Shown here: positions 1 through 64,000 of the stretch, piece by piece
Position numbering within the stretch: position 1 is the stretch's first letter
Layout: every line of letters begins with the position of its first letter
Assembly: GCF_011059105.1 (NCBI RefSeq)
Contig: NZ_JAALLS010000008.1
Span: forward strand, 1-64,000
DNA length: 64,000 nt
Reading direction: 5' to 3'
Origin: Fodinibius halophilus
GTDB lineage: Bacteria > Bacteroidota > Rhodothermia > Balneolales > Balneolaceae
Notes under the pieces: generated by a model
The model's database searches: none
What the model saw: the letters and a program-made list of their open reading frames with translations, nothing else
What the model was told of the DNA's origin: nothing
Translations under genes and position numbers: made by a program

Positions 1-20
1 TCAGGATGACATGTCCGGTT

Positions 21-1349
21 TTACAAAGCTCCCTTGTAATTATCCAGCAACCATTTTTTTAACACCGAGTAGTCGTTCTCCAGAGCTACGCTCTTCTTAT
101 TCTTTTCTAAACACACCGCTAATCGCTCCGGTATTTCAACCTCCTCACCGATTACCGGTTCTATGACATCCCCAAACTTGGCGGGGTGTGCGGTTGAAAG
201 CATTACGAAAGGAGTATCTTTCTGTTCTCCGAAATAGCCATTAGCTGTTTCCCGGTACTCTTCAACCGCTAAATGTGCAACAGCGGTATGAGGATCCATC
301 ACATAATCTGTTTTCTCATATACCTTTTTTAAAGCCGCCCGGGTTTCATCATCCGAAAAAGAGGTCCCCCATATCGTCTTTTCCATTTTATGATGATTTC
401 CATTAAAAAGATAATGCATCCGCTCAAAATTACTGGGCCTCCCCACGTCCATAGCATTGGATATTGTCTGTTTTGAGTCTCGGGGATTAAAAGAACCTGT
501 TTCCAAGTACTCAGGAACAATATCATTGGCATTTGTGGCAGCTATAAAACCTGCTGCAGGCATACCCAGCTTTGCTGCCATTAATCCGGCTGTCAGATTT
601 CCAAAATTCCCGCTAGGTACACACAATATAGGTGCGCTGTTACCCCGCAACTGCGCAAGTGCATATCCATAATAGAACATCTGGGGAACAAGACGGGCAA
701 TGTTAATCGAATTAGCAGAGCTCAACAGCAACTGTTCATTTAACGAACTATCAGAAAAAGCTTGTTTTACCATCCGCTGGCAATCATCAAAAGTACCGTC
801 CACTTCGAGTGCCGTTACATTTTGTCCGGCCGTTGTAAGCTGCTGTTCTTGAATATGGCTGACTTTACCAGCGGGATACAACAGACACACCTTTATCCCT
901 TCTACACCTAGAAATCCCTGTGCCACTGCACTCCCGGTATCCCCGGATGTGGCAGCAATTATCACCAAATCCTGCTCGCTCTGTTCTCGCAGAGCAGCAA
1001 AAGCACGAGCCATAAACCGGGCACCAAAATCTTTAAATGCCAGTGTTGGCCCGTGGAAAAGCTCCAGCACATAACGTTTTTCATCCAGTTGAACCAGGGG
1101 AGCTTCAAAATTGATGGCATCATTAATAATATTATGCAACGCATTATCGCTCAGCTCATCAATAAAAGGCCGGGCCATTGCATAGCTTATTTCCTGCAGG
1201 CTTTTGGTTTTAATACTATCCCAAAATGACCCCGGAAATGAAGGCCACGCTCCGGGTATGTATAAACCACCATCCGGGGCGAGACCTCGTAATGCTGCTT
1301 GTGCAAATGAAACCGGTTCAGCCTCTCCCTTTGTACTAACAAACTTCAT
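21..1349 (-). CDS. thrC: Threonine synthase
   Basis: PLP enzyme converting O-phosphohomoserine to threonine, the last step of threonine synthesis. The N-terminal part has the family block HGPTLAFKDF, whose Lys (about residue 106) would bind PLP, followed by the SGDTGSA phosphate-binding loop near residue 137. The length of 442 aa is usual for the longer bacterial form. I chose the ATG at 1349 because a GGAGGAG ribosome-binding site lies 8 bases upstream; a GTG two codons earlier sits too close to that site. The gene overlaps the thrB stop region only if the GTG is used. It is the last gene of the dapBAD-thrABC operon. Confidence 0.95.
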   Translation of the reverse strand: MKFVSTKGEAEPVSFAQAALRGLAPDGGLYIPGAWPSFPGSFWDSIKTKSLQEISYAMARPFIDELSDNALHNIINDAINFEAPLVQLDEKRYVLELFHGPTLAFKDFGARFMARAFAALREQSEQDLVIIAATSGDTGSAVAQGFLGVEGIKVCLLYPAGKVSHIQEQQLTTAGQNVTALEVDGTFDDCQRMVKQAFSDSSLNEQLLLSSANSINIARLVPQMFYYGYALAQLRGNSAPILCVPSGNFGNLTAGLMAAKLGMPAAGFIAATNANDIVPEYLETGSFNPRDSKQTISNAMDVGRPSNFERMHYLFNGNHHKMEKTIWGTSFSDDETRAALKKVYEKTDYVMDPHTAVAHLAVEEYRETANGYFGEQKDTPFVMLSTAHPAKFGDVIEPVIGEEVEIPERLAVCLEKNKKSVALENDYSVLKKWLLDNYKGAL

Positions 1350-1351
1350 AC

Positions 1352-2308
1352 TCACTTCTCCTCCAGTATTTGAGGTCCTTGCTCATTCACTTTTGAAATA
1401 TAGCACTCATTCTCTAACCCTATCTTGTCAAAAGCACCTTGCATTCTTTTCCCCGCCCTAACTGCTGTTCCTCTTGTCGATGAAAGAGCAAAAACAGAGG
1501 GGCCGGAACCGGAAATCCCGCTCCCCAAGACATCGGCATTTATTGCAGCCTCTTTAACCTTGTCAAAACCCGGTATTAATACCGAGCGTACCGGTTCAAT
1601 AATCTCATCATGCAGAGAACGGGAAATCAATCCGTAGTCTCCTTTTAATAAGCCTGCGACCAATCCCCCTACATTTCCCCATTGGGTAACCGCCTTTTTA
1701 AGGGGAATATCTCTGCGCAGTATTTTACGTGTATCTTCCGTCTTAATTTCAATTTGGGGATGCACTACCGTGGCAAAAAGAGGTTTTGGACATTCGAGAG
1801 CAAAAACGTCAGCTGACTCTTGATCCCGGATAAATACCACGCCGCCCAGCAGCGAAGGAGCTACATTATCGAGATGTGCTGTTCCACAAGCCACCCGCTC
1901 TCCTTCGGCCGCGAATTGCAGCAATTCCTTATCCTCGAGTGGTGATCCCAATAATCTATTTACCGCTACTACCGCCCCAACAGAGCTTGCGGCACTCGAT
2001 CCCAATCCACTGCCAAGGGGCATTTTTTTGTGGATCTCCAGTTCTATACCAAACTCACATTCCAAATAATCCAGCAACATCTGGGCAGCCACACCTGCAG
2101 TATTTTTCTCTACCGAGGTAGGTAGCATCCCGTTAGCCCCGGTAACGGTGACAATTTCGAGTTTTGAGGAGCTCTCAACGCGCCGTGCAATAATTTCGTC
2201 GCCGGGACTTTGCAAAGCAAACCCCAATACATCAAAGCCACAGCTCACATTTGCTACAGAAGCTGGTGCAAAAACTTTTACTTGTTCTAAACCTTTTTTC
2301 GAATCCAT
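1352..2308 (-). CDS. thrB: Homoserine kinase
   Basis: GHMP-family kinase that phosphorylates homoserine with ATP to feed threonine synthase. The protein (318 aa from the ATG at 2308) opens with the substrate-side motif PASVANVSCGFDVLGFAL and has the ATP loop MPLGSGLGSSAAS near residue 96, plus the C-terminal GSGISGSGPSVFAL motif. An upstream in-frame ATG at 2371 would add 21 residues that overlap the end of thrA and do not look like the family, so the internal start is preferred; it leaves one base between thrA and thrB. Translational coupling within the operon is likely. Confidence 0.94.
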   Translation of the reverse strand: MDSKKGLEQVKVFAPASVANVSCGFDVLGFALQSPGDEIIARRVESSSKLEIVTVTGANGMLPTSVEKNTAGVAAQMLLDYLECEFGIELEIHKKMPLGSGLGSSAASSVGAVVAVNRLLGSPLEDKELLQFAAEGERVACGTAHLDNVAPSLLGGVVFIRDQESADVFALECPKPLFATVVHPQIEIKTEDTRKILRRDIPLKKAVTQWGNVGGLVAGLLKGDYGLISRSLHDEIIEPVRSVLIPGFDKVKEAAINADVLGSGISGSGPSVFALSSTRGTAVRAGKRMQGAFDKIGLENECYISKVNEQGPQILEEK

Positions 2309-2309
2309 G

Positions 2310-4781
2310 TTACCACTCTTTTCTAAATGAAGGGGCGTTACTGATGCGTAAGATATCGGCAATAATACCACTGGCCGTTACATCAGCTCCCGCACCGGGG
2401 CCTTTCACTACAATGGGACTATCCTGATAATGGCGTGTCTTAAAAGCCACAATATTATCACTGCCGCTTAAGCCATAGAAAGGATGGTTAGGCCCAATCT
2501 GTTCAAGCTTTACCGTAGCCTCTCCATCCTCGTACCGGGCGATATAACAGAGTTTATTGTTGTTTGATGCCGCTTCCTCATAGAGATTGGAAAAATCGTC
2601 ATCATGTTTTTCAAGGACCTCAAAAAACTGCTCTACCGTCTCAACAGAACGGGCATCTTTAGGAACAAGGTTTTCAATATCTATATTCTCAAACTCGAGC
2701 TTAAACCCTGCTTCCCGGGTTAGAATAAGCAGCTTCCGGCCTACATCCTGTCCATTAAGATCTTCGCGGGGATCGGGTTCGGTAAATCCTTTTTCACGGG
2801 CCGTACGGACAACCTCGCTAAAAGGAGTACTTCCATCATAGGTATTGAAAATATAGCTCAACGTACCCGAGAGAACTCCTTCAATACGCATCACATCATC
2901 ACCGGTCAGGATCTGCTCTTTGAGTGTTGCCACAACCGGCAATCCCGCTCCTACATTCGTCTCATAGAGGTAGGCTACATTATGTTTAAAAGCCAGCTCT
3001 TGCAGCTTTTCATACGTCGCCAGCGAACTGGAGTTCGCCTTCTTATTTGCCGTGACAATTGAGATATTAGATTTCAGTACCTTATCGTAGGCTGCAGCGA
3101 TTTCCTCACTGGCAGTACAATCGATAAAAATACTGTTCGATAAATTCAATCCGGCCATCTCCTCAATAAAGTGATCGATATCAGCCTCTTCTCCCTCGGC
3201 CGTCAATCGATCTTCCCATTCATCAATTGCAAGACCTTCGGCGTCAATCAGAAACTTTTTACTGTTTGAGATTCCCGTGATTTTAAGCTCCAGGTGATAT
3301 TCATCCAACAGCTGTTTCATCTGTCTTTGCATGAGATCCAGCAGCTTACCGCCGATAAGCCCCACCCCGATAAGAAAGAGGTTAACTGTTTTAACATCTG
3401 CCATAAAGAAGGCATCATGGAGCGTATTCAACGTTTTTCTCTCATTCTTACGATCAACAACAATAGAGATATTACGCTCCGAGGAACCTTGAGCCGTTGC
3501 TACAACATTTATACCATTTTGGCCCAGCGCCTGGAACACACGCCCCGATATCCCCGGCACATGGCGCATATCATCACTGACGACCGCCACAATAGAGAGA
3601 TCCTTTTCTACCCTTACCTCATCAATAATATCATCCCGAAGCTCATATTTGAATTCCGCTTCGATAGCCTGTTGGGCAGTTCCTGCCTGATCCGGCAAAA
3701 CAGCCACACAGATCGTATGCTCTGATGAAGCCTGGGTGATCATAATAATATTGATACCGGCATCGGCCAGTGCACTAAACAGCCGAGCTGAAATACCGGT
3801 TACCCCAATCATTCCGCTCCCGCGAACCGTGAGTAAGGTAATGTTATCAATTGAAGAGATACCCTTTATCACCGATGGACCGGGATGCGACTCATTACTA
3901 ATGGTTGTGCCTTCCTCTTCTGGCTTAAAGGTATTTTTTATTTTGATAGGGATGGAAGCCTTCATCGCGGGCTGTAGCGTAGGCGGATATACTACCTTTG
4001 CACCGAAATGTGAGAGCTCCATCGCCTCTTCATAGGATAGGTGCGGTATCACAAAGTAACGCTCCACTTTCCCCGGATCGGCCGTCATGAGCCCTTCAAC
4101 ATCAGTCCAAAGTTCTATCGCATCTGCGTTTAAGGCGGCACTGATTAACGATGCCGTATAATCCGATCCTCCCCGTCCCAAAGTAGTAGATACCCCGGAT
4201 GAGGTAGATGCCACAAAACCGGTAACTATTTGTACAGAATCCGGGGTTGATTTATCAAAATAGGTGCGGATATTCTCGTACGTTTCTTCAAACAGCACTC
4301 GCGCCGACCCAAACTGCTGATCGGTTTTAATAATCTCTCGGGCATCCACATAATCCGAGGAGATACCGGAATCTTTCAGATAGTCGCTAATGATAAATGC
4401 GGAGAAACGCTCTCCAAAGCCAAGCACAAAATCGCGCGTACGATCCGTTAACTCCCGCGTCAACGATACTCCATGCAGCACATCAGCCAGTTCGTTAAAC
4501 ATCATCTTGAACTGGGCCAGCGTAGCACTCTGGTTTTGAATACCAATAAGCTCTTTGATTACGCTATTGTGCCGTTTCTCAAGCTCTTTAATAATTTCCT
4601 GGTACTTTTCTCCCTTTGATGCTTTTGTAATTGCTTCCTCAAGCAGATCGGTCACTCCTCCAAAAGCAGAAACCACCACTACCAAGTGATGGTTTTGCTT
4701 CTTCTTAGAGATGATACTCTCTACTTGTTGTATAGCATCAGCGGATCCTACTGAGGATCCACCAAACTTTAGTACTCGCAT
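2310..4781 (-). CDS. thrA: Bifunctional aspartokinase / homoserine dehydrogenase
   Basis: Fusion enzyme carrying out the first and third steps of the aspartate pathway. The N-terminal kinase starts with KFGGSSVGSA and has the GRGGSDYTA substrate loop. Two ACT regulatory domains follow in roughly residues 310-460 (for example ITLLTVRGSGMIGVTGISAR), and the homoserine dehydrogenase starts at about 465 with the NAD(P) motif LIGVGLIGGKLLDLM. The length of 823 aa matches E. coli ThrA-type fusions. The ACT domains imply feedback control, probably by threonine, by family analogy. It lies 28 bases after dapD and immediately before thrB, so lysine and threonine branches are transcribed together. Confidence 0.96.
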   Translation of the reverse strand: MRVLKFGGSSVGSADAIQQVESIISKKKQNHHLVVVVSAFGGVTDLLEEAITKASKGEKYQEIIKELEKRHNSVIKELIGIQNQSATLAQFKMMFNELADVLHGVSLTRELTDRTRDFVLGFGERFSAFIISDYLKDSGISSDYVDAREIIKTDQQFGSARVLFEETYENIRTYFDKSTPDSVQIVTGFVASTSSGVSTTLGRGGSDYTASLISAALNADAIELWTDVEGLMTADPGKVERYFVIPHLSYEEAMELSHFGAKVVYPPTLQPAMKASIPIKIKNTFKPEEEGTTISNESHPGPSVIKGISSIDNITLLTVRGSGMIGVTGISARLFSALADAGINIIMITQASSEHTICVAVLPDQAGTAQQAIEAEFKYELRDDIIDEVRVEKDLSIVAVVSDDMRHVPGISGRVFQALGQNGINVVATAQGSSERNISIVVDRKNERKTLNTLHDAFFMADVKTVNLFLIGVGLIGGKLLDLMQRQMKQLLDEYHLELKITGISNSKKFLIDAEGLAIDEWEDRLTAEGEEADIDHFIEEMAGLNLSNSIFIDCTASEEIAAAYDKVLKSNISIVTANKKANSSSLATYEKLQELAFKHNVAYLYETNVGAGLPVVATLKEQILTGDDVMRIEGVLSGTLSYIFNTYDGSTPFSEVVRTAREKGFTEPDPREDLNGQDVGRKLLILTREAGFKLEFENIDIENLVPKDARSVETVEQFFEVLEKHDDDFSNLYEEAASNNNKLCYIARYEDGEATVKLEQIGPNHPFYGLSGSDNIVAFKTRHYQDSPIVVKGPGAGADVTASGIIADILRISNAPSFRKEW

Positions 4782-4809
4782 ATTTTTCAGTTAATAATTT
4801 AATAGATAT

Positions 4810-5565
4810 TTAACGGAGTGCATCTTCCAGTTCCAATGAGGCATCACTATCGGCGTCACGATACTTGACGATCATCGGACATGCAACATTTAATCCTTGT
4901 TCTTGAGCCCAGTCTCCGCTCATTGGTCGGGTCCCCGGTACTACTACTGCTCGTTCAGGGATGTCGGCCCCTTTGCCCAGCACTTCTTCGTTTACGCAAT
5001 CATACACGGGAATAGATTTTGAAAGGGTTACGCCGGGAGCTATTACTGCTCCCTTTTTTACCAAAATACCTTCAACTACAACTGAGCCCGCCCCAATAAA
5101 GCAGTCATCTTCAATAACTACAGGAGATAAGCCAACCGGTTCAAGTACGCCGCCCAGCTGCACCCCAGCCGACAGGTGTACATTCTTACCAACCTGGGCA
5201 CAGGAACCAACCAAGGCATGGCTGTCGATCATAGATCCTTCATCTACATATCCCCCAACATTGATGTAAGCCGGAGGCATAATAATAACACCGGGAGCTA
5301 CATAAGCCCCTCGCCGTACCGACGACCCGCCCGGCACCAGTCGCACTTCTTGGTTAGCTGAAAATCGGCGTGGCGGCAGATTATGTTTATCAACAAAGCC
5401 ATCATAAATACCAGAATATTCGGTATTCTTTCCATCTCCAAAGGAAGCCAAAATAGCTTCTTTCACTTCTCGGTTCGCTTCCCAACCATCTCCTTTGGGT
5501 TCTGCAGCCCGAACTTCACCGGTTTCCAGTTTATCTAATACGTCTTCCCAATTCTTATCACTCAT
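4810..5565 (-). CDS. dapD: Tetrahydrodipicolinate N-succinyltransferase
   Basis: Transfers succinyl from succinyl-CoA to tetrahydrodipicolinate in the succinylase branch of lysine/diaminopimelate synthesis. The 251 aa protein has the N-terminal helical segment and then left-handed beta-helix hexapeptide repeats (for example AYVAPGVIIMPPAYINVGGY and the GAGSVVVEG turn), ending with a short C-terminal extension. It is slightly shorter than the E. coli enzyme of about 274 aa. It sits between dapA (97 bases upstream) and thrA. Its presence shows that the succinylated branch, not the dehydrogenase or acetylase branch, is used. Confidence 0.93.
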   Translation of the reverse strand: MSDKNWEDVLDKLETGEVRAAEPKGDGWEANREVKEAILASFGDGKNTEYSGIYDGFVDKHNLPPRRFSANQEVRLVPGGSSVRRGAYVAPGVIIMPPAYINVGGYVDEGSMIDSHALVGSCAQVGKNVHLSAGVQLGGVLEPVGLSPVVIEDDCFIGAGSVVVEGILVKKGAVIAPGVTLSKSIPVYDCVNEEVLGKGADIPERAVVVPGTRPMSGDWAQEQGLNVACPMIVKYRDADSDASLELEDALR

Positions 5566-5661
5566 GAGTTAATAAAATTTAAATCCAGGTTAAATATATT
5601 TTTAGGCAACTGCGGTACTTACAACATACCGTCAGATAGTAACAGTTAGTAATTATGAATT

Positions 5662-6549
5662 TTACTTATTTGTCTTAGTATACCACTGCTGAATCATGTT
5701 ATCAGCATTTTTAAGCAGACTTATATCATCTACTTCTTCAGTGGTCAGTGGAGAGCGTAACCTCGCATTTTCAATCCATCCCTTTTCCTGCAGCAATACT
5801 TTTGCCGGTACAGGATTGGACCACTTGAATAAGGTATCCGTACACTCTTGCCATAAGGGTAACAGCTCCGGACCACGCCCATCAAGACACCAGTCTACAT
5901 ACTGATGGGTTTCTTTAGGCCATACATTGGCTGCTACCGAAACCAAGCCATTGCATCCTGCCATAGCAAAGAATGGCAGCAGACCGTCATCCCCGCTATA
6001 GAAGGCAATATCTTCCGCCGTTTTTCGGTACTGCTGAAAATCGTCGATGCTGCCGCTGGCTTCTTTTACGGCCTTAAAATTTGGATGTCCGGCCAGTTCT
6101 TTCAATACGAGCAGGCTCATCTCTGTGCCGGTGCGTGATGGCACATTATAAAGCATACAGGGGCGTTCGGCTGTATCCAAGAGTGACTTAAACCACTTCA
6201 CCTGCCCCTTGGGACCGGGCTTAGCGTATAAGGGAGTAACCAATAAAAATGAATCCACTTCAAAGTCGTGGCAATACTCCATCCATGCGATCTGGTTTCG
6301 GAGATTGAATCCCCCTACTCCCACCATAATGGGTACTTCTATATTTAAGCTCGTTGCCGTTTTTACGACCTGCTTCTTATCCTCGAGACCAAGGGCAAGC
6401 CCTTCTCCGGTACTGCCAAGAACCAGCACACCGTTATCGGCTTCATCCTGGCGATGGATAAGGGAAGCAAGTCCATCAAGATCAACATCCCCATTTTCTT
6501 TCATAGGGGTAACAATTGCAGTATAAAGTTGCGTATCAGTTAGACTCAT
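5662..6549 (-). CDS. dapA: 4-hydroxy-tetrahydrodipicolinate synthase
   Basis: Class I aldolase-like TIM-barrel enzyme condensing pyruvate with aspartate semialdehyde, the first committed lysine step. The pyruvate-binding GSTGEG motif is at residues 45-50, the catalytic Tyr134 lies in YNVPSRTG, and the Schiff-base Lys162 lies in VKEASGS. The length of 295 aa is normal. The ATG overlaps the dapB stop by 4 bases (ATGA), so the two are coupled. The following 97-base gap to dapD is the largest inside the operon but shows no clear promoter or riboswitch. Confidence 0.96.
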   Translation of the reverse strand: MSLTDTQLYTAIVTPMKENGDVDLDGLASLIHRQDEADNGVLVLGSTGEGLALGLEDKKQVVKTATSLNIEVPIMVGVGGFNLRNQIAWMEYCHDFEVDSFLLVTPLYAKPGPKGQVKWFKSLLDTAERPCMLYNVPSRTGTEMSLLVLKELAGHPNFKAVKEASGSIDDFQQYRKTAEDIAFYSGDDGLLPFFAMAGCNGLVSVAANVWPKETHQYVDWCLDGRGPELLPLWQECTDTLFKWSNPVPAKVLLQEKGWIENARLRSPLTTEEVDDISLLKNADNMIQQWYTKTNK

Positions 6550-7220
6550 AATTGTTCCATTACATTATCAAAGATAGTTGAAAGACGGTGAAAGCCGGGC
6601 TCTACCTCCCCTTTCACCAATTGTTCAGCTGCCCAAACGGCACCTTCAGCAAAAATTTTTCGATCATGTGCTTTGTGTTCCAGTTTAATCGATTCGGTAT
6701 CAGTAGAAACTTCCAGCTGATGAATTCCTTTGATATCCCCTTCACGCGCAGAGGTAATATCAGCTTCTTTACCCAGCCACTCTTCCCATGATATCGCAGT
6801 ACCACTGGGAGCATCCTGTTTATGAACATGATGGACCTCATGGATATGAAAAGAGGGAGCGGTCAATACCGATGAACTCCGCCCTATAACATTAAGACAT
6901 CGGCGCACAATATTCATCCCCAAACTAAAATTTGATGCCCGAAGCCATTTCACATTTTCCTGTTTCAACTTATCATCCAAATCGCTTGGCCACTCATATC
7001 CGGTTGTGCCCCATGCAGCAGGTATCCCCGACTCTAGCAGTGGCTCCATCAGGTCTTCCACGGCCGGACCCGGCACAAACAAAATTGCCGCATCTGCTTG
7101 TTTAAGCTTCTCGGCAGTAGGTTTGTTTGTAGAATCAAAGGGGCCCACAATTTGGTCTTTGGCCAATACATCCAACACTTTACCACCGGTTTTCCCGGTT
7201 CCAATAACAGCAAATTTCAT
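6546..7220 (-). CDS. dapB: 4-hydroxy-tetrahydrodipicolinate reductase
   Basis: NAD(P)H-dependent reductase following DapA. The N-terminus has the Rossmann signature IGTGKTGGKV and the centre carries the HEVHHVHKQDAPSGTA block with the catalytic His pair and substrate-binding Lys. At 224 aa it is shorter than the 270 aa of proteobacterial DapB, because the segment between the Rossmann half and the catalytic domain is reduced, as in related phyla. It is the first gene of the dapBAD-thrABC operon; the 128-base divergent gap to the DUF819 gene must hold the promoter. Confidence 0.94.
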   Translation of the reverse strand: MKFAVIGTGKTGGKVLDVLAKDQIVGPFDSTNKPTAEKLKQADAAILFVPGPAVEDLMEPLLESGIPAAWGTTGYEWPSDLDDKLKQENVKWLRASNFSLGMNIVRRCLNVIGRSSSVLTAPSFHIHEVHHVHKQDAPSGTAISWEEWLGKEADITSAREGDIKGIHQLEVSTDTESIKLEHKAHDRKIFAEGAVWAAEQLVKGEVEPGFHRLSTIFDNVMEQL

Positions 7221-7348
7221 ATCTCGAATTCAGTTAATCTCAAAAATGAACAATAAGTATAACCTTTTGCAGATCGATTTTCATACCATTTGCGCATATC
7301 CCCCAATATAATGTAGATTCAGGCGTAATCATTTAACAAAATCAGCTT

Positions 7349-8608
7349 ATGTTTAATATTCTTGCAACTCCGGTTTTTACAAACGACGCCGTTGTGCTGG
7401 GAATTCTCCTGGTAATTTTGGCCGCAATCTTTGTCACCTCCAACAGCGACAACCCCAAATGGCAAAAGTTCTATACCTTTGTCCCCTCATTGTTGCTCTG
7501 TTATTTTATCCCCTCAATATTAAACTCACTGGGACTGATATCCGGGGAAGAATCTAATTTATATTTTGTAGCTTCGCGATATCTACTGCCGGCCAGTCTG
7601 GTCCTGTTAACTATTAGTATTGATTTTAAAGGAATAATCAACCTTGGCCCTAAAGCTATTATCATGTTCCTTGCCGGAACTGTTGGGATTGTCATTGGCG
7701 GCCCACTTGCATTAATCACCGTAAGCTATTTTGCTCCTGAAATGACTGCCGGCGCCGGTCCCGAAGCTTTGTGGCGCGGACTTTCTACCGTTGCAGGAAG
7801 TTGGATTGGAGGTGGTGCCAACCAAACGGCCATGTTTGAAGTTTTTAACCCCAGCGCCGATCTATTTTCAGCCATGGTTACCGTCGATATTATTGTTGCC
7901 AATATCTGGCTGGCCTTTCTATTGTACGGTGCCGGAATCTCCGAACGTATTGATGCATGGTTTAATGCTGATGCTTCTCCCATTACGGAATTGCGTAAGA
8001 AAATTGAGGACTACAAAGACAGTATCGTAAAAATTCCAACCCTCGCTGACATTACTACCATTGTTGCCGTTGCTTTTGCAATTACTGCGGTGGGCCACCT
8101 CGGTGCTGATTTCATGGCCCCTTTAATAGGAGAAAACTTTCCTGAACTCAGCAAGCTCAGTCTTGACTCCCGGTTCTTTTGGATTATCGTCATAGCTACC
8201 ACCGGTGGTTTGGTGCTCTCCTTTACTCGTGCGCGCAAACTGGAAGGTGCCGGAGCATCAAAAATTGGCAGCCTTTTCCTCTATGTTTTAGTCGCTACTA
8301 TCGGAATGAAAATGAATGTGCTGGCAATTTTTGAAAATCCGGGCTTCTTCCTGATTGGCCTCTTCTGGATCATTATTCACGTCATAATTCTCTTTATAGT
8401 GGCAAAACTTATCAATGCCCCCTTCTTCTTTATAGCCGTTGGCAGTCAGGCCAACGTAGGAGGCGCTGCCTCTGCTCCCATTGTTGCTTCGGCCTTCCAT
8501 CCGGCCCTCGCCCCCGTTGGTGTACTGCTGGCCGTACTGGGATACGCACTTGGAACCTATGCCGCCTGGCTCTGTGCGATATTAATGAAATATGCCAGTA
8601 TGATATAG
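7349..8608 (+). CDS. DUF819 family membrane protein
   Basis: Polytopic inner-membrane protein of 419 aa with about ten to twelve hydrophobic segments and the glycine-rich stretch STVAGSWIGGGANQTAM typical of the DUF819 family (related to B. subtilis YjcL). A second conserved element near the C-terminus reads AVGSQANVGGAASAPIVASAF. The two similar Gly/Ala/Asn segments suggest an inverted-repeat transporter fold. The family is thought to transport small molecules but the substrate is unknown to me. It is transcribed divergently from the aspartate-family operon, which is suggestive but does not show the substrate. Confidence 0.85.
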   Translation: MFNILATPVFTNDAVVLGILLVILAAIFVTSNSDNPKWQKFYTFVPSLLLCYFIPSILNSLGLISGEESNLYFVASRYLLPASLVLLTISIDFKGIINLGPKAIIMFLAGTVGIVIGGPLALITVSYFAPEMTAGAGPEALWRGLSTVAGSWIGGGANQTAMFEVFNPSADLFSAMVTVDIIVANIWLAFLLYGAGISERIDAWFNADASPITELRKKIEDYKDSIVKIPTLADITTIVAVAFAITAVGHLGADFMAPLIGENFPELSKLSLDSRFFWIIVIATTGGLVLSFTRARKLEGAGASKIGSLFLYVLVATIGMKMNVLAIFENPGFFLIGLFWIIIHVIILFIVAKLINAPFFFIAVGSQANVGGAASAPIVASAFHPALAPVGVLLAVLGYALGTYAAWLCAILMKYASMI

Positions 8609-8616
8609 TATCAGAG

Positions 8617-8644
8617 GGAGAGTAGTGCCCAATTGCTTCTCTCC
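8617..8644 (+). terminator. Weak hairpin after the DUF819 gene
   Basis: GGAGAGTAG (8617-8625) can pair with CTTCTCTCC (8636-8644) with one T-T mismatch, 9 bases after the stop of the DUF819 gene. Only a mixed pyrimidine tract follows, so intrinsic termination is uncertain. Confidence 0.35.
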
Positions 8645-8743
8645 TTCCGTTTACAAATTCTGTACAATTCTTTACTGATTAAGGGGAAGAGAGTCCGTAT
8701 ATTTGGGACCTAATTGCAATACTAGTATTCCCCACACTGCTTC

Positions 8744-9943
8744 ATGCGTATCCTCAAATTTATTGGTGCTTTTGTTGGCACTTTTGTGCTCATCTTTTTC
8801 TTGGCTTTCGGCTTTAATCTTGATGCTCTTACTACCCTCTTCAAAAACAGTGGGGACCTGCAGGAAGGTCAAGAGTGGGTAACCCAAGCGACATCCCTTC
8901 GTGGATTGACAGATTATATTGGCGAAAATCCACAGCATTCAGCTGTTGTCTCACAATCGGCTCTTAATCCTGACACTACTATTGCTTACAGTGAGGATGC
9001 GCCCCATACGATGGGAACCTTGTCCAACTTTTTTCTGATCACCACCTATGCCCGACTGGTAGAAGAAAGGAAAATTGATCCCGATTCGCTTATTTCAATA
9101 GATCACATTGATCGTTATCAGCTACCGTATATTGATGCCTCCAATCACGAAAATGCTAAAGCGGTATTATCTGATGAAGGATATATCAATGAACAAAACG
9201 AGGCCCCGCTGGAGGCCTTAATAAAAAAGGCCATTATTTATAATGACCTGGCTATTTCTGACTATCTCTATCAAAAGCTGGGTACTGAAGAGATAAACCG
9301 CACTATTTCGATGTTGGAGTTGCAACAGACTGATACCCCCGTACCTTTTTCCGGATTATATATCACCTTGCATCCCGGATTGCACGGAAATAGTTTCGAA
9401 ACGCACTTCAAGAAATTAAAGAATCTCCCTGATAGTACTTTCCGCGATTCTGTACTGAATACTACACGAAAGTACATCGATAACACTGCTTTCCATGAAA
9501 AAGTAAACAGTCGGTTTTCTGAGCAACAAGGATTGGGCGTTGGTTTTACGGAACGACGTGATTTACTACACCTTTTCCCAAAATCAACAGCCACAGAACT
9601 TTCGCACTTGATGATAGAGCTCGAACAAGACAGCTTACTCTCCCCCGCTGTTTCAAAACGTGTAAAGGAGATTATGAGCTGGCCGTATAATGAGCAAAGT
9701 CTGAATAGCGATTTTAAGTATTACGGGGCCATTTATGACAATCGGCTCGGTCTCCTCAACGGTATCGATTACGGAGCTTCCGTTTACTCGGGCGAACCCT
9801 TTGGACAAGCGGTTTTCTTTGATTCGCTGCAAGTAGCCTTCTGGTTTCATATGAGCAGCAACCTGATGCACCAGGATTACCAGCAACGGCTAATGTGGGA
9901 TCCGGCCCTGCGAACAGCTACGCTTCAGGAAATCAATAATTAG
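8744..9943 (+). CDS. Beta-lactamase-like exported protein, active site degenerate
   Basis: A 399 aa protein with one N-terminal membrane segment (residues 3-24), then a region that resembles the class A beta-lactamase / serine hydrolase fold. TMGTLSNFFLITTYARLVEE at about 89-108 matches the SxxK helix region, and IIYNDLAISDYLYQKLG near 164 matches the SDN region. The catalytic Ser and Lys positions read Thr92 and Asn95 (TLSN), the SDN position reads YND, and no KTG triad is evident. The fold assignment is my alignment by eye. If correct this is a membrane-anchored pseudoenzyme facing the periplasm. It stands alone, 135 bases behind the DUF819 gene. Confidence 0.6.
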   Translation: MRILKFIGAFVGTFVLIFFLAFGFNLDALTTLFKNSGDLQEGQEWVTQATSLRGLTDYIGENPQHSAVVSQSALNPDTTIAYSEDAPHTMGTLSNFFLITTYARLVEERKIDPDSLISIDHIDRYQLPYIDASNHENAKAVLSDEGYINEQNEAPLEALIKKAIIYNDLAISDYLYQKLGTEEINRTISMLELQQTDTPVPFSGLYITLHPGLHGNSFETHFKKLKNLPDSTFRDSVLNTTRKYIDNTAFHEKVNSRFSEQQGLGVGFTERRDLLHLFPKSTATELSHLMIELEQDSLLSPAVSKRVKEIMSWPYNEQSLNSDFKYYGAIYDNRLGLLNGIDYGASVYSGEPFGQAVFFDSLQVAFWFHMSSNLMHQDYQQRLMWDPALRTATLQEINN

Positions 9944-9986
9944 TTTATATTACTGCCATCAACATTCATATAAAACTATATTGGTT

Positions 9987-10151
9987 ATGGCTAAATCTGG
10001 AAAAGTAAATGAAACCGTACGCGGTGGAATAACATTGGGAACGGCACTGGCTGTCACAATATCGTGGTCGCTTAACAAATCCATTTTATGGGCTATTATT
10101 CACGGTCTACTCAGCTGGTTCTATGTAATTTATTACGCATTTTTCTTATAA
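9987..10151 (+). CDS. Small membrane protein, 54 aa
   Basis: ATG to TAA reading frame of 54 codons: a short basic N-terminus (MAKSGKVNETVRGG), then two hydrophobic stretches (ITLGTALAVTISWSL and ILWAIIHGLLSWFYVIYYAF) ending at a C-terminal FFL. It fits exactly in the 229-base gap between the beta-lactamase-like gene and the next membrane protein, on the same strand, with 21 bases to the following start. I do not recognise a named family. The hydrophobic pattern and the gap-filling position argue for a real gene. Confidence 0.6.
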   Translation: MAKSGKVNETVRGGITLGTALAVTISWSLNKSILWAIIHGLLSWFYVIYYAFFL

Positions 10152-10172
10152 CCTATTGGCAATATCTCCTAG

Positions 10173-10655
10173 ATGAACAGTTACAAGTTTCTTTACCTTT
10201 TTTGGCTTCTTCCCCTGTCATTTCTTTTTCTAATTGGGCAACAGAGCTTGGTCTATTATGGCATTAATGATACCTTTGAAAATGGTACCAGCTATACCGC
10301 AGAGGTTGTAGACTTCGACCTCAAACAAATTGCTGCCCAAACAAATGGCTATATTATTCTTCGGTTCGAAACCAACAAGGGTGAAGAAATTGAAAGAAAA
10401 CTTTCTCTGCCTGTAGAAATGGCTGGAGAACTTCAGCAAATTCGGGTCGTTCCGGTTCGTTACAATCCTGGAGGTTGGCAAGAGATTCTACTATTACCGA
10501 CTATTGAGACCCAAAAGAGTTTGGTATGGACAAATGCCCTTATGGCTTTTGTAGCACTGCTTATAACATTTGGTATTTCCATAACCGCCCATCGCTTTGC
10601 TAACAAAAAGTTAACAGAAGAAGACCAAGAACTGGTTATTGAAAGAATTGATTAA
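10173..10655 (+). CDS. DUF3592-like membrane protein
   Basis: A 160 aa protein with one membrane helix near residues 5-22 and another at about 114-136, enclosing an extracytoplasmic beta-rich domain. That domain contains SYTAEVVDFD, YIILRFETNKGEE and VPVRYNPGGWQE, the pattern of DUF3592 domains (a value of the form 'V.V.YNP..P'). The function of the family is not established. It is closely spaced with the small membrane protein before it and with the methylase after it (6 bases), so it is probably cotranscribed. Confidence 0.65.
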   Translation: MNSYKFLYLFWLLPLSFLFLIGQQSLVYYGINDTFENGTSYTAEVVDFDLKQIAAQTNGYIILRFETNKGEEIERKLSLPVEMAGELQQIRVVPVRYNPGGWQEILLLPTIETQKSLVWTNALMAFVALLITFGISITAHRFANKKLTEEDQELVIERID

Positions 10656-10661
10656 GTTGTT

Positions 10662-11387
10662 ATGACGACGGAACAGTCTCAGAAAGGCACCCTTTACCTT
10701 GTCCCCAATACCCTTGGTAAAACCCCCGAAAACAATACCATCCCCGATTATGTGTTAAATATCATCCGTCAGCTGGATGTGTTGATTGTCGAGAACGTTC
10801 AAACGGCCTCGCGCTATCTGCAATGGGTAGGAGATACCATTCCCGAATATGAAATTGATTTCTTTGTACTAAATAAAAAGACTCCAATACAGGAGATTAT
10901 CTCTTTTATAAAACCACTCAAGCAGGGAAAAGATGCGGGATTAATTTCAGAAGCGGGATGTCCGGTTGTTGCCGATCCGGGATCAGAGCTTATTAAGTTA
11001 GCCCATGACAATGACATCACGGTTTCCCCATTAGTAGGTCCTTCTTCAATACTGCTGGCCCTGATGGGATCCGGGTTTAACGGCCAACAGTTCAGTTTTC
11101 ACGGGTATCTGCCTATCGACAAAAACAAAAGACAGTCTGCTATTACCCAACTCGAAAAGGAATCCCAAAAAACAGGCAGCACCCAAATATTTATGGAGGC
11201 GCCCCATCGTAATGATGCAGTTAAAAAGGATGTAATAAGATTGTGTCAGCCGCAAACCCGATTTTGCACGGCAACAAATCTTACCCTGCCTGATGAGCTT
11301 ATTATCTCTAAAAAGATTTCGGAATGGCGAAAAGATGCCGGTCTCTCTATACACAAAGAGCCTACCATCTTTTTGATCTATGCATAA
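10662..11387 (+). CDS. Tetrapyrrole-methylase-family SAM methyltransferase (RsmI-like)
   Basis: A 241 aa member of the fold that includes RsmI, the 16S rRNA C1402 2'-O-methyltransferase. It has the N-terminal GTLYLVPNTLGKT segment, the SAM-binding SEAGCPVVADPG motif near residue 104 and the GPSSILLALMGSGF loop. In the phylum a shorter RsmI paralogue with this N-terminus is common. The bacterial RsmI proper usually begins with 'LYLVATPIGNL', so this protein may be a paralogue with a different target. It is followed by a good terminator shared with the convergent ankyrin gene. Confidence 0.8.
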   Translation: MTTEQSQKGTLYLVPNTLGKTPENNTIPDYVLNIIRQLDVLIVENVQTASRYLQWVGDTIPEYEIDFFVLNKKTPIQEIISFIKPLKQGKDAGLISEAGCPVVADPGSELIKLAHDNDITVSPLVGPSSILLALMGSGFNGQQFSFHGYLPIDKNKRQSAITQLEKESQKTGSTQIFMEAPHRNDAVKKDVIRLCQPQTRFCTATNLTLPDELIISKKISEWRKDAGLSIHKEPTIFLIYA

Positions 11388-11388
11388 A

Positions 11389-11416
11389 AAAGCCCACTCT
11401 GAAAAGAGCAGGCTTT
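11389..11416. terminator. Bidirectional terminator hairpin
   Basis: AAAGCCCACTCT (11389-11400) pairs with AGAGCAGGCTTT (11405-11416) across a GAAA loop, with two central mismatches. A-rich and T-rich flanks on both sides fit termination of the plus-strand methylase and the minus-strand ankyrin gene. Confidence 0.75.
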
Positions 11417-11444
11417 CGTAATTAATTAACTACCAATACAGATC

Positions 11445-11822
11445 CTAAGCTCCGGCATCTTCAAGCACGTGAACGATATGATCATGATGTTTGACACTGG
11501 CCTGATCTTTAGCTGACCAACCTCGATTATCGACAACACTTACATCGCTGTGATGTTGAACTAACAGTTGGACAATCTCATCGTGGCCATTATTTGAAGC
11601 CCAATACAAGGCATTGGTTCCACGATTATCTCGAATATTAACATCGGCCCCATGCTCCAATAGCACCTGTACGACATTGAGATGCCCGTGTTTGGCTGCC
11701 TTCATTAATGCAGTGCGGTTGTGTTCGTCCGAAGTATCAACATCTTCTCCGTGTTGCAGACGTTGCTTAACGTCTATCATATCTCCACTCTCTGCTGCTT
11801 CTAGAAAAGCGTTTTCTTCCAT
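11445..11822 (-). CDS. Ankyrin repeat protein
   Basis: A 125 aa protein made of about three and a half ankyrin repeats: each repeat carries the G-x-TALMKAAKHGHLNVVQVLL type signature (here RTALMKAAKHGHLNVVQ and TNALYWASNNGHDEIVQLLV, then GWSAKDQASVKHHDHIV). There is no signal peptide, so it is probably a cytoplasmic interaction module. The start has a GGAG ribosome-binding site in the sequence before the ATG. No catalytic domain is present, and the partner is unknown. It stands alone, 157 bases after the peptidase gene on the same strand. Confidence 0.88.
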   Translation of the reverse strand: MEENAFLEAAESGDMIDVKQRLQHGEDVDTSDEHNRTALMKAAKHGHLNVVQVLLEHGADVNIRDNRGTNALYWASNNGHDEIVQLLVQHHSDVSVVDNRGWSAKDQASVKHHDHIVHVLEDAGA

Positions 11823-11928
11823 ATCTCATCTCCTTCATTAAGTTGAGGTGGGTGTTACTAGTATTGTAACCGATTCCATGATCAGAATCAACTTTTGAAG
11901 CAAAATCAAAGATCATTATCAAAAGAAA

Positions 11929-11952
11929 AAGGGGCACCGAACGGTCCCCCTT
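11929..11952 (-). terminator. Terminator of the peptidase-MscS-ATPase unit
   Basis: On the minus strand the arms AAGGGGGACC and GGTGCCCCTT enclose a short loop with one internal mismatch and are followed by a T-rich run (TTTTTCTTTT), 26 bases after the peptidase stop codon. Confidence 0.75.
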
Positions 11953-11978
11953 GTAACCCATAATTAATTACCACCCAC

Positions 11979-13628
11979 TTACTCTAAGCCAAGCACCTCT
12001 TTGCCTTGTTCAAAGGTAACATCAACAGGAATAGACTGTTCAGAGAGACGATCTAATGATTTCTGAAGCTGACCTCCAACTTGTCCATACTTTTCTACAA
12101 AATCGGCAACGCCTTCGTAGTCTCCATCTCCCTGCATGGTCAATATCTTATTTGACAACGAGTCGGTGGCCTCGGCAATCTTATCAAAATTCACCCTATA
12201 GGTTTTAGATTGTTCATCATAGGTAAATGCTCCCATTTCTTTAAAATAATTAAACCGAATAAGGTTAGCTTTACCATGTGCACTGGATGATCCAAACCGA
12301 ATAGACCGAAATATACTTGCCATAAAAGTCACATAATTATCTTCGATCGCCCCTTCGGTAACCATATCATCTTTTCGTAACTCCGATACCATATAAAGTC
12401 CCAGCACGTCGGCTTTCCCTTCTTCCAGGGCCGATGCATGCTCTTTAAGGGCCTCACGCACTGTTCCCTTCTCGTTAATAGTGTTTTTAATTCCCAATCC
12501 GTGGGCCACTTCGTGGAACATCGTGTTACCAAAGAAAGCATCGAAGGTAATGTACTGGCGCTGGTCTTCGGCGATCAATACTTCAGAAATAGGCTCTAAA
12601 ATCTTATCGTATTTAGCACGCATTGCATTTTTCAACTGCAAACGACGGGTGCCTTTTTCGAGCTGTACCTCTTCGTCGTTGGGCAAGTTAATGGCAATGG
12701 TTTTAGATCCGGCATTTGCATCCCCGGCATAATAGATGGCATCATAGGCGTTGAGGTCAGAATCACGGCCCGGCGTCTCCTGCTTGTACTCCGCGTCTAC
12801 CGGCAGGCCTTCCTGCAGATCAGGTAGCACTTTGGTATACTTTGATAACCGCTCACTCCACTCCTTATCTTTGATCAACACAAAGGTTTCGTGTGCAGCT
12901 TTATATCCAAACAGCTGATCTTCATAGGTTTCAATAGGCCCGATGACCACCTCAATGGTATTGTCTTTCATATCCATCCAGGCCATATCACTGGCACGGT
13001 AGTTATCGGTAAGCAAGGCTTCGGCACGAAGATTTAGATATTTTTTCAGCCCTTCGTCTTCGGCCAGCTTTGCGGCTTCTTTCAGCTTTTGGGCCGCTAA
13101 CTCATGCTGTTCGGCAAATGCTTCATGGTAAGGTACCGTTTTCAGATCTCCTTCATCATCACGGCGAACCAGAGTGTACAGATCATCTTTTGTCTCAGAA
13201 CCCCAATTATTAAATTCTTCCTTTGTCATATCGGCCGGATAAAAATTTGCTCCTTCCGGCTTGGGTCCTACTCCCTCAACAAAGGGCTCGTTGCCATTCA
13301 GCCGATCCCAGGGTCCATAATTTATTTCAGCAAAGCGTTTCTCTTTGGCATTATTCAGCCTTGCCATCAATTTTTCTTTATCCCCGTAGGCTTCCATCCA
13401 AAAGACTTCTTCCATCGCTTTAGCTGCATCAATAAGCAGAGGAATCATCTCTCGCTGATTCTCACTAAGCGTAGAAAGATCGGCTTCAAGGGTATATTCG
13501 GTATATTGGCCAAGCCTCTCGTCGATTGTCATTGAATCGGCAACCTGATCAGTTGAAGAGCTACATGCGACCAGAAAATACAGCGCACAAACAACACAAA
13601 CATTAGAAATAGTATCCGAAGATATCAT
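11979..13628 (-). CDS. M49-like zinc metallopeptidase lipoprotein
   Basis: A 549 aa protein with an N-terminal lipoprotein signal (hydrophobic core followed by the lipobox LVAC at about residues 19-22). Near residue 370 it has the zinc-binding HEVAHGLG and about 34 residues later the second-ligand motif EEGKAD, the arrangement of dipeptidyl-peptidase III (M49) relatives. Classical M49 enzymes have HELLGH and EECRAD, so this is the shorter-motif branch common in Bacteroidota. Expected to cleave peptides at the cell envelope. It follows the MscS gene by 16 bases and is the last gene of that unit. Confidence 0.85.
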   Translation of the reverse strand: MISSDTISNVCVVCALYFLVACSSSTDQVADSMTIDERLGQYTEYTLEADLSTLSENQREMIPLLIDAAKAMEEVFWMEAYGDKEKLMARLNNAKEKRFAEINYGPWDRLNGNEPFVEGVGPKPEGANFYPADMTKEEFNNWGSETKDDLYTLVRRDDEGDLKTVPYHEAFAEQHELAAQKLKEAAKLAEDEGLKKYLNLRAEALLTDNYRASDMAWMDMKDNTIEVVIGPIETYEDQLFGYKAAHETFVLIKDKEWSERLSKYTKVLPDLQEGLPVDAEYKQETPGRDSDLNAYDAIYYAGDANAGSKTIAINLPNDEEVQLEKGTRRLQLKNAMRAKYDKILEPISEVLIAEDQRQYITFDAFFGNTMFHEVAHGLGIKNTINEKGTVREALKEHASALEEGKADVLGLYMVSELRKDDMVTEGAIEDNYVTFMASIFRSIRFGSSSAHGKANLIRFNYFKEMGAFTYDEQSKTYRVNFDKIAEATDSLSNKILTMQGDGDYEGVADFVEKYGQVGGQLQKSLDRLSEQSIPVDVTFEQGKEVLGLE

Positions 13629-13644
13629 AGGTATTAAGGTAGTT

Positions 13645-14637
13645 TTAATGGTAATTAATCGCTTGTTTAGGTATTAGATTACGTTCTTTCAGCTCTCTCA
13701 ATATTAATTCGGTCATATCACTTTTGAAAGGAAACTCGTACCGAATATCCAACACATAGGCCTTTACCCGGAGCTTGACTATAAAATTTTCTTCATGCAC
13801 CTCGTTGAGCATAATCACAGAAACCGGCTTCTGCAGATAGACATACCGAGATGAAACTACGGCCTTGTAGGCAATACGCTTAACTGCCTCAACATCAACA
13901 TCCATTGGCAAAAATATTTCGGCCACAACCATGCAATCCAGTGCACCGGCGTTCGCGTTTGAAACAGCTTTATTCATGAGCTCCCCATTGGGGATAGAAA
14001 CAATAGAATCATCGGGTGTAACAACGCGACTCGAACGTAGCCCAATGGCTAACACCTCACCGTAATAATTTCCAACCTCAATCTTATCTCCCACCTGGAA
14101 GGGACGATCGAGGATAATCATAAACCCGCCAAAAATATTTTTAAGGATATCCTGTGCCGCAAACCCCACAGCAATACCTACAGATGCCAATACTGTAAGT
14201 ACCGTACCAACCGGTGGGTTAATAACACCGGCAATAATCACATATAAAGCAAACACCCAGATAAAAAGTCGGAATACCGGCACTGTCCGTTTAATACCCA
14301 GTCGGTAATTCGTGAAACGTTCCGAAAGGTTATCCAGGATTATTACCACCAGTTTATTTGCAAAGTAGGTGATTATAAGTAAAATGATGATGCCCAAGAT
14401 AGAACCGAAAGAAATTAGATTTTTGAATTCCTTAAGAGTGCTTTCTGCATCATCTGGTACAGAAGCTGTGGTATCATCTGTAGCCTTGCTTGTCCCTGCG
14501 GTATCAACCTGTATGGGACCAACAATTGTTACCGTATCTTGCTGCTGCTGAAATGATGCTATATTTTTTGCCGAAACACTGCCGAACGTTCCTAAAAGCA
14601 GCAGAAATAAACTCAATAATATTCGTTGCATATCCAT
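13645..14637 (-). CDS. Small-conductance mechanosensitive channel (MscS family)
   Basis: A 330 aa channel with a cleavable signal peptide (residues 1-23), a short Thr/Asp-rich extracytoplasmic segment, and three membrane segments. The third is the pore helix ASVGIAVGFAAQDILKNIFG, followed by GGFMIILDRPFQVGDKIEV, the hallmark of the MscS beta domain. It would release solutes on hypo-osmotic shock. It begins 4 bases after the upstream ATPase stop and precedes the M49-like peptidase by 16 bases, so the three are one transcription unit. A second ATG two codons in is also possible. Confidence 0.93.
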   Translation of the reverse strand: MDMQRILLSLFLLLLGTFGSVSAKNIASFQQQQDTVTIVGPIQVDTAGTSKATDDTTASVPDDAESTLKEFKNLISFGSILGIIILLIITYFANKLVVIILDNLSERFTNYRLGIKRTVPVFRLFIWVFALYVIIAGVINPPVGTVLTVLASVGIAVGFAAQDILKNIFGGFMIILDRPFQVGDKIEVGNYYGEVLAIGLRSSRVVTPDDSIVSIPNGELMNKAVSNANAGALDCMVVAEIFLPMDVDVEAVKRIAYKAVVSSRYVYLQKPVSVIMLNEVHEENFIVKLRVKAYVLDIRYEFPFKSDMTELILRELKERNLIPKQAINYH

Positions 14638-14641
14638 AATC

Positions 14642-17512
14642 TTACACCAAGTGTATAATATTCCGTTCTTTAAGTACGCGTATAATCTGTCGGTACATCA
14701 GATGATTAATAGCATACATGCCTTCTTTTTCGACCAACAGCCCGCGTGATTGCAACCGATTAATCATTAACCTGCTCTTTTCTTTTGTGGTATGTGAAAC
14801 CATAGATAACTGTTCATCGGTAAGTGTATCGTGCAGTACAAAAGCCGCCAGTGTAAATAGCACTTGTGGGTTCAAATCCTCAATCATTTCCAGCGAAGTC
14901 ACCTCTAACGGCTGTATATAGCAACACCTATCATCGAACTTACGAATTGATCGAATCCAAAAAATCATTGCCACCGAAGCATTACCCTCGGCCAGTTCAG
15001 TCAACTTTTCAAAGTAATCTTCCTGTAAATACTTTTGCTCTTTATCTTCATCGTCCATTAGTTTTAGATAACTGCGTGACTTAGTTGTCTCATTGTCAGC
15101 TTCAAAATGCAAGGTGTAACCGCTGGAGCGATGACGATTCAAAATCACTCTTTTTATTTGTGTTGCATCAAGCACATCGGTGGTAGTAAAATGCGAAAAG
15201 TACTCACTCAACTGTACTGTTTTATCCAAAAAACGCCACGCATAACGAGAACAACTGGCAATCCAGAACACCTGATTTTTTGTCTCAGAAATTAAATAGC
15301 AAAACTTTTCAATTGCTTCGTATCCATTTAAATTACGTACAAAGCAGTTTTGTATATTTTCAATGCACACAACTTTGTGATCCGACCATCCAGTAATTTT
15401 TTCAACAATCTCTTGAATAGATTTCACTCCACTGATATCAAGTTCATCAGCCAACAGTTCTACCAGCTGTTGTTCGCTCCAAATTGTGTCTTGCAGGGTA
15501 ATATGGATCGTCTTGCTACCAGTTATTTCAGACTCAATCGTTAAATTTAGAAAGGTAGATTTTCCACTACCCTTTTCCCCCACTACAGCTAATGTAGCCG
15601 GAAACGACTGCTGCCATTTCTCATAGGCCTTCTTAATAATACCCGATGAATCCAGTAGCTGTACATAAAACCGTTGATCGGCGACCGCATCAAAGTTAAA
15701 AAGCCGCTGATAAATATAAGGCAGCTCTCTCATTTTCTGATCAGTATCCGATAAGTATGTAGCAATATCAGCGCGCTTAGTTTCCTGGATCTCTTTTTTC
15801 ATAAACCCAAGAAATAAGGCCACGGTCTCTACTACTGTCTTAATCTTGCGCCATCCAAACCGACTCCATAAGGCCAATTGATCCTGGACACGCGCCATCC
15901 GAGACTGAACTACTGTCTGCCAACCCTTTGTCGTTTCTTTGGCTTTGTACTTGGCATTCAATAATTGCAGCTCATTGCGGTCACCTTCATGTACTATTCC
16001 CAGCAACAGCTGGGTAAACGAGGTATGTCCTTCCGCGATGGTATTCATAATTTCGCGATGTTTCTCAACTGACCTACTTTGTATATCCTCGACGATTTTA
16101 TTCAGCCTTTGTAAAGCCTCCGAAGCTGCCTCTTGGGCCTCAGCTTTCTGTTCTTTCTGACTGTTTTCTTCTACAGGTATTGCCGAATCTAAATTTACAT
16201 CGATCACACTTGAAATATCATGGATATCCTCCAACAGCTCCGATATGAATTCAGCATATTGTTCTTTTAGCGGTTCAACAGCATTTACCACCTGCTCTCG
16301 TATCGATCGAACCACCAAGAGGCGCCAATCTATTGATTGATGATCTAGTTTCGGAGGGTTTTCCTGCAGGTCTATATCATACAGCAACGTACCTTGCTGC
16401 GATGTCTGGTTGGCTCTCAATAATAAATCATCAAAAAAGTGTTCAACCTTTCTCGCAAACACCTGCTGTTCAATCTCCTTTCTTAAACGGTTACTCATCT
16501 GTTCATCCACCAGCTTCATCAGCTTTGGCTTAAGCTGGCTGACCTGCTTTGCAGACGTTTCTTGTTTATCCCCCTGTAAAAGCTCTTGCAATTCATTAAG
16601 CGGATTAATGATAACATCTGCAAAATAAGATTGCAGGTCATCAGAAAACGTTGAACAACGATCAACAATATCTTGGTGCAGGTTATAGAACTCGGAAATC
16701 AACTCAGTACGTCCATACAACAATTTTTGTGCCTGACTCCATGAGTCCCCTTGCGATTGCAACTTCTGATCCACCTCTTTGCTACGGTATCCGATGCGAG
16801 CTTCACGATAATAGGCAGATCGGCGTTCTATGGTACCTGTCCGTTCGGCAGCTTCTTTAATTTCGGATTCCAGCCGATCGATGTCATCAGCTACTGTTTG
16901 CGTAACCTGCTCCTTTCCTTCTTTAAGTTTTTTCTCCAGCTTTTCTGCCAAGGCTACCCACTCTTCTACCATTATTTCTTCTTCAGCAGATGTCCGAGCA
17001 ACCAGCTGATCTTCAACTTCTGAAATCATCTGCAGCTGTATCCGTTGTAACTGTTGATGCCACCCCACAATTATATCTGCTTCCAGCAAGTGATACCTTA
17101 CTATCCCCTGTAAAGGAACAGCCTGCTGCCAATTTTCCGGGACGGACTGTACTGCGTGTTTCACTCTTTTAGCCATAGCTACGTACAGTGAATCCCCATC
17201 TTGTACCACAAACCGCTCTTTGCCCTGCTGCCATTTTATATTGGCAGGAAATTGTTCAGCCACCTCATCAACAGCCGACTGATATTTTTGGGTTAGTTGC
17301 TTTGCCGATTCCTCAGCCAACAGCTTTTGCAAAGCTCTTAAGGTACTAGACAAACTTTCTCGGAAATTTTGCTCCTTTTTCTCCAGAGCAGAAATATATT
17401 GAACTATCTGCTGGCGGCTATCATACCATTGCTCAACATGAGCATCAATTTCAGATAATAAATTATCACTCAGAACGCGCTGTAACTCTTCGTGAAACGC
17501 TTGTTTATTCAA
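14642..17512 (-). CDS. Large coiled-coil protein with C-terminal P-loop ATPase domain
   Basis: A 956 aa soluble protein. Residues 1-600 are almost entirely Glu/Gln/Lys-rich helices of coiled-coil type. Residues 640-800 form a P-loop ATPase with Walker A GEKGSGKST (645-653), Walker B-like VVCIENI (714-720), and a sensor-like WIASCSRYAW, then ILNRHRSSGY, which recalls AAA/STAND ATPases. The C-terminal 120 residues look like a winged helix (LSMVSHTTKEKSRLMINRLQ). No membrane segment is obvious apart from a weak one near 560. I do not recognise a named family. It heads the unit with mscS and the M49 peptidase, so a role in sensing or remodelling at the envelope is possible but unproven. Confidence 0.75.
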   Translation of the reverse strand: MNKQAFHEELQRVLSDNLLSEIDAHVEQWYDSRQQIVQYISALEKKEQNFRESLSSTLRALQKLLAEESAKQLTQKYQSAVDEVAEQFPANIKWQQGKERFVVQDGDSLYVAMAKRVKHAVQSVPENWQQAVPLQGIVRYHLLEADIIVGWHQQLQRIQLQMISEVEDQLVARTSAEEEIMVEEWVALAEKLEKKLKEGKEQVTQTVADDIDRLESEIKEAAERTGTIERRSAYYREARIGYRSKEVDQKLQSQGDSWSQAQKLLYGRTELISEFYNLHQDIVDRCSTFSDDLQSYFADVIINPLNELQELLQGDKQETSAKQVSQLKPKLMKLVDEQMSNRLRKEIEQQVFARKVEHFFDDLLLRANQTSQQGTLLYDIDLQENPPKLDHQSIDWRLLVVRSIREQVVNAVEPLKEQYAEFISELLEDIHDISSVIDVNLDSAIPVEENSQKEQKAEAQEAASEALQRLNKIVEDIQSRSVEKHREIMNTIAEGHTSFTQLLLGIVHEGDRNELQLLNAKYKAKETTKGWQTVVQSRMARVQDQLALWSRFGWRKIKTVVETVALFLGFMKKEIQETKRADIATYLSDTDQKMRELPYIYQRLFNFDAVADQRFYVQLLDSSGIIKKAYEKWQQSFPATLAVVGEKGSGKSTFLNLTIESEITGSKTIHITLQDTIWSEQQLVELLADELDISGVKSIQEIVEKITGWSDHKVVCIENIQNCFVRNLNGYEAIEKFCYLISETKNQVFWIASCSRYAWRFLDKTVQLSEYFSHFTTTDVLDATQIKRVILNRHRSSGYTLHFEADNETTKSRSYLKLMDDEDKEQKYLQEDYFEKLTELAEGNASVAMIFWIRSIRKFDDRCCYIQPLEVTSLEMIEDLNPQVLFTLAAFVLHDTLTDEQLSMVSHTTKEKSRLMINRLQSRGLLVEKEGMYAINHLMYRQIIRVLKERNIIHLV

Positions 17513-17558
17513 TAGTTTTGCCCATTTATTTTTTAGTTTTATATAATGTCAGCAAAAA

Positions 17559-17708
17559 ATGAGGAAATACAAACTATTACCGATAGTCTCAATATATATT
17601 CTGCTATTTATTCTTGCGCAAATATTAGTTAATTTCGATCATAGCTTTCAGCACGTAATATGCAATCAAAGGTGTCAGTCAAACTTATCTTACATAAACT
17701 GCGAATGA
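17559..17708 (+). CDS. Possible tiny membrane peptide, 49 aa
   Basis: An ATG to TGA frame beginning MRKYKLLPIVSIYILLFILA, a basic start followed by one hydrophobic helix, then a Cys-containing tail. Its stop overlaps an alternative amidase ATG at 17705 in the ATGA arrangement often seen in coupled genes. It also overlaps the longer amidase reading frame, so one of the two must be wrong if both are read. Could be chance in an AT-rich divergent region. Confidence 0.25.
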   Translation: MRKYKLLPIVSIYILLFILAQILVNFDHSFQHVICNQRCQSNLSYINCE

Positions 17709-18973
17709 ATAACTACGGTCAGTTATTATTGCTGCCATTATTGAGCTGTCTTTTTTTCTTATTCCCAGAATCCCCTCTCCATGCCCAAGAAAACTCGCTC
17801 GATCGTGTCTCTATAGCTGAACGCAGTGATGGTAAAGGGCATGTGCTGCGCTTTCATATGACTCAATCAGTCGATTCTTTTGACGTATATCAGCCCAGCG
17901 TTGACCTCGTTCAAATGACCTTGTACAGCAGCTCAATAGACACTACGAATATAACCCTCCCCGAGCAGTCAGATGTTTTTGATGAAATTAGTTTCTATGA
18001 TATCCCAAATGGAATAGGGGTCGATCTTTATATCACCAAAAATAAATATTTTAGCAGCAAGGCATATCCTGATGGTCACAGCGATGATCTTCTGCTGGGC
18101 CTCACAAAGACCAATAAGATTGATCTTGAATATGTAACCCGAGATATGGAACCGCTTATATGGTCGCGCCTGACAATGAATGCCGAAAGCCTGCTGGTTG
18201 AGGATACTGAAATTTCATCTGCTGAACTTCCCAAAGACTCCAACTATAGTAAATTCAAAGACAAGCTAAAGTTTGATGTGGTTGTCATTGATCCGGGGCA
18301 CGGCGGGCATGATCCGGGATCGATAGGGTATAGAAATGTTAAAGAGAAAGACATTGTGCTCGATATTGCAAAAAAGGTTGGGGACTATATCAAAGAGTAT
18401 CTGCCTGATGTAAAAGTTGTGTATACTCGCGACGATGATACCTTTGTGGGACTTCAAGAACGTGGCAGCATCGCAAACAAAGCTGAAGGCGACCTTTTTG
18501 TTTCGCTGCACTGCAACTCCTTTTCATCGCGACAGCCGCATGGTACCGAAGTTTATTTCCTGGGACTTGAAAAAAGTGAGACCGCACTCGAGGTCATGAA
18601 ACGAGAGAACAGATTGGTCCGAGCCGACAACGATACGGAACAGAAAGAACTTACCCAGGAAGAGTTATTAATTTATGAACTTGCCAACAGTGGCTATATA
18701 GCCAGCAGTGAACGTATTGCCGGCATGCTTGAACACCAGCTTGATGATCGTGCCCAACGTCGCTCTCGCGGGGTAAAACAAGCTCGGTTTGTGGTTTTAT
18801 ACCATGCATCAATGCCAGCCGTTTTAGTTGAATCCGGATTTATTAGCAACCCCAGTGAAGCCCGCTACCTTACTTCTGACTATGGACAAAGCATTATCGC
18901 ATCGGCAATTTTTCGGTCGATACGCAATTACAAAAAGAAATACGAAAAGAGTCAGCATTTTAACACTAAATAG
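17660..18973 (+). CDS. N-acetylmuramoyl-L-alanine amidase (Amidase_3)
   Basis: Zinc amidase that cleaves the stem peptide from muramic acid in peptidoglycan. Signal peptide at the N-terminus (hydrophobic core LLLLPLLSCLFFLF, cleavage after HAQ). An AMIN-like beta domain fills roughly residues 45-190. The catalytic domain has VVIDPGHGGHDPGS (zinc His), KEKDIVLDIAKKV (Glu ligand), SLHCNSF (third ligand) and VLVESGFISNPSEA (catalytic Glu). The ATG at 17660 gives a basic n-region; an ATG at 17705 gives a signal peptide without positive charge and is less likely. A stretch of 65 residues after DIHCN-like motif fits the inserted regulatory helix seen in AmiC-type enzymes. Confidence 0.92.
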   Translation: MQSKVSVKLILHKLRMNNYGQLLLLPLLSCLFFLFPESPLHAQENSLDRVSIAERSDGKGHVLRFHMTQSVDSFDVYQPSVDLVQMTLYSSSIDTTNITLPEQSDVFDEISFYDIPNGIGVDLYITKNKYFSSKAYPDGHSDDLLLGLTKTNKIDLEYVTRDMEPLIWSRLTMNAESLLVEDTEISSAELPKDSNYSKFKDKLKFDVVVIDPGHGGHDPGSIGYRNVKEKDIVLDIAKKVGDYIKEYLPDVKVVYTRDDDTFVGLQERGSIANKAEGDLFVSLHCNSFSSRQPHGTEVYFLGLEKSETALEVMKRENRLVRADNDTEQKELTQEELLIYELANSGYIASSERIAGMLEHQLDDRAQRRSRGVKQARFVVLYHASMPAVLVESGFISNPSEARYLTSDYGQSIIASAIFRSIRNYKKKYEKSQHFNTK

Positions 18974-18982
18974 AATTACCAG

Positions 18983-19603
18983 TTGGAACCATTAATTATT
19001 GGCGTTGCAGGTGGCAGCGGATCAGGGAAAACAACCGTAGTAAAACATATTATTGAAGCAGTTGGCGAAGAAAATATATTACTATTGCAGCATGATTCGT
19101 ACTACCGCGACTTAAAGCATTTACCCTTTGAGGAACGCACAAAACACAATTTCGATCATCCTTCCTCCCTGGAAACGGAACTGATGATCCGTCATCTTAA
19201 GGCACTTAAAGAAGGTTACCAGGTAGAAGTACCGATTTATGATTTCACCAAACATATCCGCAAAGAGAAAACGAATCTTGTAGAGCCCAAGAAAATAATC
19301 TTAATTGATGGTATCCTCATTTTCACGGAAAAGGAGCTACGTAACCAAATGAATATAAAGCTCTATGTGGATACCGATGATGATATACGATTACTTCGTC
19401 GGATACAGCGCGATATTGTAGAACGGGATCGCAAGCTGGAAAATGTACTCTCACAATATCAAAAGTTTGTACGGCCCATGCATCTTGAATTTGTTGAACC
19501 TACCAAACGTTATGCCGATATCATTATCCCCCGCGGTGGCGAAAATCAGGTGGCACTGGATATGGTCAATGCGCTAATTCATGATCGGCTAAAAAACAAG
19601 TAA
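18983..19603 (+). CDS. udk: Uridine kinase
   Basis: Phosphorylates uridine and cytidine in pyrimidine salvage. The Walker A motif GGSGSGKTT lies at residues 10-18, followed by the HDSYYRD substrate loop and the NFDHPSS segment. 206 aa is the family length. The start is TTG at 18983 because no ATG fits upstream of the P-loop. It is 9 bases after the amidase stop, so the two are probably cotranscribed. Confidence 0.94.
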   Translation: MEPLIIGVAGGSGSGKTTVVKHIIEAVGEENILLLQHDSYYRDLKHLPFEERTKHNFDHPSSLETELMIRHLKALKEGYQVEVPIYDFTKHIRKEKTNLVEPKKIILIDGILIFTEKELRNQMNIKLYVDTDDDIRLLRRIQRDIVERDRKLENVLSQYQKFVRPMHLEFVEPTKRYADIIIPRGGENQVALDMVNALIHDRLKNK

Positions 19604-19676
19604 AAATGGGGAATGAAAATGCATGCGCTATTGCTTCTGTTCGTAGATCATTAGAACACAATTAACAGTATCTATT

Positions 19677-20396
19677 ATGGATATTAATACAAAAACCGCC
19701 ATTATTACCGGAGCCAGCAGTGGAATTGGAACTGCCTTTAGTAGCGCGCTCATTGAACAGGGAGCAACAGTTTATGGTTTGGCTCGCAGTACCAATAAGC
19801 TGAAAAAGATCCAAGAAAAGCTGGGAAAGCAATTTATTCCGGTTACGCTGGATATTACTGATTACAAAGCGGTAGAGCAGTGGATCGATAATACCTTCTC
19901 TGAACAGAATCTGCCTGATATTCTCATAAATAATGCCGGCCTTGGTCGATTCGGAGAAGTAGATAAGCTTTCTGTCGAAGATTGGGAAAGTATGATAAAA
20001 ACCAATCTCTCGGGCACTTTTTATATGACCAGACAGTTAGTTCCCTTGATGAAGGAAAATGAATCCGTTTGCCATATTATTAATATTGCATCTATAGCAG
20101 GAAAAATCGGGAATCCCCAACTCACTGGTTATAATGCCTCAAAGTTTGGGGTGCGGGGTTTTAGCGAAGCTTTATTTAAAGAAGTTAGGTATGATGGTAT
20201 TAAAGTAACGTGTTTTTACCCCGGATCTATTGCTACCGATTTCTTTAAGCAAGTTGATATGGATACCCACCCCAACATGATGCAACCCGGTGATGTTGCG
20301 GATGTTTTGGTGAATATCCTACAAACGCCCGATAACTTCCTGATTAATGATATCACGATGCGACCTCTCAATCCCAAACCCCCATCGGAGCAATAA
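19677..20396 (+). CDS. SDR-family oxidoreductase
   Basis: A 239 aa classical short-chain dehydrogenase. Dinucleotide-binding TGASSGIG is at residues 11-18, the NNAG motif at about 85-88, catalytic Ser139 in NIASIAG, Tyr152 and Lys156 in YNASK, and the Asn110 of the tetrad in TNLSG. Substrate not determinable from sequence. The closest-named relatives are the general 'sepiapterin/3-ketoacyl reductase-like' enzymes. One base separates its stop from the next gene. Confidence 0.88.
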   Translation: MDINTKTAIITGASSGIGTAFSSALIEQGATVYGLARSTNKLKKIQEKLGKQFIPVTLDITDYKAVEQWIDNTFSEQNLPDILINNAGLGRFGEVDKLSVEDWESMIKTNLSGTFYMTRQLVPLMKENESVCHIINIASIAGKIGNPQLTGYNASKFGVRGFSEALFKEVRYDGIKVTCFYPGSIATDFFKQVDMDTHPNMMQPGDVADVLVNILQTPDNFLINDITMRPLNPKPPSEQ

Positions 20397-20397
20397 A

Positions 20398-20772
20398 ATG
20401 TTTAAAAATATTTTTTTACTGCTCCTTCTTCTAAGTTTTGTTGGCTGTAATGATGAGGAAAAGCCAGAAAACCTTATCCCGGAAGAAAAGTATACGCCCA
20501 TGTTGGTTGAAATGCAGCTGCTGAAATCCTATAGTGAAAATTCTAAAGTTGATACTACCACTGTGGACTCACTAACCTCTGAGGTGTTCAAAAAATATGA
20601 GGTGACCCAAAATCAATTCCATAAAAGTCATACTTACTATCAACAGTTTCCTGCGGAACAGAAAAAGCGCGTCGAACAGGCTATTGAAAAACTCAAAATG
20701 GAGCTGGTAACAAAAAACGATTCCACTTCTACCCCATCCCCCGATGAGAAACCCGCTCCTACCAAGCAATAG
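20398..20772 (+). CDS. DUF4296 lipoprotein
   Basis: A 124 aa protein starting at the ATG at 20398: short hydrophobic signal (MFKNIFLLLLLLSFVGC) with a lipobox Cys at residue 17, then the DUF4296 pattern IPEEKYTPMLVEMQLL near residues 28-43, and a C-terminal Pro/Ser/Thr-rich tail. DUF4296 lipoproteins are common in Bacteroidota and their function is unknown. It is followed by only 3 bases before the convergent recQ stop, so the two genes end tail to tail. Confidence 0.85.
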   Translation: MFKNIFLLLLLLSFVGCNDEEKPENLIPEEKYTPMLVEMQLLKSYSENSKVDTTTVDSLTSEVFKKYEVTQNQFHKSHTYYQQFPAEQKKRVEQAIEKLKMELVTKNDSTSTPSPDEKPAPTKQ

Positions 20773-20775
20773 AAA

Positions 20776-22701
20776 TTATGCTTCCCAGTGAAACATTTTA
20801 GCCTTAGAAACAACCTTTTGCTCTCTCATCAAATAACTTAGGGACTGCTTGATTCGTGCTTCGCTCCACTCAAATTCAGACTGTATTTGTTCAAATGATT
20901 TTGGCCCTTCACTCAAGATCTCTTTGAGACGGCGAAGATCACTATCCGAAACGGCAGACTCCTGCCGTTGTTTAGACAAACAATTATCACAATGCCCACA
21001 ATCGGGCACCTTTTCTTCTCCAAAATAATGCCGAATATATTTTTCGCGGCAGCTTTCAGTTTTTATGTACCCAATCATATAATCCAGCTTTTCCAAGAGG
21101 GTATCTCTATGTTGTTCCAATTCTTGCTTACTCAACTGTAGAGATGCTTGCCGTTCATCGATAAGCTGAACAAGGGGGAGTTCTCCTGTAGCTTCAAACA
21201 GCAACATTTGATCATGATCTTGCAGAACCTGTAGTCCTTTTTTCAGCGCATTGGGCGAGACACTTAGTTTTTCCTGTATGTAATCGAACTTCATATATTT
21301 CATCTCACCAAAGGCTTCTCCACCGAACTGCCGAAACAGCGTATCCAGGAAATCAGCCTTTCTTCTATTGTCCATCTCTTCAATTTGTTGTCGGATATAA
21401 TCCGGATTAACAACAAACTGAATCCCTATTTGGGGATGCAAGTGTTCAATAAGCTGAATAATCCCCAACTGATTTAATACATCAAGTGTTGCTTGCACAA
21501 TACGCCTGGAATTCCCGGCCCGCTTTTTAAGCGCTTCAATGGATACCTGCTCTGCTTCCTCCATTTCGGAGCCCACAGCAAGATTAAGATGATCACAAAG
21601 CACATCATAGATGTGTTGGAGTTGTTCCCTTCCCGGGTAGGAATCTTTAATTCGCCTTTCAGCTACTATAGCATCAGCAGGCTTAAACAATAATAGTGGA
21701 AAGCTTTCCTCACCATCTCTACCGGCCCGACCGGCCTCCTGGTAATACGACTCCAGGGAATAAGGCATTTCGTAGTGAATTACATACCGACAATCGGACT
21801 TATCAATCCCCATCCCAAAAGCATTTGTAGCTACAACCAAAGGCGTTTCTCCACTAATCCATTCGCGTTGTATCTGCTCGCGTTCAACAGATTCATATCC
21901 GGCGTGATATGCCCGTGCCTTTATTCCCAATTTCTGTTGAATCGCTTTGGATAACTCTTCACAGTTTCTTCGGGTACCTCCATAAATCAACCCTGAACCC
22001 TTTGGTGCTGCTTGTGCAACAGCTTGCAGTAGCTTCTTTTTCTTCTGCTCTGTTACAGCCACCCACCATTTTAAATTCGGTCGCTCGAATCCTTTAGAGA
22101 CCACCGTAGACTCTTCAAACGACAACGTTTGAAGGATATCCTCACGAACTTCCGGCGTGGCTGTAGCGGTTAAGGCGATCCAAGTTACTTCGTCTGCAAT
22201 ATCCTCAAGAGACGGCTTTATTTCGCGATAACTGGGCCTAAAATCGTGTCCCCATTCCGAAATACAATGAGCCTCATCGATAGCAATCAGCCGAATATTC
22301 AGCTTGGGCATCTCTGCCTTCCACAAGTCGGTCTTTAAGCGTTCCGGTGAGCAGTATAACAGATCGTACATTCCGTTTCTGGCATTCGCAAAACGCTGCT
22401 CTATCTCCCATTTCGATATCGAACTGTTCACAAATGTGGCAGCAATACCACGATCATTGAGCTGCTGCACCTGGTCCTGCATCAGGGCCACCAATGGTGA
22501 TATTACAACTGTAAGCCCCTCCAATACGGTAGCCGGCACTTGGTAACAGAGTGATTTCCCGCCCCCGGTAGGCAGCAACACCAACGTATTATTCCCCTTT
22601 AATACCGATCGAATAGCCTCTTTCTGGCCGGACCGAAAGTCGGGAAACCCCCAGTACTCCTGCAGTGATTGTTGTGCCTGTTGGTATAATTCTGAACTCA
22701 T
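20776..22701 (-). CDS. recQ: RecQ-family ATP-dependent DNA helicase
   Basis: 3'-5' superfamily 2 helicase of DNA repair. Motif [16 protein letters not shown], motif [20 protein letters not shown], motif [15 protein letters not shown], and the RQC zinc site with Cys residues around CGHCDNC near residue 575 are all present. The C-terminus is a short winged helix and no HRDC domain is seen, so this is the shorter (641 aa) form. The ATG at 22701 is preferred over upstream TTG/GTG codons near 22755, which would add 18 weakly supported residues. Divergent from the arginine operon. Confidence 0.93.
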
Positions 22702-22906
22702 AACCGTCTTATAATGCGGGTCAATGTTTGAGACAACATCAGCATTATCCACCAAATAAAAAAGTGCGACGGCAACTGAATTTTGCTCGTAGAATTTATT
22801 TTAAAAACACTTCTACGCTCATCTTCCCGCACAATAGCAAACTGTATCACATCATAAATCAGATAACACAACTAAAATATTAATACATTCAGACACCTGC
22901 TTTAAA

Positions 22907-22943
22907 ATGCTCTAAATTGTTGTCATATATTAATTTAGAGCAT
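22907..22943. promoter_or_regulatory. Perfect 12-bp inverted repeat upstream of the arginine operon
   Basis: ATGCTCTAAATT (22907-22918) is matched exactly by AATTTAGAGCAT (22932-22943) with a 13-base spacer. It lies about 75 bases before the candidate leader peptide and 206 bases before the recQ start. It has no T-tract. It could be an operator for a dimeric repressor or a stable RNA hairpin; it does not match the E. coli ARG box consensus I know. Confidence 0.6.
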
Positions 22944-23019
22944 CTACCAATCGCCCTGCCATTTACGATGAAATTTTTCCTTGCCTTTTATCTAAGAAGA
23001 CGAGAGTTTATACCATTCA

Positions 23020-23124
23020 ATGAAAGCAAACGGAACACATATCACTTTTTCTAGCGACAGTCCATCTGTTGCAGCCATTTCTACGTTCCGCTTTCACGTA
23101 CGGCCACGGCCCGTTCGGGTCTAA
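23020..23124 (+). CDS. Candidate arginine leader peptide, 34 aa
   Basis: ATG at 23020 to TAA at 23122-23124 gives 34 residues ending FRFHVRPRPVRV: four Arg codons (CGC at 23089, CGG at 23101, 23107 and 23116) within the last 11. It precedes the arginine operon by 128 bases. A GC-rich hairpin (23108-23121) overlaps the last Arg codons. Downstream, GGAGG (23141-23145) can pair either with CTCC (23132-23135) or with CCTCC (23163-23167), giving mutually exclusive structures. This is the layout of ribosome-mediated attenuation. The start has only a weak ribosome-binding site and I see no classical terminator T-run, so the mechanism is inferred. Confidence 0.5.
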   Translation: MKANGTHITFSSDSPSVAAISTFRFHVRPRPVRV

Positions 23125-23131
23125 ATAAACT

Positions 23132-23167
23132 CTCCTTTTTGGAGGGGACATGGTATTGTACTCCTCC
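23132..23167 (+). promoter_or_regulatory. Possible alternative hairpins after the leader peptide
   Basis: CTCC-TTTTT-GGAG (23132-23144) and GGAGG...CCTCC (23141-23167) share the same GGAGG and exclude each other. A T5 run at 23185-23189 follows at a distance. This could be an attenuator, but no energy calculation was possible. Confidence 0.35.
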
Positions 23168-23251
23168 ATTCGACAACCCAACTCTTTTTCAAATCACCCA
23201 TTAATTATTAGCGAATAATTTTTTCGTTGATAGAAATAACATCGCCGTACG

Positions 23252-23929
23252 ATGGATATTACAATCACTGTAGCCGATACCCAGCATCTGAGCTATGCCG
23301 AAGAAATCTGTGCCCTGATGGAAGAAGCCGCCAAGCAGCGTGGCACCGGAATTGCCAAAAGAGCTCCGGAGTATATTCAGGCCAAGATTGAGGAAGGCAA
23401 AGCCGTTATTGCTGTCGACCAAGACAACGGGCAGCTCGCCGGTTTTTGCTACATCGAAAGCTGGGACCATGACAACTACATAGCCAACTCAGGGCTTATT
23501 GTCCACCCACATTACCGAAAGATGGGGCTGGGAAGAAAAATCAAGAACAAGATCTTTGAACTCTCAAGAGAAAAATATCCCGAAGCCAAAATTTTTGGTA
23601 TCACCACCAGTATGGCCGTCATGAAAATTAATTCAGATATGGGCTACAAGCCCGTCACTTTTGAGGAATTAACCCAAGACAAGGAGTTCTGGAAAGGATG
23701 CCAAAGCTGCCCCAACTACGATATTCTAACCAGTAAAGAGCGAAAAGGCTGTCTTTGCACGGGGATGTTATATGATCCTGAAAAAGAGGAATCTCAATCT
23801 TCGCAAGATGAAGATTCACAAAAAGCTAAGCGGTGGGAATCATTCAAACGTTTCCTGCGGCTACACAAATATAACATCCAGCGCAAAACAAAATCCCTTT
23901 TCACTTTTAATACTGATTGCAATGAATAA
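23252..23929 (+). CDS. GNAT acyltransferase, candidate N-acylglutamate synthase
   Basis: A 225 aa GNAT protein with acetyl-CoA binding at GLIVHPHYRKMGLGRKIKNK (about residues 81-100) and a Cys-rich tail CQSCPNYDILTSKERKGCLC. Because it heads the arginine operon and no ArgA or ArgJ is present in it, the most likely job is making N-acylglutamate, the first intermediate. This type of GNAT at the head of Bacteroidota arg operons is a known pattern, but activity is inferred here. Its 3' end overlaps argG by 8 bases. Alternative: an unrelated acetyltransferase. Confidence 0.7.
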   Translation: MDITITVADTQHLSYAEEICALMEEAAKQRGTGIAKRAPEYIQAKIEEGKAVIAVDQDNGQLAGFCYIESWDHDNYIANSGLIVHPHYRKMGLGRKIKNKIFELSREKYPEAKIFGITTSMAVMKINSDMGYKPVTFEELTQDKEFWKGCQSCPNYDILTSKERKGCLCTGMLYDPEKEESQSSQDEDSQKAKRWESFKRFLRLHKYNIQRKTKSLFTFNTDCNE

Positions 23930-25118
23930 TAGTAACAAAATTGTCCTTGCCTTTAGCGGCGGACTCGATACCTCGTACTGTGTTCCGTACCTCAAACAAA
24001 CCTATGGCGCAGAAATTCACACTGTTCTGGTTAATACCGGAGGTTTCTCGAAAGAAGAACTCACCGAAACCGAAAAACACGCTTATAACCTGGGGGCGGA
24101 TACACATAACACCCTGGAACAAACTGAGAAGTTTTACCAAAAAATCATCAAATATCTCATTTTCGGGAATATCTTGAAAAATGATACCTATCCCCTTTCA
24201 GTGAGTTCTGAGCGTGTGTTCCAGGCGGTAGCTATTGCTAACTACGCCAAACAGATCGGGGCCGATGCCATTGCCCATGGAAGTACAGGAGCCGGCAATG
24301 ACCAAGTTCGATTCGATCTGGTGTTTAATGTCATTGCCCCGGAATTGGAGATTATCACGCCCATACGTGATCAGAAACTAAGCAGGGAACAAGAAGTGGA
24401 ATTCCTACAGCAACAGGGCTACGATTTTGAGTGGGCCGAGGCAAAGTACTCTATCAACAAAGGTTTGTGGGGCACCAGCGTAGGCGGTGCCGAAACGCTG
24501 ACCTCCGACAAGCCCCTGCCCGAAGAAGCCTGGCCGAGCCAGCTTAAAAAAACGGACCAACAAACCATCACCCTTGAATTTGAAAAGGGCGAGCCTGTAG
24601 CACTCGACGGCAAAAAACTACCCCCCGTTGAACTTATTCAGCAACTCAACGAACTGGCCTCCGACTATGCCGTAGGTCGAGATGTCCACGTAGGCGATAC
24701 TATTATTGGTATCAAAGGTCGAGTGGGATTTGAAGCTGCGGCACCGATGATTCTCATCAAGGCACACAAACAGCTCGAGAAACACGTACTTACCAAGTGG
24801 CAGCTCTACTGGAAAAAACAGCTGGCCGAGTGGTATGGCATGATGCTACACGAGGGCCAGTACCTGGATCCCGTAATGCGAAATATCGAGCAGTTTCTGG
24901 CAGATACGCAAAGTAATGTTACCGGTTCCGTAACGGTCAACCTTGCCCCCTACCAGTTTACAATTGAGGGAATTACCTCAGACAACGACCTAATGGACGC
25001 CAAGTTTGGGGATTACGGGGAGATGAACAAGAGTTGGAGTGGCGAAGACGTCAAAGGGTTTGCAAAAATTCTATCTAACCAGATTAACATCCACAAATCG
25101 GTGAACAGTCATGATTAA
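23922..25118 (+). CDS. argG: Argininosuccinate synthase
   Basis: ATP-dependent ligation of citrulline and aspartate. The ATP pyrophosphatase motif AFSGGLDTSYC is at residues 9-19 from the ATG at 23922, and the GSTGAGNDQVRF motif lies near 118. 398 aa is the family length. The in-frame extension back to 23772 would be in the GNAT gene and has no family similarity, so it is rejected. Overlaps the GNAT stop by 8 bases and argC by 8. Confidence 0.95.
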   Translation: MNNSNKIVLAFSGGLDTSYCVPYLKQTYGAEIHTVLVNTGGFSKEELTETEKHAYNLGADTHNTLEQTEKFYQKIIKYLIFGNILKNDTYPLSVSSERVFQAVAIANYAKQIGADAIAHGSTGAGNDQVRFDLVFNVIAPELEIITPIRDQKLSREQEVEFLQQQGYDFEWAEAKYSINKGLWGTSVGGAETLTSDKPLPEEAWPSQLKKTDQQTITLEFEKGEPVALDGKKLPPVELIQQLNELASDYAVGRDVHVGDTIIGIKGRVGFEAAAPMILIKAHKQLEKHVLTKWQLYWKKQLAEWYGMMLHEGQYLDPVMRNIEQFLADTQSNVTGSVTVNLAPYQFTIEGITSDNDLMDAKFGDYGEMNKSWSGEDVKGFAKILSNQINIHKSVNSHD

Positions 25119-26088
25119 TGCAGGCATTGTAGGCGGTTCGGGCTACACGGGCGGTGAGCTTATTCGATTGCTTTTGAATCATCCGAAAGTAACTATAGAT
25201 TTCGTCTTTAGTACCAGTAAAGCGGGTGAAGCAGTAACCGCTGTTCATAAGGATCTAATTGGAGAAACAACGCTTGCATTTTCTTCCAAGATAAATCCAT
25301 CGGTTGATGTCCTTTTTTTGTGCACCGGCCATGGAAACTCCACCAAAGTCCTCGAACAGCACACGATATCGGAGCAGACTAAAATCATCGATCTGAGTCG
25401 TGATTTCAGGCTTTCGAATCAAAATACTTTTGAACAACGCAGCTTTACTTATGGATTGCCTGAATTACAGAAGGCCAAAATCACCCAGAGCAAAAACATC
25501 GCCAATCCCGGCTGCTTTGCCACGGCTATACAGTTGGCTCTGCTTCCACTAGCTCAAGAATCAGCTCTCAACGATGATGTACACATTCACGGGATTACCG
25601 GGGCCACAGGAGCGGGCAGCTCATTGAGCGATACCACCCATTTTAGCTGGCGAGACAACAACATTTCCATATATAAGGGACTTAATCACCAGCATATCGA
25701 TGAAATTCAGCAGAGCATAACCCAACTGTCGCCCTCGTATAAGGGCAAACTCAATTTTATTCCTGTCAGAGGAAACTTCAGCAGGGGAATTTTCATCTCC
25801 GCTTATACCAACTATGCACCCTCTCTGGAGGAGACCCAAGCCCTGTATCGTGAATTCTATAAAGAGTCCCCTTTTGTATACCTAAGCCAGGAATCGATCT
25901 ACCTGAAGCAGGTCGTTAATACCAATAAGTGTCTGCTACACCTGAAAAAGGAAGATGGGCAACTGCTCATTACGGCAGCCATTGATAACCTGCTGAAAGG
26001 AGCCTCAGGACAAGCCCTGCAAAATATGAACCTCATGTTTGACTTTGATGAAGAAACCGGACTTCACCTTAAACCCACACATTTTTAA
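25111..26088 (+). CDS. argC: N-acyl-gamma-glutamyl-phosphate reductase
   Basis: NADPH-dependent reduction of N-acylglutamyl phosphate to the semialdehyde. The N-terminal dinucleotide motif GIVGGSGYTGGEL is at residues 4-16, and the catalytic Cys is in NPGCFAT near residue 133. 325 aa is typical. It overlaps argG by 8 bases and is one base from argD. Whether the acyl group is acetyl or succinyl is not visible in the sequence. Confidence 0.95.
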   Translation: MINAGIVGGSGYTGGELIRLLLNHPKVTIDFVFSTSKAGEAVTAVHKDLIGETTLAFSSKINPSVDVLFLCTGHGNSTKVLEQHTISEQTKIIDLSRDFRLSNQNTFEQRSFTYGLPELQKAKITQSKNIANPGCFATAIQLALLPLAQESALNDDVHIHGITGATGAGSSLSDTTHFSWRDNNISIYKGLNHQHIDEIQQSITQLSPSYKGKLNFIPVRGNFSRGIFISAYTNYAPSLEETQALYREFYKESPFVYLSQESIYLKQVVNTNKCLLHLKKEDGQLLITAAIDNLLKGASGQALQNMNLMFDFDEETGLHLKPTHF

Positions 26089-26089
26089 G

Positions 26090-27232
26090 ATGAATATTTT
26101 TGACGTATATCCCCTACTCGATCTTGAACCAGTTAAAGCCGAAGGCAACTATATCTTCTGCAGTAACGGGAAGAAGTACCTGGATTTCTATGGCGGTCAT
26201 GCAGTGATCTCCATCGGTCACAGTAACCCGCACTATATTTCCAAGATTAGCGAACAGCTGAACAACATCGGCTTTTATTCTAACTCGGTACAAAATCCCC
26301 TGCAGGCCGAACTAGCACAGAAACTGGGAGCACTCTCCGGTTATGAAGATTACCAACTATTTCTCTGTAACTCGGGAGCCGAAGCCATAGAAAACGCCCT
26401 TAAGATGGCGTCTTTCCACACCGGCAAATCAAAAGTCATTGCTTTTAACAAGGCCTTCCACGGACGCACCACTTCGGCACTAAGTGTCACCGACAATGAT
26501 AAATATACCGCACCGATTAATGAGAGCAATAATGCAATCTTCCTGGAGATAAATGACCTGGAAGCCTTTAAACAGGAGATCTCCAAAGGTGATACATGCG
26601 CTGTACTACTTGAAGGCATTCAAGGTATTGGTGGTATTCGCCTTTTTGAGGATTCCTTTCTTCAAGAAGTAGAATCGCTCTGTGAAAAACATAATGTGGT
26701 ATTTATATGTGACGAAATACAATCCGGCTACGGACGAACCGGAGCCTTTTTTGCTCACCAACACGCCGGCATCACCCCTGATATTATCACCGTAGCTAAA
26801 GGTATGGGCAACGGCTTCCCGGTAGCGGGCACCATATTGAGTCCCAATTTTGAAGCCGTTCACGGGCAACTGGGATCTACCTTCGGCGGCAACCAACTGG
26901 CCTGTGCCGCAGCCACTGCGGTACTGGAAATTATTGAAGAGGAACAGCTTATTGATAATGCAGCTATCCACGGCAATGCCCTCTTTAAAAAACTAAACAC
27001 CCTGCCCAGAATTATGGAAGTACGCGGCAAGGGCTTGATGATCGGGCTGGAATTCCCATTTCCCATAAAAGAGTTGCGACAGCAGCTGATTAACCAAGAA
27101 CAGGTTGTGACCGGCGTAGCCTCCAACCCAAATGTGCTACGGCTATTGCCGCCACTGACTATTACCAAAGCCGAAATCGATCATCTTTTCACTGCACTAC
27201 AAAACGTCTTAACACAGCACGTATACCAATGA
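26090..27232 (+). CDS. argD: N-acylornithine aminotransferase
   Basis: PLP class III aminotransferase (380 aa) making N-acylornithine from the semialdehyde. PLP Lys lies in ITVAKGMGNGFPVAG near residue 235 and the substrate loop GGNQLACAAA follows. The ATG at 26090 is one base after the argC stop; a frame opening at 26039 lies inside argC and is rejected. The 3' end overlaps argF' by 4 bases. Confidence 0.93.
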   Translation: MNIFDVYPLLDLEPVKAEGNYIFCSNGKKYLDFYGGHAVISIGHSNPHYISKISEQLNNIGFYSNSVQNPLQAELAQKLGALSGYEDYQLFLCNSGAEAIENALKMASFHTGKSKVIAFNKAFHGRTTSALSVTDNDKYTAPINESNNAIFLEINDLEAFKQEISKGDTCAVLLEGIQGIGGIRLFEDSFLQEVESLCEKHNVVFICDEIQSGYGRTGAFFAHQHAGITPDIITVAKGMGNGFPVAGTILSPNFEAVHGQLGSTFGGNQLACAAATAVLEIIEEEQLIDNAAIHGNALFKKLNTLPRIMEVRGKGLMIGLEFPFPIKELRQQLINQEQVVTGVASNPNVLRLLPPLTITKAEIDHLFTALQNVLTQHVYQ

Positions 27233-28164
27233 CCAATTTTACATCCATACACGATACTGATAATCCACAAGCACTTGTACAGCAAGTACTTGAACTGAAA
27301 CAAAATAGCTCCCCTTCCACTCTCGGAATGGGTAAAACCCTGGGACTCATCTTCTTTAATCCCAGCTTGCGAACCCGCCTGAGTACTCAAAAAGCCGCTA
27401 CTAACCTCGGCATGAATGTGATCGTCATGAATATTAACGGCGATGCCTGGAATATCGAGTTTGAAGATGGGACCGTGATGAATGGTTCTACCCAGGAACA
27501 TATCAAAGATGCTGTGCAAGTCATTAGTGGCTACTGCGACGTGATGGGCGTCAGAACCTTTGCCAAGCTCGAGGATCCTCAAGAAGATTACCAGGAAAAG
27601 GTTTTGAACAACTTCATAAAGCATTCCTCGGTACCGCTTGTCAGCCTGGAATCAGCCACCTTGCATCCCCTGCAATCACTAACCGACCTGGCCACTATCA
27701 CCGAAACCGGAAATAGCACACCCAAAGTAGTGTTAAGCTGGGCTCCTCATCCCAAAAAATTGCCGCAGGCCGTGGCGAACTCATTTTTACAATGGATAAC
27801 TGCAACCGATGCCCAAACTACGGTTGTGCATCCCAAGGGATATGAACTCAGCGATGAGTTTACAGATGGAGTTGAAGTCAGTCATGATCAGGAAACCGCG
27901 CTAAAAGACGCCGATTTCGTCTATACCAAGAACTGGTGCAGCTATGCCCAATACGGGCAGACGCCCCCGGTGGAGAAAGACTGGACAATCAACCAACAGA
28001 AAATGAAACTGACCAATAACGGCAAGTTTATGCACTGCCTGCCAATTCGAAGAAATGTGGTAGCAACTGATGAAGTAATTGATAACTCATTAGTGTACGA
28101 ACAGGCTAAAAATCGCGAGTATGCCGCCCAGGCCGTACTTCAAAATATATTGGAGGAACTATAA
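27229..28164 (+). CDS. argF': N-acylornithine carbamoyltransferase (AOTCase/SOTCase type)
   Basis: Transfers carbamoyl to an N-acylornithine instead of free ornithine, as in Xanthomonas (acetyl) and Bacteroides (succinyl). It has the carbamoyl-phosphate motif FFNPSLRTR and the C-terminal HCLPIRRN of the acyl-ornithine branch. The residue that, as I recall, distinguishes acetyl (Glu92 in Xanthomonas) from succinyl (Pro90 in Bacteroides fragilis) falls in the loop GSTQEHIK here and is Gln89, so the natural acyl group cannot be told. 311 aa; overlaps argD by 4 bases and argB by 1. Confidence 0.9.
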   Translation: MTNFTSIHDTDNPQALVQQVLELKQNSSPSTLGMGKTLGLIFFNPSLRTRLSTQKAATNLGMNVIVMNINGDAWNIEFEDGTVMNGSTQEHIKDAVQVISGYCDVMGVRTFAKLEDPQEDYQEKVLNNFIKHSSVPLVSLESATLHPLQSLTDLATITETGNSTPKVVLSWAPHPKKLPQAVANSFLQWITATDAQTTVVHPKGYELSDEFTDGVEVSHDQETALKDADFVYTKNWCSYAQYGQTPPVEKDWTINQQKMKLTNNGKFMHCLPIRRNVVATDEVIDNSLVYEQAKNREYAAQAVLQNILEEL

Positions 28165-28940
28165 TGCAGAAATTACAGATTATTAAAATTGGCGGAAAGA
28201 TCGTCAATGACGGACAAAAATTAGATAGGTTTATAGATCACTTTACCCAGCTTGACCATCCCAAAATACTGGTTCATGGTGGCGGAAACTCGGCTTCCAG
28301 GCTTTGCAAAAATCTGGATATCCCTATCCAAATGAATAACGGGCGTCGTATTACCGATACACTCACTCTGGATGTAGCTGTAATGGTATATGCGGGCCTC
28401 ATCAATAAAACCATTGTAGCTAAACTACAGGAGCACCCATGCAACGCATTGGGACTTTCGGGTGCGGACCTAAATATCATCCCTGCCACCAAGAGAAGTG
28501 GCACTGAGATAGATTATGGATTTGTGGGTGATATTCAAGCGGATGAGATCAATACCTACTTTATAAAGCGACTTTTGGATGAGCAGATTATCCCGGTTTT
28601 CTCGGCGATCACCCATGATGAACAAGGGCAACTGCTCAACACCAATGCTGATACCATAGCTTCTGTGCTGGCAGTGGCTCTTGCCAAAAATTACGAGATA
28701 ACCCTGACCTACTGTTTTGAAAAAGTTGGCGTTTTGCACGATGAAGAAGATGAGGGTTCACTCATAAAGCATATGACAATGGATTATTTTTCAGAGTTGA
28801 AAGATGATGGCACCATCCACGATGGAATGATCCCAAAACTGGATACCGCTTTTGAGGCTCTTAAACGAGATATCGACAAGGTATACATCAAACATGCTCA
28901 AAATCTGACGACCAAAATAGGAACGGAGCTGGCACTATGA
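28164..28940 (+). CDS. argB: N-acylglutamate kinase
   Basis: Amino-acid kinase fold, 258 aa. It has IIKIGGKIVND at the N-terminus and VHGGGNSASRLC near residue 37 for substrate binding. It phosphorylates N-acetyl- or N-succinylglutamate with ATP. It is shorter than the 290-300 aa arginine-sensitive ArgB group and lacks an obvious N-terminal kinked helix, so it is probably arginine-insensitive; that would place control on expression. Overlaps argE by 4 bases. Confidence 0.93.
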   Translation: MQKLQIIKIGGKIVNDGQKLDRFIDHFTQLDHPKILVHGGGNSASRLCKNLDIPIQMNNGRRITDTLTLDVAVMVYAGLINKTIVAKLQEHPCNALGLSGADLNIIPATKRSGTEIDYGFVGDIQADEINTYFIKRLLDEQIIPVFSAITHDEQGQLLNTNADTIASVLAVALAKNYEITLTYCFEKVGVLHDEEDEGSLIKHMTMDYFSELKDDGTIHDGMIPKLDTAFEALKRDIDKVYIKHAQNLTTKIGTELAL

Positions 28941-29995
28941 CTCAACTGCTAACTGAAGCCACAGATTTATTAAAACAACTGATTGCAACCCGGTCAGTTT
29001 CAGGCGATGAGGGAGCTACCGCCGACCTAATCCAACAGTATTTGGAGGCAAAAGGTGTTCCCGTCAAGCGACAGCTGAATAACGTTTGGGCAATGAACAC
29101 AGCTTTTGAACCCGACCGCCCCACCCTGTTGCTGAATTCACATCATGATACCGTGAAACCCAACTCCGACTACAGCCGTGATCCTTTTCAGCCGACCGTT
29201 GAGGACGGCAAGGTCTTTGGCCTGGGATCTAATGATGCTGGTGGAGCGTTGGTCTCACTTATTTCCACATTCCTCTATTTTTACGAGCAGCAAAACCTGA
29301 ACTATAACTTAGTATTGGCCGCCACCGCCGAAGAGGAAATTTCCGGGGATAAAGGCATTAGTGCTATCTGGGATCAATTGCCTGAAATTGATAGTGCCAT
29401 CGTCGGTGAACCTACGCAAATGCGCATGGCTGTAGCTGAAAAGGGGCTGATGGTGCTGGATTGTACTGCCAACGGGAAAAGTGGCCATGCCGCCCGTGGT
29501 GAAGGCAATAACGCCATCTACACCGCTATGGATGATATCGCGTGGATTAAAAACCACCAGTTTGAGAAAATCTCTAACTTCCTGGGGCCTATAAAGATGA
29601 CGACAACCATCATTAAAAGTGGGAGCAAACATAATGTGGTCCCCAACAGCTGCCTATTTACTGTGGATGTGCGTACTACCGATGCCCACAGTAATGAAGA
29701 AACACTGGATATTATTAAGCAGCATCTTAAGTCGGAGGTCACACCACGATCTACAAGACTCAATCCTTCATCCATTCCGCCGGATCATCCACTCGTACAA
29801 GCCGGGCAAAAGCTGGGGATTACGACCTTTGGGTCGCCCACCCTTTCTGACCAGGCGCTGATGCCGGTACCGTCCCTAAAGATGGGGCCGGGGAAGTCAG
29901 CTCGTTCTCATACGGACAATGAGTTTATCTGTCTGTCGGAGATTGAGGAGGGTATAAATGGATACATTACACTATTGAAACAGGTAGTCCATTGA
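28937..29995 (+). CDS. argE: N-acylornithine/citrulline deacylase, M20 peptidase
   Basis: M20 family dinuclear zinc hydrolase (352 aa). Metal ligands appear in HHDTVKP, SNDAGGA and AATAEEEISG, plus VGEPT. Because the operon contains an acyl-ornithine carbamoyltransferase, the natural substrate is probably N-acylcitrulline rather than acylornithine. It is the last gene of the overlapping block and is followed by a 166-base gap that carries a dispersed repeat before argH. Confidence 0.9.
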   Translation: MTQLLTEATDLLKQLIATRSVSGDEGATADLIQQYLEAKGVPVKRQLNNVWAMNTAFEPDRPTLLLNSHHDTVKPNSDYSRDPFQPTVEDGKVFGLGSNDAGGALVSLISTFLYFYEQQNLNYNLVLAATAEEEISGDKGISAIWDQLPEIDSAIVGEPTQMRMAVAEKGLMVLDCTANGKSGHAARGEGNNAIYTAMDDIAWIKNHQFEKISNFLGPIKMTTTIIKSGSKHNVVPNSCLFTVDVRTTDAHSNEETLDIIKQHLKSEVTPRSTRLNPSSIPPDHPLVQAGQKLGITTFGSPTLSDQALMPVPSLKMGPGKSARSHTDNEFICLSEIEEGINGYITLLKQVVH

Positions 29996-30067
29996 AAAAT
30001 GGCGATAAAGAACTATAGCTTTTATCAAATAATCAGCAACTATTAAACGGCTACAGTAAAAACAAAG

Positions 30068-30100
30068 ATTTCTCTCCGCCAAAAGGCGGATCGAAATGAC
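30068..30100. repeat. Intergenic repeat with hairpin between argE and argH
   Basis: TCCGCC-AAAA-GGCGGA (30075-30090) is followed by TCGAAATGAC. The latter end motif recurs near 55008-55018 and, as GAGATGAC or GGATGAC, at 51822 and 33327. Confidence 0.55.
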
Positions 30101-30161
30101 AACCGAAGTTAATAAATAACTAATAACCAATACACCATTAACAATTAACTAAGAACAAATC

Positions 30162-31451
30162 ATGAAGCTCTGGGATAAAGGACAACAATCGACAAGCGAT
30201 ATCATTGATCAGTTTACCGTGGGTGAAGACCGGGTGTTGGATCTGCAAATAGCAGCATATGACCTGCAAGCTTCCAAAGCGCATGCCCAGATGTTAACCA
30301 GCATCGATATACTTTCGGAAGAACAGTTGGAAGCGCTCACTCACGAACTGGATCAACTCTTGGAACAGGTTAACGACGGCAGTTTCATTATCGAAGAAGA
30401 TTTTGAGGATGTGCATTCCAAGATCGAATATGAGCTCACTGAAGCACTCGGCGACATTGGCAAGAAGATCCATACAGGACGTTCACGAAACGACCAGGTG
30501 TTGGTCTGCTTGCATATGTATGTGAAGGAGCAGATCCAGGAGATCAAAAGCTTAATCAAAGGGCTATTTGAGCAGCTCATCGATCTGAGTGAAGAGCATA
30601 AAGAGGTGTTGATTCCCGGCTATACGCACATGCAGGTAGCTATGCCCTCTTCTTTTGGCTTGTGGTTTGGAGCCTATGCCGAATCGCTGGCAGATGACCT
30701 GCAACTATTGAATGCAGCCTACCAAATTGCGGATCAAAATCCTTTGGGATCAGCGGCCGGCTATGGAAGCTCTCTTCCCCTGGATCGCGAAATGACCACT
30801 AAATTATTGGGATTTAGCACACTAAGATACAATTCTGTGGCGGCCCAGATGAGTCGTGGCAGACTTGAGAAACAAACAGCATTTGCGCTCAGTACCGTGG
30901 CAGGAACTCTTTCCAAGATGGCGATGGATATATGTCTGTATTGTAGTCAAAATTATGAGTTTTTATCTTTTCCCGATGAGTTGACTACCGGCTCCAGCAT
31001 TATGCCCCATAAAAAGAACCCGGATGTGTTCGAACTAATTCGTGCCAAATGTAATGATATCCAATCGTTGCCCAATCAGTTAACACTGGTAACCAATAAC
31101 CTGCCCAGCGGCTACCACAGGGATTATCAACTTCTAAAAGAAAAGCTCTTCCCCGCTGTAGAAACGCTTAAATCGTGCCTGGAAATGAGTCACTTTATGT
31201 TTCAGTACGTACATATTAAAACAGATGTTATTGATGACGACAGGTACAATTATATCTTCAGTGTGGAGTCTGTGAATGAAAAAGTAGAGGCAGGCGTGCC
31301 TTTTAGAAAGGCATACCAAGAGATAGGACAAAACATTGCCGAAGGGACATTTTCTCCTGTAAAGGAGGTGAATCATTCCCATGAAGGTAGTATTGGCAAT
31401 CTTTGTAATGAAGAGATCAAGATTAAATTTGAACAAGCATTTAACTCATAA
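30162..31451 (+). CDS. argH: Argininosuccinate lyase
   Basis: Fumarase superfamily enzyme releasing arginine and fumarate. The signature GSSIMPHKKNPD is at about residues 277-288 and the N-terminal region has HTGRSRNDQV, both typical. 429 aa is slightly shorter than average (450-460) through a trimmed C-terminus. It lies 166 bases after argE and 11 bases before proC, and may have its own promoter or be read through. Confidence 0.94.
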   Translation: MKLWDKGQQSTSDIIDQFTVGEDRVLDLQIAAYDLQASKAHAQMLTSIDILSEEQLEALTHELDQLLEQVNDGSFIIEEDFEDVHSKIEYELTEALGDIGKKIHTGRSRNDQVLVCLHMYVKEQIQEIKSLIKGLFEQLIDLSEEHKEVLIPGYTHMQVAMPSSFGLWFGAYAESLADDLQLLNAAYQIADQNPLGSAAGYGSSLPLDREMTTKLLGFSTLRYNSVAAQMSRGRLEKQTAFALSTVAGTLSKMAMDICLYCSQNYEFLSFPDELTTGSSIMPHKKNPDVFELIRAKCNDIQSLPNQLTLVTNNLPSGYHRDYQLLKEKLFPAVETLKSCLEMSHFMFQYVHIKTDVIDDDRYNYIFSVESVNEKVEAGVPFRKAYQEIGQNIAEGTFSPVKEVNHSHEGSIGNLCNEEIKIKFEQAFNS

Positions 31452-31462
31452 AATCCATTACT

Positions 31463-32263
31463 ATGAAAACAGAAGTCGCTATTCTAGGAGGCGGAAATCT
31501 TGGAGCATGCCTGGCACAGGGATTTAAACAATCTTCTGAAGCAATTGATAAATACCATATTACTGTTACCCGAAGGAATGTAGAATTGATCAACCACCTG
31601 GAGGGTGAAAACATTGATGTTTCTGCTGATAATATTGCAGCTGTAGAAGGTGCTGACATCGTTATTTTTGCTGTTCAGCCTACTCAAATAAAACCCTTGG
31701 TAGAGGAGATAAAGCCGGTATTGGATCCTGAAAGACATATCCTCGCTTCTACTATGGCGGGGGTCAGTAGTGATGACATTGCGGAACTTACCGGTACGGA
31801 GTTTGCAATTCTTCGCATTATGCCCAATACCGCGGCAGCTGTTAACCGGGCAATGACCTGCGTAGAACAGACCCAAAACAAAAAAGCAGAGGCTGAAATT
31901 ATTGAACTATTCGAAACGATTGGACGAACACTGGTTCTCCAATCTGAGCTGATGGAAGCAACCACCGTACTGGGAGCTTGTGGCATCGCCTTCTTTTTGC
32001 GATACATCCGTGCAGCATCGCAAGGTGGGATTGAAGTGGGATTCCATGCTGAAGAAGCACAACTTATTGCAGCCCAAACAGCATTAGGAGCCTCTGCCCT
32101 GCTGTTGGATTCCAACAATCACCCGGAGCATGAAATTGACAAGGTAACCACGCCCAAAGGCTGTACCATTGCCGGACTTAATGAGATGGAACATAACGGA
32201 CTCAGCTCTGCCCTGATTAAAGGTATCAAGACCTCTTTTGAGAAGATTGAGGACATTGGATGA
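31463..32263 (+). CDS. proC: Pyrroline-5-carboxylate reductase
   Basis: Last step of proline synthesis, NADPH-dependent. Rossmann N-terminus AILGGGNLGACLAQGF, central MPNTAAAVNRAMT, and the C-terminal conserved DKVTTPKGCTIAGLNEME. 266 aa is normal. It is 11 bases after argH, so proline and arginine synthesis from glutamate are linked here. Confidence 0.94.
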   Translation: MKTEVAILGGGNLGACLAQGFKQSSEAIDKYHITVTRRNVELINHLEGENIDVSADNIAAVEGADIVIFAVQPTQIKPLVEEIKPVLDPERHILASTMAGVSSDDIAELTGTEFAILRIMPNTAAAVNRAMTCVEQTQNKKAEAEIIELFETIGRTLVLQSELMEATTVLGACGIAFFLRYIRAASQGGIEVGFHAEEAQLIAAQTALGASALLLDSNNHPEHEIDKVTTPKGCTIAGLNEMEHNGLSSALIKGIKTSFEKIEDIG

Positions 32264-32354
32264 GAATGGGATTAAGTAACTGGCTTTTAAGGGGTAAACA
32301 TCAAATTCTCTTCCGGGGCAGAGCACCGGAAGGAGAAAGGATAAATATCAAGAG

Positions 32355-32386
32355 TAGTAGTGACACAGCGCCCCGTGTCACTACTA
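32355..32386. terminator. Hairpin after proC
   Basis: TAGTAGTGACAC (32355-32366) pairs perfectly with GTGTCACTACTA (32375-32386) over an 8-base loop. There is no T-run, so it may be a weak terminator or a repeat. Confidence 0.45.
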
Positions 32387-32406
32387 TCCCATCCTAGAAA
32401 ATAAAA

Positions 32407-32429
32407 GCTCCGTAGCAGAGCTACGGAGC
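32407..32429 (-). terminator. Terminator of the sdh operon
   Basis: GCTCCGTAGC and GCTACGGAGC pair perfectly over AGA/TCT. Read on the minus strand the stem is followed by TTTTATTTT, about 33 bases after the sdhB stop. Confidence 0.85.
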
Positions 32430-32461
32430 CAGATCACAAAATAACAGTAAATGCCTCAAAG

Positions 32462-33226
32462 CTAGGCTTCAGACCCTTTTAATGCGGCTTTCATATAATT
32501 GCGACGCATCTCGGCGATAGCAGAAATGGAAATTCCTTTCGGGCAAACGGCTTCACATTCAGCGTAGTTAGAACAATCTCCAAAACCTTCTTCTTCCATC
32601 TGTTCAACCATAGCCACCGTACGTTCAGCACGCTCAGGCTCCCCTTGCGGCAAGCGATTGAGATGTGCAAGCTTAGCACCGGTAAACAGCGAGGCCGAAG
32701 AGTTCGGACATGCTGCCACACAAGCACCGCAACCAATGCAAGTAGCATAATCAAAAGCCGTATCGGCTACCGACTTATCTACCGGAATAGAGTTGGCATC
32801 CGGAGCAGAACCTGTTTTAACCGATACGTACCCCCCGGCTTCAATAATACGGTCGAAAGCACTTCGGTCGACCACCAGATCTTTAATAACCGGGAATCCT
32901 TTAGCGCGAAACGGTTCAATAACGATAGTGTCGCCATCGCTGTAGTTACGCATATGTAACTGGCACGAACAGGTCATCGCTTTGGGTCCGTGTGCCTGAC
33001 CATTGATCATCAGGTTACAAGAGCCGCAAATACCTTCACGGCAATCGTAATCAAACTCAATGGGTACACCGCCCTCTTTTACGATCTCCTCATTGAGAAC
33101 GTCGAGCATCTCCAAAAACGACATATGCTCGTTAACTTTATCGAGGGTATAATCGACTAACTCACCGGGTTCATTGGGACCTTCTTGTCGCCAAATCTTA
33201 AGGTGAACGGTAAATGTATCAGCCAT
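32462..33226 (-). CDS. sdhB: Succinate dehydrogenase/fumarate reductase iron-sulfur subunit
   Basis: 254 aa subunit carrying electrons from the flavoprotein to the membrane. The N-terminal [2Fe-2S] site is CREGICGSCNLMINGQ with a later CSC, and the ferredoxin-like part has CIGCGACVAACPNSS and CEAVCPKG for the [4Fe-4S] and [3Fe-4S] clusters. Order on the strand is C-A-B. A 112-base gap containing an intergenic repeat separates it from sdhA, unlike the short gaps usual in this operon. Confidence 0.95.
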   Translation of the reverse strand: MADTFTVHLKIWRQEGPNEPGELVDYTLDKVNEHMSFLEMLDVLNEEIVKEGGVPIEFDYDCREGICGSCNLMINGQAHGPKAMTCSCQLHMRNYSDGDTIVIEPFRAKGFPVIKDLVVDRSAFDRIIEAGGYVSVKTGSAPDANSIPVDKSVADTAFDYATCIGCGACVAACPNSSASLFTGAKLAHLNRLPQGEPERAERTVAMVEQMEEEGFGDCSNYAECEAVCPKGISISAIAEMRRNYMKAALKGSEA

Positions 33227-33250
33227 AATATCTTAATTTATCTGTTAGTT

Positions 33251-33334
33251 GGTCACTCCGAGGAAAAAACAACGAGGAATCTTAAGTAAGAATCAGTTCC
33301 AATCTTTAAGATCCTTCGTTCTGCTCAGGATGAC
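33251..33334. repeat. Dispersed palindromic repeat between sdhA and sdhB
   Basis: The segment starts GGTCACTCCGAGGA and ends CTGCTCAGGATGAC, imperfectly inverted ends around AATCTTAAG-type sequence. It resembles the short GTCATTCCGAG / GGATGAC elements common between genes in Bacteroidota. It splits the sdh operon without a gene. Confidence 0.65.
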
Positions 33335-33338
33335 TGCG

Positions 33339-35258
33339 TCACTTATAACTTCTCTGCTTCAGTTCTACAAAATCAAATTCGAGATCTTCTTTGTGGAGCT
33401 CTTCCTGCAACTCTCCGTTCACGCCCTGGAATTCCCAGGCAGCTACGTAAGAGTATTCTTTATCATTACGGAGTGCTTCCCCTTCATCAGACTGGTGCTC
33501 AGCCCGGAGGTGGCAACCGCAAGATTCGTCACGATGTAGGGCATCTTTCGCCATCAGCTCACCAAGTTCAAGGAAATCAGCAACACGACCGGCAAACTCC
33601 AAATACTTATTATAGTTGGCAGCCTCACCCGGTACGCGAACATTATTCCAGAACTCTTCGCGGAGCTCCTGTATCTCTTTAATTGCTTCTTTCAGTCCTT
33701 CTTCGCTACGAGAAATTCCTACTTTGTCCCACATAATCTGTCCCAACTCACGGTGGAACTCAACTACACTTTTGTCCCCGTCAACCTCAAAGAGCTTGTC
33801 GATATGCCCTTGAGCATTATCAGCAGCCTCATCAAAAGCATCATGATCTTTGCTAACATCAGGCAGCTCTTCGCCGGCAATGTAATTACCGATTGTATAC
33901 GGGATAATAAAGTATCCGTCAGAAAGTCCCTGCATTAAAGCACTGGCTCCCAGTCGGTTTGCGCCGTGGTCCGAGAAGTTTGCTTCTCCGGCCACGAAAA
34001 GACCAGGAATATTACTCATCAGGTTATAATCGACCCAGAGCCCACCCATCGTATAGTGAACGGCGGGGAAGATACGCATTGGCTCCTCATAGGGATTATT
34101 GTCCGTAATATTTTCGTACATCTCAAAGAGGTTGCCATATTTGTCGGCTATTGCCTGCTTCCCTTCACGCTCAATGGCGTCATTAAAATCGAGATATACT
34201 GCACGGCCTGTTGGCCCTACGCCCATCCCTTCATCACAAACAATCTTAGCATTGCGAGAAGCGACATCTCGCGGAACCAGGTTACCGAATGCCGGATATT
34301 TTTCTTCGAGATAATAATACCGCTCATCTTCCGGAATATCATTTGGATGACGATCGTCGCCTTTCTCTTTGGGTACCCAAACACGTCCGTCATTACGGAG
34401 ACTCTCACTCATCAGCGTCAGCTTAGACTGGTAATCACCGGAAACAGGAATACATGTTGGGTGAATCTGCACATAACATGGATTCGCAAAAGCAGCTCCA
34501 CGCTTGTGGCATCGCCATGCAGCCGTTACGTTCGAGTTAATAGCATTTGTGGACAAATAAAAAGCATTACCATAACCGCCGCTGGCCAGAACAACTGCAT
34601 CGGCCATCCAGCGCTTTATCTCACCGGAAACCAGATCACGGGTAATAATACCGCGCGCTTTTCCGTCAACAATTACCACGTCTAACATCTCCTGGCGGGT
34701 ATGCAAATCAATTCTGCCTTCGTGCACTTGGCGCATCATTGCCTGGTAAGCACCGAGCAATAACTGCTGGCCCGTTTGCCCACGGGCATAAAAAGTTCGT
34801 GATACCTGCGCACCACCGAAGGATCGGTTGGCAAGCAGTCCGCCATATTCACGGGCAAAAGGCACGCCCTGTGCTACAGCCTGGTCAATAATTTCATTTG
34901 ATATCTGGGCCAACCGATAGGTGTTAGACTCCCGTGAGCGATAATCGCCTCCTTTAATCGTATCGTAAAACAGGCGCCAGATTGTATCCCCATCATTGGG
35001 ATAGTTTTTGGCGGCATTTATTCCACCCTGCGCCGCAATACTGTGTGCTCGTCGGGCCGAATCCTGAATACAAAAACTTTTAACATTGTATCCCAACTCA
35101 GCCAAACTTGCGGCTGCGGATCCACCGGCCAACCCGGTACCCACTACAATAACGTCATGTTTACGCTTATTGTTGGGCGCTACCAATTGAATGTCGTTAA
35201 GATGCTTGGACCATTTTTCTTCAAGCGGTCCGGAGGGAACTTTTGAATCTAAGTTCAT
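33339..35258 (-). CDS. sdhA: Succinate dehydrogenase/fumarate reductase flavoprotein subunit
   Basis: 639 aa FAD-binding subunit. N-terminal [20 protein letters not shown] for FAD, the FAD-linking His region [12 protein letters not shown], and the catalytic [12 protein letters not shown] segment are present. It has the long form typical of Bacteroidota/epsilon-type SdhA with the E-type cytochrome b partner. Reversibility (succinate oxidation or fumarate reduction) cannot be told. 64 bases follow sdhC. Confidence 0.95.
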
Positions 35259-35322
35259 AATCGAATCATGTTAGAATTAGGGAACACGGATGAATTGCTG
35301 TTCAGAATCATCTCGGTTCTAA

Positions 35323-36021
35323 TCAGTAAGAAATTAATGCTGCATCAGGTCCTGCGAAATAGATATACAGCGGGATAAAAAGAAATCCGACGGCCATCAA
35401 AATTGCAAAAATGATACCCACGGTATAAATGAGGGCAGAATATTCGTTGTGCTTCATTGTCAACGATGTAAAAGCACTCCAAAAGCCGTGCCCAAGATGC
35501 AGTCCTAATAAGATCATCACCACCGTATATCCGAAAGCGTATATCGGTTGTTGAAAAGTAGCAATAACGAGTGATTTCAGATCTCGTGCCTCATGCCCAT
35601 TAAGCATAATGGTTTCCGTGGCACCAAACTTAAACGTATCGATGTGAATCACTAAGAACACCAACAATACGATGCCGGTAAAAATCATCGATTTTGCCGC
35701 CCATGTCTGGTGGCTTGACCCACCTTTGCTTTGATACTTTTTGTAGCCTTGCGGACGGGCCTTTCGACGATTCCACCAAATAGAAATTCCGATATAGGCG
35801 TGAAGCAAAAATGCTACAGCTAAACCCGCTTCAAGGACATAAAGTATAAAACCTAAATTTTCTAAGGCATAGGTATACTCATTAAAGGCTTGTGGATCCC
35901 CGAAAAGAGTCAGGTTTCCAATCAGGTGAAAAATTATGAAAAGAATGAGGCCAACTCCTGTTATCCCTGTTAAAATCTTGCGGCCAACCTGAGATTTTAG
36001 CGCGTCTAGAAATGATGGCAT
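35323..36021 (-). CDS. sdhC: Succinate dehydrogenase cytochrome b subunit
   Basis: 232 aa from the ATG at 36021 (an upstream start at 36072 would add 17 poorly fitting residues). Five hydrophobic helices with His residues in FIIFHLIGNL, LLHAYIGI, IHIDTF and LHLGHGFWSAF, fitting the single-subunit di-haem cytochrome b of SQR/QFR class B type. It anchors SdhAB and reacts with menaquinone, which agrees with the menG gene at 57445. Confidence 0.9.
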   Translation of the reverse strand: MPSFLDALKSQVGRKILTGITGVGLILFIIFHLIGNLTLFGDPQAFNEYTYALENLGFILYVLEAGLAVAFLLHAYIGISIWWNRRKARPQGYKKYQSKGGSSHQTWAAKSMIFTGIVLLVFLVIHIDTFKFGATETIMLNGHEARDLKSLVIATFQQPIYAFGYTVVMILLGLHLGHGFWSAFTSLTMKHNEYSALIYTVGIIFAILMAVGFLFIPLYIYFAGPDAALISY

Positions 36022-36262
36022 CGTAGTATAATAATTTGATCTATTATGTTTAATCCATTGCGTTAACGCCAACGTATGGATCCTCGTTCCGAGGGGTGGA
36101 AGATGTGGCGAAATGGATAAAAAGGCAAGGTTATAAGCTCATATTTAAACCAAAATTCTTATTCAGAAATGTTCTAAATTGGAAATTATTTTCACGAATA
36201 AAAATCCTTAGTTTCCGAGTGATGAAAAATATTTTAATTCTAATATTACCTCTCTGCAAAAT

Positions 36263-36883
36263 TTGAAAACTGTCAGCAGCTTAACGCGAACCAGTTTCCG
36301 CGAAAAGGGATCAAAATTTATAGGGTACCTGTTTTCTGTTGCTTCAACTGATGAGTTTGACGAACAGCTTCAACAGATAAAGGCGAAATATCCCGATGCG
36401 ACACACCATTGCTACGGATGGCGTATTGATCCTAATAACCTGGAAGAGTTTGCACAGGATGACGGAGAACCAAGCGGAACGGCGGGACTGCCTATCCTCA
36501 ACAAACTTAAATCGTATGAAGTGGTAAATTGTGGCTGCATTGTTGTTCGCTACTATGGCGGTACCAAGCTTGGAAAATCCGGACTTATTGAAGCATATGG
36601 CCGATCGGCAGAACACTGTTTGCAAAAAGCATCACTGGCCACGCTTATTGCCACTCAGAACTTTAAAATTCAATATCCCTATTCGGGGCAGTCTCATATC
36701 GACCGCCTTAAAAACCAGTTCGACCTCAAAGAACTGAATGCAGAATACCTCGAAGAAGTGACCGTTACGCTTGCATGCCGAACTTCACAGTCAGAACAGT
36801 TTGGAGATGCCCTGCACAAGCTGGAGCACAAAGGGTTTGAGATCGAACTGCTTGGACCAAGCTTTGTAACAATGAGTAGTTAA
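36263..36883 (+). CDS. YigZ/IMPACT family protein
   Basis: 206 aa with the UPF0029 core: FIGYLFSVAST, HHCYGWRI, QDDGEPSGTAG and VRYYGGTKLGKSGLIEAYG at about residues 92-113, then a ferredoxin-like C-terminal domain. The family is linked to translation control (IMPACT) but bacterial function is not settled. The start is TTG at 36263. It is divergent from sdhC. Confidence 0.88.
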   Translation: MKTVSSLTRTSFREKGSKFIGYLFSVASTDEFDEQLQQIKAKYPDATHHCYGWRIDPNNLEEFAQDDGEPSGTAGLPILNKLKSYEVVNCGCIVVRYYGGTKLGKSGLIEAYGRSAEHCLQKASLATLIATQNFKIQYPYSGQSHIDRLKNQFDLKELNAEYLEEVTVTLACRTSQSEQFGDALHKLEHKGFEIELLGPSFVTMSS

Positions 36884-36959
36884 CAGCATTTATATTTGAC
36901 CTGAAAGTGTGCTCGCCACTCCGTACTTTAGCCTGTCAAATTTATATTAAAAGAATGTC

Positions 36960-37514
36960 ATGAAGATATACACAAAAAGAGGCGACTCCGGAGATACTTC
37001 ACTCTTTGGCGGAGAACGGATCTCGAAGTCTGCAGAACGCATTAAAGCATACGGAAATGTTGATGAATTGAATTCTTTTGTTGGATTAGCTGCCAGTTAT
37101 GATCTTTCTGAGCAAGGCACTGAGCTTCTTAGCACTGTGCAGGAGATGTTGTTCAAGCTGGGTGCCGACCTTGCTACCCCTCCTTCATCAAAAACACGTA
37201 TCGATCGTATCAGTGAACAGGACATCACTTTTTTAGAAGATGCTATTGATGAGTTGGAAGAAAATCTGGAACCTTTGAAAAACTTTATTCTTCCCGGTGG
37301 ATCCCAACCCGGTGCTACCTTACATGTCGCACGAACTGTATGTCGACGGGCCGAACGCGCTACCGTTGCCTGCCAGGAAACTGATGAGATCTCGGACAAT
37401 TGCGTCAAATTTTTAAATCGACTTTCTGACTTTTTGTTTGTTATTGCACGCTATGAAAATAAACATGCCGGTGTCCGCGAAGAAAGCTGGCAACCTGAGC
37501 GGAATGATCAGTAG
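36960..37514 (+). CDS. Cob(I)alamin adenosyltransferase, PduO type
   Basis: Transfers adenosyl from ATP to cob(I)alamin. The N-terminal TKRGDSGDTSLFGGERISK binds ATP, and the C-terminal part has VCRRAERATVA and YENKHAGV. 184 aa. It implies use of adenosylcobalamin, consistent with the cobalamin riboswitch on metE at 47930. No corrinoid synthesis genes are in the window. Confidence 0.92.
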   Translation: MKIYTKRGDSGDTSLFGGERISKSAERIKAYGNVDELNSFVGLAASYDLSEQGTELLSTVQEMLFKLGADLATPPSSKTRIDRISEQDITFLEDAIDELEENLEPLKNFILPGGSQPGATLHVARTVCRRAERATVACQETDEISDNCVKFLNRLSDFLFVIARYENKHAGVREESWQPERNDQ

Positions 37515-37540
37515 TCAGTAGTCAGTAGTCAGTAGTCAGT
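37509..37540. repeat. Tandem heptamer repeat
   Basis: CAGTAGT is repeated four times with the same phase, directly after the adenosyltransferase stop codon (overlapping it) in a 139-base spacer. Confidence 0.9.
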
Positions 37541-37653
37541 TACAGGCTGAGTCATTTTTTCGGACATATAAAATTAAAAATTCAGATATCGCTTATTCTT
37601 TTGATATCTCAGCTAGATTCTATCTAATAATCCACACATAAGATATTCTATAT

Positions 37654-39000
37654 ATGAGTTTAATGATTTCAGTCTCGGGTATCCGGGGCATTTTCGGAAC
37701 GGACTTAACCCCAGAAAACCTTAGCCAATTTACTGCTGCTTTTGGGAGTTGGACAGGTAGTGGAAAAGTAATTATAGGTCGTGATACAAGAGTAACAGGA
37801 CAGATTTGTGAAGATATTGTCTCTGCCACCTTACAATCGGTGGGGTGCGATGTTATTAAAGTTGGTGTAGTGCCCACTCCTACTGTGGCAATGTCGGTTT
37901 TAAAGCATAATGCGGATGGAGCTATTATTATTTCGGCCAGCCACAACCCGGCCGACTGGAATGCCTTAAAACTGCTAAATGGGAAAAGTGAATTTCTGGA
38001 TGCCGAGCAAGGCAAGGAAGTCATCCGTATAAGCGAAGAGCAATCGTACTCTTATAAAAGCTATAATGATATTGGAACTGTTACAACCGATACAGATGCG
38101 CTGGACCAGCACGTACAAACCATTTTGGACCTGCCGTATATCGATCCAAAACTTATAGCATCAAAAGACTTTTCGGTAGGTATTGATCCCGTTAACGGTA
38201 CTGGAGCTATTGGCATCCCGACTATTCTTAGAGCCCTCGGAGTTGAAACGATCCATATGATCAACGAAGAAACGAATGGAAGGTTTGCTCATAATCCGGA
38301 ACCCCTGCCCGAGCATTTACAAGATGTGTGCGAACTGGTTAAAGACAAAAAATGTGATCTAGGTGTTGTTACCGATCCTGATGCCGATCGCCTGGCCCTT
38401 GTCACCAACAAAGGTAATTTATTCGGAGAAGAGTATACGCAAGCAACCGCTTTCGACTTTATGCTAGAAAAAAAGGACGGAGCCTGTGCCACCAACCTCT
38501 CTTCTTCCAGGGTAGCTGAAGATGTAGCAAAAAAACATGGACAAAAATGTCACCGATCTGCAGTAGGAGAAATTAATGTTGTCAAAAAGATGCAAGAGGT
38601 CGGAGCCGTCATAGGCGGTGAAGGCAACGGTGGTGTTATTAATCCCGATCTCCATTACGGACGTGATGCTCTTGTTGGGGTAGCGATGGTATTGCAACTT
38701 TTAGCAGAACGGGACATCACTTCTGATGAGTACCGGCAAACCCTTCCCGACTACTCGATGCGTAAGAGCAAAATGCAGCTGGCCGATGTGGATGGGGATG
38801 CCATCCTTGAAAAGGCGAAATCAATTTATTCCGATTATGACCCGGATACTACGGATGGGGTGAAAATTGACTTCGAGGATGGATGGGTACATTTGAGAAA
38901 GTCTAATACAGAACCGATTATTCGTGTTTATTCGGAAGGTATATCTGCTGAAAAAGCTAAAAATCTAGCTGATAATGTAGTGGCTAAAGTTAGTAAGTAG
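37654..39000 (+). CDS. glmM: Phosphoglucosamine/phosphohexose mutase
   Basis: Alpha-D-phosphohexomutase of 448 aa. Domain 1 has SVSGIRGIFG and the phospho-serine loop ISASHNPADWN near residue 93, domain 3 the Mg site DPDADRLAL near residue 243, and domain 4 the phosphate-binding RKSNTEPIIRVYSE at the end. The length fits GlmM and bacterial PMM/PGM alike, so assignment to GlmM is moderate. A truncated copy of its C-terminal end lies 106 bases downstream. Confidence 0.8.
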   Translation: MSLMISVSGIRGIFGTDLTPENLSQFTAAFGSWTGSGKVIIGRDTRVTGQICEDIVSATLQSVGCDVIKVGVVPTPTVAMSVLKHNADGAIIISASHNPADWNALKLLNGKSEFLDAEQGKEVIRISEEQSYSYKSYNDIGTVTTDTDALDQHVQTILDLPYIDPKLIASKDFSVGIDPVNGTGAIGIPTILRALGVETIHMINEETNGRFAHNPEPLPEHLQDVCELVKDKKCDLGVVTDPDADRLALVTNKGNLFGEEYTQATAFDFMLEKKDGACATNLSSSRVAEDVAKKHGQKCHRSAVGEINVVKKMQEVGAVIGGEGNGGVINPDLHYGRDALVGVAMVLQLLAERDITSDEYRQTLPDYSMRKSKMQLADVDGDAILEKAKSIYSDYDPDTTDGVKIDFEDGWVHLRKSNTEPIIRVYSEGISAEKAKNLADNVVAKVSK

Positions 39001-39059
39001 CTGTCGATGTCAGTATTTTATCCCATTAGTTAGGGTATTCGATTGAAAGATCTTTCTAA

Positions 39060-39090
39060 AACTGGCACAAGTTTTAAACTTGCGCCAGTT
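39060..39090. terminator. Long hairpin after the phosphomutase gene
   Basis: AACTGGCACAAGTTT (39060-39074) and AAACTTGCGCCAGTT (39076-39090) pair with a single mismatch. It ends the phosphomutase and precedes the decayed gene fragment. No T-run follows on the plus strand. Confidence 0.5.
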
Positions 39091-39106
39091 AACAAAGGGT
39101 AAAAAC

Positions 39107-39186
39107 GCAGGAATTTATTCGGAAGAGAAATCTGCTGAAAAGCCAAATCATTGGCAGAACAAGTTGTTCAAAAAGTTCAGGAATAG
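39107..39186 (+). pseudogene. Decayed 3' end of a second phosphohexomutase
   Basis: About 80 bases reading, with one missing base, GIYSEEKSAEK then AKSLAEQVVQKVQE and a TAG at 39184-39186. This parallels the C-terminal end of the intact gene, VYSEGISAEKAKNLADNVVAKV. A one-base deletion interrupts the frame at about 39140. No start or upstream part remains. The nucleotide similarity is partial, so it derives from a diverged paralogue, not a recent copy. Confidence 0.7.
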
Positions 39187-39198
39187 TTTCTCTTTGGA

Positions 39199-39279
39199 GG
39201 GTTTTGCAAACCCTGTTCCCGGCTGATTGTTTCATTGACAACCTATACTTTCAACGGGAGTATAATTCCCTGGGAACAG
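39199..39279. repeat. Nested inverted repeats before yicC
   Basis: GGGTTT-TGC-AAACCC (39199-39213) is followed by CTGTTCCC (39213-39220) matched by GGGAACAG (39272-39279). The 437-base gap otherwise holds the phosphomutase fragment; no gene was found in the rest. Confidence 0.45.
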
Positions 39280-39437
39280 TTGCTTAATAGATTTTCAAAA
39301 CCATACCTGTTGTTCGTTCTGGCATTCTATTACAGACATTTGTATATAAAAAAGGTGTAATAAGTAACAATTTTATAGAGAAGCATTCTTTCGTATCTTC
39401 TTTCGTCGCTTTTTAATTATTATCAGAAAATGTTGCT

Positions 39438-40319
39438 ATGATCAAATCCATGACCGGTTTTGGCCGAGGTGAATCTTCTGCCAATGGCATCACTGTTACT
39501 GTTGAACTGAAAACAGTGAACAGTCGATATCTCGATATTTCATTTCGACTTCCTCAATCCCTGCAAAATAAGGAGCTGGAGCTCAAAGAGCTTCTGCAAC
39601 AATATGTAGAGCGAGGCAAGGTAAATCTATCTATACGCGTTGATAAAGCAGATACCGGGATCCCCGAAGTTACCTTCAACGAAAACCTGGTCGAAGGCTA
39701 TAAGCAACTGCTTAATGACCTTCGAGAAGCGGCCGGTATTGAAGAGCCTGTTCAACTGGAAACCCTGCTGGAGTTCAACGATATTTTTGAATCGCGTGAG
39801 CAAGATGCCGAAGAGATTGAACAGATCTGGCAACTTACACAGGATGCAACAAAATCAGCGGCGGATAAACTGGTAGAGATGCGCCTTCAAGAAGGTAGTC
39901 AACTGGAAGAAGATCTCAACAACCGGGTAGATCATATTGATGAGATGCTTTCTATTATTATGGATAAGTTGGAAGGACGTACCCAAGAGATTAGAGACGA
40001 TCTTCTGGAACGCATCAATGATCTTATTGACAACGATAAAATTGATGAAGAACGTCTGGAGATGGAAGTGGCGGTATTGGTTGACAAGCAGGATATCACC
40101 GAAGAGATAGTACGCACACAATCTCATATTAAGTTTTTCAAGCAAGCAGTTAATAATGATGATGCGGTAGGCCGGCGCCTGAACTTTCTGAGTCAGGAAA
40201 TTAACAGAGAGATAAATACCATCGGGTCTAAAGCTAATGACTCGGAGATCTCACAGTATGTAGTAAAGGCAAAAGAAAGTTTAGAACAGATAAGGGAGCA
40301 GGTACAAAACGTTGAATAA
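39438..40319 (+). CDS. yicC: YicC/YloC family endoribonuclease
   Basis: 293 aa with the N-terminal KSMTGFGRGESS motif and ELKTVNSRYLDISFRLP typical of YicC_N, and the C-terminal GRRLNFLSQEINREINTIGSKA segment near residue 244. Family members are endoribonucleases, for example of RyhB in E. coli. It is directly upstream of gmk (8-base overlap), the usual arrangement with rpoZ and coaBC. Confidence 0.92.
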   Translation: MIKSMTGFGRGESSANGITVTVELKTVNSRYLDISFRLPQSLQNKELELKELLQQYVERGKVNLSIRVDKADTGIPEVTFNENLVEGYKQLLNDLREAAGIEEPVQLETLLEFNDIFESREQDAEEIEQIWQLTQDATKSAADKLVEMRLQEGSQLEEDLNNRVDHIDEMLSIIMDKLEGRTQEIRDDLLERINDLIDNDKIDEERLEMEVAVLVDKQDITEEIVRTQSHIKFFKQAVNNDDAVGRRLNFLSQEINREINTIGSKANDSEISQYVVKAKESLEQIREQVQNVE

Positions 40320-40887
40320 CAAAGAAACAGGAAAGGTCATTGTCATTGTTGCGCCCAGCGGAGCCGGAAAAACAACCATTGCCCGGAAGCTGTTAGCCGA
40401 TTACCCTGAAATTAAATTTTCAACTTCAGCTACTACCCGTCCTGCGCGCGAAGGCGAGAAGGATGGGCGCGAATACTATTTTCTCAGTGAAGAAGAGTTC
40501 AACCGTAAAGTCGAAAAAGGAGACTTTTTAGAGTGGGAATCATACAGTGGTAATAAATACGGGACTCTACAATCTGAAGTTGATAAACTGGTGGAATCTG
40601 GGTATTTTCCTCTGCTTGATATCGAAGTGAAGGGTGCACTCAACGTTCAGCGCATCTATGACAGTAACCTCGTTTCGATCTTCATCAAACCACCCTCGTT
40701 GGAAGTTCTTGAAGAACGATTGACCAATCGCGGAAGTGAAACGGATGAAACGCTCTCGAAACGATTGAAACGAGCTGAAATGGAAATGCAACATGCTGAT
40801 GACTTCGATTATTCCGTTGTTAATGACGATTTGGAAACTGCGTATGCAGAAGTCAAGGAAATTATAGAATCTTTTATCACCGACTAA
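40312..40887 (+). CDS. gmk: Guanylate kinase
   Basis: Converts GMP to GDP. P-loop APSGAGKTT near residues 14-22, then SATTRPAREGEKDGREYYF for GMP binding. 191 aa. Start is TTG at 40312, overlapping the yicC 3' end by 8 bases; no ATG is available before the P-loop. Tightly followed by rpoZ (16 bases). Confidence 0.94.
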   Translation: MNNKETGKVIVIVAPSGAGKTTIARKLLADYPEIKFSTSATTRPAREGEKDGREYYFLSEEEFNRKVEKGDFLEWESYSGNKYGTLQSEVDKLVESGYFPLLDIEVKGALNVQRIYDSNLVSIFIKPPSLEVLEERLTNRGSETDETLSKRLKRAEMEMQHADDFDYSVVNDDLETAYAEVKEIIESFITD

Positions 40888-40903
40888 AAAGCTGGATTAC
40901 AAC

Positions 40904-41197
40904 ATGGGTATTAAAACACTAGATATTGAAAAGCTTAATAAAGACACCGGTAATCAGTATGAATTGATTACCATTATGTCTAAGCGGGCACGTCAAATTG
41001 CCGCTAATGAAAAGCTTCAGCTCGACGAAAAACTGAAGTATTTCGAAGGCTTTGACGATGATGATGATTTTTCTTTCAACGAAGAGCAAGAAAACATCTC
41101 AAAAGAATTTGAAAAGCTCCCACATGCTACTCAGCGAGCTATTGATGAGATGCGACGTGGCGAAGTTTATTTCCGCTATCCAGAAAAAGAAGATTAA
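40904..41197 (+). CDS. rpoZ: RNA polymerase omega subunit
   Basis: 97 aa with the Rpb6/omega pattern: NQYELITIMSKRARQIAA at about 18-35, then an acidic middle with a run of five Asp, and PHATQRAIDEMRRGEVYFRYP near the C-terminus. It lies between gmk and coaBC as in many bacteria. The divergent sequence with the C-terminal Pro-Glu-Lys-Glu-Asp tail is typical of Bacteroidota. Confidence 0.85.
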   Translation: MGIKTLDIEKLNKDTGNQYELITIMSKRARQIAANEKLQLDEKLKYFEGFDDDDDFSFNEEQENISKEFEKLPHATQRAIDEMRRGEVYFRYPEKED

Positions 41198-41200
41198 TTT

Positions 41201-42397
41201 ATGTTATCCGGAAAACGGATAATACTCGGTGTTACCGGAGGAATTGCAGCCTACAAGGCTGCTTTTCTTTTACGGGCCTACCAAAAAGCCGGGGCAGACG
41301 TTCGCGTAGCTATGACTCCCGCTGCAACCCGGTTTGTGGGAGTAGAAACGTTCTCTTCCCTTTCGAAACATGAAGTAGCTGTCGAGGTTTTCCCTGAAAA
41401 CCGGGCTAATACCGAATCGTGGACCCAGCATATCTCATGGGCCGAATGGGCCGACCTTTTTGTCATTGCCCCCTGTACAGCCAACACTTTGGCTAAAATT
41501 GCCCATGGCATTTCTGACAATATGCTCACTGCTACCGTGCTGGCTGCCCGTTGTCCGCTGCTTATCTGTCCCACAATGGACGGAGAGATGTATGAAGCTC
41601 CTGCTGTTCAAACTAACTTAGAAACCGTCAAAGAACGTGGCTATCATCTGCTGGAACCTGAGGAGGGGTACCTTGCAAGCGGACTTGAAGGGAAAGGACG
41701 ATTACCGGAAATAGCATCCATTCTGAAAGAAAGCAGTCGAATCATCCCAACAAACAATACCGAAGGCCCCTTAACCGGCCAAAAGGTTGTAGTAACAGCC
41801 GGCCCTACGCGTGAGTATATCGATCCCGTTCGATATATCTCCAATCCCAGCTCCGGGAAAATGGGCTTTGCCATGGCCGAAGCCGCTCAACAACTGGGAG
41901 CAGAAGTAACCCTTATTCACGGTCCGGTCTCTATTCCAAAACCCAGAGGTATTGAAACTGTTGAAATTGAATCAGCTGCCGATCTGTTTGAAGAAGTAAA
42001 AAAAGAAGCTGATGCCGATATCGTTATTATGGCTGCTGCAGTAGCTGACTTCAGCCCGCAAGAGACAAGCCGTCAAAAAATTAAAAAGAAAGGGGCAAAA
42101 ACAGAGCTCTCGCTCACACAAACGCAGGATATTTTACGTTGGTTGGGTAAACACAAACAAGATGGACAACAGCTGATCGGCTTTGCAATGGAAACCGAAG
42201 AACTGATTAAAAATGCTCAAACTAAATTAGAGAAAAAAAATGCCGATTGGATTGTGGCAAATTCAATCTCAGAACCTGATGCCGGTTTCCAATCTGATAC
42301 CAACAGCGTATACCTTTTGGATGGAAAATCTCAACAGCAGTTTAAAGGCAGTAAAAAAGAGGTGGCCTTAACCATCTTACAAACGATCTTCGGTTAA
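41201..42397 (+). CDS. coaBC: Bifunctional phosphopantothenoylcysteine decarboxylase/synthetase
   Basis: Coenzyme A synthesis. The N-terminal CoaC half (1-185) has [12 protein letters not shown] and an FMN region [12 protein letters not shown], with the Cys-containing [12 protein letters not shown] where many have PAMNxxM. The CoaB half begins at about residue 190 with [17 protein letters not shown] and [12 protein letters not shown]. 398 aa is normal. It is 3 bases after rpoZ. Confidence 0.94.
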
Positions 42398-42423
42398 GCT
42401 ACTCCAGCCGGCTCTGTTTTACT

Positions 42424-44559
42424 TTATTCCTCTTCCGCAATTTCGGCAAGTTGATGCTCTTCGTTCCTATTTGTCTTCTGGAAACAAACTTTAAAACTGC
42501 TTCCATCTTTACTGTCTACAGAGAGGTTACCGTCGAGCTGTTGAGTCAATGTTTGAATTAAATTCATTCCGATCGAATTTTGATCAGATATATTGAAATC
42601 ATCGGGTAACCCAACTCCATCATCCCTAACTTCTAAATTGATCAGATCTGCATTTTGCTCCAGACTTATCCAAATTTTGCCTGTCTTTCTTCCTTTAAAA
42701 GCATGTTTATACGCATTAGTAACCAATTCATTAATTAAGATGGCACATGGGATGGCTTGGTTGATGTCAAGTGCTACATCGGGGGCACTAATCTCAATAT
42801 CAATATGCTGATAGTCTAACGGCAGCGTTTGTTCCACCGTTTTAATCAATCGTTTCACATAGGTTTCAAATGATATATCAGCAAAATCATCCGATTGGTA
42901 AAGCATTTCATGAACAATCGCAATCGATTGAATACGCAGCTGACTATCACTGAGCACCTCTTTGGTTTTAGTATCCTCAATTTCAAAAGCCTGCAGCTGT
43001 AAGAAGCCGGAGATAATAGCAAGGTTATTTTTTACTCGATGGTGTATCTCTTCGAGCAGCACCTGCTTTTCTTTTACCGACTGTTGAAGCTTTCGCTCAT
43101 TTTCTTTTCGCTCTGTCATATCGATGTAGATCCCAAAACCGGCAATAGGTTCACCGTCTAAAATCACCGGTATAGCAGCCAGTAAAATATCTTTGGCTTC
43201 TCCCCCTTTGGTATACCGGATAACATCTTCAAAGAAACGTCCCTCTACAAATCGTTTTCCCGGGAATCGAGGCACTTCTGAGTCCCCTTCAGGAACAATA
43301 ATTGCGTCAATGTCGCGTCCCAAAAGCTCTTCTTCTTTAAAACCAAACAGCTTTTCAAAGCTCTGGTTCGTCATTTTTACCCGATTTTCACTATCTACCA
43401 TCACCATTGCACTGGGAGCATTGAGAAATAGCTTGTGGAACATCTCTTCGTGCCGGCGTATCTTTTCTTTGGCTTTCTTTTGTTCCGTCAGATCTCGTAC
43501 AATAGCCTGCACATATTTTTCTCCCCCCAGCTCCATTTTATTCAAACTCACTTCTGTTGATACCAGTGAACCGTCTTTCTTTTGATGTTGCCATTCAAAC
43601 ACCTGGGGATGCCCGGCAAGAGCTTCGTTTACCTTATTTCGGGCTTGTACTTTGGACTTTTGATTATCGGGCTGTCTATCCGGAGAAAACTGCTCCAATG
43701 ATTTACCCAGCACTTCTTCTTTTGTAGAACAACCATAAATATTGAGTATCTCCTTATTACATTCTATAAACTCTTCACCGGACAACAGTAAAAAACCGTC
43801 ATTGGCATTTTCAAATAGCCGCTGATATTTATGTTTTGTCTTCATCACTTCGGTGATATTCTCCATAAAGGTAAGCACAGAAACCAATTCTCCCTCCTCA
43901 TCACGTAGTGCGGACCCATGAACCCGTAAATAAATCACCTCTCCCTCATTATTTAACATGCGAGTATTAAAAACGACCTTATCAGTTTTCGCTGACTTTA
44001 TTTCTTCTATTTTTTGCTCAACAACCGCTCTATCTTCAGCATCTTTATAACGAAAGAATAAGGGCGTTTTCCCTATCACCTGCTCCTCGGTATAGCCCAT
44101 AATTTCTCGGGACCGCTGCGACCATTTGATGACTTTAAAGTCTGCATCCCACTTAATCATTGCCAGGGGACTCTCCTTAACATGGTGATTAAGCTCATCG
44201 AAAGCACTTTTTGCCCTATTTTCGGCAATAACCCTATCTGTTACGTCATGGATAAAAACCATACGAGCTTCTTTATCCTCGTAGTTAAAATCATGGGAAG
44301 ATAGGTTAACATAGAAAGACTCACCATTCTTTGACTGATGGTGTACAGACTTAGGTTCCCTGTTGTTATTTTCTAAAGCTTTATACAGTTCCTCTTTTCG
44401 ATCAGCCAGTCGAATATCCTCGATTGTTAATGATGTTAATTCGTCTCGAGAATACTCATATTTTTTCTGAAAACTTTTGTTAGCGCTCAGAATTTGAAGA
44501 GTCCCTTTCTCATATATTAATATGGGATTGGGGTTTACATCAAATAAAAATTGATCCAT
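42424..44559 (-). CDS. Multi-PAS sensor histidine kinase (HisKA_2 type)
   Basis: 711 aa cytosolic kinase with no transmembrane segment. Four to five PAS domains in roughly residues 1-490 (for example NPNPILIYEKGTLQILSANK at the start and ERKENERKLQQ at the end of the last one), then a HisKA_2 dimerisation helix with HHRVKNNLAIISGFLQLQ near 513-530, and a HATPase with NELVTNAYKHAFKG and DDGVGLPDD. The pattern matches the HWE/HisKA_2 family, often orphan. No response regulator is adjacent, so the partner is unknown. Tail to tail with coaBC. Confidence 0.9.
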   Translation of the reverse strand: MDQFLFDVNPNPILIYEKGTLQILSANKSFQKKYEYSRDELTSLTIEDIRLADRKEELYKALENNNREPKSVHHQSKNGESFYVNLSSHDFNYEDKEARMVFIHDVTDRVIAENRAKSAFDELNHHVKESPLAMIKWDADFKVIKWSQRSREIMGYTEEQVIGKTPLFFRYKDAEDRAVVEQKIEEIKSAKTDKVVFNTRMLNNEGEVIYLRVHGSALRDEEGELVSVLTFMENITEVMKTKHKYQRLFENANDGFLLLSGEEFIECNKEILNIYGCSTKEEVLGKSLEQFSPDRQPDNQKSKVQARNKVNEALAGHPQVFEWQHQKKDGSLVSTEVSLNKMELGGEKYVQAIVRDLTEQKKAKEKIRRHEEMFHKLFLNAPSAMVMVDSENRVKMTNQSFEKLFGFKEEELLGRDIDAIIVPEGDSEVPRFPGKRFVEGRFFEDVIRYTKGGEAKDILLAAIPVILDGEPIAGFGIYIDMTERKENERKLQQSVKEKQVLLEEIHHRVKNNLAIISGFLQLQAFEIEDTKTKEVLSDSQLRIQSIAIVHEMLYQSDDFADISFETYVKRLIKTVEQTLPLDYQHIDIEISAPDVALDINQAIPCAILINELVTNAYKHAFKGRKTGKIWISLEQNADLINLEVRDDGVGLPDDFNISDQNSIGMNLIQTLTQQLDGNLSVDSKDGSSFKVCFQKTNRNEEHQLAEIAEEE

Positions 44560-44641
44560 ATCCTAAATACATGTCTTCCAATTATTACCCTAAAAAGGGT
44601 AACTAAATTTATTTTTGCAAATATAAAACCAGAGATAGATT

Positions 44642-45784
44642 CTAGAACTCCCATTTATAAGTACGATGTGTCTTATGGTGATGACAGCCCAATGCTTCGA
44701 GGCTTCGTTGCATCAACCAGTTCTTTTCACTAACCCAGGCTCCTTCCAAATATTCGAGACTGGGAGCAGCCTCCTTCGTATATTGTATCCCGCGAGTAAA
44801 TGTTAAGGCCTCTAGTCCCATTTTACGGTACTCCGGTCGAGTTCCGTAAACCAGTGTTCGAAGGTGTTTCGCCCTGCGTTTAAACCAAAACAGCTTGGGA
44901 TAATGCCACCATCGCAACCTGCCACCGGTTTCTCTGGATATTTCATTTAAATCGGGCACACAAACAATGAAAGAGGCAGGATCACCGTCTACAAAAGCGA
45001 TCAAGACGCTTTCCGGAATCAGCACCGGTTTTAATTTGTCGATCATATCCTCGATCGTATCCTGTGTTAACTCCGTAAACTCCTCTTCCCGCTCATCAAT
45101 ATCCTGTTCTCTCCATGCATCATTATAGATCTCCCGAATATATTCTGCATCCCGATAGATATTCTTCATATCAATCGGCCGCAGCTCTACATCATCACGG
45201 CTTTCAATACGATCGGTAATTCGCCGCATCCGCTCGGGGATGGGCTTATCAAAATTACGTTTATAACTCCAGTGATCATCGAACTTCTCTGCCCCTGTTT
45301 GTTCCAGCAGCTCCTTATAGTAAGGAGGATGATAATACATGCCATAGATGGGCGGTTCATCATAATTCTCAACTAATAACCCCCAGTAGGTATCATTTTC
45401 ACCAAAATTGATGGGCCCTTGCATCGCATTGTACCCTCGCTTTTGATGCCATTCTGTAGCAAAATCAATTATTGCCTGAGCTAAATCGGGGTCGTTTTCC
45501 ATCTCAATAAACCCCAGCCCTCCCATTGGCGGATCCAAAACCTCATCGCGTTTGGGAGTATTCATCACGGCAAAACGACCTACCACTGTACCATTATTTT
45601 TCACCAGAAAGCGTTCACACTCTCCTTTAGCAAAAAAGGCATTGGTATCACGATCAAAAATATTTTCAATCTCAAAACGGAAGGGCGGCCCCCACTGGGG
45701 ATAATCCTCATAAATCCGAAATGGAAGATTGTGAAAGGCTTCTACCTGTTTATCGGAGCAAACCCGTTCAAAATCAAACGACAT
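44642..45784 (-). CDS. GNAT-fold protein of unknown function
   Basis: 380 aa, cytoplasmic. The central part contains FLVKNNGTVVGRFAVMNTP and GFIEMENDPDLAQAI, and the region from about 290 has YGTRPEYRKMGLEALTF, all reminiscent of acyl-CoA N-acyltransferase folds. Conserved Trp/Tyr-rich pieces (GPINFGENDTYWGLLVENYD and MYYHPPYYKELL) mark a Bacteroidota family of unknown function. I do not recognise the substrate. The gene stands alone between the kinase and the deacetylase-like gene. Confidence 0.75.
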   Translation of the reverse strand: MSFDFERVCSDKQVEAFHNLPFRIYEDYPQWGPPFRFEIENIFDRDTNAFFAKGECERFLVKNNGTVVGRFAVMNTPKRDEVLDPPMGGLGFIEMENDPDLAQAIIDFATEWHQKRGYNAMQGPINFGENDTYWGLLVENYDEPPIYGMYYHPPYYKELLEQTGAEKFDDHWSYKRNFDKPIPERMRRITDRIESRDDVELRPIDMKNIYRDAEYIREIYNDAWREQDIDEREEEFTELTQDTIEDMIDKLKPVLIPESVLIAFVDGDPASFIVCVPDLNEISRETGGRLRWWHYPKLFWFKRRAKHLRTLVYGTRPEYRKMGLEALTFTRGIQYTKEAAPSLEYLEGAWVSEKNWLMQRSLEALGCHHHKTHRTYKWEF

Positions 45785-45927
45785 ATATCTTATTATTTAG
45801 CCTTTTTACAATGTTATTATCAATGGAAGAAGAAGTTACATTCAGACATCAAATTCCAATAGATTTACACCAGAATAACACCTATTATTAGGTGGCTCAA
45901 ATGCCAACTTAATATCTTGTATCTGGC

Positions 45928-46902
45928 TTGAAGGAACAAAAGAAAAAAAGAATAATTGCGCTACTTTTATTTGCTGCCTGTGTAATTAGCGGTTACATGT
46001 TTTTTGTTACTTTTGAGCATAGCCCTAAACACCTCAGCAGCCTTGCCCAGGCGGACTCATTAATTCAGACGGAACTCTCAAATTTCAATATTCGTCAGCA
46101 GCAGGTCCGCGTTTCAACCATCCCGGTAAATCCGGACTTTAAACGGAAGAAGTATCATCTGGGGGTCCCTTTCCAATTCTCAAAAACCCATTTTCATGCC
46201 GAACTGAATAATCGGCTGCATCCATACAATGTGGAAACCCCCGCTCACGTAACCTTTCCGCAAGAAGATATGAATATTCACCTGTTATACAAGGAAACTG
46301 TAATTCGCACCATATCGCTGCAAACCGACCCGGATTTGGCCTATAGCAGAGACCAGGCCAGCTTGATGATCGTTTTTGATGAAATGCCCGGTGAATCTAC
46401 TATTGAACAAGTTCAACAATATGGAGAACCTATTCCGATAGTGTTAAAGATAAATAACCCCATGCAAGCCAACGAATGGCGAAAACGATTGGGCAGTAGG
46501 TACAACAGAATTATCTTTTGGCTGCAGAATAGTAACGGTACCGACCTGATTAAATCGAATCGTTCCAAAGCTATTGACAAACTCAATCAGCTACAACAGG
46601 TTCTTCCGCAAGCAATGATGTTGTATTTTAGCCGTTCAGATGAATCATCTGCTGATGTTAAAAAGGAAATCATTGCAAAAACGAAGATGACATTTGTCAA
46701 CGGCAGTAATGCCCTTATTTTACACCACGAGATGGGGAAAGCCGTATTTTTTGATAAGCTTGAAAGTCTTCAATCACCGAAATCTCGCTCTATTGCGCTC
46801 ATCTCCGGTAATACAACAACCTTGAACTGGCTAAATCAAAAATTGCCGGAACTGAAAAAATCCGGAATTAGTATAATACCACCGCCCAAAGCCAATTTAT
46901 GA
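45928..46902 (+). CDS. Divergent polysaccharide deacetylase-like membrane-anchored protein
   Basis: 324 aa with a single N-terminal helix (IIALLLFAACVISGYMFF), so anchored with a periplasmic domain. From about 160 the pattern ASLMIVFDEMPG then EPIPIVLKIN resembles the IVIDDxG start of the divergent polysaccharide deacetylase family (YibQ/DUF610), and the end SIALISGNTTTLNWLNQKLP then SGISIIPPP resembles its C-terminal part. The usual DD and HMG metal residues are not conserved (FDEM instead), so activity is doubtful. The start is TTG at 45928. Two bases before the lipase. Confidence 0.5.
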   Translation: MKEQKKKRIIALLLFAACVISGYMFFVTFEHSPKHLSSLAQADSLIQTELSNFNIRQQQVRVSTIPVNPDFKRKKYHLGVPFQFSKTHFHAELNNRLHPYNVETPAHVTFPQEDMNIHLLYKETVIRTISLQTDPDLAYSRDQASLMIVFDEMPGESTIEQVQQYGEPIPIVLKINNPMQANEWRKRLGSRYNRIIFWLQNSNGTDLIKSNRSKAIDKLNQLQQVLPQAMMLYFSRSDESSADVKKEIIAKTKMTFVNGSNALILHHEMGKAVFFDKLESLQSPKSRSIALISGNTTTLNWLNQKLPELKKSGISIIPPPKANL

Positions 46903-46903
46903 T

Positions 46904-47764
46904 ATGATAGATCGACTCGATACCGATAAATGGCTCAAACGATTTGAAATTAACGAGTTCCCGGAACCGGAAAGTATCACCCTTAAACACCCGGTGCTAC
47001 TGTGCCACGGCTATGGTGCTATCGCTTCGCTGGTAAAGCCATCACCGCTTTATGATGTAGCCATGCTGCTTCGCACCCATAATGTGCCGGCTTTTGCCCC
47101 CAATATTGTACCCTATGCTAAAATTGAAACACGCGCCGAGGGTTGGGTTCAGCTTATCCAAGAACTTACAGAGGAGGTACCCAGCGGAAAAGTCAATATT
47201 ATAGCCCACAGCATGGGTGGGCTAGACATGCGATATGCCCTGGCTAAACTTGATATTGCAGATCAGGTTGCATCATTTACTACGATCTGCACGCCTCACC
47301 GCGGTACCAGCCTGGCTGAACTCACCCTAAAAACACCGGATGCCATCCGTGATAAACTGGCTGATTTTTTGGATTGGATGGGCGACCGGATCTATCCCAA
47401 AACGAAAAGTGACTCAGTGGGTTCTGCCGAACAACTAACACGAAAATATGTAACCGAAGTATTCAATCCCCAGGTACCCAATGTTCCGGATATTCCCTAC
47501 TATTCATATAGCTCGGCCGTAGGTAAGGGAACGAATGCTCCAATCCGGGTCATTGCCCGCTACCAGAATAAGCATATTTTTGATCTGGAAGGTATCAATG
47601 ATGGCATGGTATCTGTCGCAAGCTCAAAATGGGGCGAACATATTAAAACGCTGAACCTCTCTCATTTGGAGCAGATGAACCTGCGCGTTAAAGATGACCG
47701 GCAGGAGATTTATCAACAGTTTTGGATAGATATTGTGAAAATGTTGCGCGAAAATGGACACTAA
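46904..47764 (+). CDS. Lipase/esterase of the triacylglycerol lipase type
   Basis: 286 aa alpha/beta hydrolase. The N-terminal half has HPVLLCHGYGA (oxyanion loop), the nucleophile elbow AHSMGGLDMRYA with Ser near residue 104, and the late His region LNLSHLEQMN (His near residue 251). TTICTPHRGTSLAEL follows the elbow as in PHB/Pseudomonas-type lipases. No signal peptide is evident. Immediately follows the deacetylase-like gene and may be coregulated. Confidence 0.82.
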   Translation: MIDRLDTDKWLKRFEINEFPEPESITLKHPVLLCHGYGAIASLVKPSPLYDVAMLLRTHNVPAFAPNIVPYAKIETRAEGWVQLIQELTEEVPSGKVNIIAHSMGGLDMRYALAKLDIADQVASFTTICTPHRGTSLAELTLKTPDAIRDKLADFLDWMGDRIYPKTKSDSVGSAEQLTRKYVTEVFNPQVPNVPDIPYYSYSSAVGKGTNAPIRVIARYQNKHIFDLEGINDGMVSVASSKWGEHIKTLNLSHLEQMNLRVKDDRQEIYQQFWIDIVKMLRENGH

Positions 47765-47929
47765 TACCTTTTCGGCCTTCCTTTCTTCCACTGCCTGTCA
47801 CTAATATCCCTTCCCCAAAGCCCACTCACAGCTGGCCAAGCGGCATGTTAGCCCTTATTGTTGAAAACTCCGCCTTTTTGTGGAAAAGTATTCGTTGACA
47901 ATGAACGTGCCAGGCGTTTTCTTAAAAAT

Positions 47930-48102
47930 AGATTTAAAGGTGTCCCGACAACTGTCGGGGTGAAAAGGGAATCCGGTGAAAAACCGGAACTGTTCCCGCA
48001 ACTGTGATCCGAAATATTCTTTGTTTTTTAAGCCACTGTCTCAGCCCCAAAAAAGACGGGAAGGTGCGAAGAAATAATCGGTAAGTCAGGAGACCTGCCT
48101 TT
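47930..48102 (+). promoter_or_regulatory. Cobalamin riboswitch
   Basis: The typical aptamer elements occur in order: GGTGAAAAGGGAATCCGGTG, AAACCGGAACTGTTCCCGCA, ACTGTGATCCG, AGCCACTG, GGGAAGG, and the terminal GTAAGTCAGGAGACCTGCC at about 48082-48100. Downstream GGCAGGT (48147-48153) could pair with ACCTGCC (48093-48099), a possible expression platform. It precedes the B12-independent metE and would repress it when B12 is present. Confidence 0.95.
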
Positions 48103-48254
48103 AGGTCAAGTAAACGAGGCCTTCGGGAGTTAAGGTGTTGTTGAAAGGCAGGTGCCGTATACCCGATTTACTGTATATCAGCATTCCTTTTTCATTCCTG
48201 CCTTTGCAACGTTTTAGCCTCCTACCTCATAATTCAAAGCTAAAACAGATCATT

Positions 48255-50594
48255 ATGATTACGCATAATCTTGGATACCCGCGGATAGGTATCAACAGAG
48301 ATTTAAAAAAAGTAGTAGAACAATACTGGAAAGGAGAGATTGACAAGACAAAGTTGGACGAGTCGGTCTCGGCTCTCAAAGTGATGCACTGGACAACCCA
48401 GAAAAATGCCGGCATCGATATGGTGCCTTCAAATGATTTTTCCCTTTACGACCAAGTACTGGACACCGCTATGCTGGTAGGAGCTGTTCCTGAACGCTAT
48501 GAACAGCTTTTCCGGGAAGAGGATGACAAAATATATAGCTACCCCATTGACACTTACTTTGCCATGGCCCGGGGTCTGCAAGACGGTGAGCACGATATTG
48601 CAGCCATGGAGATGACCAAATGGTTCAATACCAACTACCACTATATCGTCCCTGAGTTTACTCCCGATCAAGAATTTCAGTGTCTGTCATCTAAAATTTT
48701 TGACGAATACGAAGAAGCAAAATCTGTGGGTGTTGTCACCAAACCCGTACTGATTGGACCGGTAAGCTTTTTACTGCTGGGAAAAGAGAAAGATGCCCCG
48801 GATGATTTCCATCGACTGGATCTATTGGATAAGCTGTTGCCGGTTTATGAAGATATTTTGAGTAAGCTTCAAAATATGGGTGTAGAATGGGTACAAATTG
48901 AAGAGCCATTTCTGGGCCTGGATATTGATGATGACACTAAAATTGCCTTTCAAAAAGCCTATCAAAAGTTGGCAGAAGATCGATCAGAACTAAAGCTACT
49001 GCTCACTACCTACTTCGAAGGCTTGGAAGATAATATTGAACTGGCCGGTAACCTAGCTGTTGAGGGGCTCCATATCGACCTTATTGAAGCTCCCAACCAG
49101 TTGGATACTGTAATCGATCATCTTGACGAAAAGGTATCCCTTTCATTGGGTGTTATCAATGGTCGTAACATCTGGAAGACGGATCTGGAAAAAGCTGCCA
49201 AATCCATCCAGCATGCAGTCGAACAACTTGGTAGCGATAAGGTGATGATTGGTCCCTCCTGCTCATTACTCCACTGCCCTGTTGACCTCGAGCAAGAGAC
49301 CGATGAAACAGCTCTGCCGGCCGAAGTAAAAAGATGGATGGCCTTTGCCAATCAAAAACTGGATGAACTTAGCCTGTTAAAAAGCTATGTCAGTAATTCG
49401 TTAAGTAGCGAAGACGAAAAGCTTTTCGAACAGCACCAGAACGATATTTCTGACAAAGGTAAATCAGAGCTGGTACACAACAGCAGTGTTCAAGAACGTA
49501 TGCAGTCGCTCGACCATAAAATGCTGCAGCGTGATCATCTATACAGTGAGCGTAAAACGCAACAGGAAGAGCACCTCAATGTACCTAAGCTATTCCCCAC
49601 AACTACCATCGGTTCTTTTCCGCAGACGTCTGAAGTGCGCAAATGGCGCTCTGATTACCGGAAAGGAAATATATCAAAGGAAGAATATGAAGGACGGATA
49701 GAAGGTGCAATAGATGAACTCATTGGCCGACAGGAAGAGATTGGATTAGACCTGCTGGTTCATGGTGAGTTCGAACGTAATGATATGGTGGAATACTTTG
49801 GCGAGCACTTTGCCGGCTTTGCCTTTACGCGTCACGGCTGGGTACAGAGCTACGGTACGCGCGGTGTCAAGCCTCCTGTTATTTATGGGGATGTCCACCG
49901 CCCTGATCCCGTAACCGTGCGCTGGTCTTCCTATGCCCAGTCCCAAACCGACAAGCCCGTCAAAGGAATGCTCACCGGTCCTGTGACTATACTGCAATGG
50001 TCTTTCGTACGCGACGATCAATCCCGCGAGGAGACCACCAAACAGATTGCCCTGGCTATTCGTGATGAGGTCAAAGATCTCGAAGAAGCAGGCATACAGG
50101 CCATTCAAATTGATGAGCCTGCATTTAGAGAAGGACTGCCGCTGCGCCGCAAAAACTGGGAGCACTACCTCGAATGGGCCGTTGATGCCTTTCGTCTGGC
50201 TTCAACAGTAGTAAAGGACCGCACCCAGATACATACCCATATGTGTTACTCAGAGTTCAATGATATCATCGAGCACATTGCCCGCCTGGATGCGGATGTA
50301 ATTTCGATGGAGACCTCCCGCTCACAGATGGAGCTGCTGGAAGCCTTCGTGGAATTTGACTATCCCAATGAGATTGGGCCCGGTGTCTATGACATCCACT
50401 CTCCGCGCGTGCCCTCAAAAGAGGAAATGGTTACCCTGCTCAGAAAAGCTGCTGATGTGCTTGATGCTTCACAGCTGTGGGTAAATCCTGATTGTGGACT
50501 CAAGACCCGCGGGTGGGAAGAAACGGTACCCTCTCTTGAAAATATGGTTGCTGCAGCAAAGCAGATGCGAAAAAGCCAAAATGTAGAGGCGTAA
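48255..50594 (+). CDS. metE: Cobalamin-independent methionine synthase
   Basis: Transfers methyl from methyltetrahydropteroyl-polyglutamate to homocysteine. 779 aa from the ATG at 48255, starting ITHNLGYPRIGINRDLK; two barrels, the C-terminal one with THMCYSEFNDII (zinc His and Cys) and NPDCGLKTRGWEE near the end (last zinc Cys). A frame continuing upstream to 48135 lies in the riboswitch and is rejected. Control by the riboswitch fits a cell that also uses B12. Confidence 0.96.
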   Translation: MITHNLGYPRIGINRDLKKVVEQYWKGEIDKTKLDESVSALKVMHWTTQKNAGIDMVPSNDFSLYDQVLDTAMLVGAVPERYEQLFREEDDKIYSYPIDTYFAMARGLQDGEHDIAAMEMTKWFNTNYHYIVPEFTPDQEFQCLSSKIFDEYEEAKSVGVVTKPVLIGPVSFLLLGKEKDAPDDFHRLDLLDKLLPVYEDILSKLQNMGVEWVQIEEPFLGLDIDDDTKIAFQKAYQKLAEDRSELKLLLTTYFEGLEDNIELAGNLAVEGLHIDLIEAPNQLDTVIDHLDEKVSLSLGVINGRNIWKTDLEKAAKSIQHAVEQLGSDKVMIGPSCSLLHCPVDLEQETDETALPAEVKRWMAFANQKLDELSLLKSYVSNSLSSEDEKLFEQHQNDISDKGKSELVHNSSVQERMQSLDHKMLQRDHLYSERKTQQEEHLNVPKLFPTTTIGSFPQTSEVRKWRSDYRKGNISKEEYEGRIEGAIDELIGRQEEIGLDLLVHGEFERNDMVEYFGEHFAGFAFTRHGWVQSYGTRGVKPPVIYGDVHRPDPVTVRWSSYAQSQTDKPVKGMLTGPVTILQWSFVRDDQSREETTKQIALAIRDEVKDLEEAGIQAIQIDEPAFREGLPLRRKNWEHYLEWAVDAFRLASTVVKDRTQIHTHMCYSEFNDIIEHIARLDADVISMETSRSQMELLEAFVEFDYPNEIGPGVYDIHSPRVPSKEEMVTLLRKAADVLDASQLWVNPDCGLKTRGWEETVPSLENMVAAAKQMRKSQNVEA

Positions 50595-50614
50595 AGTTCT
50601 TATCTGACCCAATG

Positions 50615-50651
50615 ACTGGGAATTCAGAATTCTGAATCCTGAATTCCCAGT
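50615..50651. terminator. Hairpin after metE
   Basis: ACTGGGAATTCA (50615-50626) pairs perfectly with TGAATTCCCAGT (50640-50651). Only a pyrimidine-rich tract follows (CCTCTTTCCTTC), so termination is likely but not textbook. Confidence 0.6.
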
Positions 50652-50715
50652 CCTCTTTCCTTCAGCCCAACGGACATAACTGGAATTAAACCATCTAACT
50701 TTTAAATAGTATATC

Positions 50716-51702
50716 ATGTCAACAAAACTAATCGGACGTACTTCTGTACGAGATAATATTAAACTCAGCGAGGATCCCTCCTATCCTATTTTTAAGGAGC
50801 TCTATGAAAAGCAGAAAAAAGTGATTTGGTTCCCCGAGGAACTGAATATCCAGCAGGATGCCCTGGACTACCATTCGCTGACAGAGGATGAGAAGCGTTT
50901 GTTTGATACCGCGGTGGGATATTTTTGCTCTTCGGAGCTGCTGGTACAAAACGTGCTGGTTAACTCGTTCTTTCCGCTGCTGACTGATCCCCATGCTAAA
51001 ATGAGCTTTAGCACGCAGCTGTTTATGGAAAACATCCACAGTGATTTCTTTGAGATCGTGCTGCAGTCGTTCGGCATGGATCGTGAACAGATGTATGATG
51101 TGGCATTTTCGGATCCCATCCTGCGCAAAAAACAATCGCTCATTGTTGACGAGATCGATAAGATAAGTCATGGCAAGATCGATCCCGAAAGCCTAGAAGG
51201 CCAGAAGCAGATACTACGGGCCATTTTACTGAATAACATCGTACTGGAAGGCATCTTCTTCTATTCCTCTTTTGCCCACTTCTTTGCTCTCAAAGATATG
51301 GCCAAAATGAAGAACGTAGTTTCAGGGGTAGAACTGGTGCTTATTGATGAATCGCTACACCTGCAAAACGGCATCGAAGCGATTCTCATCATGCTGGATG
51401 AAAACCCTGAGATCGTTGAGGATACCGAGTATGTACAGGATATACGGAATGTAATTTTAGAAGGAACCGCCCTCGAAATTGAATACGTCAAGCACCAGTT
51501 CGGCGACCGTACCATCCTAGGCATATCATCCGGCGAAATGGTGCGCTACCTGAAATATATTACCGACCGTCGCCTGCAGGAGCTCGGTTTCAGGCAGGAG
51601 TTCCATGTGAACGAGAACCCGCTGCGATTCCTCCAGAAAGAGGACGTGAAGAAGCTCATCAACTTCTTTGAGGTCTCCTCCACCGAATACACGAATTACT
51701 AG
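50716..51702 (+). CDS. nrdB: Ribonucleotide reductase small subunit, class I without radical tyrosine
   Basis: 328 aa R2-like protein. The six metal ligands are visible: Glu74 (CSSE), Glu105 and His108 (MENIH), Glu178 (VLEGIFF), Glu212 and His215 (DESLH). Four residues after His108, where E. coli R2 has the radical Tyr122, this protein has Phe112, as in the chlamydial Mn/Fe class Ic, and in the Mn2 class Id. The C-terminal tail ends EYTNY, with a Tyr for radical transfer. First gene of nrdB-nrdA, separated by a 167-base gap with a repeat. Confidence 0.92.
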   Translation: MSTKLIGRTSVRDNIKLSEDPSYPIFKELYEKQKKVIWFPEELNIQQDALDYHSLTEDEKRLFDTAVGYFCSSELLVQNVLVNSFFPLLTDPHAKMSFSTQLFMENIHSDFFEIVLQSFGMDREQMYDVAFSDPILRKKQSLIVDEIDKISHGKIDPESLEGQKQILRAILLNNIVLEGIFFYSSFAHFFALKDMAKMKNVVSGVELVLIDESLHLQNGIEAILIMLDENPEIVEDTEYVQDIRNVILEGTALEIEYVKHQFGDRTILGISSGEMVRYLKYITDRRLQELGFRQEFHVNENPLRFLQKEDVKKLINFFEVSSTEYTNY

Positions 51703-51711
51703 ACCATCCCT

Positions 51712-51829
51712 TGTCATGCTGAACCATGTGCTGAGCTCGGCGAAGTATCTCTTTCAGCATCTCGATCCCAAAGAGATCTTTGTTAGGTACACATAGGGTC
51801 CAAAGATCTCTCATTTCATTCGAGATGAC
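51712..51829. repeat. Dispersed repeat between nrdB and nrdA
   Basis: Begins TTGTCATGCTGAACCATG, has two opposed AAAGATCTCT-type pieces near 51769 and 51801, and ends CATTCGAGATGAC. It is related to the GTCAT...GATGAC repeats in the other intergenic gaps. Confidence 0.6.
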
Positions 51830-51869
51830 ATCGAAGCCTAATTATACACATATAAACTCACTCAATATT

Positions 51870-54281
51870 ATGAAACGAACAGTCATAAAGCGTGATGGCA
51901 CAGAACAGCCATTTCGCACCCAAAAAATTATTAATGCCATCTTTAACATCATCCAGGGACTGGAAGTCGAAGACGACTATGAGCTCGTCTTCCTGATTAT
52001 GAAAGAGCTGGACCTTAAAGTCCCGGAACGAGTCACCACCGAAGAGCTCGACCGGCTGGTGCTTAAGGCTATTGAACAGCTTATCCCCAAGCACCCGGTG
52101 TATGATACCCTGGCCACTCGACAGCTACTCAAAATTATCAATAAGGATATCGACCGGCGGCTGGACGGTTTCCGGGATTACCTGGACCAAGCATTTGAAC
52201 AGGACTTACTTGATGAGCGCCTAAAAGAGTTTGATCTGGACCTGCTTGAAGATACGCTCGACTTTAGCCGTGATGGGCTGCTTGGCTACTTTGGGCTTAC
52301 CACCCTCAACGACCGCTACCTGATGAAAAATCGGGACGATCAGACCATCGAAAAGCCCCAGTGGTTTTTTATGCGTGTGGCCATGGGCATCGGCAACTCC
52401 AATGAGGAGATTGTCAAGATGTATAATAAACTCTCCAACCTGGAATACCTACACTCAACGCCTACCCTCTTTAACTCCGGTACGACCACCTCGCAGTATT
52501 CCTCGTGCTATGTCAGTGTGATCGATGACTCACTGGATTCCATTATGGATAAGGCCCGGGAGACTGCCTTCTTAGCCAAGTATGCCGGAGGCGTAGGTAC
52601 CGATGTCAGCCGTATCCGGGCCACAGGCTCTAATATAAAATCTCTGAACGCTCCCTCATCCGGAGCCATCCCATTTATTAAGATTTTTGATACGCTGGTC
52701 AATTCTATACAGCAGGGCGGCCGTCGCCGAAGCTCCCAAGTTATCTCTATGCAACCCTGGCACCTCGATATTGATGGTTTCCTGGATCTTCGCGAAACAA
52801 CCGGCAACGCCTATTTCAGAACGCCCTCGCTCAATACCAGCATCTGGATGCCCGATGAGATGATGCGACGAATCCGGGAAGGTGAGCCTATTTATCTGTT
52901 TGATCCCGGTGAATGCCCGGAACTTGTTGATGCAGTGGGTGATGATTTCAAAAAGAAATATGAGAAGCGCATCGAACAGGCTGAAGCCGGTGAGTTAAAA
53001 CAGTACGACAAACGCGACAGTAAAAACTTCTTCAAAAAGTACCTGTTTAAGCTGGCCAAAACCGGGCACCCGTGGTTGATCTTCAAAGATGAACACAATC
53101 GCCACAATCCATGCCCGCAGTATAGCGTCATTAATAGTTCTAACCTGTGTACAGAGATCTCCATCCCCAATCGGCCGGATTCAACGGCAGTATGTACATT
53201 AGCGTCTGTAAATCTTTCAAAGCATGTAAAAGATGATCACAGTGATATCGACTGGAATAAACTGGAAGACACGCTTGAAACGATGACGCGGGGACTCGAT
53301 AATATCCTGGATAAAAATTTCTATCCATCCGAAGAAGCCCGAAAAAATACCATGGACCTGCGTCCACTGGGAATTGGGCTAATGGGTTTTGCTGAAGCTT
53401 TAGTAGATCTCGAAATCCCTTACGATTCGGAAGAAGCTGTACTGTTGGCCCGAAAGCTGGGTTCATTTATGCGCGAGATCACCTATCGCACCTCCCAAGA
53501 GCTGGCCGAAGAGCGAGGAGCTTTTGCTCATTACGAAGAAGTAAAAGAAGAAGGCAATGCCTATGATTACAAACCGCGCCGTAACGCCGTGCTACTTGCT
53601 ATTGCCCCCACCGCTTCTATCTCTATTATCTCAGGGACTACTTCTTCTATCGACAGCTACTTCAGTAATCTCTATTCACGAGATACGCTTTCCGGTAAAA
53701 ACATTGTTATCAACCGACAGCTCATTGAAGACCTGGAAGAAAAAGGCCAATGGAGCGACGATATGGCTCAGAAAATTAAGGCCAATAACGGATCAGTACA
53801 GCATATACCGGAACTGGATGGGGTTATTGATAAAGATCTGTATAAAACTGCTTACGAGATCCATCCCAACCGGCAGATCGATATTGCGGCGGCCTTCCAG
53901 GAATCGATCGACCAGTCGGTTTCTAAATCGCTCTATATCGATGAGCGGTACCGGGACGATATGGAAGAGATCTACCTCTATGCCTGGGAGAAAAAGCTAA
54001 AATCCACCTATTACTGCTTTATTGATAAGGTAGTAAAGGGCGAAAAATATACCGAAGAAGTCAACAAGCGAGGTTCTCGGAAAGGATTCGGGGCTGCAGG
54101 CGCCAGTAACGGTTCTACACCCAAGAAAAAAGGGGATCTTGAAAACATGGATACCAACGAGCTGGAGGCCAAGGCCCGGGAGAAATTCGGGGATGAGGCG
54201 GTAGAAGAAGCTCTTAATGCTGATGCCGACTCCTGCCCTACCGATCCTATGCTTCGCAAAATTTGTCCCAGCTGCGAATAG
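51870..54281 (+). CDS. nrdA: Ribonucleotide reductase large subunit, class I
   Basis: 803 aa from the ATG at 51870. N-terminal ATP-cone (KRDGTEQPFRTQKIINAIF), the first active-site Cys in SSCYVS, then NLCTEI and TAVCTLASVNLSKH for the radical and redox Cys residues, and SIISGTTSSIDSYFSNLYSR in the barrel. The tail ends CPSCE with a Cys pair. The ATP cone predicts overall dATP inhibition. Upstream in-frame start at 51780 is rejected because it lies in repeat sequence. Confidence 0.95.
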   Translation: MKRTVIKRDGTEQPFRTQKIINAIFNIIQGLEVEDDYELVFLIMKELDLKVPERVTTEELDRLVLKAIEQLIPKHPVYDTLATRQLLKIINKDIDRRLDGFRDYLDQAFEQDLLDERLKEFDLDLLEDTLDFSRDGLLGYFGLTTLNDRYLMKNRDDQTIEKPQWFFMRVAMGIGNSNEEIVKMYNKLSNLEYLHSTPTLFNSGTTTSQYSSCYVSVIDDSLDSIMDKARETAFLAKYAGGVGTDVSRIRATGSNIKSLNAPSSGAIPFIKIFDTLVNSIQQGGRRRSSQVISMQPWHLDIDGFLDLRETTGNAYFRTPSLNTSIWMPDEMMRRIREGEPIYLFDPGECPELVDAVGDDFKKKYEKRIEQAEAGELKQYDKRDSKNFFKKYLFKLAKTGHPWLIFKDEHNRHNPCPQYSVINSSNLCTEISIPNRPDSTAVCTLASVNLSKHVKDDHSDIDWNKLEDTLETMTRGLDNILDKNFYPSEEARKNTMDLRPLGIGLMGFAEALVDLEIPYDSEEAVLLARKLGSFMREITYRTSQELAEERGAFAHYEEVKEEGNAYDYKPRRNAVLLAIAPTASISIISGTTSSIDSYFSNLYSRDTLSGKNIVINRQLIEDLEEKGQWSDDMAQKIKANNGSVQHIPELDGVIDKDLYKTAYEIHPNRQIDIAAAFQESIDQSVSKSLYIDERYRDDMEEIYLYAWEKKLKSTYYCFIDKVVKGEKYTEEVNKRGSRKGFGAAGASNGSTPKKKGDLENMDTNELEAKAREKFGDEAVEEALNADADSCPTDPMLRKICPSCE

Positions 54282-54293
54282 AAATAACTTCGA

Positions 54294-54324
54294 GCGATCC
54301 CATCACTTGGAGTGATGGGATCGC
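54294..54324. terminator. Perfect hairpin after nrdA
   Basis: GCGATCCCATCACT (54294-54307), loop TGG, AGTGATGGGATCGC (54311-54324). It starts 13 bases after the nrdA stop, and 20 bases separate it from the thioesterase start at 54345. No T-run follows. Confidence 0.65.
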
Positions 54325-54344
54325 TACAAAAACAAGCAGGTATT

Positions 54345-54731
54345 ATGAATTTTGAAAAAAGAATAGAATCATCTGCCACCAAAATGGTAAAGGCTGTGTT
54401 TCCTAACACAACGAATCACTATGATACGCTTTTTGGAGGGACGGCCCTGCAGTGGATGGATGAAACAGCTTTTATCACAGCTACGCGATTCAGTCGTCAG
54501 CAGATGGTTACTGTTTCTTCCGAACGGATCGACTTTACGGAAGCTATTCCGGCTGGTAAACTCGTAGAGCTGGAAGGCAGAGTCACTAATGTGGGAAATA
54601 CCAGTTTAACGGTAACGGTCACCATGGTGATTGAAGATATGTACTCTGAGGAACGCTCAGAAGCGATCAAAGGTAATTTTAATATGGTTGCCCTCGATGA
54701 AAACCGAAACCCAACTGCTATAAAAATTTGA
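54345..54731 (+). CDS. Acyl-CoA thioesterase, hotdog fold
   Basis: 128 aa from the ATG at 54345. The hotdog motif PNTTNHYDTLFGGTALQWMD near residues 17-36 has the Asn-His and the Asp that act in acyl-CoA thioesterases of the YciA type. The rest is ordinary beta-sheet. Substrate unknown. It is flanked by two near-identical hairpins (54294 and 55078) and a strong terminator. Confidence 0.85.
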   Translation: MNFEKRIESSATKMVKAVFPNTTNHYDTLFGGTALQWMDETAFITATRFSRQQMVTVSSERIDFTEAIPAGKLVELEGRVTNVGNTSLTVTVTMVIEDMYSEERSEAIKGNFNMVALDENRNPTAIKI

Positions 54732-54745
54732 TTTATGCACATTCG

Positions 54746-54792
54746 AAAAATAATCTTATTCCGATGCTCTGCTACGGAATAAGATTATTTTT
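54746..54792 (+). terminator. Strong terminator after the thioesterase gene
   Basis: AAAAATAATCTTATTCCG (54746-54763) pairs perfectly with CGGAATAAGATTATTTTT (54775-54792) across an 11-base loop and continues into a T-run. The flanking A-run would allow termination in both directions. Confidence 0.85.
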
Positions 54793-54913
54793 TAAAAGGC
54801 TGCCAGCCCGAAAAAACCTTTCCTTATCAAACCTTAGGCAACCACTATACCAATACCTTAAGCAAGGGACAGGCATAGTATAAAATATTGGTACTATCGT
54901 AGTGCTCTACCGT

Positions 54914-55018
54914 GCTTTGAGCAGCGACGAGCGGGCCCCATAGTAAAAACCATGTGCTAATTTTTCATTAACAAACGACCCGATACTTACAAGAATTTCT
55001 CACTGCGTTCGAAATGAC
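54914..55018. repeat. Degenerate intergenic repeat
   Basis: Contains GCTTTGAGCAGCGACGAG and ends TCACTGCGTTCGAAATGAC, like the other intergenic GATGAC/AATGAC elements. The 477-base gap from 54732 to 55208 holds this, two hairpins and no gene. Confidence 0.4.
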
Positions 55019-55077
55019 TTGTTGTTTTATAGAAGTTACTTTTAATCAGTATCGCACAAGCATCTCGTTCTTAAGAA

Positions 55078-55118
55078 GCGATGCCATCACTCCAAGTGAT
55101 GGCATCGCTTTTGCTTTT
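55078..55118. terminator. Hairpin facing surE and the thioesterase
   Basis: GCGATGCCATCACT (55078-55091), loop CCA, AGTGATGGCATCGC (55095-55108), then TTTTGCTTTT. It is a near match to the hairpin at 54294 with one compensatory base-pair swap and a reverse-complementary loop. Confidence 0.7.
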
Positions 55119-55208
55119 AAAGCCGTTGGCTAATCGGTAAGCTTCCTTGAAGGACACTTGGGGAACAGCGAGATACTTCTATCCAACCCCCTTTCCCACC
55201 CCGAGAAA

Positions 55209-55976
55209 CTACAGCTCGATATCCTCAAGGTTTTTGAGTAACGAGTAAGCCGTCATATCATACTGGATGGGTGTTAGTGAGGCATACCCTTTTTCCAGCA
55301 CGTTAACATCCAGATCTTCCCCTTCATCAAGCAGCTGCAGGCGCCCGGTTAACCAGTAATAATCTCGGTCGTTGGGATCAACCCGGCCCTCGAACTCCTC
55401 TACATAGCGACTGTTGGCTTGTCGCGCCCATTTAATTCCTTTTAAAGGACCGGTCGGTACATTCAGATTCATTGTTACTCCCCGGGGAAGTCCTTCACTT
55501 AATACATAACCTATAACCTTACGCGCCGCATCTTTTGCTCCTGAAAGGTCTGCTTCTTCATCAAAATCGGTACAACTGACGGCAATAGAAGGATATCCAA
55601 GAATGGTACCTTCGGTAGCGGCACTCACCGTACCCGAATACAAAATATTTACCCCTGCATTACTCCCGTGATTAATGCCGCTGACAACCAGGTCGGGCTT
55701 TCGTTTCATCAGCTGATCGTGCCCCAGCTTTACAGAATCGGCTGGTGTTCCGGTAACTGCCTGCCCGGTAAAACGTCCGTCAAGCTGAAATGATCGAGAA
55801 CGCAATGGCGTATTTACGGTCACTGCATGCCCAACCGCACTCTGTTGGCGATCCGGGGCAATGATTTCCACATCCCCAAACTCATCGGCTACCTCGGCCA
55901 GGGCTTTAATACCCGGTGAGAAAATCCCATCATCATTACAAACTAAAATTACCGGCTTGTCGTCACTGTTACTCAT
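55209..55976 (-). CDS. surE: 5'/3'-nucleotidase SurE
   Basis: 255 aa metal-dependent phosphatase acting on nucleoside monophosphates. The N-terminal ILVCNDDGIFSPGI carries the Asn-Asp-Asp metal ligands, and SGINHGSNAG near residue 95 is the second conserved loop. Length and motifs are normal. It is at the end of the minus-strand cluster, 148 bases after panB. Confidence 0.94.
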   Translation of the reverse strand: MSNSDDKPVILVCNDDGIFSPGIKALAEVADEFGDVEIIAPDRQQSAVGHAVTVNTPLRSRSFQLDGRFTGQAVTGTPADSVKLGHDQLMKRKPDLVVSGINHGSNAGVNILYSGTVSAATEGTILGYPSIAVSCTDFDEEADLSGAKDAARKVIGYVLSEGLPRGVTMNLNVPTGPLKGIKWARQANSRYVEEFEGRVDPNDRDYYWLTGRLQLLDEGEDLDVNVLEKGYASLTPIQYDMTAYSLLKNLEDIEL

Positions 55977-56124
55977 ATGATTTATATTTAATCAATTACT
56001 AAAAATTGAATCTACTTAATTCTGTGAAGGGGATAAGGAAATAAGTATATGAGGACATTCTCTCAATATACGAGCAGATCATTTTTCCCTTATTTCCCTA
56101 TACCTCTTTTTCCTCTTTACCTAA

Positions 56125-56952
56125 TCAATCGTATTGCTCATTCTCATTCGGAAAATCGCCCGACTTTATATCGGTAATAAACTGTTGAACGGCCTTTGTC
56201 ATGGTACTGTGCATATCTGCATAACGGCGCAGAAATCGAGGGTTAAACTCCTTATTAAGGCCAAGCATATCGTGCGTTACGAGCACTTGTCCGTCACACT
56301 CTTCCCCAGCCCCAATACCGATAGTCGGGATAGAAATTGACTCTGTAACCCGTGCCGCCAATTCTGCAGGAATTTTTTCAAGTACCAGCGAAAAGCAGCC
56401 TGCTTCCTCCAATGCCTTGGCATCTTCAACCAGCTGTTCTGCCTCGGCATCTTCTTTTGCCCTTACCTTGTATGTACCAAACTGGTAAATACTCTGCGGG
56501 GTAAGTCCCAGGTGTCCCATCACGGGAATTCCGGCATTCACGATCTTTTCAACAGTATCGACAACAAATCGTCCGCCCTCCAGCTTCACCCCATGCACAC
56601 CGGCCTCTTTCATCATGCGTCCGGCATTGGTTAATGCTTCGTTAGCAGTAACCTGGTAACTCATAAAAGGCAGGTCTGCAATAACCAAGGCTTTATCTAC
56701 CCCTCTAACCACACAAGAGGCGTGATAGATCATCTGCTCCATCGTCATCGGTACCGTTGTTTCGTGACCGGCCATCACGTTACTGGCCGAATCTCCTACT
56801 AAGATCACCTCGATACCCGCCTGATCGATAATACGGGCCATGGTAAAGTCATAGGCTGTGAGCATGCTAATTTTTTCGCCCTGCTCTTTCATCTCTACGA
56901 CCGTCTGGGTCGTAACTTTTTTGGGCCTGCTTGAAGATTGTTCAGTACTCAT
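56125..56952 (-). CDS. panB: Ketopantoate hydroxymethyltransferase
   Basis: 275 aa, first pantothenate step: transfers hydroxymethyl to 2-oxoisovalerate. Conserved [17 protein letters not shown] (residues 30-46), [11 protein letters not shown], and [11 protein letters not shown] are visible. It overlaps fabZ by one base. With coaBC at 41201 it shows that CoA is made de novo. Confidence 0.95.
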
Positions 56953-57398
56953 TATTCCTCTTCTTTAGGTACGATAGCTGCCGAAGCTTCAAGTTCACAA
57001 ACAACTTCATCACCTACGGTGGCTGTTCCTTCCATATTGATGAAATTGCGACGCTGATTTACCAATGTGACTTCCATAATAAGTTGGTCACCCGGCACAA
57101 CGGACTTACGAAACTTTGCTTTGTTAATACCGGTAAATACCATTAATGATTCTTCAGGATCATCAATATGAGAGTGCATCATCATAAGGCATCCACTCTG
57201 GGCCATCGCCTCTACCTGCAACACGCCCGGCATCATAGGGCGGTCTGGAAAGTGGCCGTTGAAAAACTCTTCATTTACAGTCAAGTTTTTTAATGACAAG
57301 ATACGTCCCTCTTCAACTTCCAATACACGATCCACCAATAAAAAGGGATAACGGTGAGGGATTAACTTTTTAATATCAGCAATGTTCAACTCATCCAT
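56952..57398 (-). CDS. fabZ: 3-hydroxyacyl-ACP dehydratase
   Basis: 148 aa hotdog enzyme of fatty-acid elongation. The catalytic His is in [15 protein letters not shown] and the Glu in QVEAMAQSG. It begins [18 protein letters not shown] like other FabZ. It shares one base with panB and lies 46 bases after menG. Confidence 0.95.
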
Positions 57399-57444
57399 AA
57401 AAAAATTGGTTTCCTTTTAGAATAATATTTTAGGTATAGGCGAT

Positions 57445-58134
57445 CTATTTCACGGTACCCACATAAACGTAAGCGATACCGCCGGTAAGTTTTTCAAACA
57501 TTTGTGATGTAAAACAATCGGCCTCTTTCATCAGTGTAATAAAACGATTTCCAGCCGGAAATTCTGCACTTGTTCGGGGTAAGTAGGCATAGGCTTCTCT
57601 GTTACCGCTTATCCAGCCACCCAAGGTGGGCATAATATACTGGCTATATAGCTCATAGGGGTATTTAAGCAATCCTTTGGGTTGCCCGAATTCCAATACT
57701 ACTACTTTTCCACCGGGCCGTACTACCCGCCCCATCTCCTTAAGGGCCTGTACAGGATCGTCGACGTTTCGGATACCAAAAGCGATACTGCTAATATCAA
57801 ATTTGTCATCCTCATACGGCAGATCCATGGCATCAGCTACCTCAAAATCGACCTCGAGGTTATGATCTTCAGCCTTAGCGGGGGCATGTTCGATCATCTC
57901 CTTACAAAAATCGGTACCCAGCACATAACCATTGTCACCTACTTTTTCTTTAAACTCCAGCGCCAAATCCCCGGTTCCGGTTGCACAGTCAAGAACTTTG
58001 TCGCCTTCATTGGCTCCGCTAAGCTGTACTGTTCTGTCTCGCCATGCATGATGGACACCGAATGACAAAATGGAGTTGACCCGATCATAGTCATCGGCGA
58101 TATCGGCAAACATGTTGCGAACTTTTTCGCTCAT
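57445..58134 (-). CDS. menG: Demethylmenaquinone methyltransferase
   Basis: SAM-dependent methylation in menaquinone (or ubiquinone) synthesis. 229 aa with the UbiE signature YDRVNSILSFGVHHAWRD, the SAM motif VLDCATGTGDLALEF, and the second motif GIRNVDDPVQALKEMGRV. Given the Bacteroidota-like setting menaquinone is the expected product. 51 bases separate it from the phosphatase gene upstream. Confidence 0.93.
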   Translation of the reverse strand: MSEKVRNMFADIADDYDRVNSILSFGVHHAWRDRTVQLSGANEGDKVLDCATGTGDLALEFKEKVGDNGYVLGTDFCKEMIEHAPAKAEDHNLEVDFEVADAMDLPYEDDKFDISSIAFGIRNVDDPVQALKEMGRVVRPGGKVVVLEFGQPKGLLKYPYELYSQYIMPTLGGWISGNREAYAYLPRTSAEFPAGNRFITLMKEADCFTSQMFEKLTGGIAYVYVGTVK

Positions 58135-58185
58135 ATATTTCAGTAATTTCCTGTCGGTTCTATTTTTAAATAAATATCAATCATC

Positions 58186-58827
58186 TCAAACTTTGCTCGC
58201 ACTACCATTGCTAAGATGCGCAGTACGATTCAAATAAATCGGTTTAAATGCATCGCCGTTCCATTGCAGGTGGTATAAAGCGCCATTCGTATGTGGCACT
58301 TTGTGCATCCCGGAAAGCCCGTAACCCAGCCAGTGAGACACGAGAATTCTAATCAGACGTCCGTGCAACACAAACAATAAGTTTTTACCTCGTTTTTCAC
58401 TTAGAATATCTTCAACCCGTCCAGAAGCCCGCTCTAGCACGACTTCCGGGGTTTCTGCCTGCCCGAATGTAAACGTTGTATTCCCTGATCTCCAATTATT
58501 GTGTAGCTCTTCTAGTTTCGACTCTATTTCAGAGATCGGGCGCCCTTCGAGCGGACCAAAATCCATCTCATCAAGATCAGCATGAGGTTCCGGTTCCAAC
58601 CCGTGCATTTCGCCCACTACCGATGCGGTCTCAAAAGATCGTTTTAAGCTACTGCTAAAGAGGTGATGCAGTTCATTGTTCTTAAAGTGGGAAGCAATTG
58701 CACGAGCCTGTCGGTAGCCGGTATCATTAAGAGAAGCATCGATACCCCGCCCCTGGATCTGATTCAAGCGGTTATACTCAGTTTGACCGTGTCTTGCAAG
58801 GTATAGGTTTGTCAAAGCCAATGGCAT
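58186..58827 (-). CDS. Histidine phosphatase family protein
   Basis: 213 aa phosphoglycerate-mutase-like phosphatase. The catalytic LARHGQTEYN lies at residues 9-18, with RSFETASVV and FVLHGRLIRIL (second His) later. Exact substrate is not visible; CobC-type alpha-ribazole phosphatase is possible but unsupported. Its start overlaps the preceding membrane protein stop by one base. Confidence 0.88.
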   Translation of the reverse strand: MPLALTNLYLARHGQTEYNRLNQIQGRGIDASLNDTGYRQARAIASHFKNNELHHLFSSSLKRSFETASVVGEMHGLEPEPHADLDEMDFGPLEGRPISEIESKLEELHNNWRSGNTTFTFGQAETPEVVLERASGRVEDILSEKRGKNLLFVLHGRLIRILVSHWLGYGLSGMHKVPHTNGALYHLQWNGDAFKPIYLNRTAHLSNGSASKV

Positions 58828-59459
58828 TATTTTTTTCCTTTTCGGCTGCTGGCCAGCTCCACAAATTTTTGTTCCATACCACGCACCTTTTCAGGAGCGA
58901 TATTATAGTGCATGGCATATTTCGTCAAAATCATTTTAAATACCCGATCATTTAATGACAAACTTTTTGAACTCCCCTGGTCGATCTTATCCCACAACAT
59001 TTTCAGGAGTCCCAATTTCATCAGAAAAAAGAACACAAGTCCCATTCCAGCTGCTAAATACTGTCCATCCATACCCAAAAAGCTAATTATCACTAAAGAA
59101 GTAACCAGCAGGTATCCATCAGTATTCATAAATTTTAGCAGTTTTCCCAGGTAGATTGTCACAAATCCACTTTTTGAGCGGTACCAGAAAAAATGAAAAG
59201 CAATCGCTGTTATTGCAGCTAATATCGGATGTATGACCAGTAGTGATCCCAACAAAATAGTTAAGGCCAAACTATCGGCACTGCGTACCCAGGCAATAGC
59301 TTCTTCTACTAATGTATCAAGTGGACGCTCATCAAGTAATCCGGGCACAAATTCTTCAATATGTTCCGAAGTAGTATGGAACCAATCGCCGGTACGCGTT
59401 ACAATTCCTAATTGAGTCTCAATAAAAACATCGTTAGATCTCGGGCTGTGTTTTTTCAT
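58827..59459 (-). CDS. Membrane protein of unknown function
   Basis: 210 aa from the ATG at 59459 (a TTG 9 bases earlier is also possible). Two hydrophobic hairpins, LALTILLGSLLVIHPILAAITA at about 65-86 and VTSLVIISFLGM with YLAAGMGLVFFFLMKLGLL, and a basic cytoplasmic C-terminus (ASSRKGKK). I do not recognise a family. It is cotranscribed with the histidine phosphatase. Confidence 0.6.
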   Translation of the reverse strand: MKKHSPRSNDVFIETQLGIVTRTGDWFHTTSEHIEEFVPGLLDERPLDTLVEEAIAWVRSADSLALTILLGSLLVIHPILAAITAIAFHFFWYRSKSGFVTIYLGKLLKFMNTDGYLLVTSLVIISFLGMDGQYLAAGMGLVFFFLMKLGLLKMLWDKIDQGSSKSLSLNDRVFKMILTKYAMHYNIAPEKVRGMEQKFVELASSRKGKK

Positions 59460-59513
59460 AGACCCCAAAATATCCTTCTTTTAGCAGAAAATGAATTTTT
59501 CTAACATAGAAAA

Positions 59514-60227
59514 TTATGCCTGGGCTACGGTAAGAATAATCACACTTTTTGCCCCCGCCCTTTGCACAGTTCTACAAAGTTCAAAAGTAGTAGCACCTGT
59601 TGTAAAAACATCATCTATAATAACTAGTACCTTATCTTTGATAACGGAAGTATTGTTCACCTCAAATGCGCCTTCCATATTACGCAGCCGTTGATCCAGT
59701 GAAAAGCCCGTTTGAGTGTGAGTATATTTATGTCGAATAACATCATCAATATTACAAATTGGTATCTCCTTATACCCTTCTTGAAATCCCTTTGCAATCT
59801 TAAAAGCCTGATTAAATCCACGGTAGCGATATTTCAGATAGTGCAGGGGAACAGGTAAAAGAAGCGCACTATCCTTTTTTAAAAAAGCATTAAGGGATGG
59901 ATGTAATGCAACTCGTTCGCCCAACTTGCGGCCCAGATCGTGACCAATAGTTGTAAGACGATGATATTTAAGCTGATGCAAAAGATCTTGCAACACCCCA
60001 CCTTTATCAAACTGCCACAGTGCCAACTGAAACTCTACCCCTTCCGGTAATAGGGTATCACTCGATGCGCGTTCATTCTCAGGATTTGCATCCTCAAACC
60101 GCTCATCTAAACAGAACGAGCACAATTGATGCTCTTGTCGAGTGTTCTCATGTCCACAACAAACACAGACATTGGGAAATTCAACTTGTGACAAACCTTC
60201 CGATATATAACGAAATATTGGAATCAT
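59514..60227 (-). CDS. comF: ComF family phosphoribosyltransferase-like protein
   Basis: 237 aa with the N-terminal Cys zinc cluster CVCCGHENTRQEHQLCSFC and the C-terminal PRTase-like motif VLVIDDVFTTGATTFELC. ComF proteins take part in DNA uptake or related handling of phosphoribosyl compounds. It is 55 bases from the membrane protein gene. Transcribed away from the RodZ-like gene. Confidence 0.88.
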   Translation of the reverse strand: MIPIFRYISEGLSQVEFPNVCVCCGHENTRQEHQLCSFCLDERFEDANPENERASSDTLLPEGVEFQLALWQFDKGGVLQDLLHQLKYHRLTTIGHDLGRKLGERVALHPSLNAFLKKDSALLLPVPLHYLKYRYRGFNQAFKIAKGFQEGYKEIPICNIDDVIRHKYTHTQTGFSLDQRLRNMEGAFEVNNTSVIKDKVLVIIDDVFTTGATTFELCRTVQRAGAKSVIILTVAQA

Positions 60228-60377
60228 ACGCTCTCTTTTTTTGGTCTTCTATAAGTATGATCCCCAGGGATGGCTACCCTTACAAAAGGATCTTTCCAAA
60301 AAATTTTTGCCAACCACTATATTTGTTTAGATTTACGACACTTCAATGGTTCTTTTATCTAAACCTGATCACCTTCT

Positions 60378-63501
<3,124 letters not shown>

Positions 63502-63622
63502 CTCAAATAGTTTGGTAATATGAATTCGGGTTGGTATAATTTTGTATTCGAAGTATCTTAGCATCATTAATCAACGTTTTGCGGGATCTTTTATCTCCCA
63601 ATAAACGGACCTAATTGATATT

Positions 63623-64000
63623 ATGAACATTCTTGAAAAGCTGGGACTGGCCCCCAAAAAGCGACGGGGCGCCCCTGTAATTGGCGAAAAGAAGAAAGAG
63701 CAGGAAAAAGCCTCTTCACTAAGCCACAATAACTATATACAGGCCTTGGTATTACTAGGGTTTCTTGTTGTCCTCATTTTTTCGGTCCCCCATGCCTCTT
63801 TTAAAGAACCCATAAATTACAATGTCGGGGAACCGTGGCGTGCCGAAGATCTTACTGCCCCCTTTACTTTTCCTATCCAGAAAAGCAGTGAACAGATCGA
63901 AAAAGAGCGACAAACAATTCGTGAGACCACTCCCCCTATTTTCCACACGGATGATAATGCAAAAGTAGAAATTCAGGCCACACTGGATTCTTTGTTTCAG
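63623..64000 (+). CDS. HDIG-domain 7TM protein, N-terminal part (runs off the window)
   Basis: 126 codons from the ATG at 63623 to the window edge with no stop. A basic start (MNILEKLGLAPKKRRGAP), one transmembrane helix (ALVLLGFLVVLIFSV near residue 45), then the extracytoplasmic YNVGEPWRAEDLTAPFTFPI signature of 7TMR-HDED proteins (PgpH/YqfF family, cyclic-di-AMP phosphodiesterases). The HD domain lies outside the window. It is incomplete because of the window edge, not because of mutation. Confidence 0.85.
   Translation, partial: MNILEKLGLAPKKRRGAPVIGEKKKEQEKASSLSHNNYIQALVLLGFLVVLIFSVPHASFKEPINYNVGEPWRAEDLTAPFTFPIQKSSEQIEKERQTIRETTPPIFHTDDNAKVEIQATLDSLFQ

Follow-up and report, generated by a model that had tools for sequence, protein, structure and literature searches.

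The window (the whole 64,000-nucleotide stretch of DNA that was analysed) is attributed by its named relatives to Fodinibius/Aliifodinibius, family Balneolaceae. It encodes an arginine operon in the order GNAT-argGCDFBEH-proC, downstream of a short open reading frame (ORF) carrying arginine codons. The genes downstream of this leader thus make the very amino acid whose codons the leader carries, and the operon start GNAT-argG-argC is the same across Bacteroidota. A cobalamin riboswitch is also present in the window, at 47921-48116 (124 bits). The features of the arginine locus are the following:

22980..23011, forward strand: candidate Bacteroidota-type promoter (-33 box CTTG, -7 box GAGTTTAT), weak, with 6 of 10 positions matched, and stronger in relatives; its placement would put the transcription start at the leader ATG or near it
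23020..23124, forward strand: arginine leader ORF, 34 codons plus TAA, kept in 9/9 Fodinibius arg operons
23089-23091 (CGC) and 23101-23103, 23107-23109 and 23116-23118 (all CGG), forward strand: leader Arg codons
23252..23929, forward strand: GNAT acetyltransferase, first gene of the operon, with a probable N-acetylglutamate synthase role
23919..32263, forward strand: argG, argC, argD, an argF-like (ornithine-type) carbamoyltransferase, argB, an argE-like M20 peptidase, argH and proC

The leader ORF starts with an ATG at 23020, ends with a TAA at 23122-23124 and encodes the peptide MKANGTHITFSSDSPSVAAISTFRFHVRPRPVRV, in which arginine occupies codons 24, 28, 30 and 33, i.e. four of the last 11; 127 bases separate its stop codon from the GNAT start at 23252. 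An earlier reading of the letters alone (the sequence-only reading) had described this 34-codon frame with four Arg codons among its last 11, and the same frame was recovered here. In the window alone it is mildly unusual, since an equally Arg-rich frame occurs in 1.6% of dinucleotide shuffles of the upstream 300 bases. The evidence beyond chance for the predicted leader frame comes from relatives, not from the window alone.

Indeed, the operon is present in 9 of 12 Fodinibius genomes and is preceded by the leader in all nine; argG is also missing from the three genomes that lack the operon. The leaders end in FRFHVRPRPVRV, FRFRVRPRPVRV, FRFRVRRRALRAQQ, FRISVRRRPFRA and FRFAVRPRALRAQQ and, in a second Fodinibius clade, in PIRRRPRALPGS, PIRRRPRALSGS and PIRRPRPRALLGS. 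A covariance model of the region gave one strong match per genome in the nine Fodinibius, always at the arg operon, and found no second copy of the element in these genomes; in other genera it gave four weak matches (E 0.01-0.08), only one of which (genome G034) lies at the arg operon. Within Balneolaceae, an Arg-rich leader frame precedes 38 of the 40 GNAT-led operons with enough upstream sequence, and in 37 of the 40 this is a short ATG frame carrying four or more Arg among its final 14 codons, versus 0.95% of shuffles; these counts are not independent, the genomes being related, but at least nine genera are represented. In the sister genera most leaders are some 21 codons long, with RIPRRR or a variant of it at the C-terminal end (e.g. 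MQKSLAHRIDRRSVRRIPRRR). Other Balneolaceae genera (L132-L150), without a GNAT-led operon, have an argininosuccinate synthase of another kind, which shares about 30% identity with the one encoded in the window.

The pattern extends to the phylum Bacteroidota, which supplies nearly all of 75 further loci: a short upstream frame with at least 4 Arg in its last 10 codons, GTG and TTG starts being admitted, was found at 47 of the 75, versus 1.5% of shuffles. Tandem Arg-rich frames occur in 23 of 36 Flavobacteriaceae, including Polaribacter, Tenacibaculum, Winogradskyella and Psychroserpens. Tandem leaders lie upstream of GNAT at L053, L057, L064, L065, L073, L080, L098, L099 and L115; the stop codon of the second leader follows RRFFPRP or RRRP and lies inside a CCCGUAAGGG hairpin. 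About 40-80 bases before GNAT, Flavobacteriaceae (e.g. L064, L065, L098 and L099) also have a conserved hairpin GAAC-UUAGGUGAGUCCG-GUUC, whose stem changes while its loop is nearly constant.

The codons used for arginine differ between groups. CGG makes up 141 of the 223 Arg codons of Balneolaceae leaders, versus 23 of 155 in 13 ordinary genes of the window; the Bacteroidota leaders use CGC, CGT and CGA, with CGG at only 2 of 263. The leader peptide drifts outside the Arg positions. Arginine is thus kept while its codons and the rest of the peptide vary, a pattern expected if the codons, and not the peptide, matter.

The DNA-binding repressor ArgR controls arg genes in many other bacteria. It was missing (PF01316 search) from all 92 Balneolaceae and from all 31 other operon-bearing genomes, i.e. 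from 123 genomes, some of them incomplete drafts; the same search was positive in 9 control genomes, a Bacteroides among them. In the genome of the window, hisG is preceded by a His-rich leader, MLKEQLHIHSHLHHGGSYRR (L164, G000:C13), and trpE by a Trp-rich leader, MKKSAHKNINWWWLVKQHTRAVAFL (L168, G000:C1), and most other Fodinibius genomes examined keep the form of both. Since these two leaders occur in the same genome, cognate leader peptides are, as predicted here, a general device of this organism; no branched-chain leader was found before ilvD in Fodinibius. A textbook intrinsic terminator, AACCCACTGCAGGAAACTGGAGTGGGTTTTTTT, closes the trp leader, which also contains GGCAGTGG, able to pair with the CCACTGC of the terminator; both were read from the sequence, by which this leader is a classical trp attenuator in Balneolota.

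In the relatives, a promoter pair TTTG / TAnnTTTG, with 18-21 bases between the two boxes, ends 2-10 (mostly 4-6) bases before the leader ATG, and at least 8 of its 10 positions are matched in half of the leaders versus 5.5% of shuffles. According to a transcriptome study of a flavobacterium (PMC9723704), the -7 box occupies positions -12 to -5 there; with the pair placed as above, most relatives would start transcription on the leader AUG or no more than about 2 bases from it.

The RNA of the leader and of the segment just behind it can adopt the following structures:

23021..23096, forward strand: helix Pa, in which the leader start (GAAAGC, GGAAC) pairs with GUUCCGCUUUC just before the Arg codons
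23054..23072, forward strand: hairpin GCGACAG-UCCAU-CUGUUGC inside the ORF, with CGACAG and CUGUUG cores invariant in nine Fodinibius
23108..23121, forward strand: hairpin GGCCC-GUUC-GGGUC over the last Arg codons, ending just 5' of the stop codon, in 9/9 Fodinibius (-7.9 to -11.2 kcal/mol)
23130..23146, forward strand: hairpin ALT, CUCUCC-UUUUU-GGAGGG, which all nine Fodinibius can form (-4.1 to -9.9 kcal/mol)
23140..23168, forward strand: hairpin P3, the rival GGAGG pairing, which all nine Fodinibius can form (-9.5 to -16.9 kcal/mol)
23206..23232, forward strand: hairpin P4 before the GNAT start, with no U run after it

The GC-rich hairpin over the Arg codons and the two exclusive GGAGG pairings proposed in the sequence-only reading are all present in the window, the latter two at -9.4 (ALT) and -15.8 kcal/mol (P3). 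The GGAGG strand is common to ALT and P3 in 9/9 Fodinibius, which makes the two pairings mutually exclusive. The fold of 23018-23260 is unusually stable (z -4.9); that of 23080-23200, the segment singled out earlier for minimum-energy folding, is unremarkable on its own (z -0.8). A Pa-like helix is found in 9/9 Fodinibius, several being individually weak (shuffle p 0 to 0.6). Compensatory changes, which that reading had named as a check, are seen in P3, with GGAGAG:CUCUCC in L008 and GCGGA:UCCGC in L007 and L009. In no genome is ALT as strong as P3, and in L003, L007 and L009 it is very weak; in most Fodinibius its 5' arm lies 3 to 13 bases past the stop codon, i.e. within the footprint of a terminating ribosome. 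That the position of the ribosome would decide between the folds comes from modelling.

The ALT/P3 pair was not identified in the sister genera, where another element, the long-range helix P1, is conserved instead, in which leader codons 7-10 pair with a site lying 43-63 bases past the stop codon. The arms of P1 covary (AGAAUUG:CAAUUCU, AGGAUC:GAUCCU, AGUAUUG:CAAUACU and AACAUUG:CAAUGUU), one position shows all four Watson-Crick pairs, and 86 of 96 positions are paired, a value reached in none of 10000 permutations and somewhat favoured because the 3' arm was picked for best pairing. When the partner was chosen freely, the mean was 7.39 of 8 for the genome's own downstream region versus 6.66 for that of another genus. 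The predicted switch thus differs between clades.

Between the arg leader and GNAT, no hairpin with an adjoining U run was found in the window or in the relatives inspected, and the his leader likewise has no intrinsic terminator. P3 and P4 were considered as intrinsic terminators and rejected, as no U run directly follows either, and the transcript end at a terminator near 23190 implied by the sequence-only reading has no counterpart in the leader of the window or of its relatives. With no intrinsic terminator in place, the output has to be Rho-dependent or translational, or take some other form. The elements relevant to these outputs are the following:

23169..23251, forward strand: C-rich, G-poor RNA reaching from P3 to the GNAT start, a candidate site for Rho loading
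23097..23104, forward strand: 5' half of a putative start lock, CGUACGGC, within the Val27-Arg28 codons
23244..23251, forward strand: 3' half of the putative start lock, GCCGUACG, directly before the GNAT ATG, in only 5 of 9 Fodinibius

The arg and his leaders share a hairpin soon after the stop codon, followed by C-rich, G-poor RNA. Indeed, the post-leader RNA of Fodinibius contains 26% C and 11% G at arg and 26% C and 5% G at his, versus 13% C and 23% G at trp, and downstream of all Balneolaceae arg leaders C reaches 29% and G 9%, versus 19% and 15% in 257 control upstream regions (not species-matched). A C-rich, G-poor composition is typical of Rho-loading sites. Rho is encoded in the genome. 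Two proteins with a Rho RNA-binding domain (open frames of about 490 and 425 amino acids) were found per genome in 10/10 genomes searched, those of the window's own genome being located at G000:C45:178511-178729 and G000:C23:189879-190091. The composition of the post-leader RNA suggests Rho-dependent termination, although a bias of C over G can have other causes. Among the outputs, Rho-dependent termination is accordingly ranked first, as a tentative choice that falls a little short of an even chance; translational control comes second and the rest is left open.

Taken together, (i) the crowding of Arg codons by the stop codon across Balneolaceae and Bacteroidota, (ii) the lack of ArgR in these genomes and (iii) the conserved pairings around the codons argue for a ribosome-mediated arginine attenuator before the arg operon, which we regard as very probable; that the leader senses arginine shortage via a ribosome on its Arg codons is held with still greater confidence. 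The mechanism proposed in the sequence-only reading is therefore supported in part, namely for the Arg-codon leader, sensing by the ribosome and exclusive folds (given the 9/9 Fodinibius, the Balneolaceae and Bacteroidota leaders, the lack of ArgR and the His and Trp leaders), whereas its classical ending is not supported. The transcript would begin at the leader AUG or near it, and the leader would be translated by a ribosome following just behind RNA polymerase. With ample Arg-tRNA, the ribosome would reach the stop codon and cover the 5' arm of ALT, so that P3 forms; the C-rich, G-poor RNA beyond it would then be open to Rho, and transcription would end ahead of GNAT or soon after entering it. 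When Arg-tRNA runs short, above all the one for CGG, the ribosome would park on the Arg codons, ALT would replace P3 and the operon would be read. In the clade to which the window belongs, a ribosome held there would, in addition, disrupt the pairing between the Arg codons and the GNAT start.

This last pairing could by itself provide the output. The same sensor would then act on translation: CGUACGGC (23097-23104) would pair with GCCGUACG (23244-23251) and close the GNAT start until a stalled ribosome frees it. The pairing belongs to the minimum-energy fold, both halves are kept in 5/5 clade-1 Fodinibius, in which the RNA flanking the 3' half is variable, and its 5' half would be covered by a ribosome on Arg24-Arg30 but not by one on the stop codon. 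However, the halves are invariant and thus show no covariation, the lock is missing from the four other Fodinibius and from all sister genera, the duplex scores exceed those of shuffles just mildly (p 0.03 to 0.1), and the computed opening of the GNAT start in the window is no higher on stalling, because the start then forms a small hairpin of its own. A translational output is therefore considered rather unlikely, and a general start-codon lock was rejected, the pairing being present in only five Fodinibius and modelled stalling opening no start in the window.

A classical attenuator ending in an intrinsic terminator, of the kind found in the his and trp operons of E. coli, would account for the leader ORF, the cognate codons and the exclusive hairpins, and is the scheme that the trp leader of the same genome follows by sequence; the lack of any GC-rich hairpin with a U run from the leader to GNAT, in the window and in the relatives inspected, makes it improbable for arginine. 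It is slightly more improbable that, as with the fungal arginine attenuator peptide, the nascent chain responds to free arginine within the ribosome, in place of codons sensing Arg-tRNA. Arg-rich C-terminal ends do adjoin the stop codon, e.g. RIPRRR-stop in the sister genera, but the peptides vary outside arginine, their ends (RPVRV, RPFRA, RALRAQQ, RALPGS, IPRRR, RRRP and FFPRP) are ill-suited to such a role, and the His and Trp leaders obey the codon rule. Direct binding of arginine by the RNA, as a riboswitch with an incidental ORF, would fit a structured, conserved RNA with nearly invariant stretches in Fodinibius; it is very improbable, as the leader RNA matched none of the Rfam 15 covariance models and the RNA architecture varies between genera while the Arg-coding end is kept. 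A chance reading frame without function, compatible with the p of 0.016 for the window alone, is refuted by the conservation in 37/40 and 47/75 loci, where about 1% was expected.

The proposed arginine attenuator can be compared with several known systems. Like the classical leader attenuators (enterobacterial his, trp, leu, ilv, thr and phe), it has a short ORF rich in codons for the end product ahead of the biosynthetic operon and, downstream of this ORF, hairpins that would exclude one another; unlike them, it has no intrinsic terminator and its Arg codons adjoin the stop codon. In tnaC-type attenuation, a leader ribosome decides whether Rho ends transcription, as is proposed here; free tryptophan makes TnaC stall at its stop codon, and in the arginine leader the expected stalling is on the Arg codons, from a lack of Arg-tRNA. 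ArgR also provides arginine-responsive control of arg operons, but as a DNA-binding protein that is absent here. Arginine T-boxes do so by direct binding of tRNA (PMC1262725). In Staphylococcus aureus, the Arg-codon leader peptide rbfL also senses arginine shortage, but it controls a biofilm regulator, uses the rare codons AGA/AGG, and its stalling blocks the next ribosome-binding site, so that shortage lowers expression (PMC13009471). The speF leader of Salmonella is an RNA leader with an arginine-responsive short ORF too, which controls ornithine decarboxylase (polyamines) and not arginine biosynthesis (PMC6386406).

Leader-peptide systems were known only in Proteobacteria and Actinobacteria at the time of a 2010 survey (PMC2965389), and a survey of Actinobacteria found no arginine leader peptide (PMC1262725). 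A 2021 transcriptome of Flavobacterium psychrophilum gave clues for leader-peptide attenuation at amino-acid operons (PMC9723704); it concerns the same phylum-level group and the same idea, and its main text does not name arginine in this context and gives neither mechanism nor conservation, which agrees with the caution of the sequence-only reading that an arginine attenuator is not commonly described in this phylum. In the open-access papers searched, no arginine biosynthetic operon was reported to be preceded by an arginine leader peptide.

To our knowledge, arginine is not among the amino acids known for leader attenuation of their own biosynthetic operon. If the proposed attenuator is confirmed, arginine would join the amino acids sensed by a leader peptide before their own biosynthetic operon, and arginine control without ArgR would be explained in a large part of two phyla. 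As a more speculative extension, an Arg leader without intrinsic terminator, transcribed from the leader AUG, could be the usual means of controlling arginine in Balneolota that lack ArgR and in many Bacteroidota, with tandem leaders gating one operon in Flavobacteriaceae. The arg and his leaders without terminator, set against the trp leader with terminator in one genome, would offer a direct way to study the action of leader peptides in bacteria that lack Shine-Dalgarno-led initiation.
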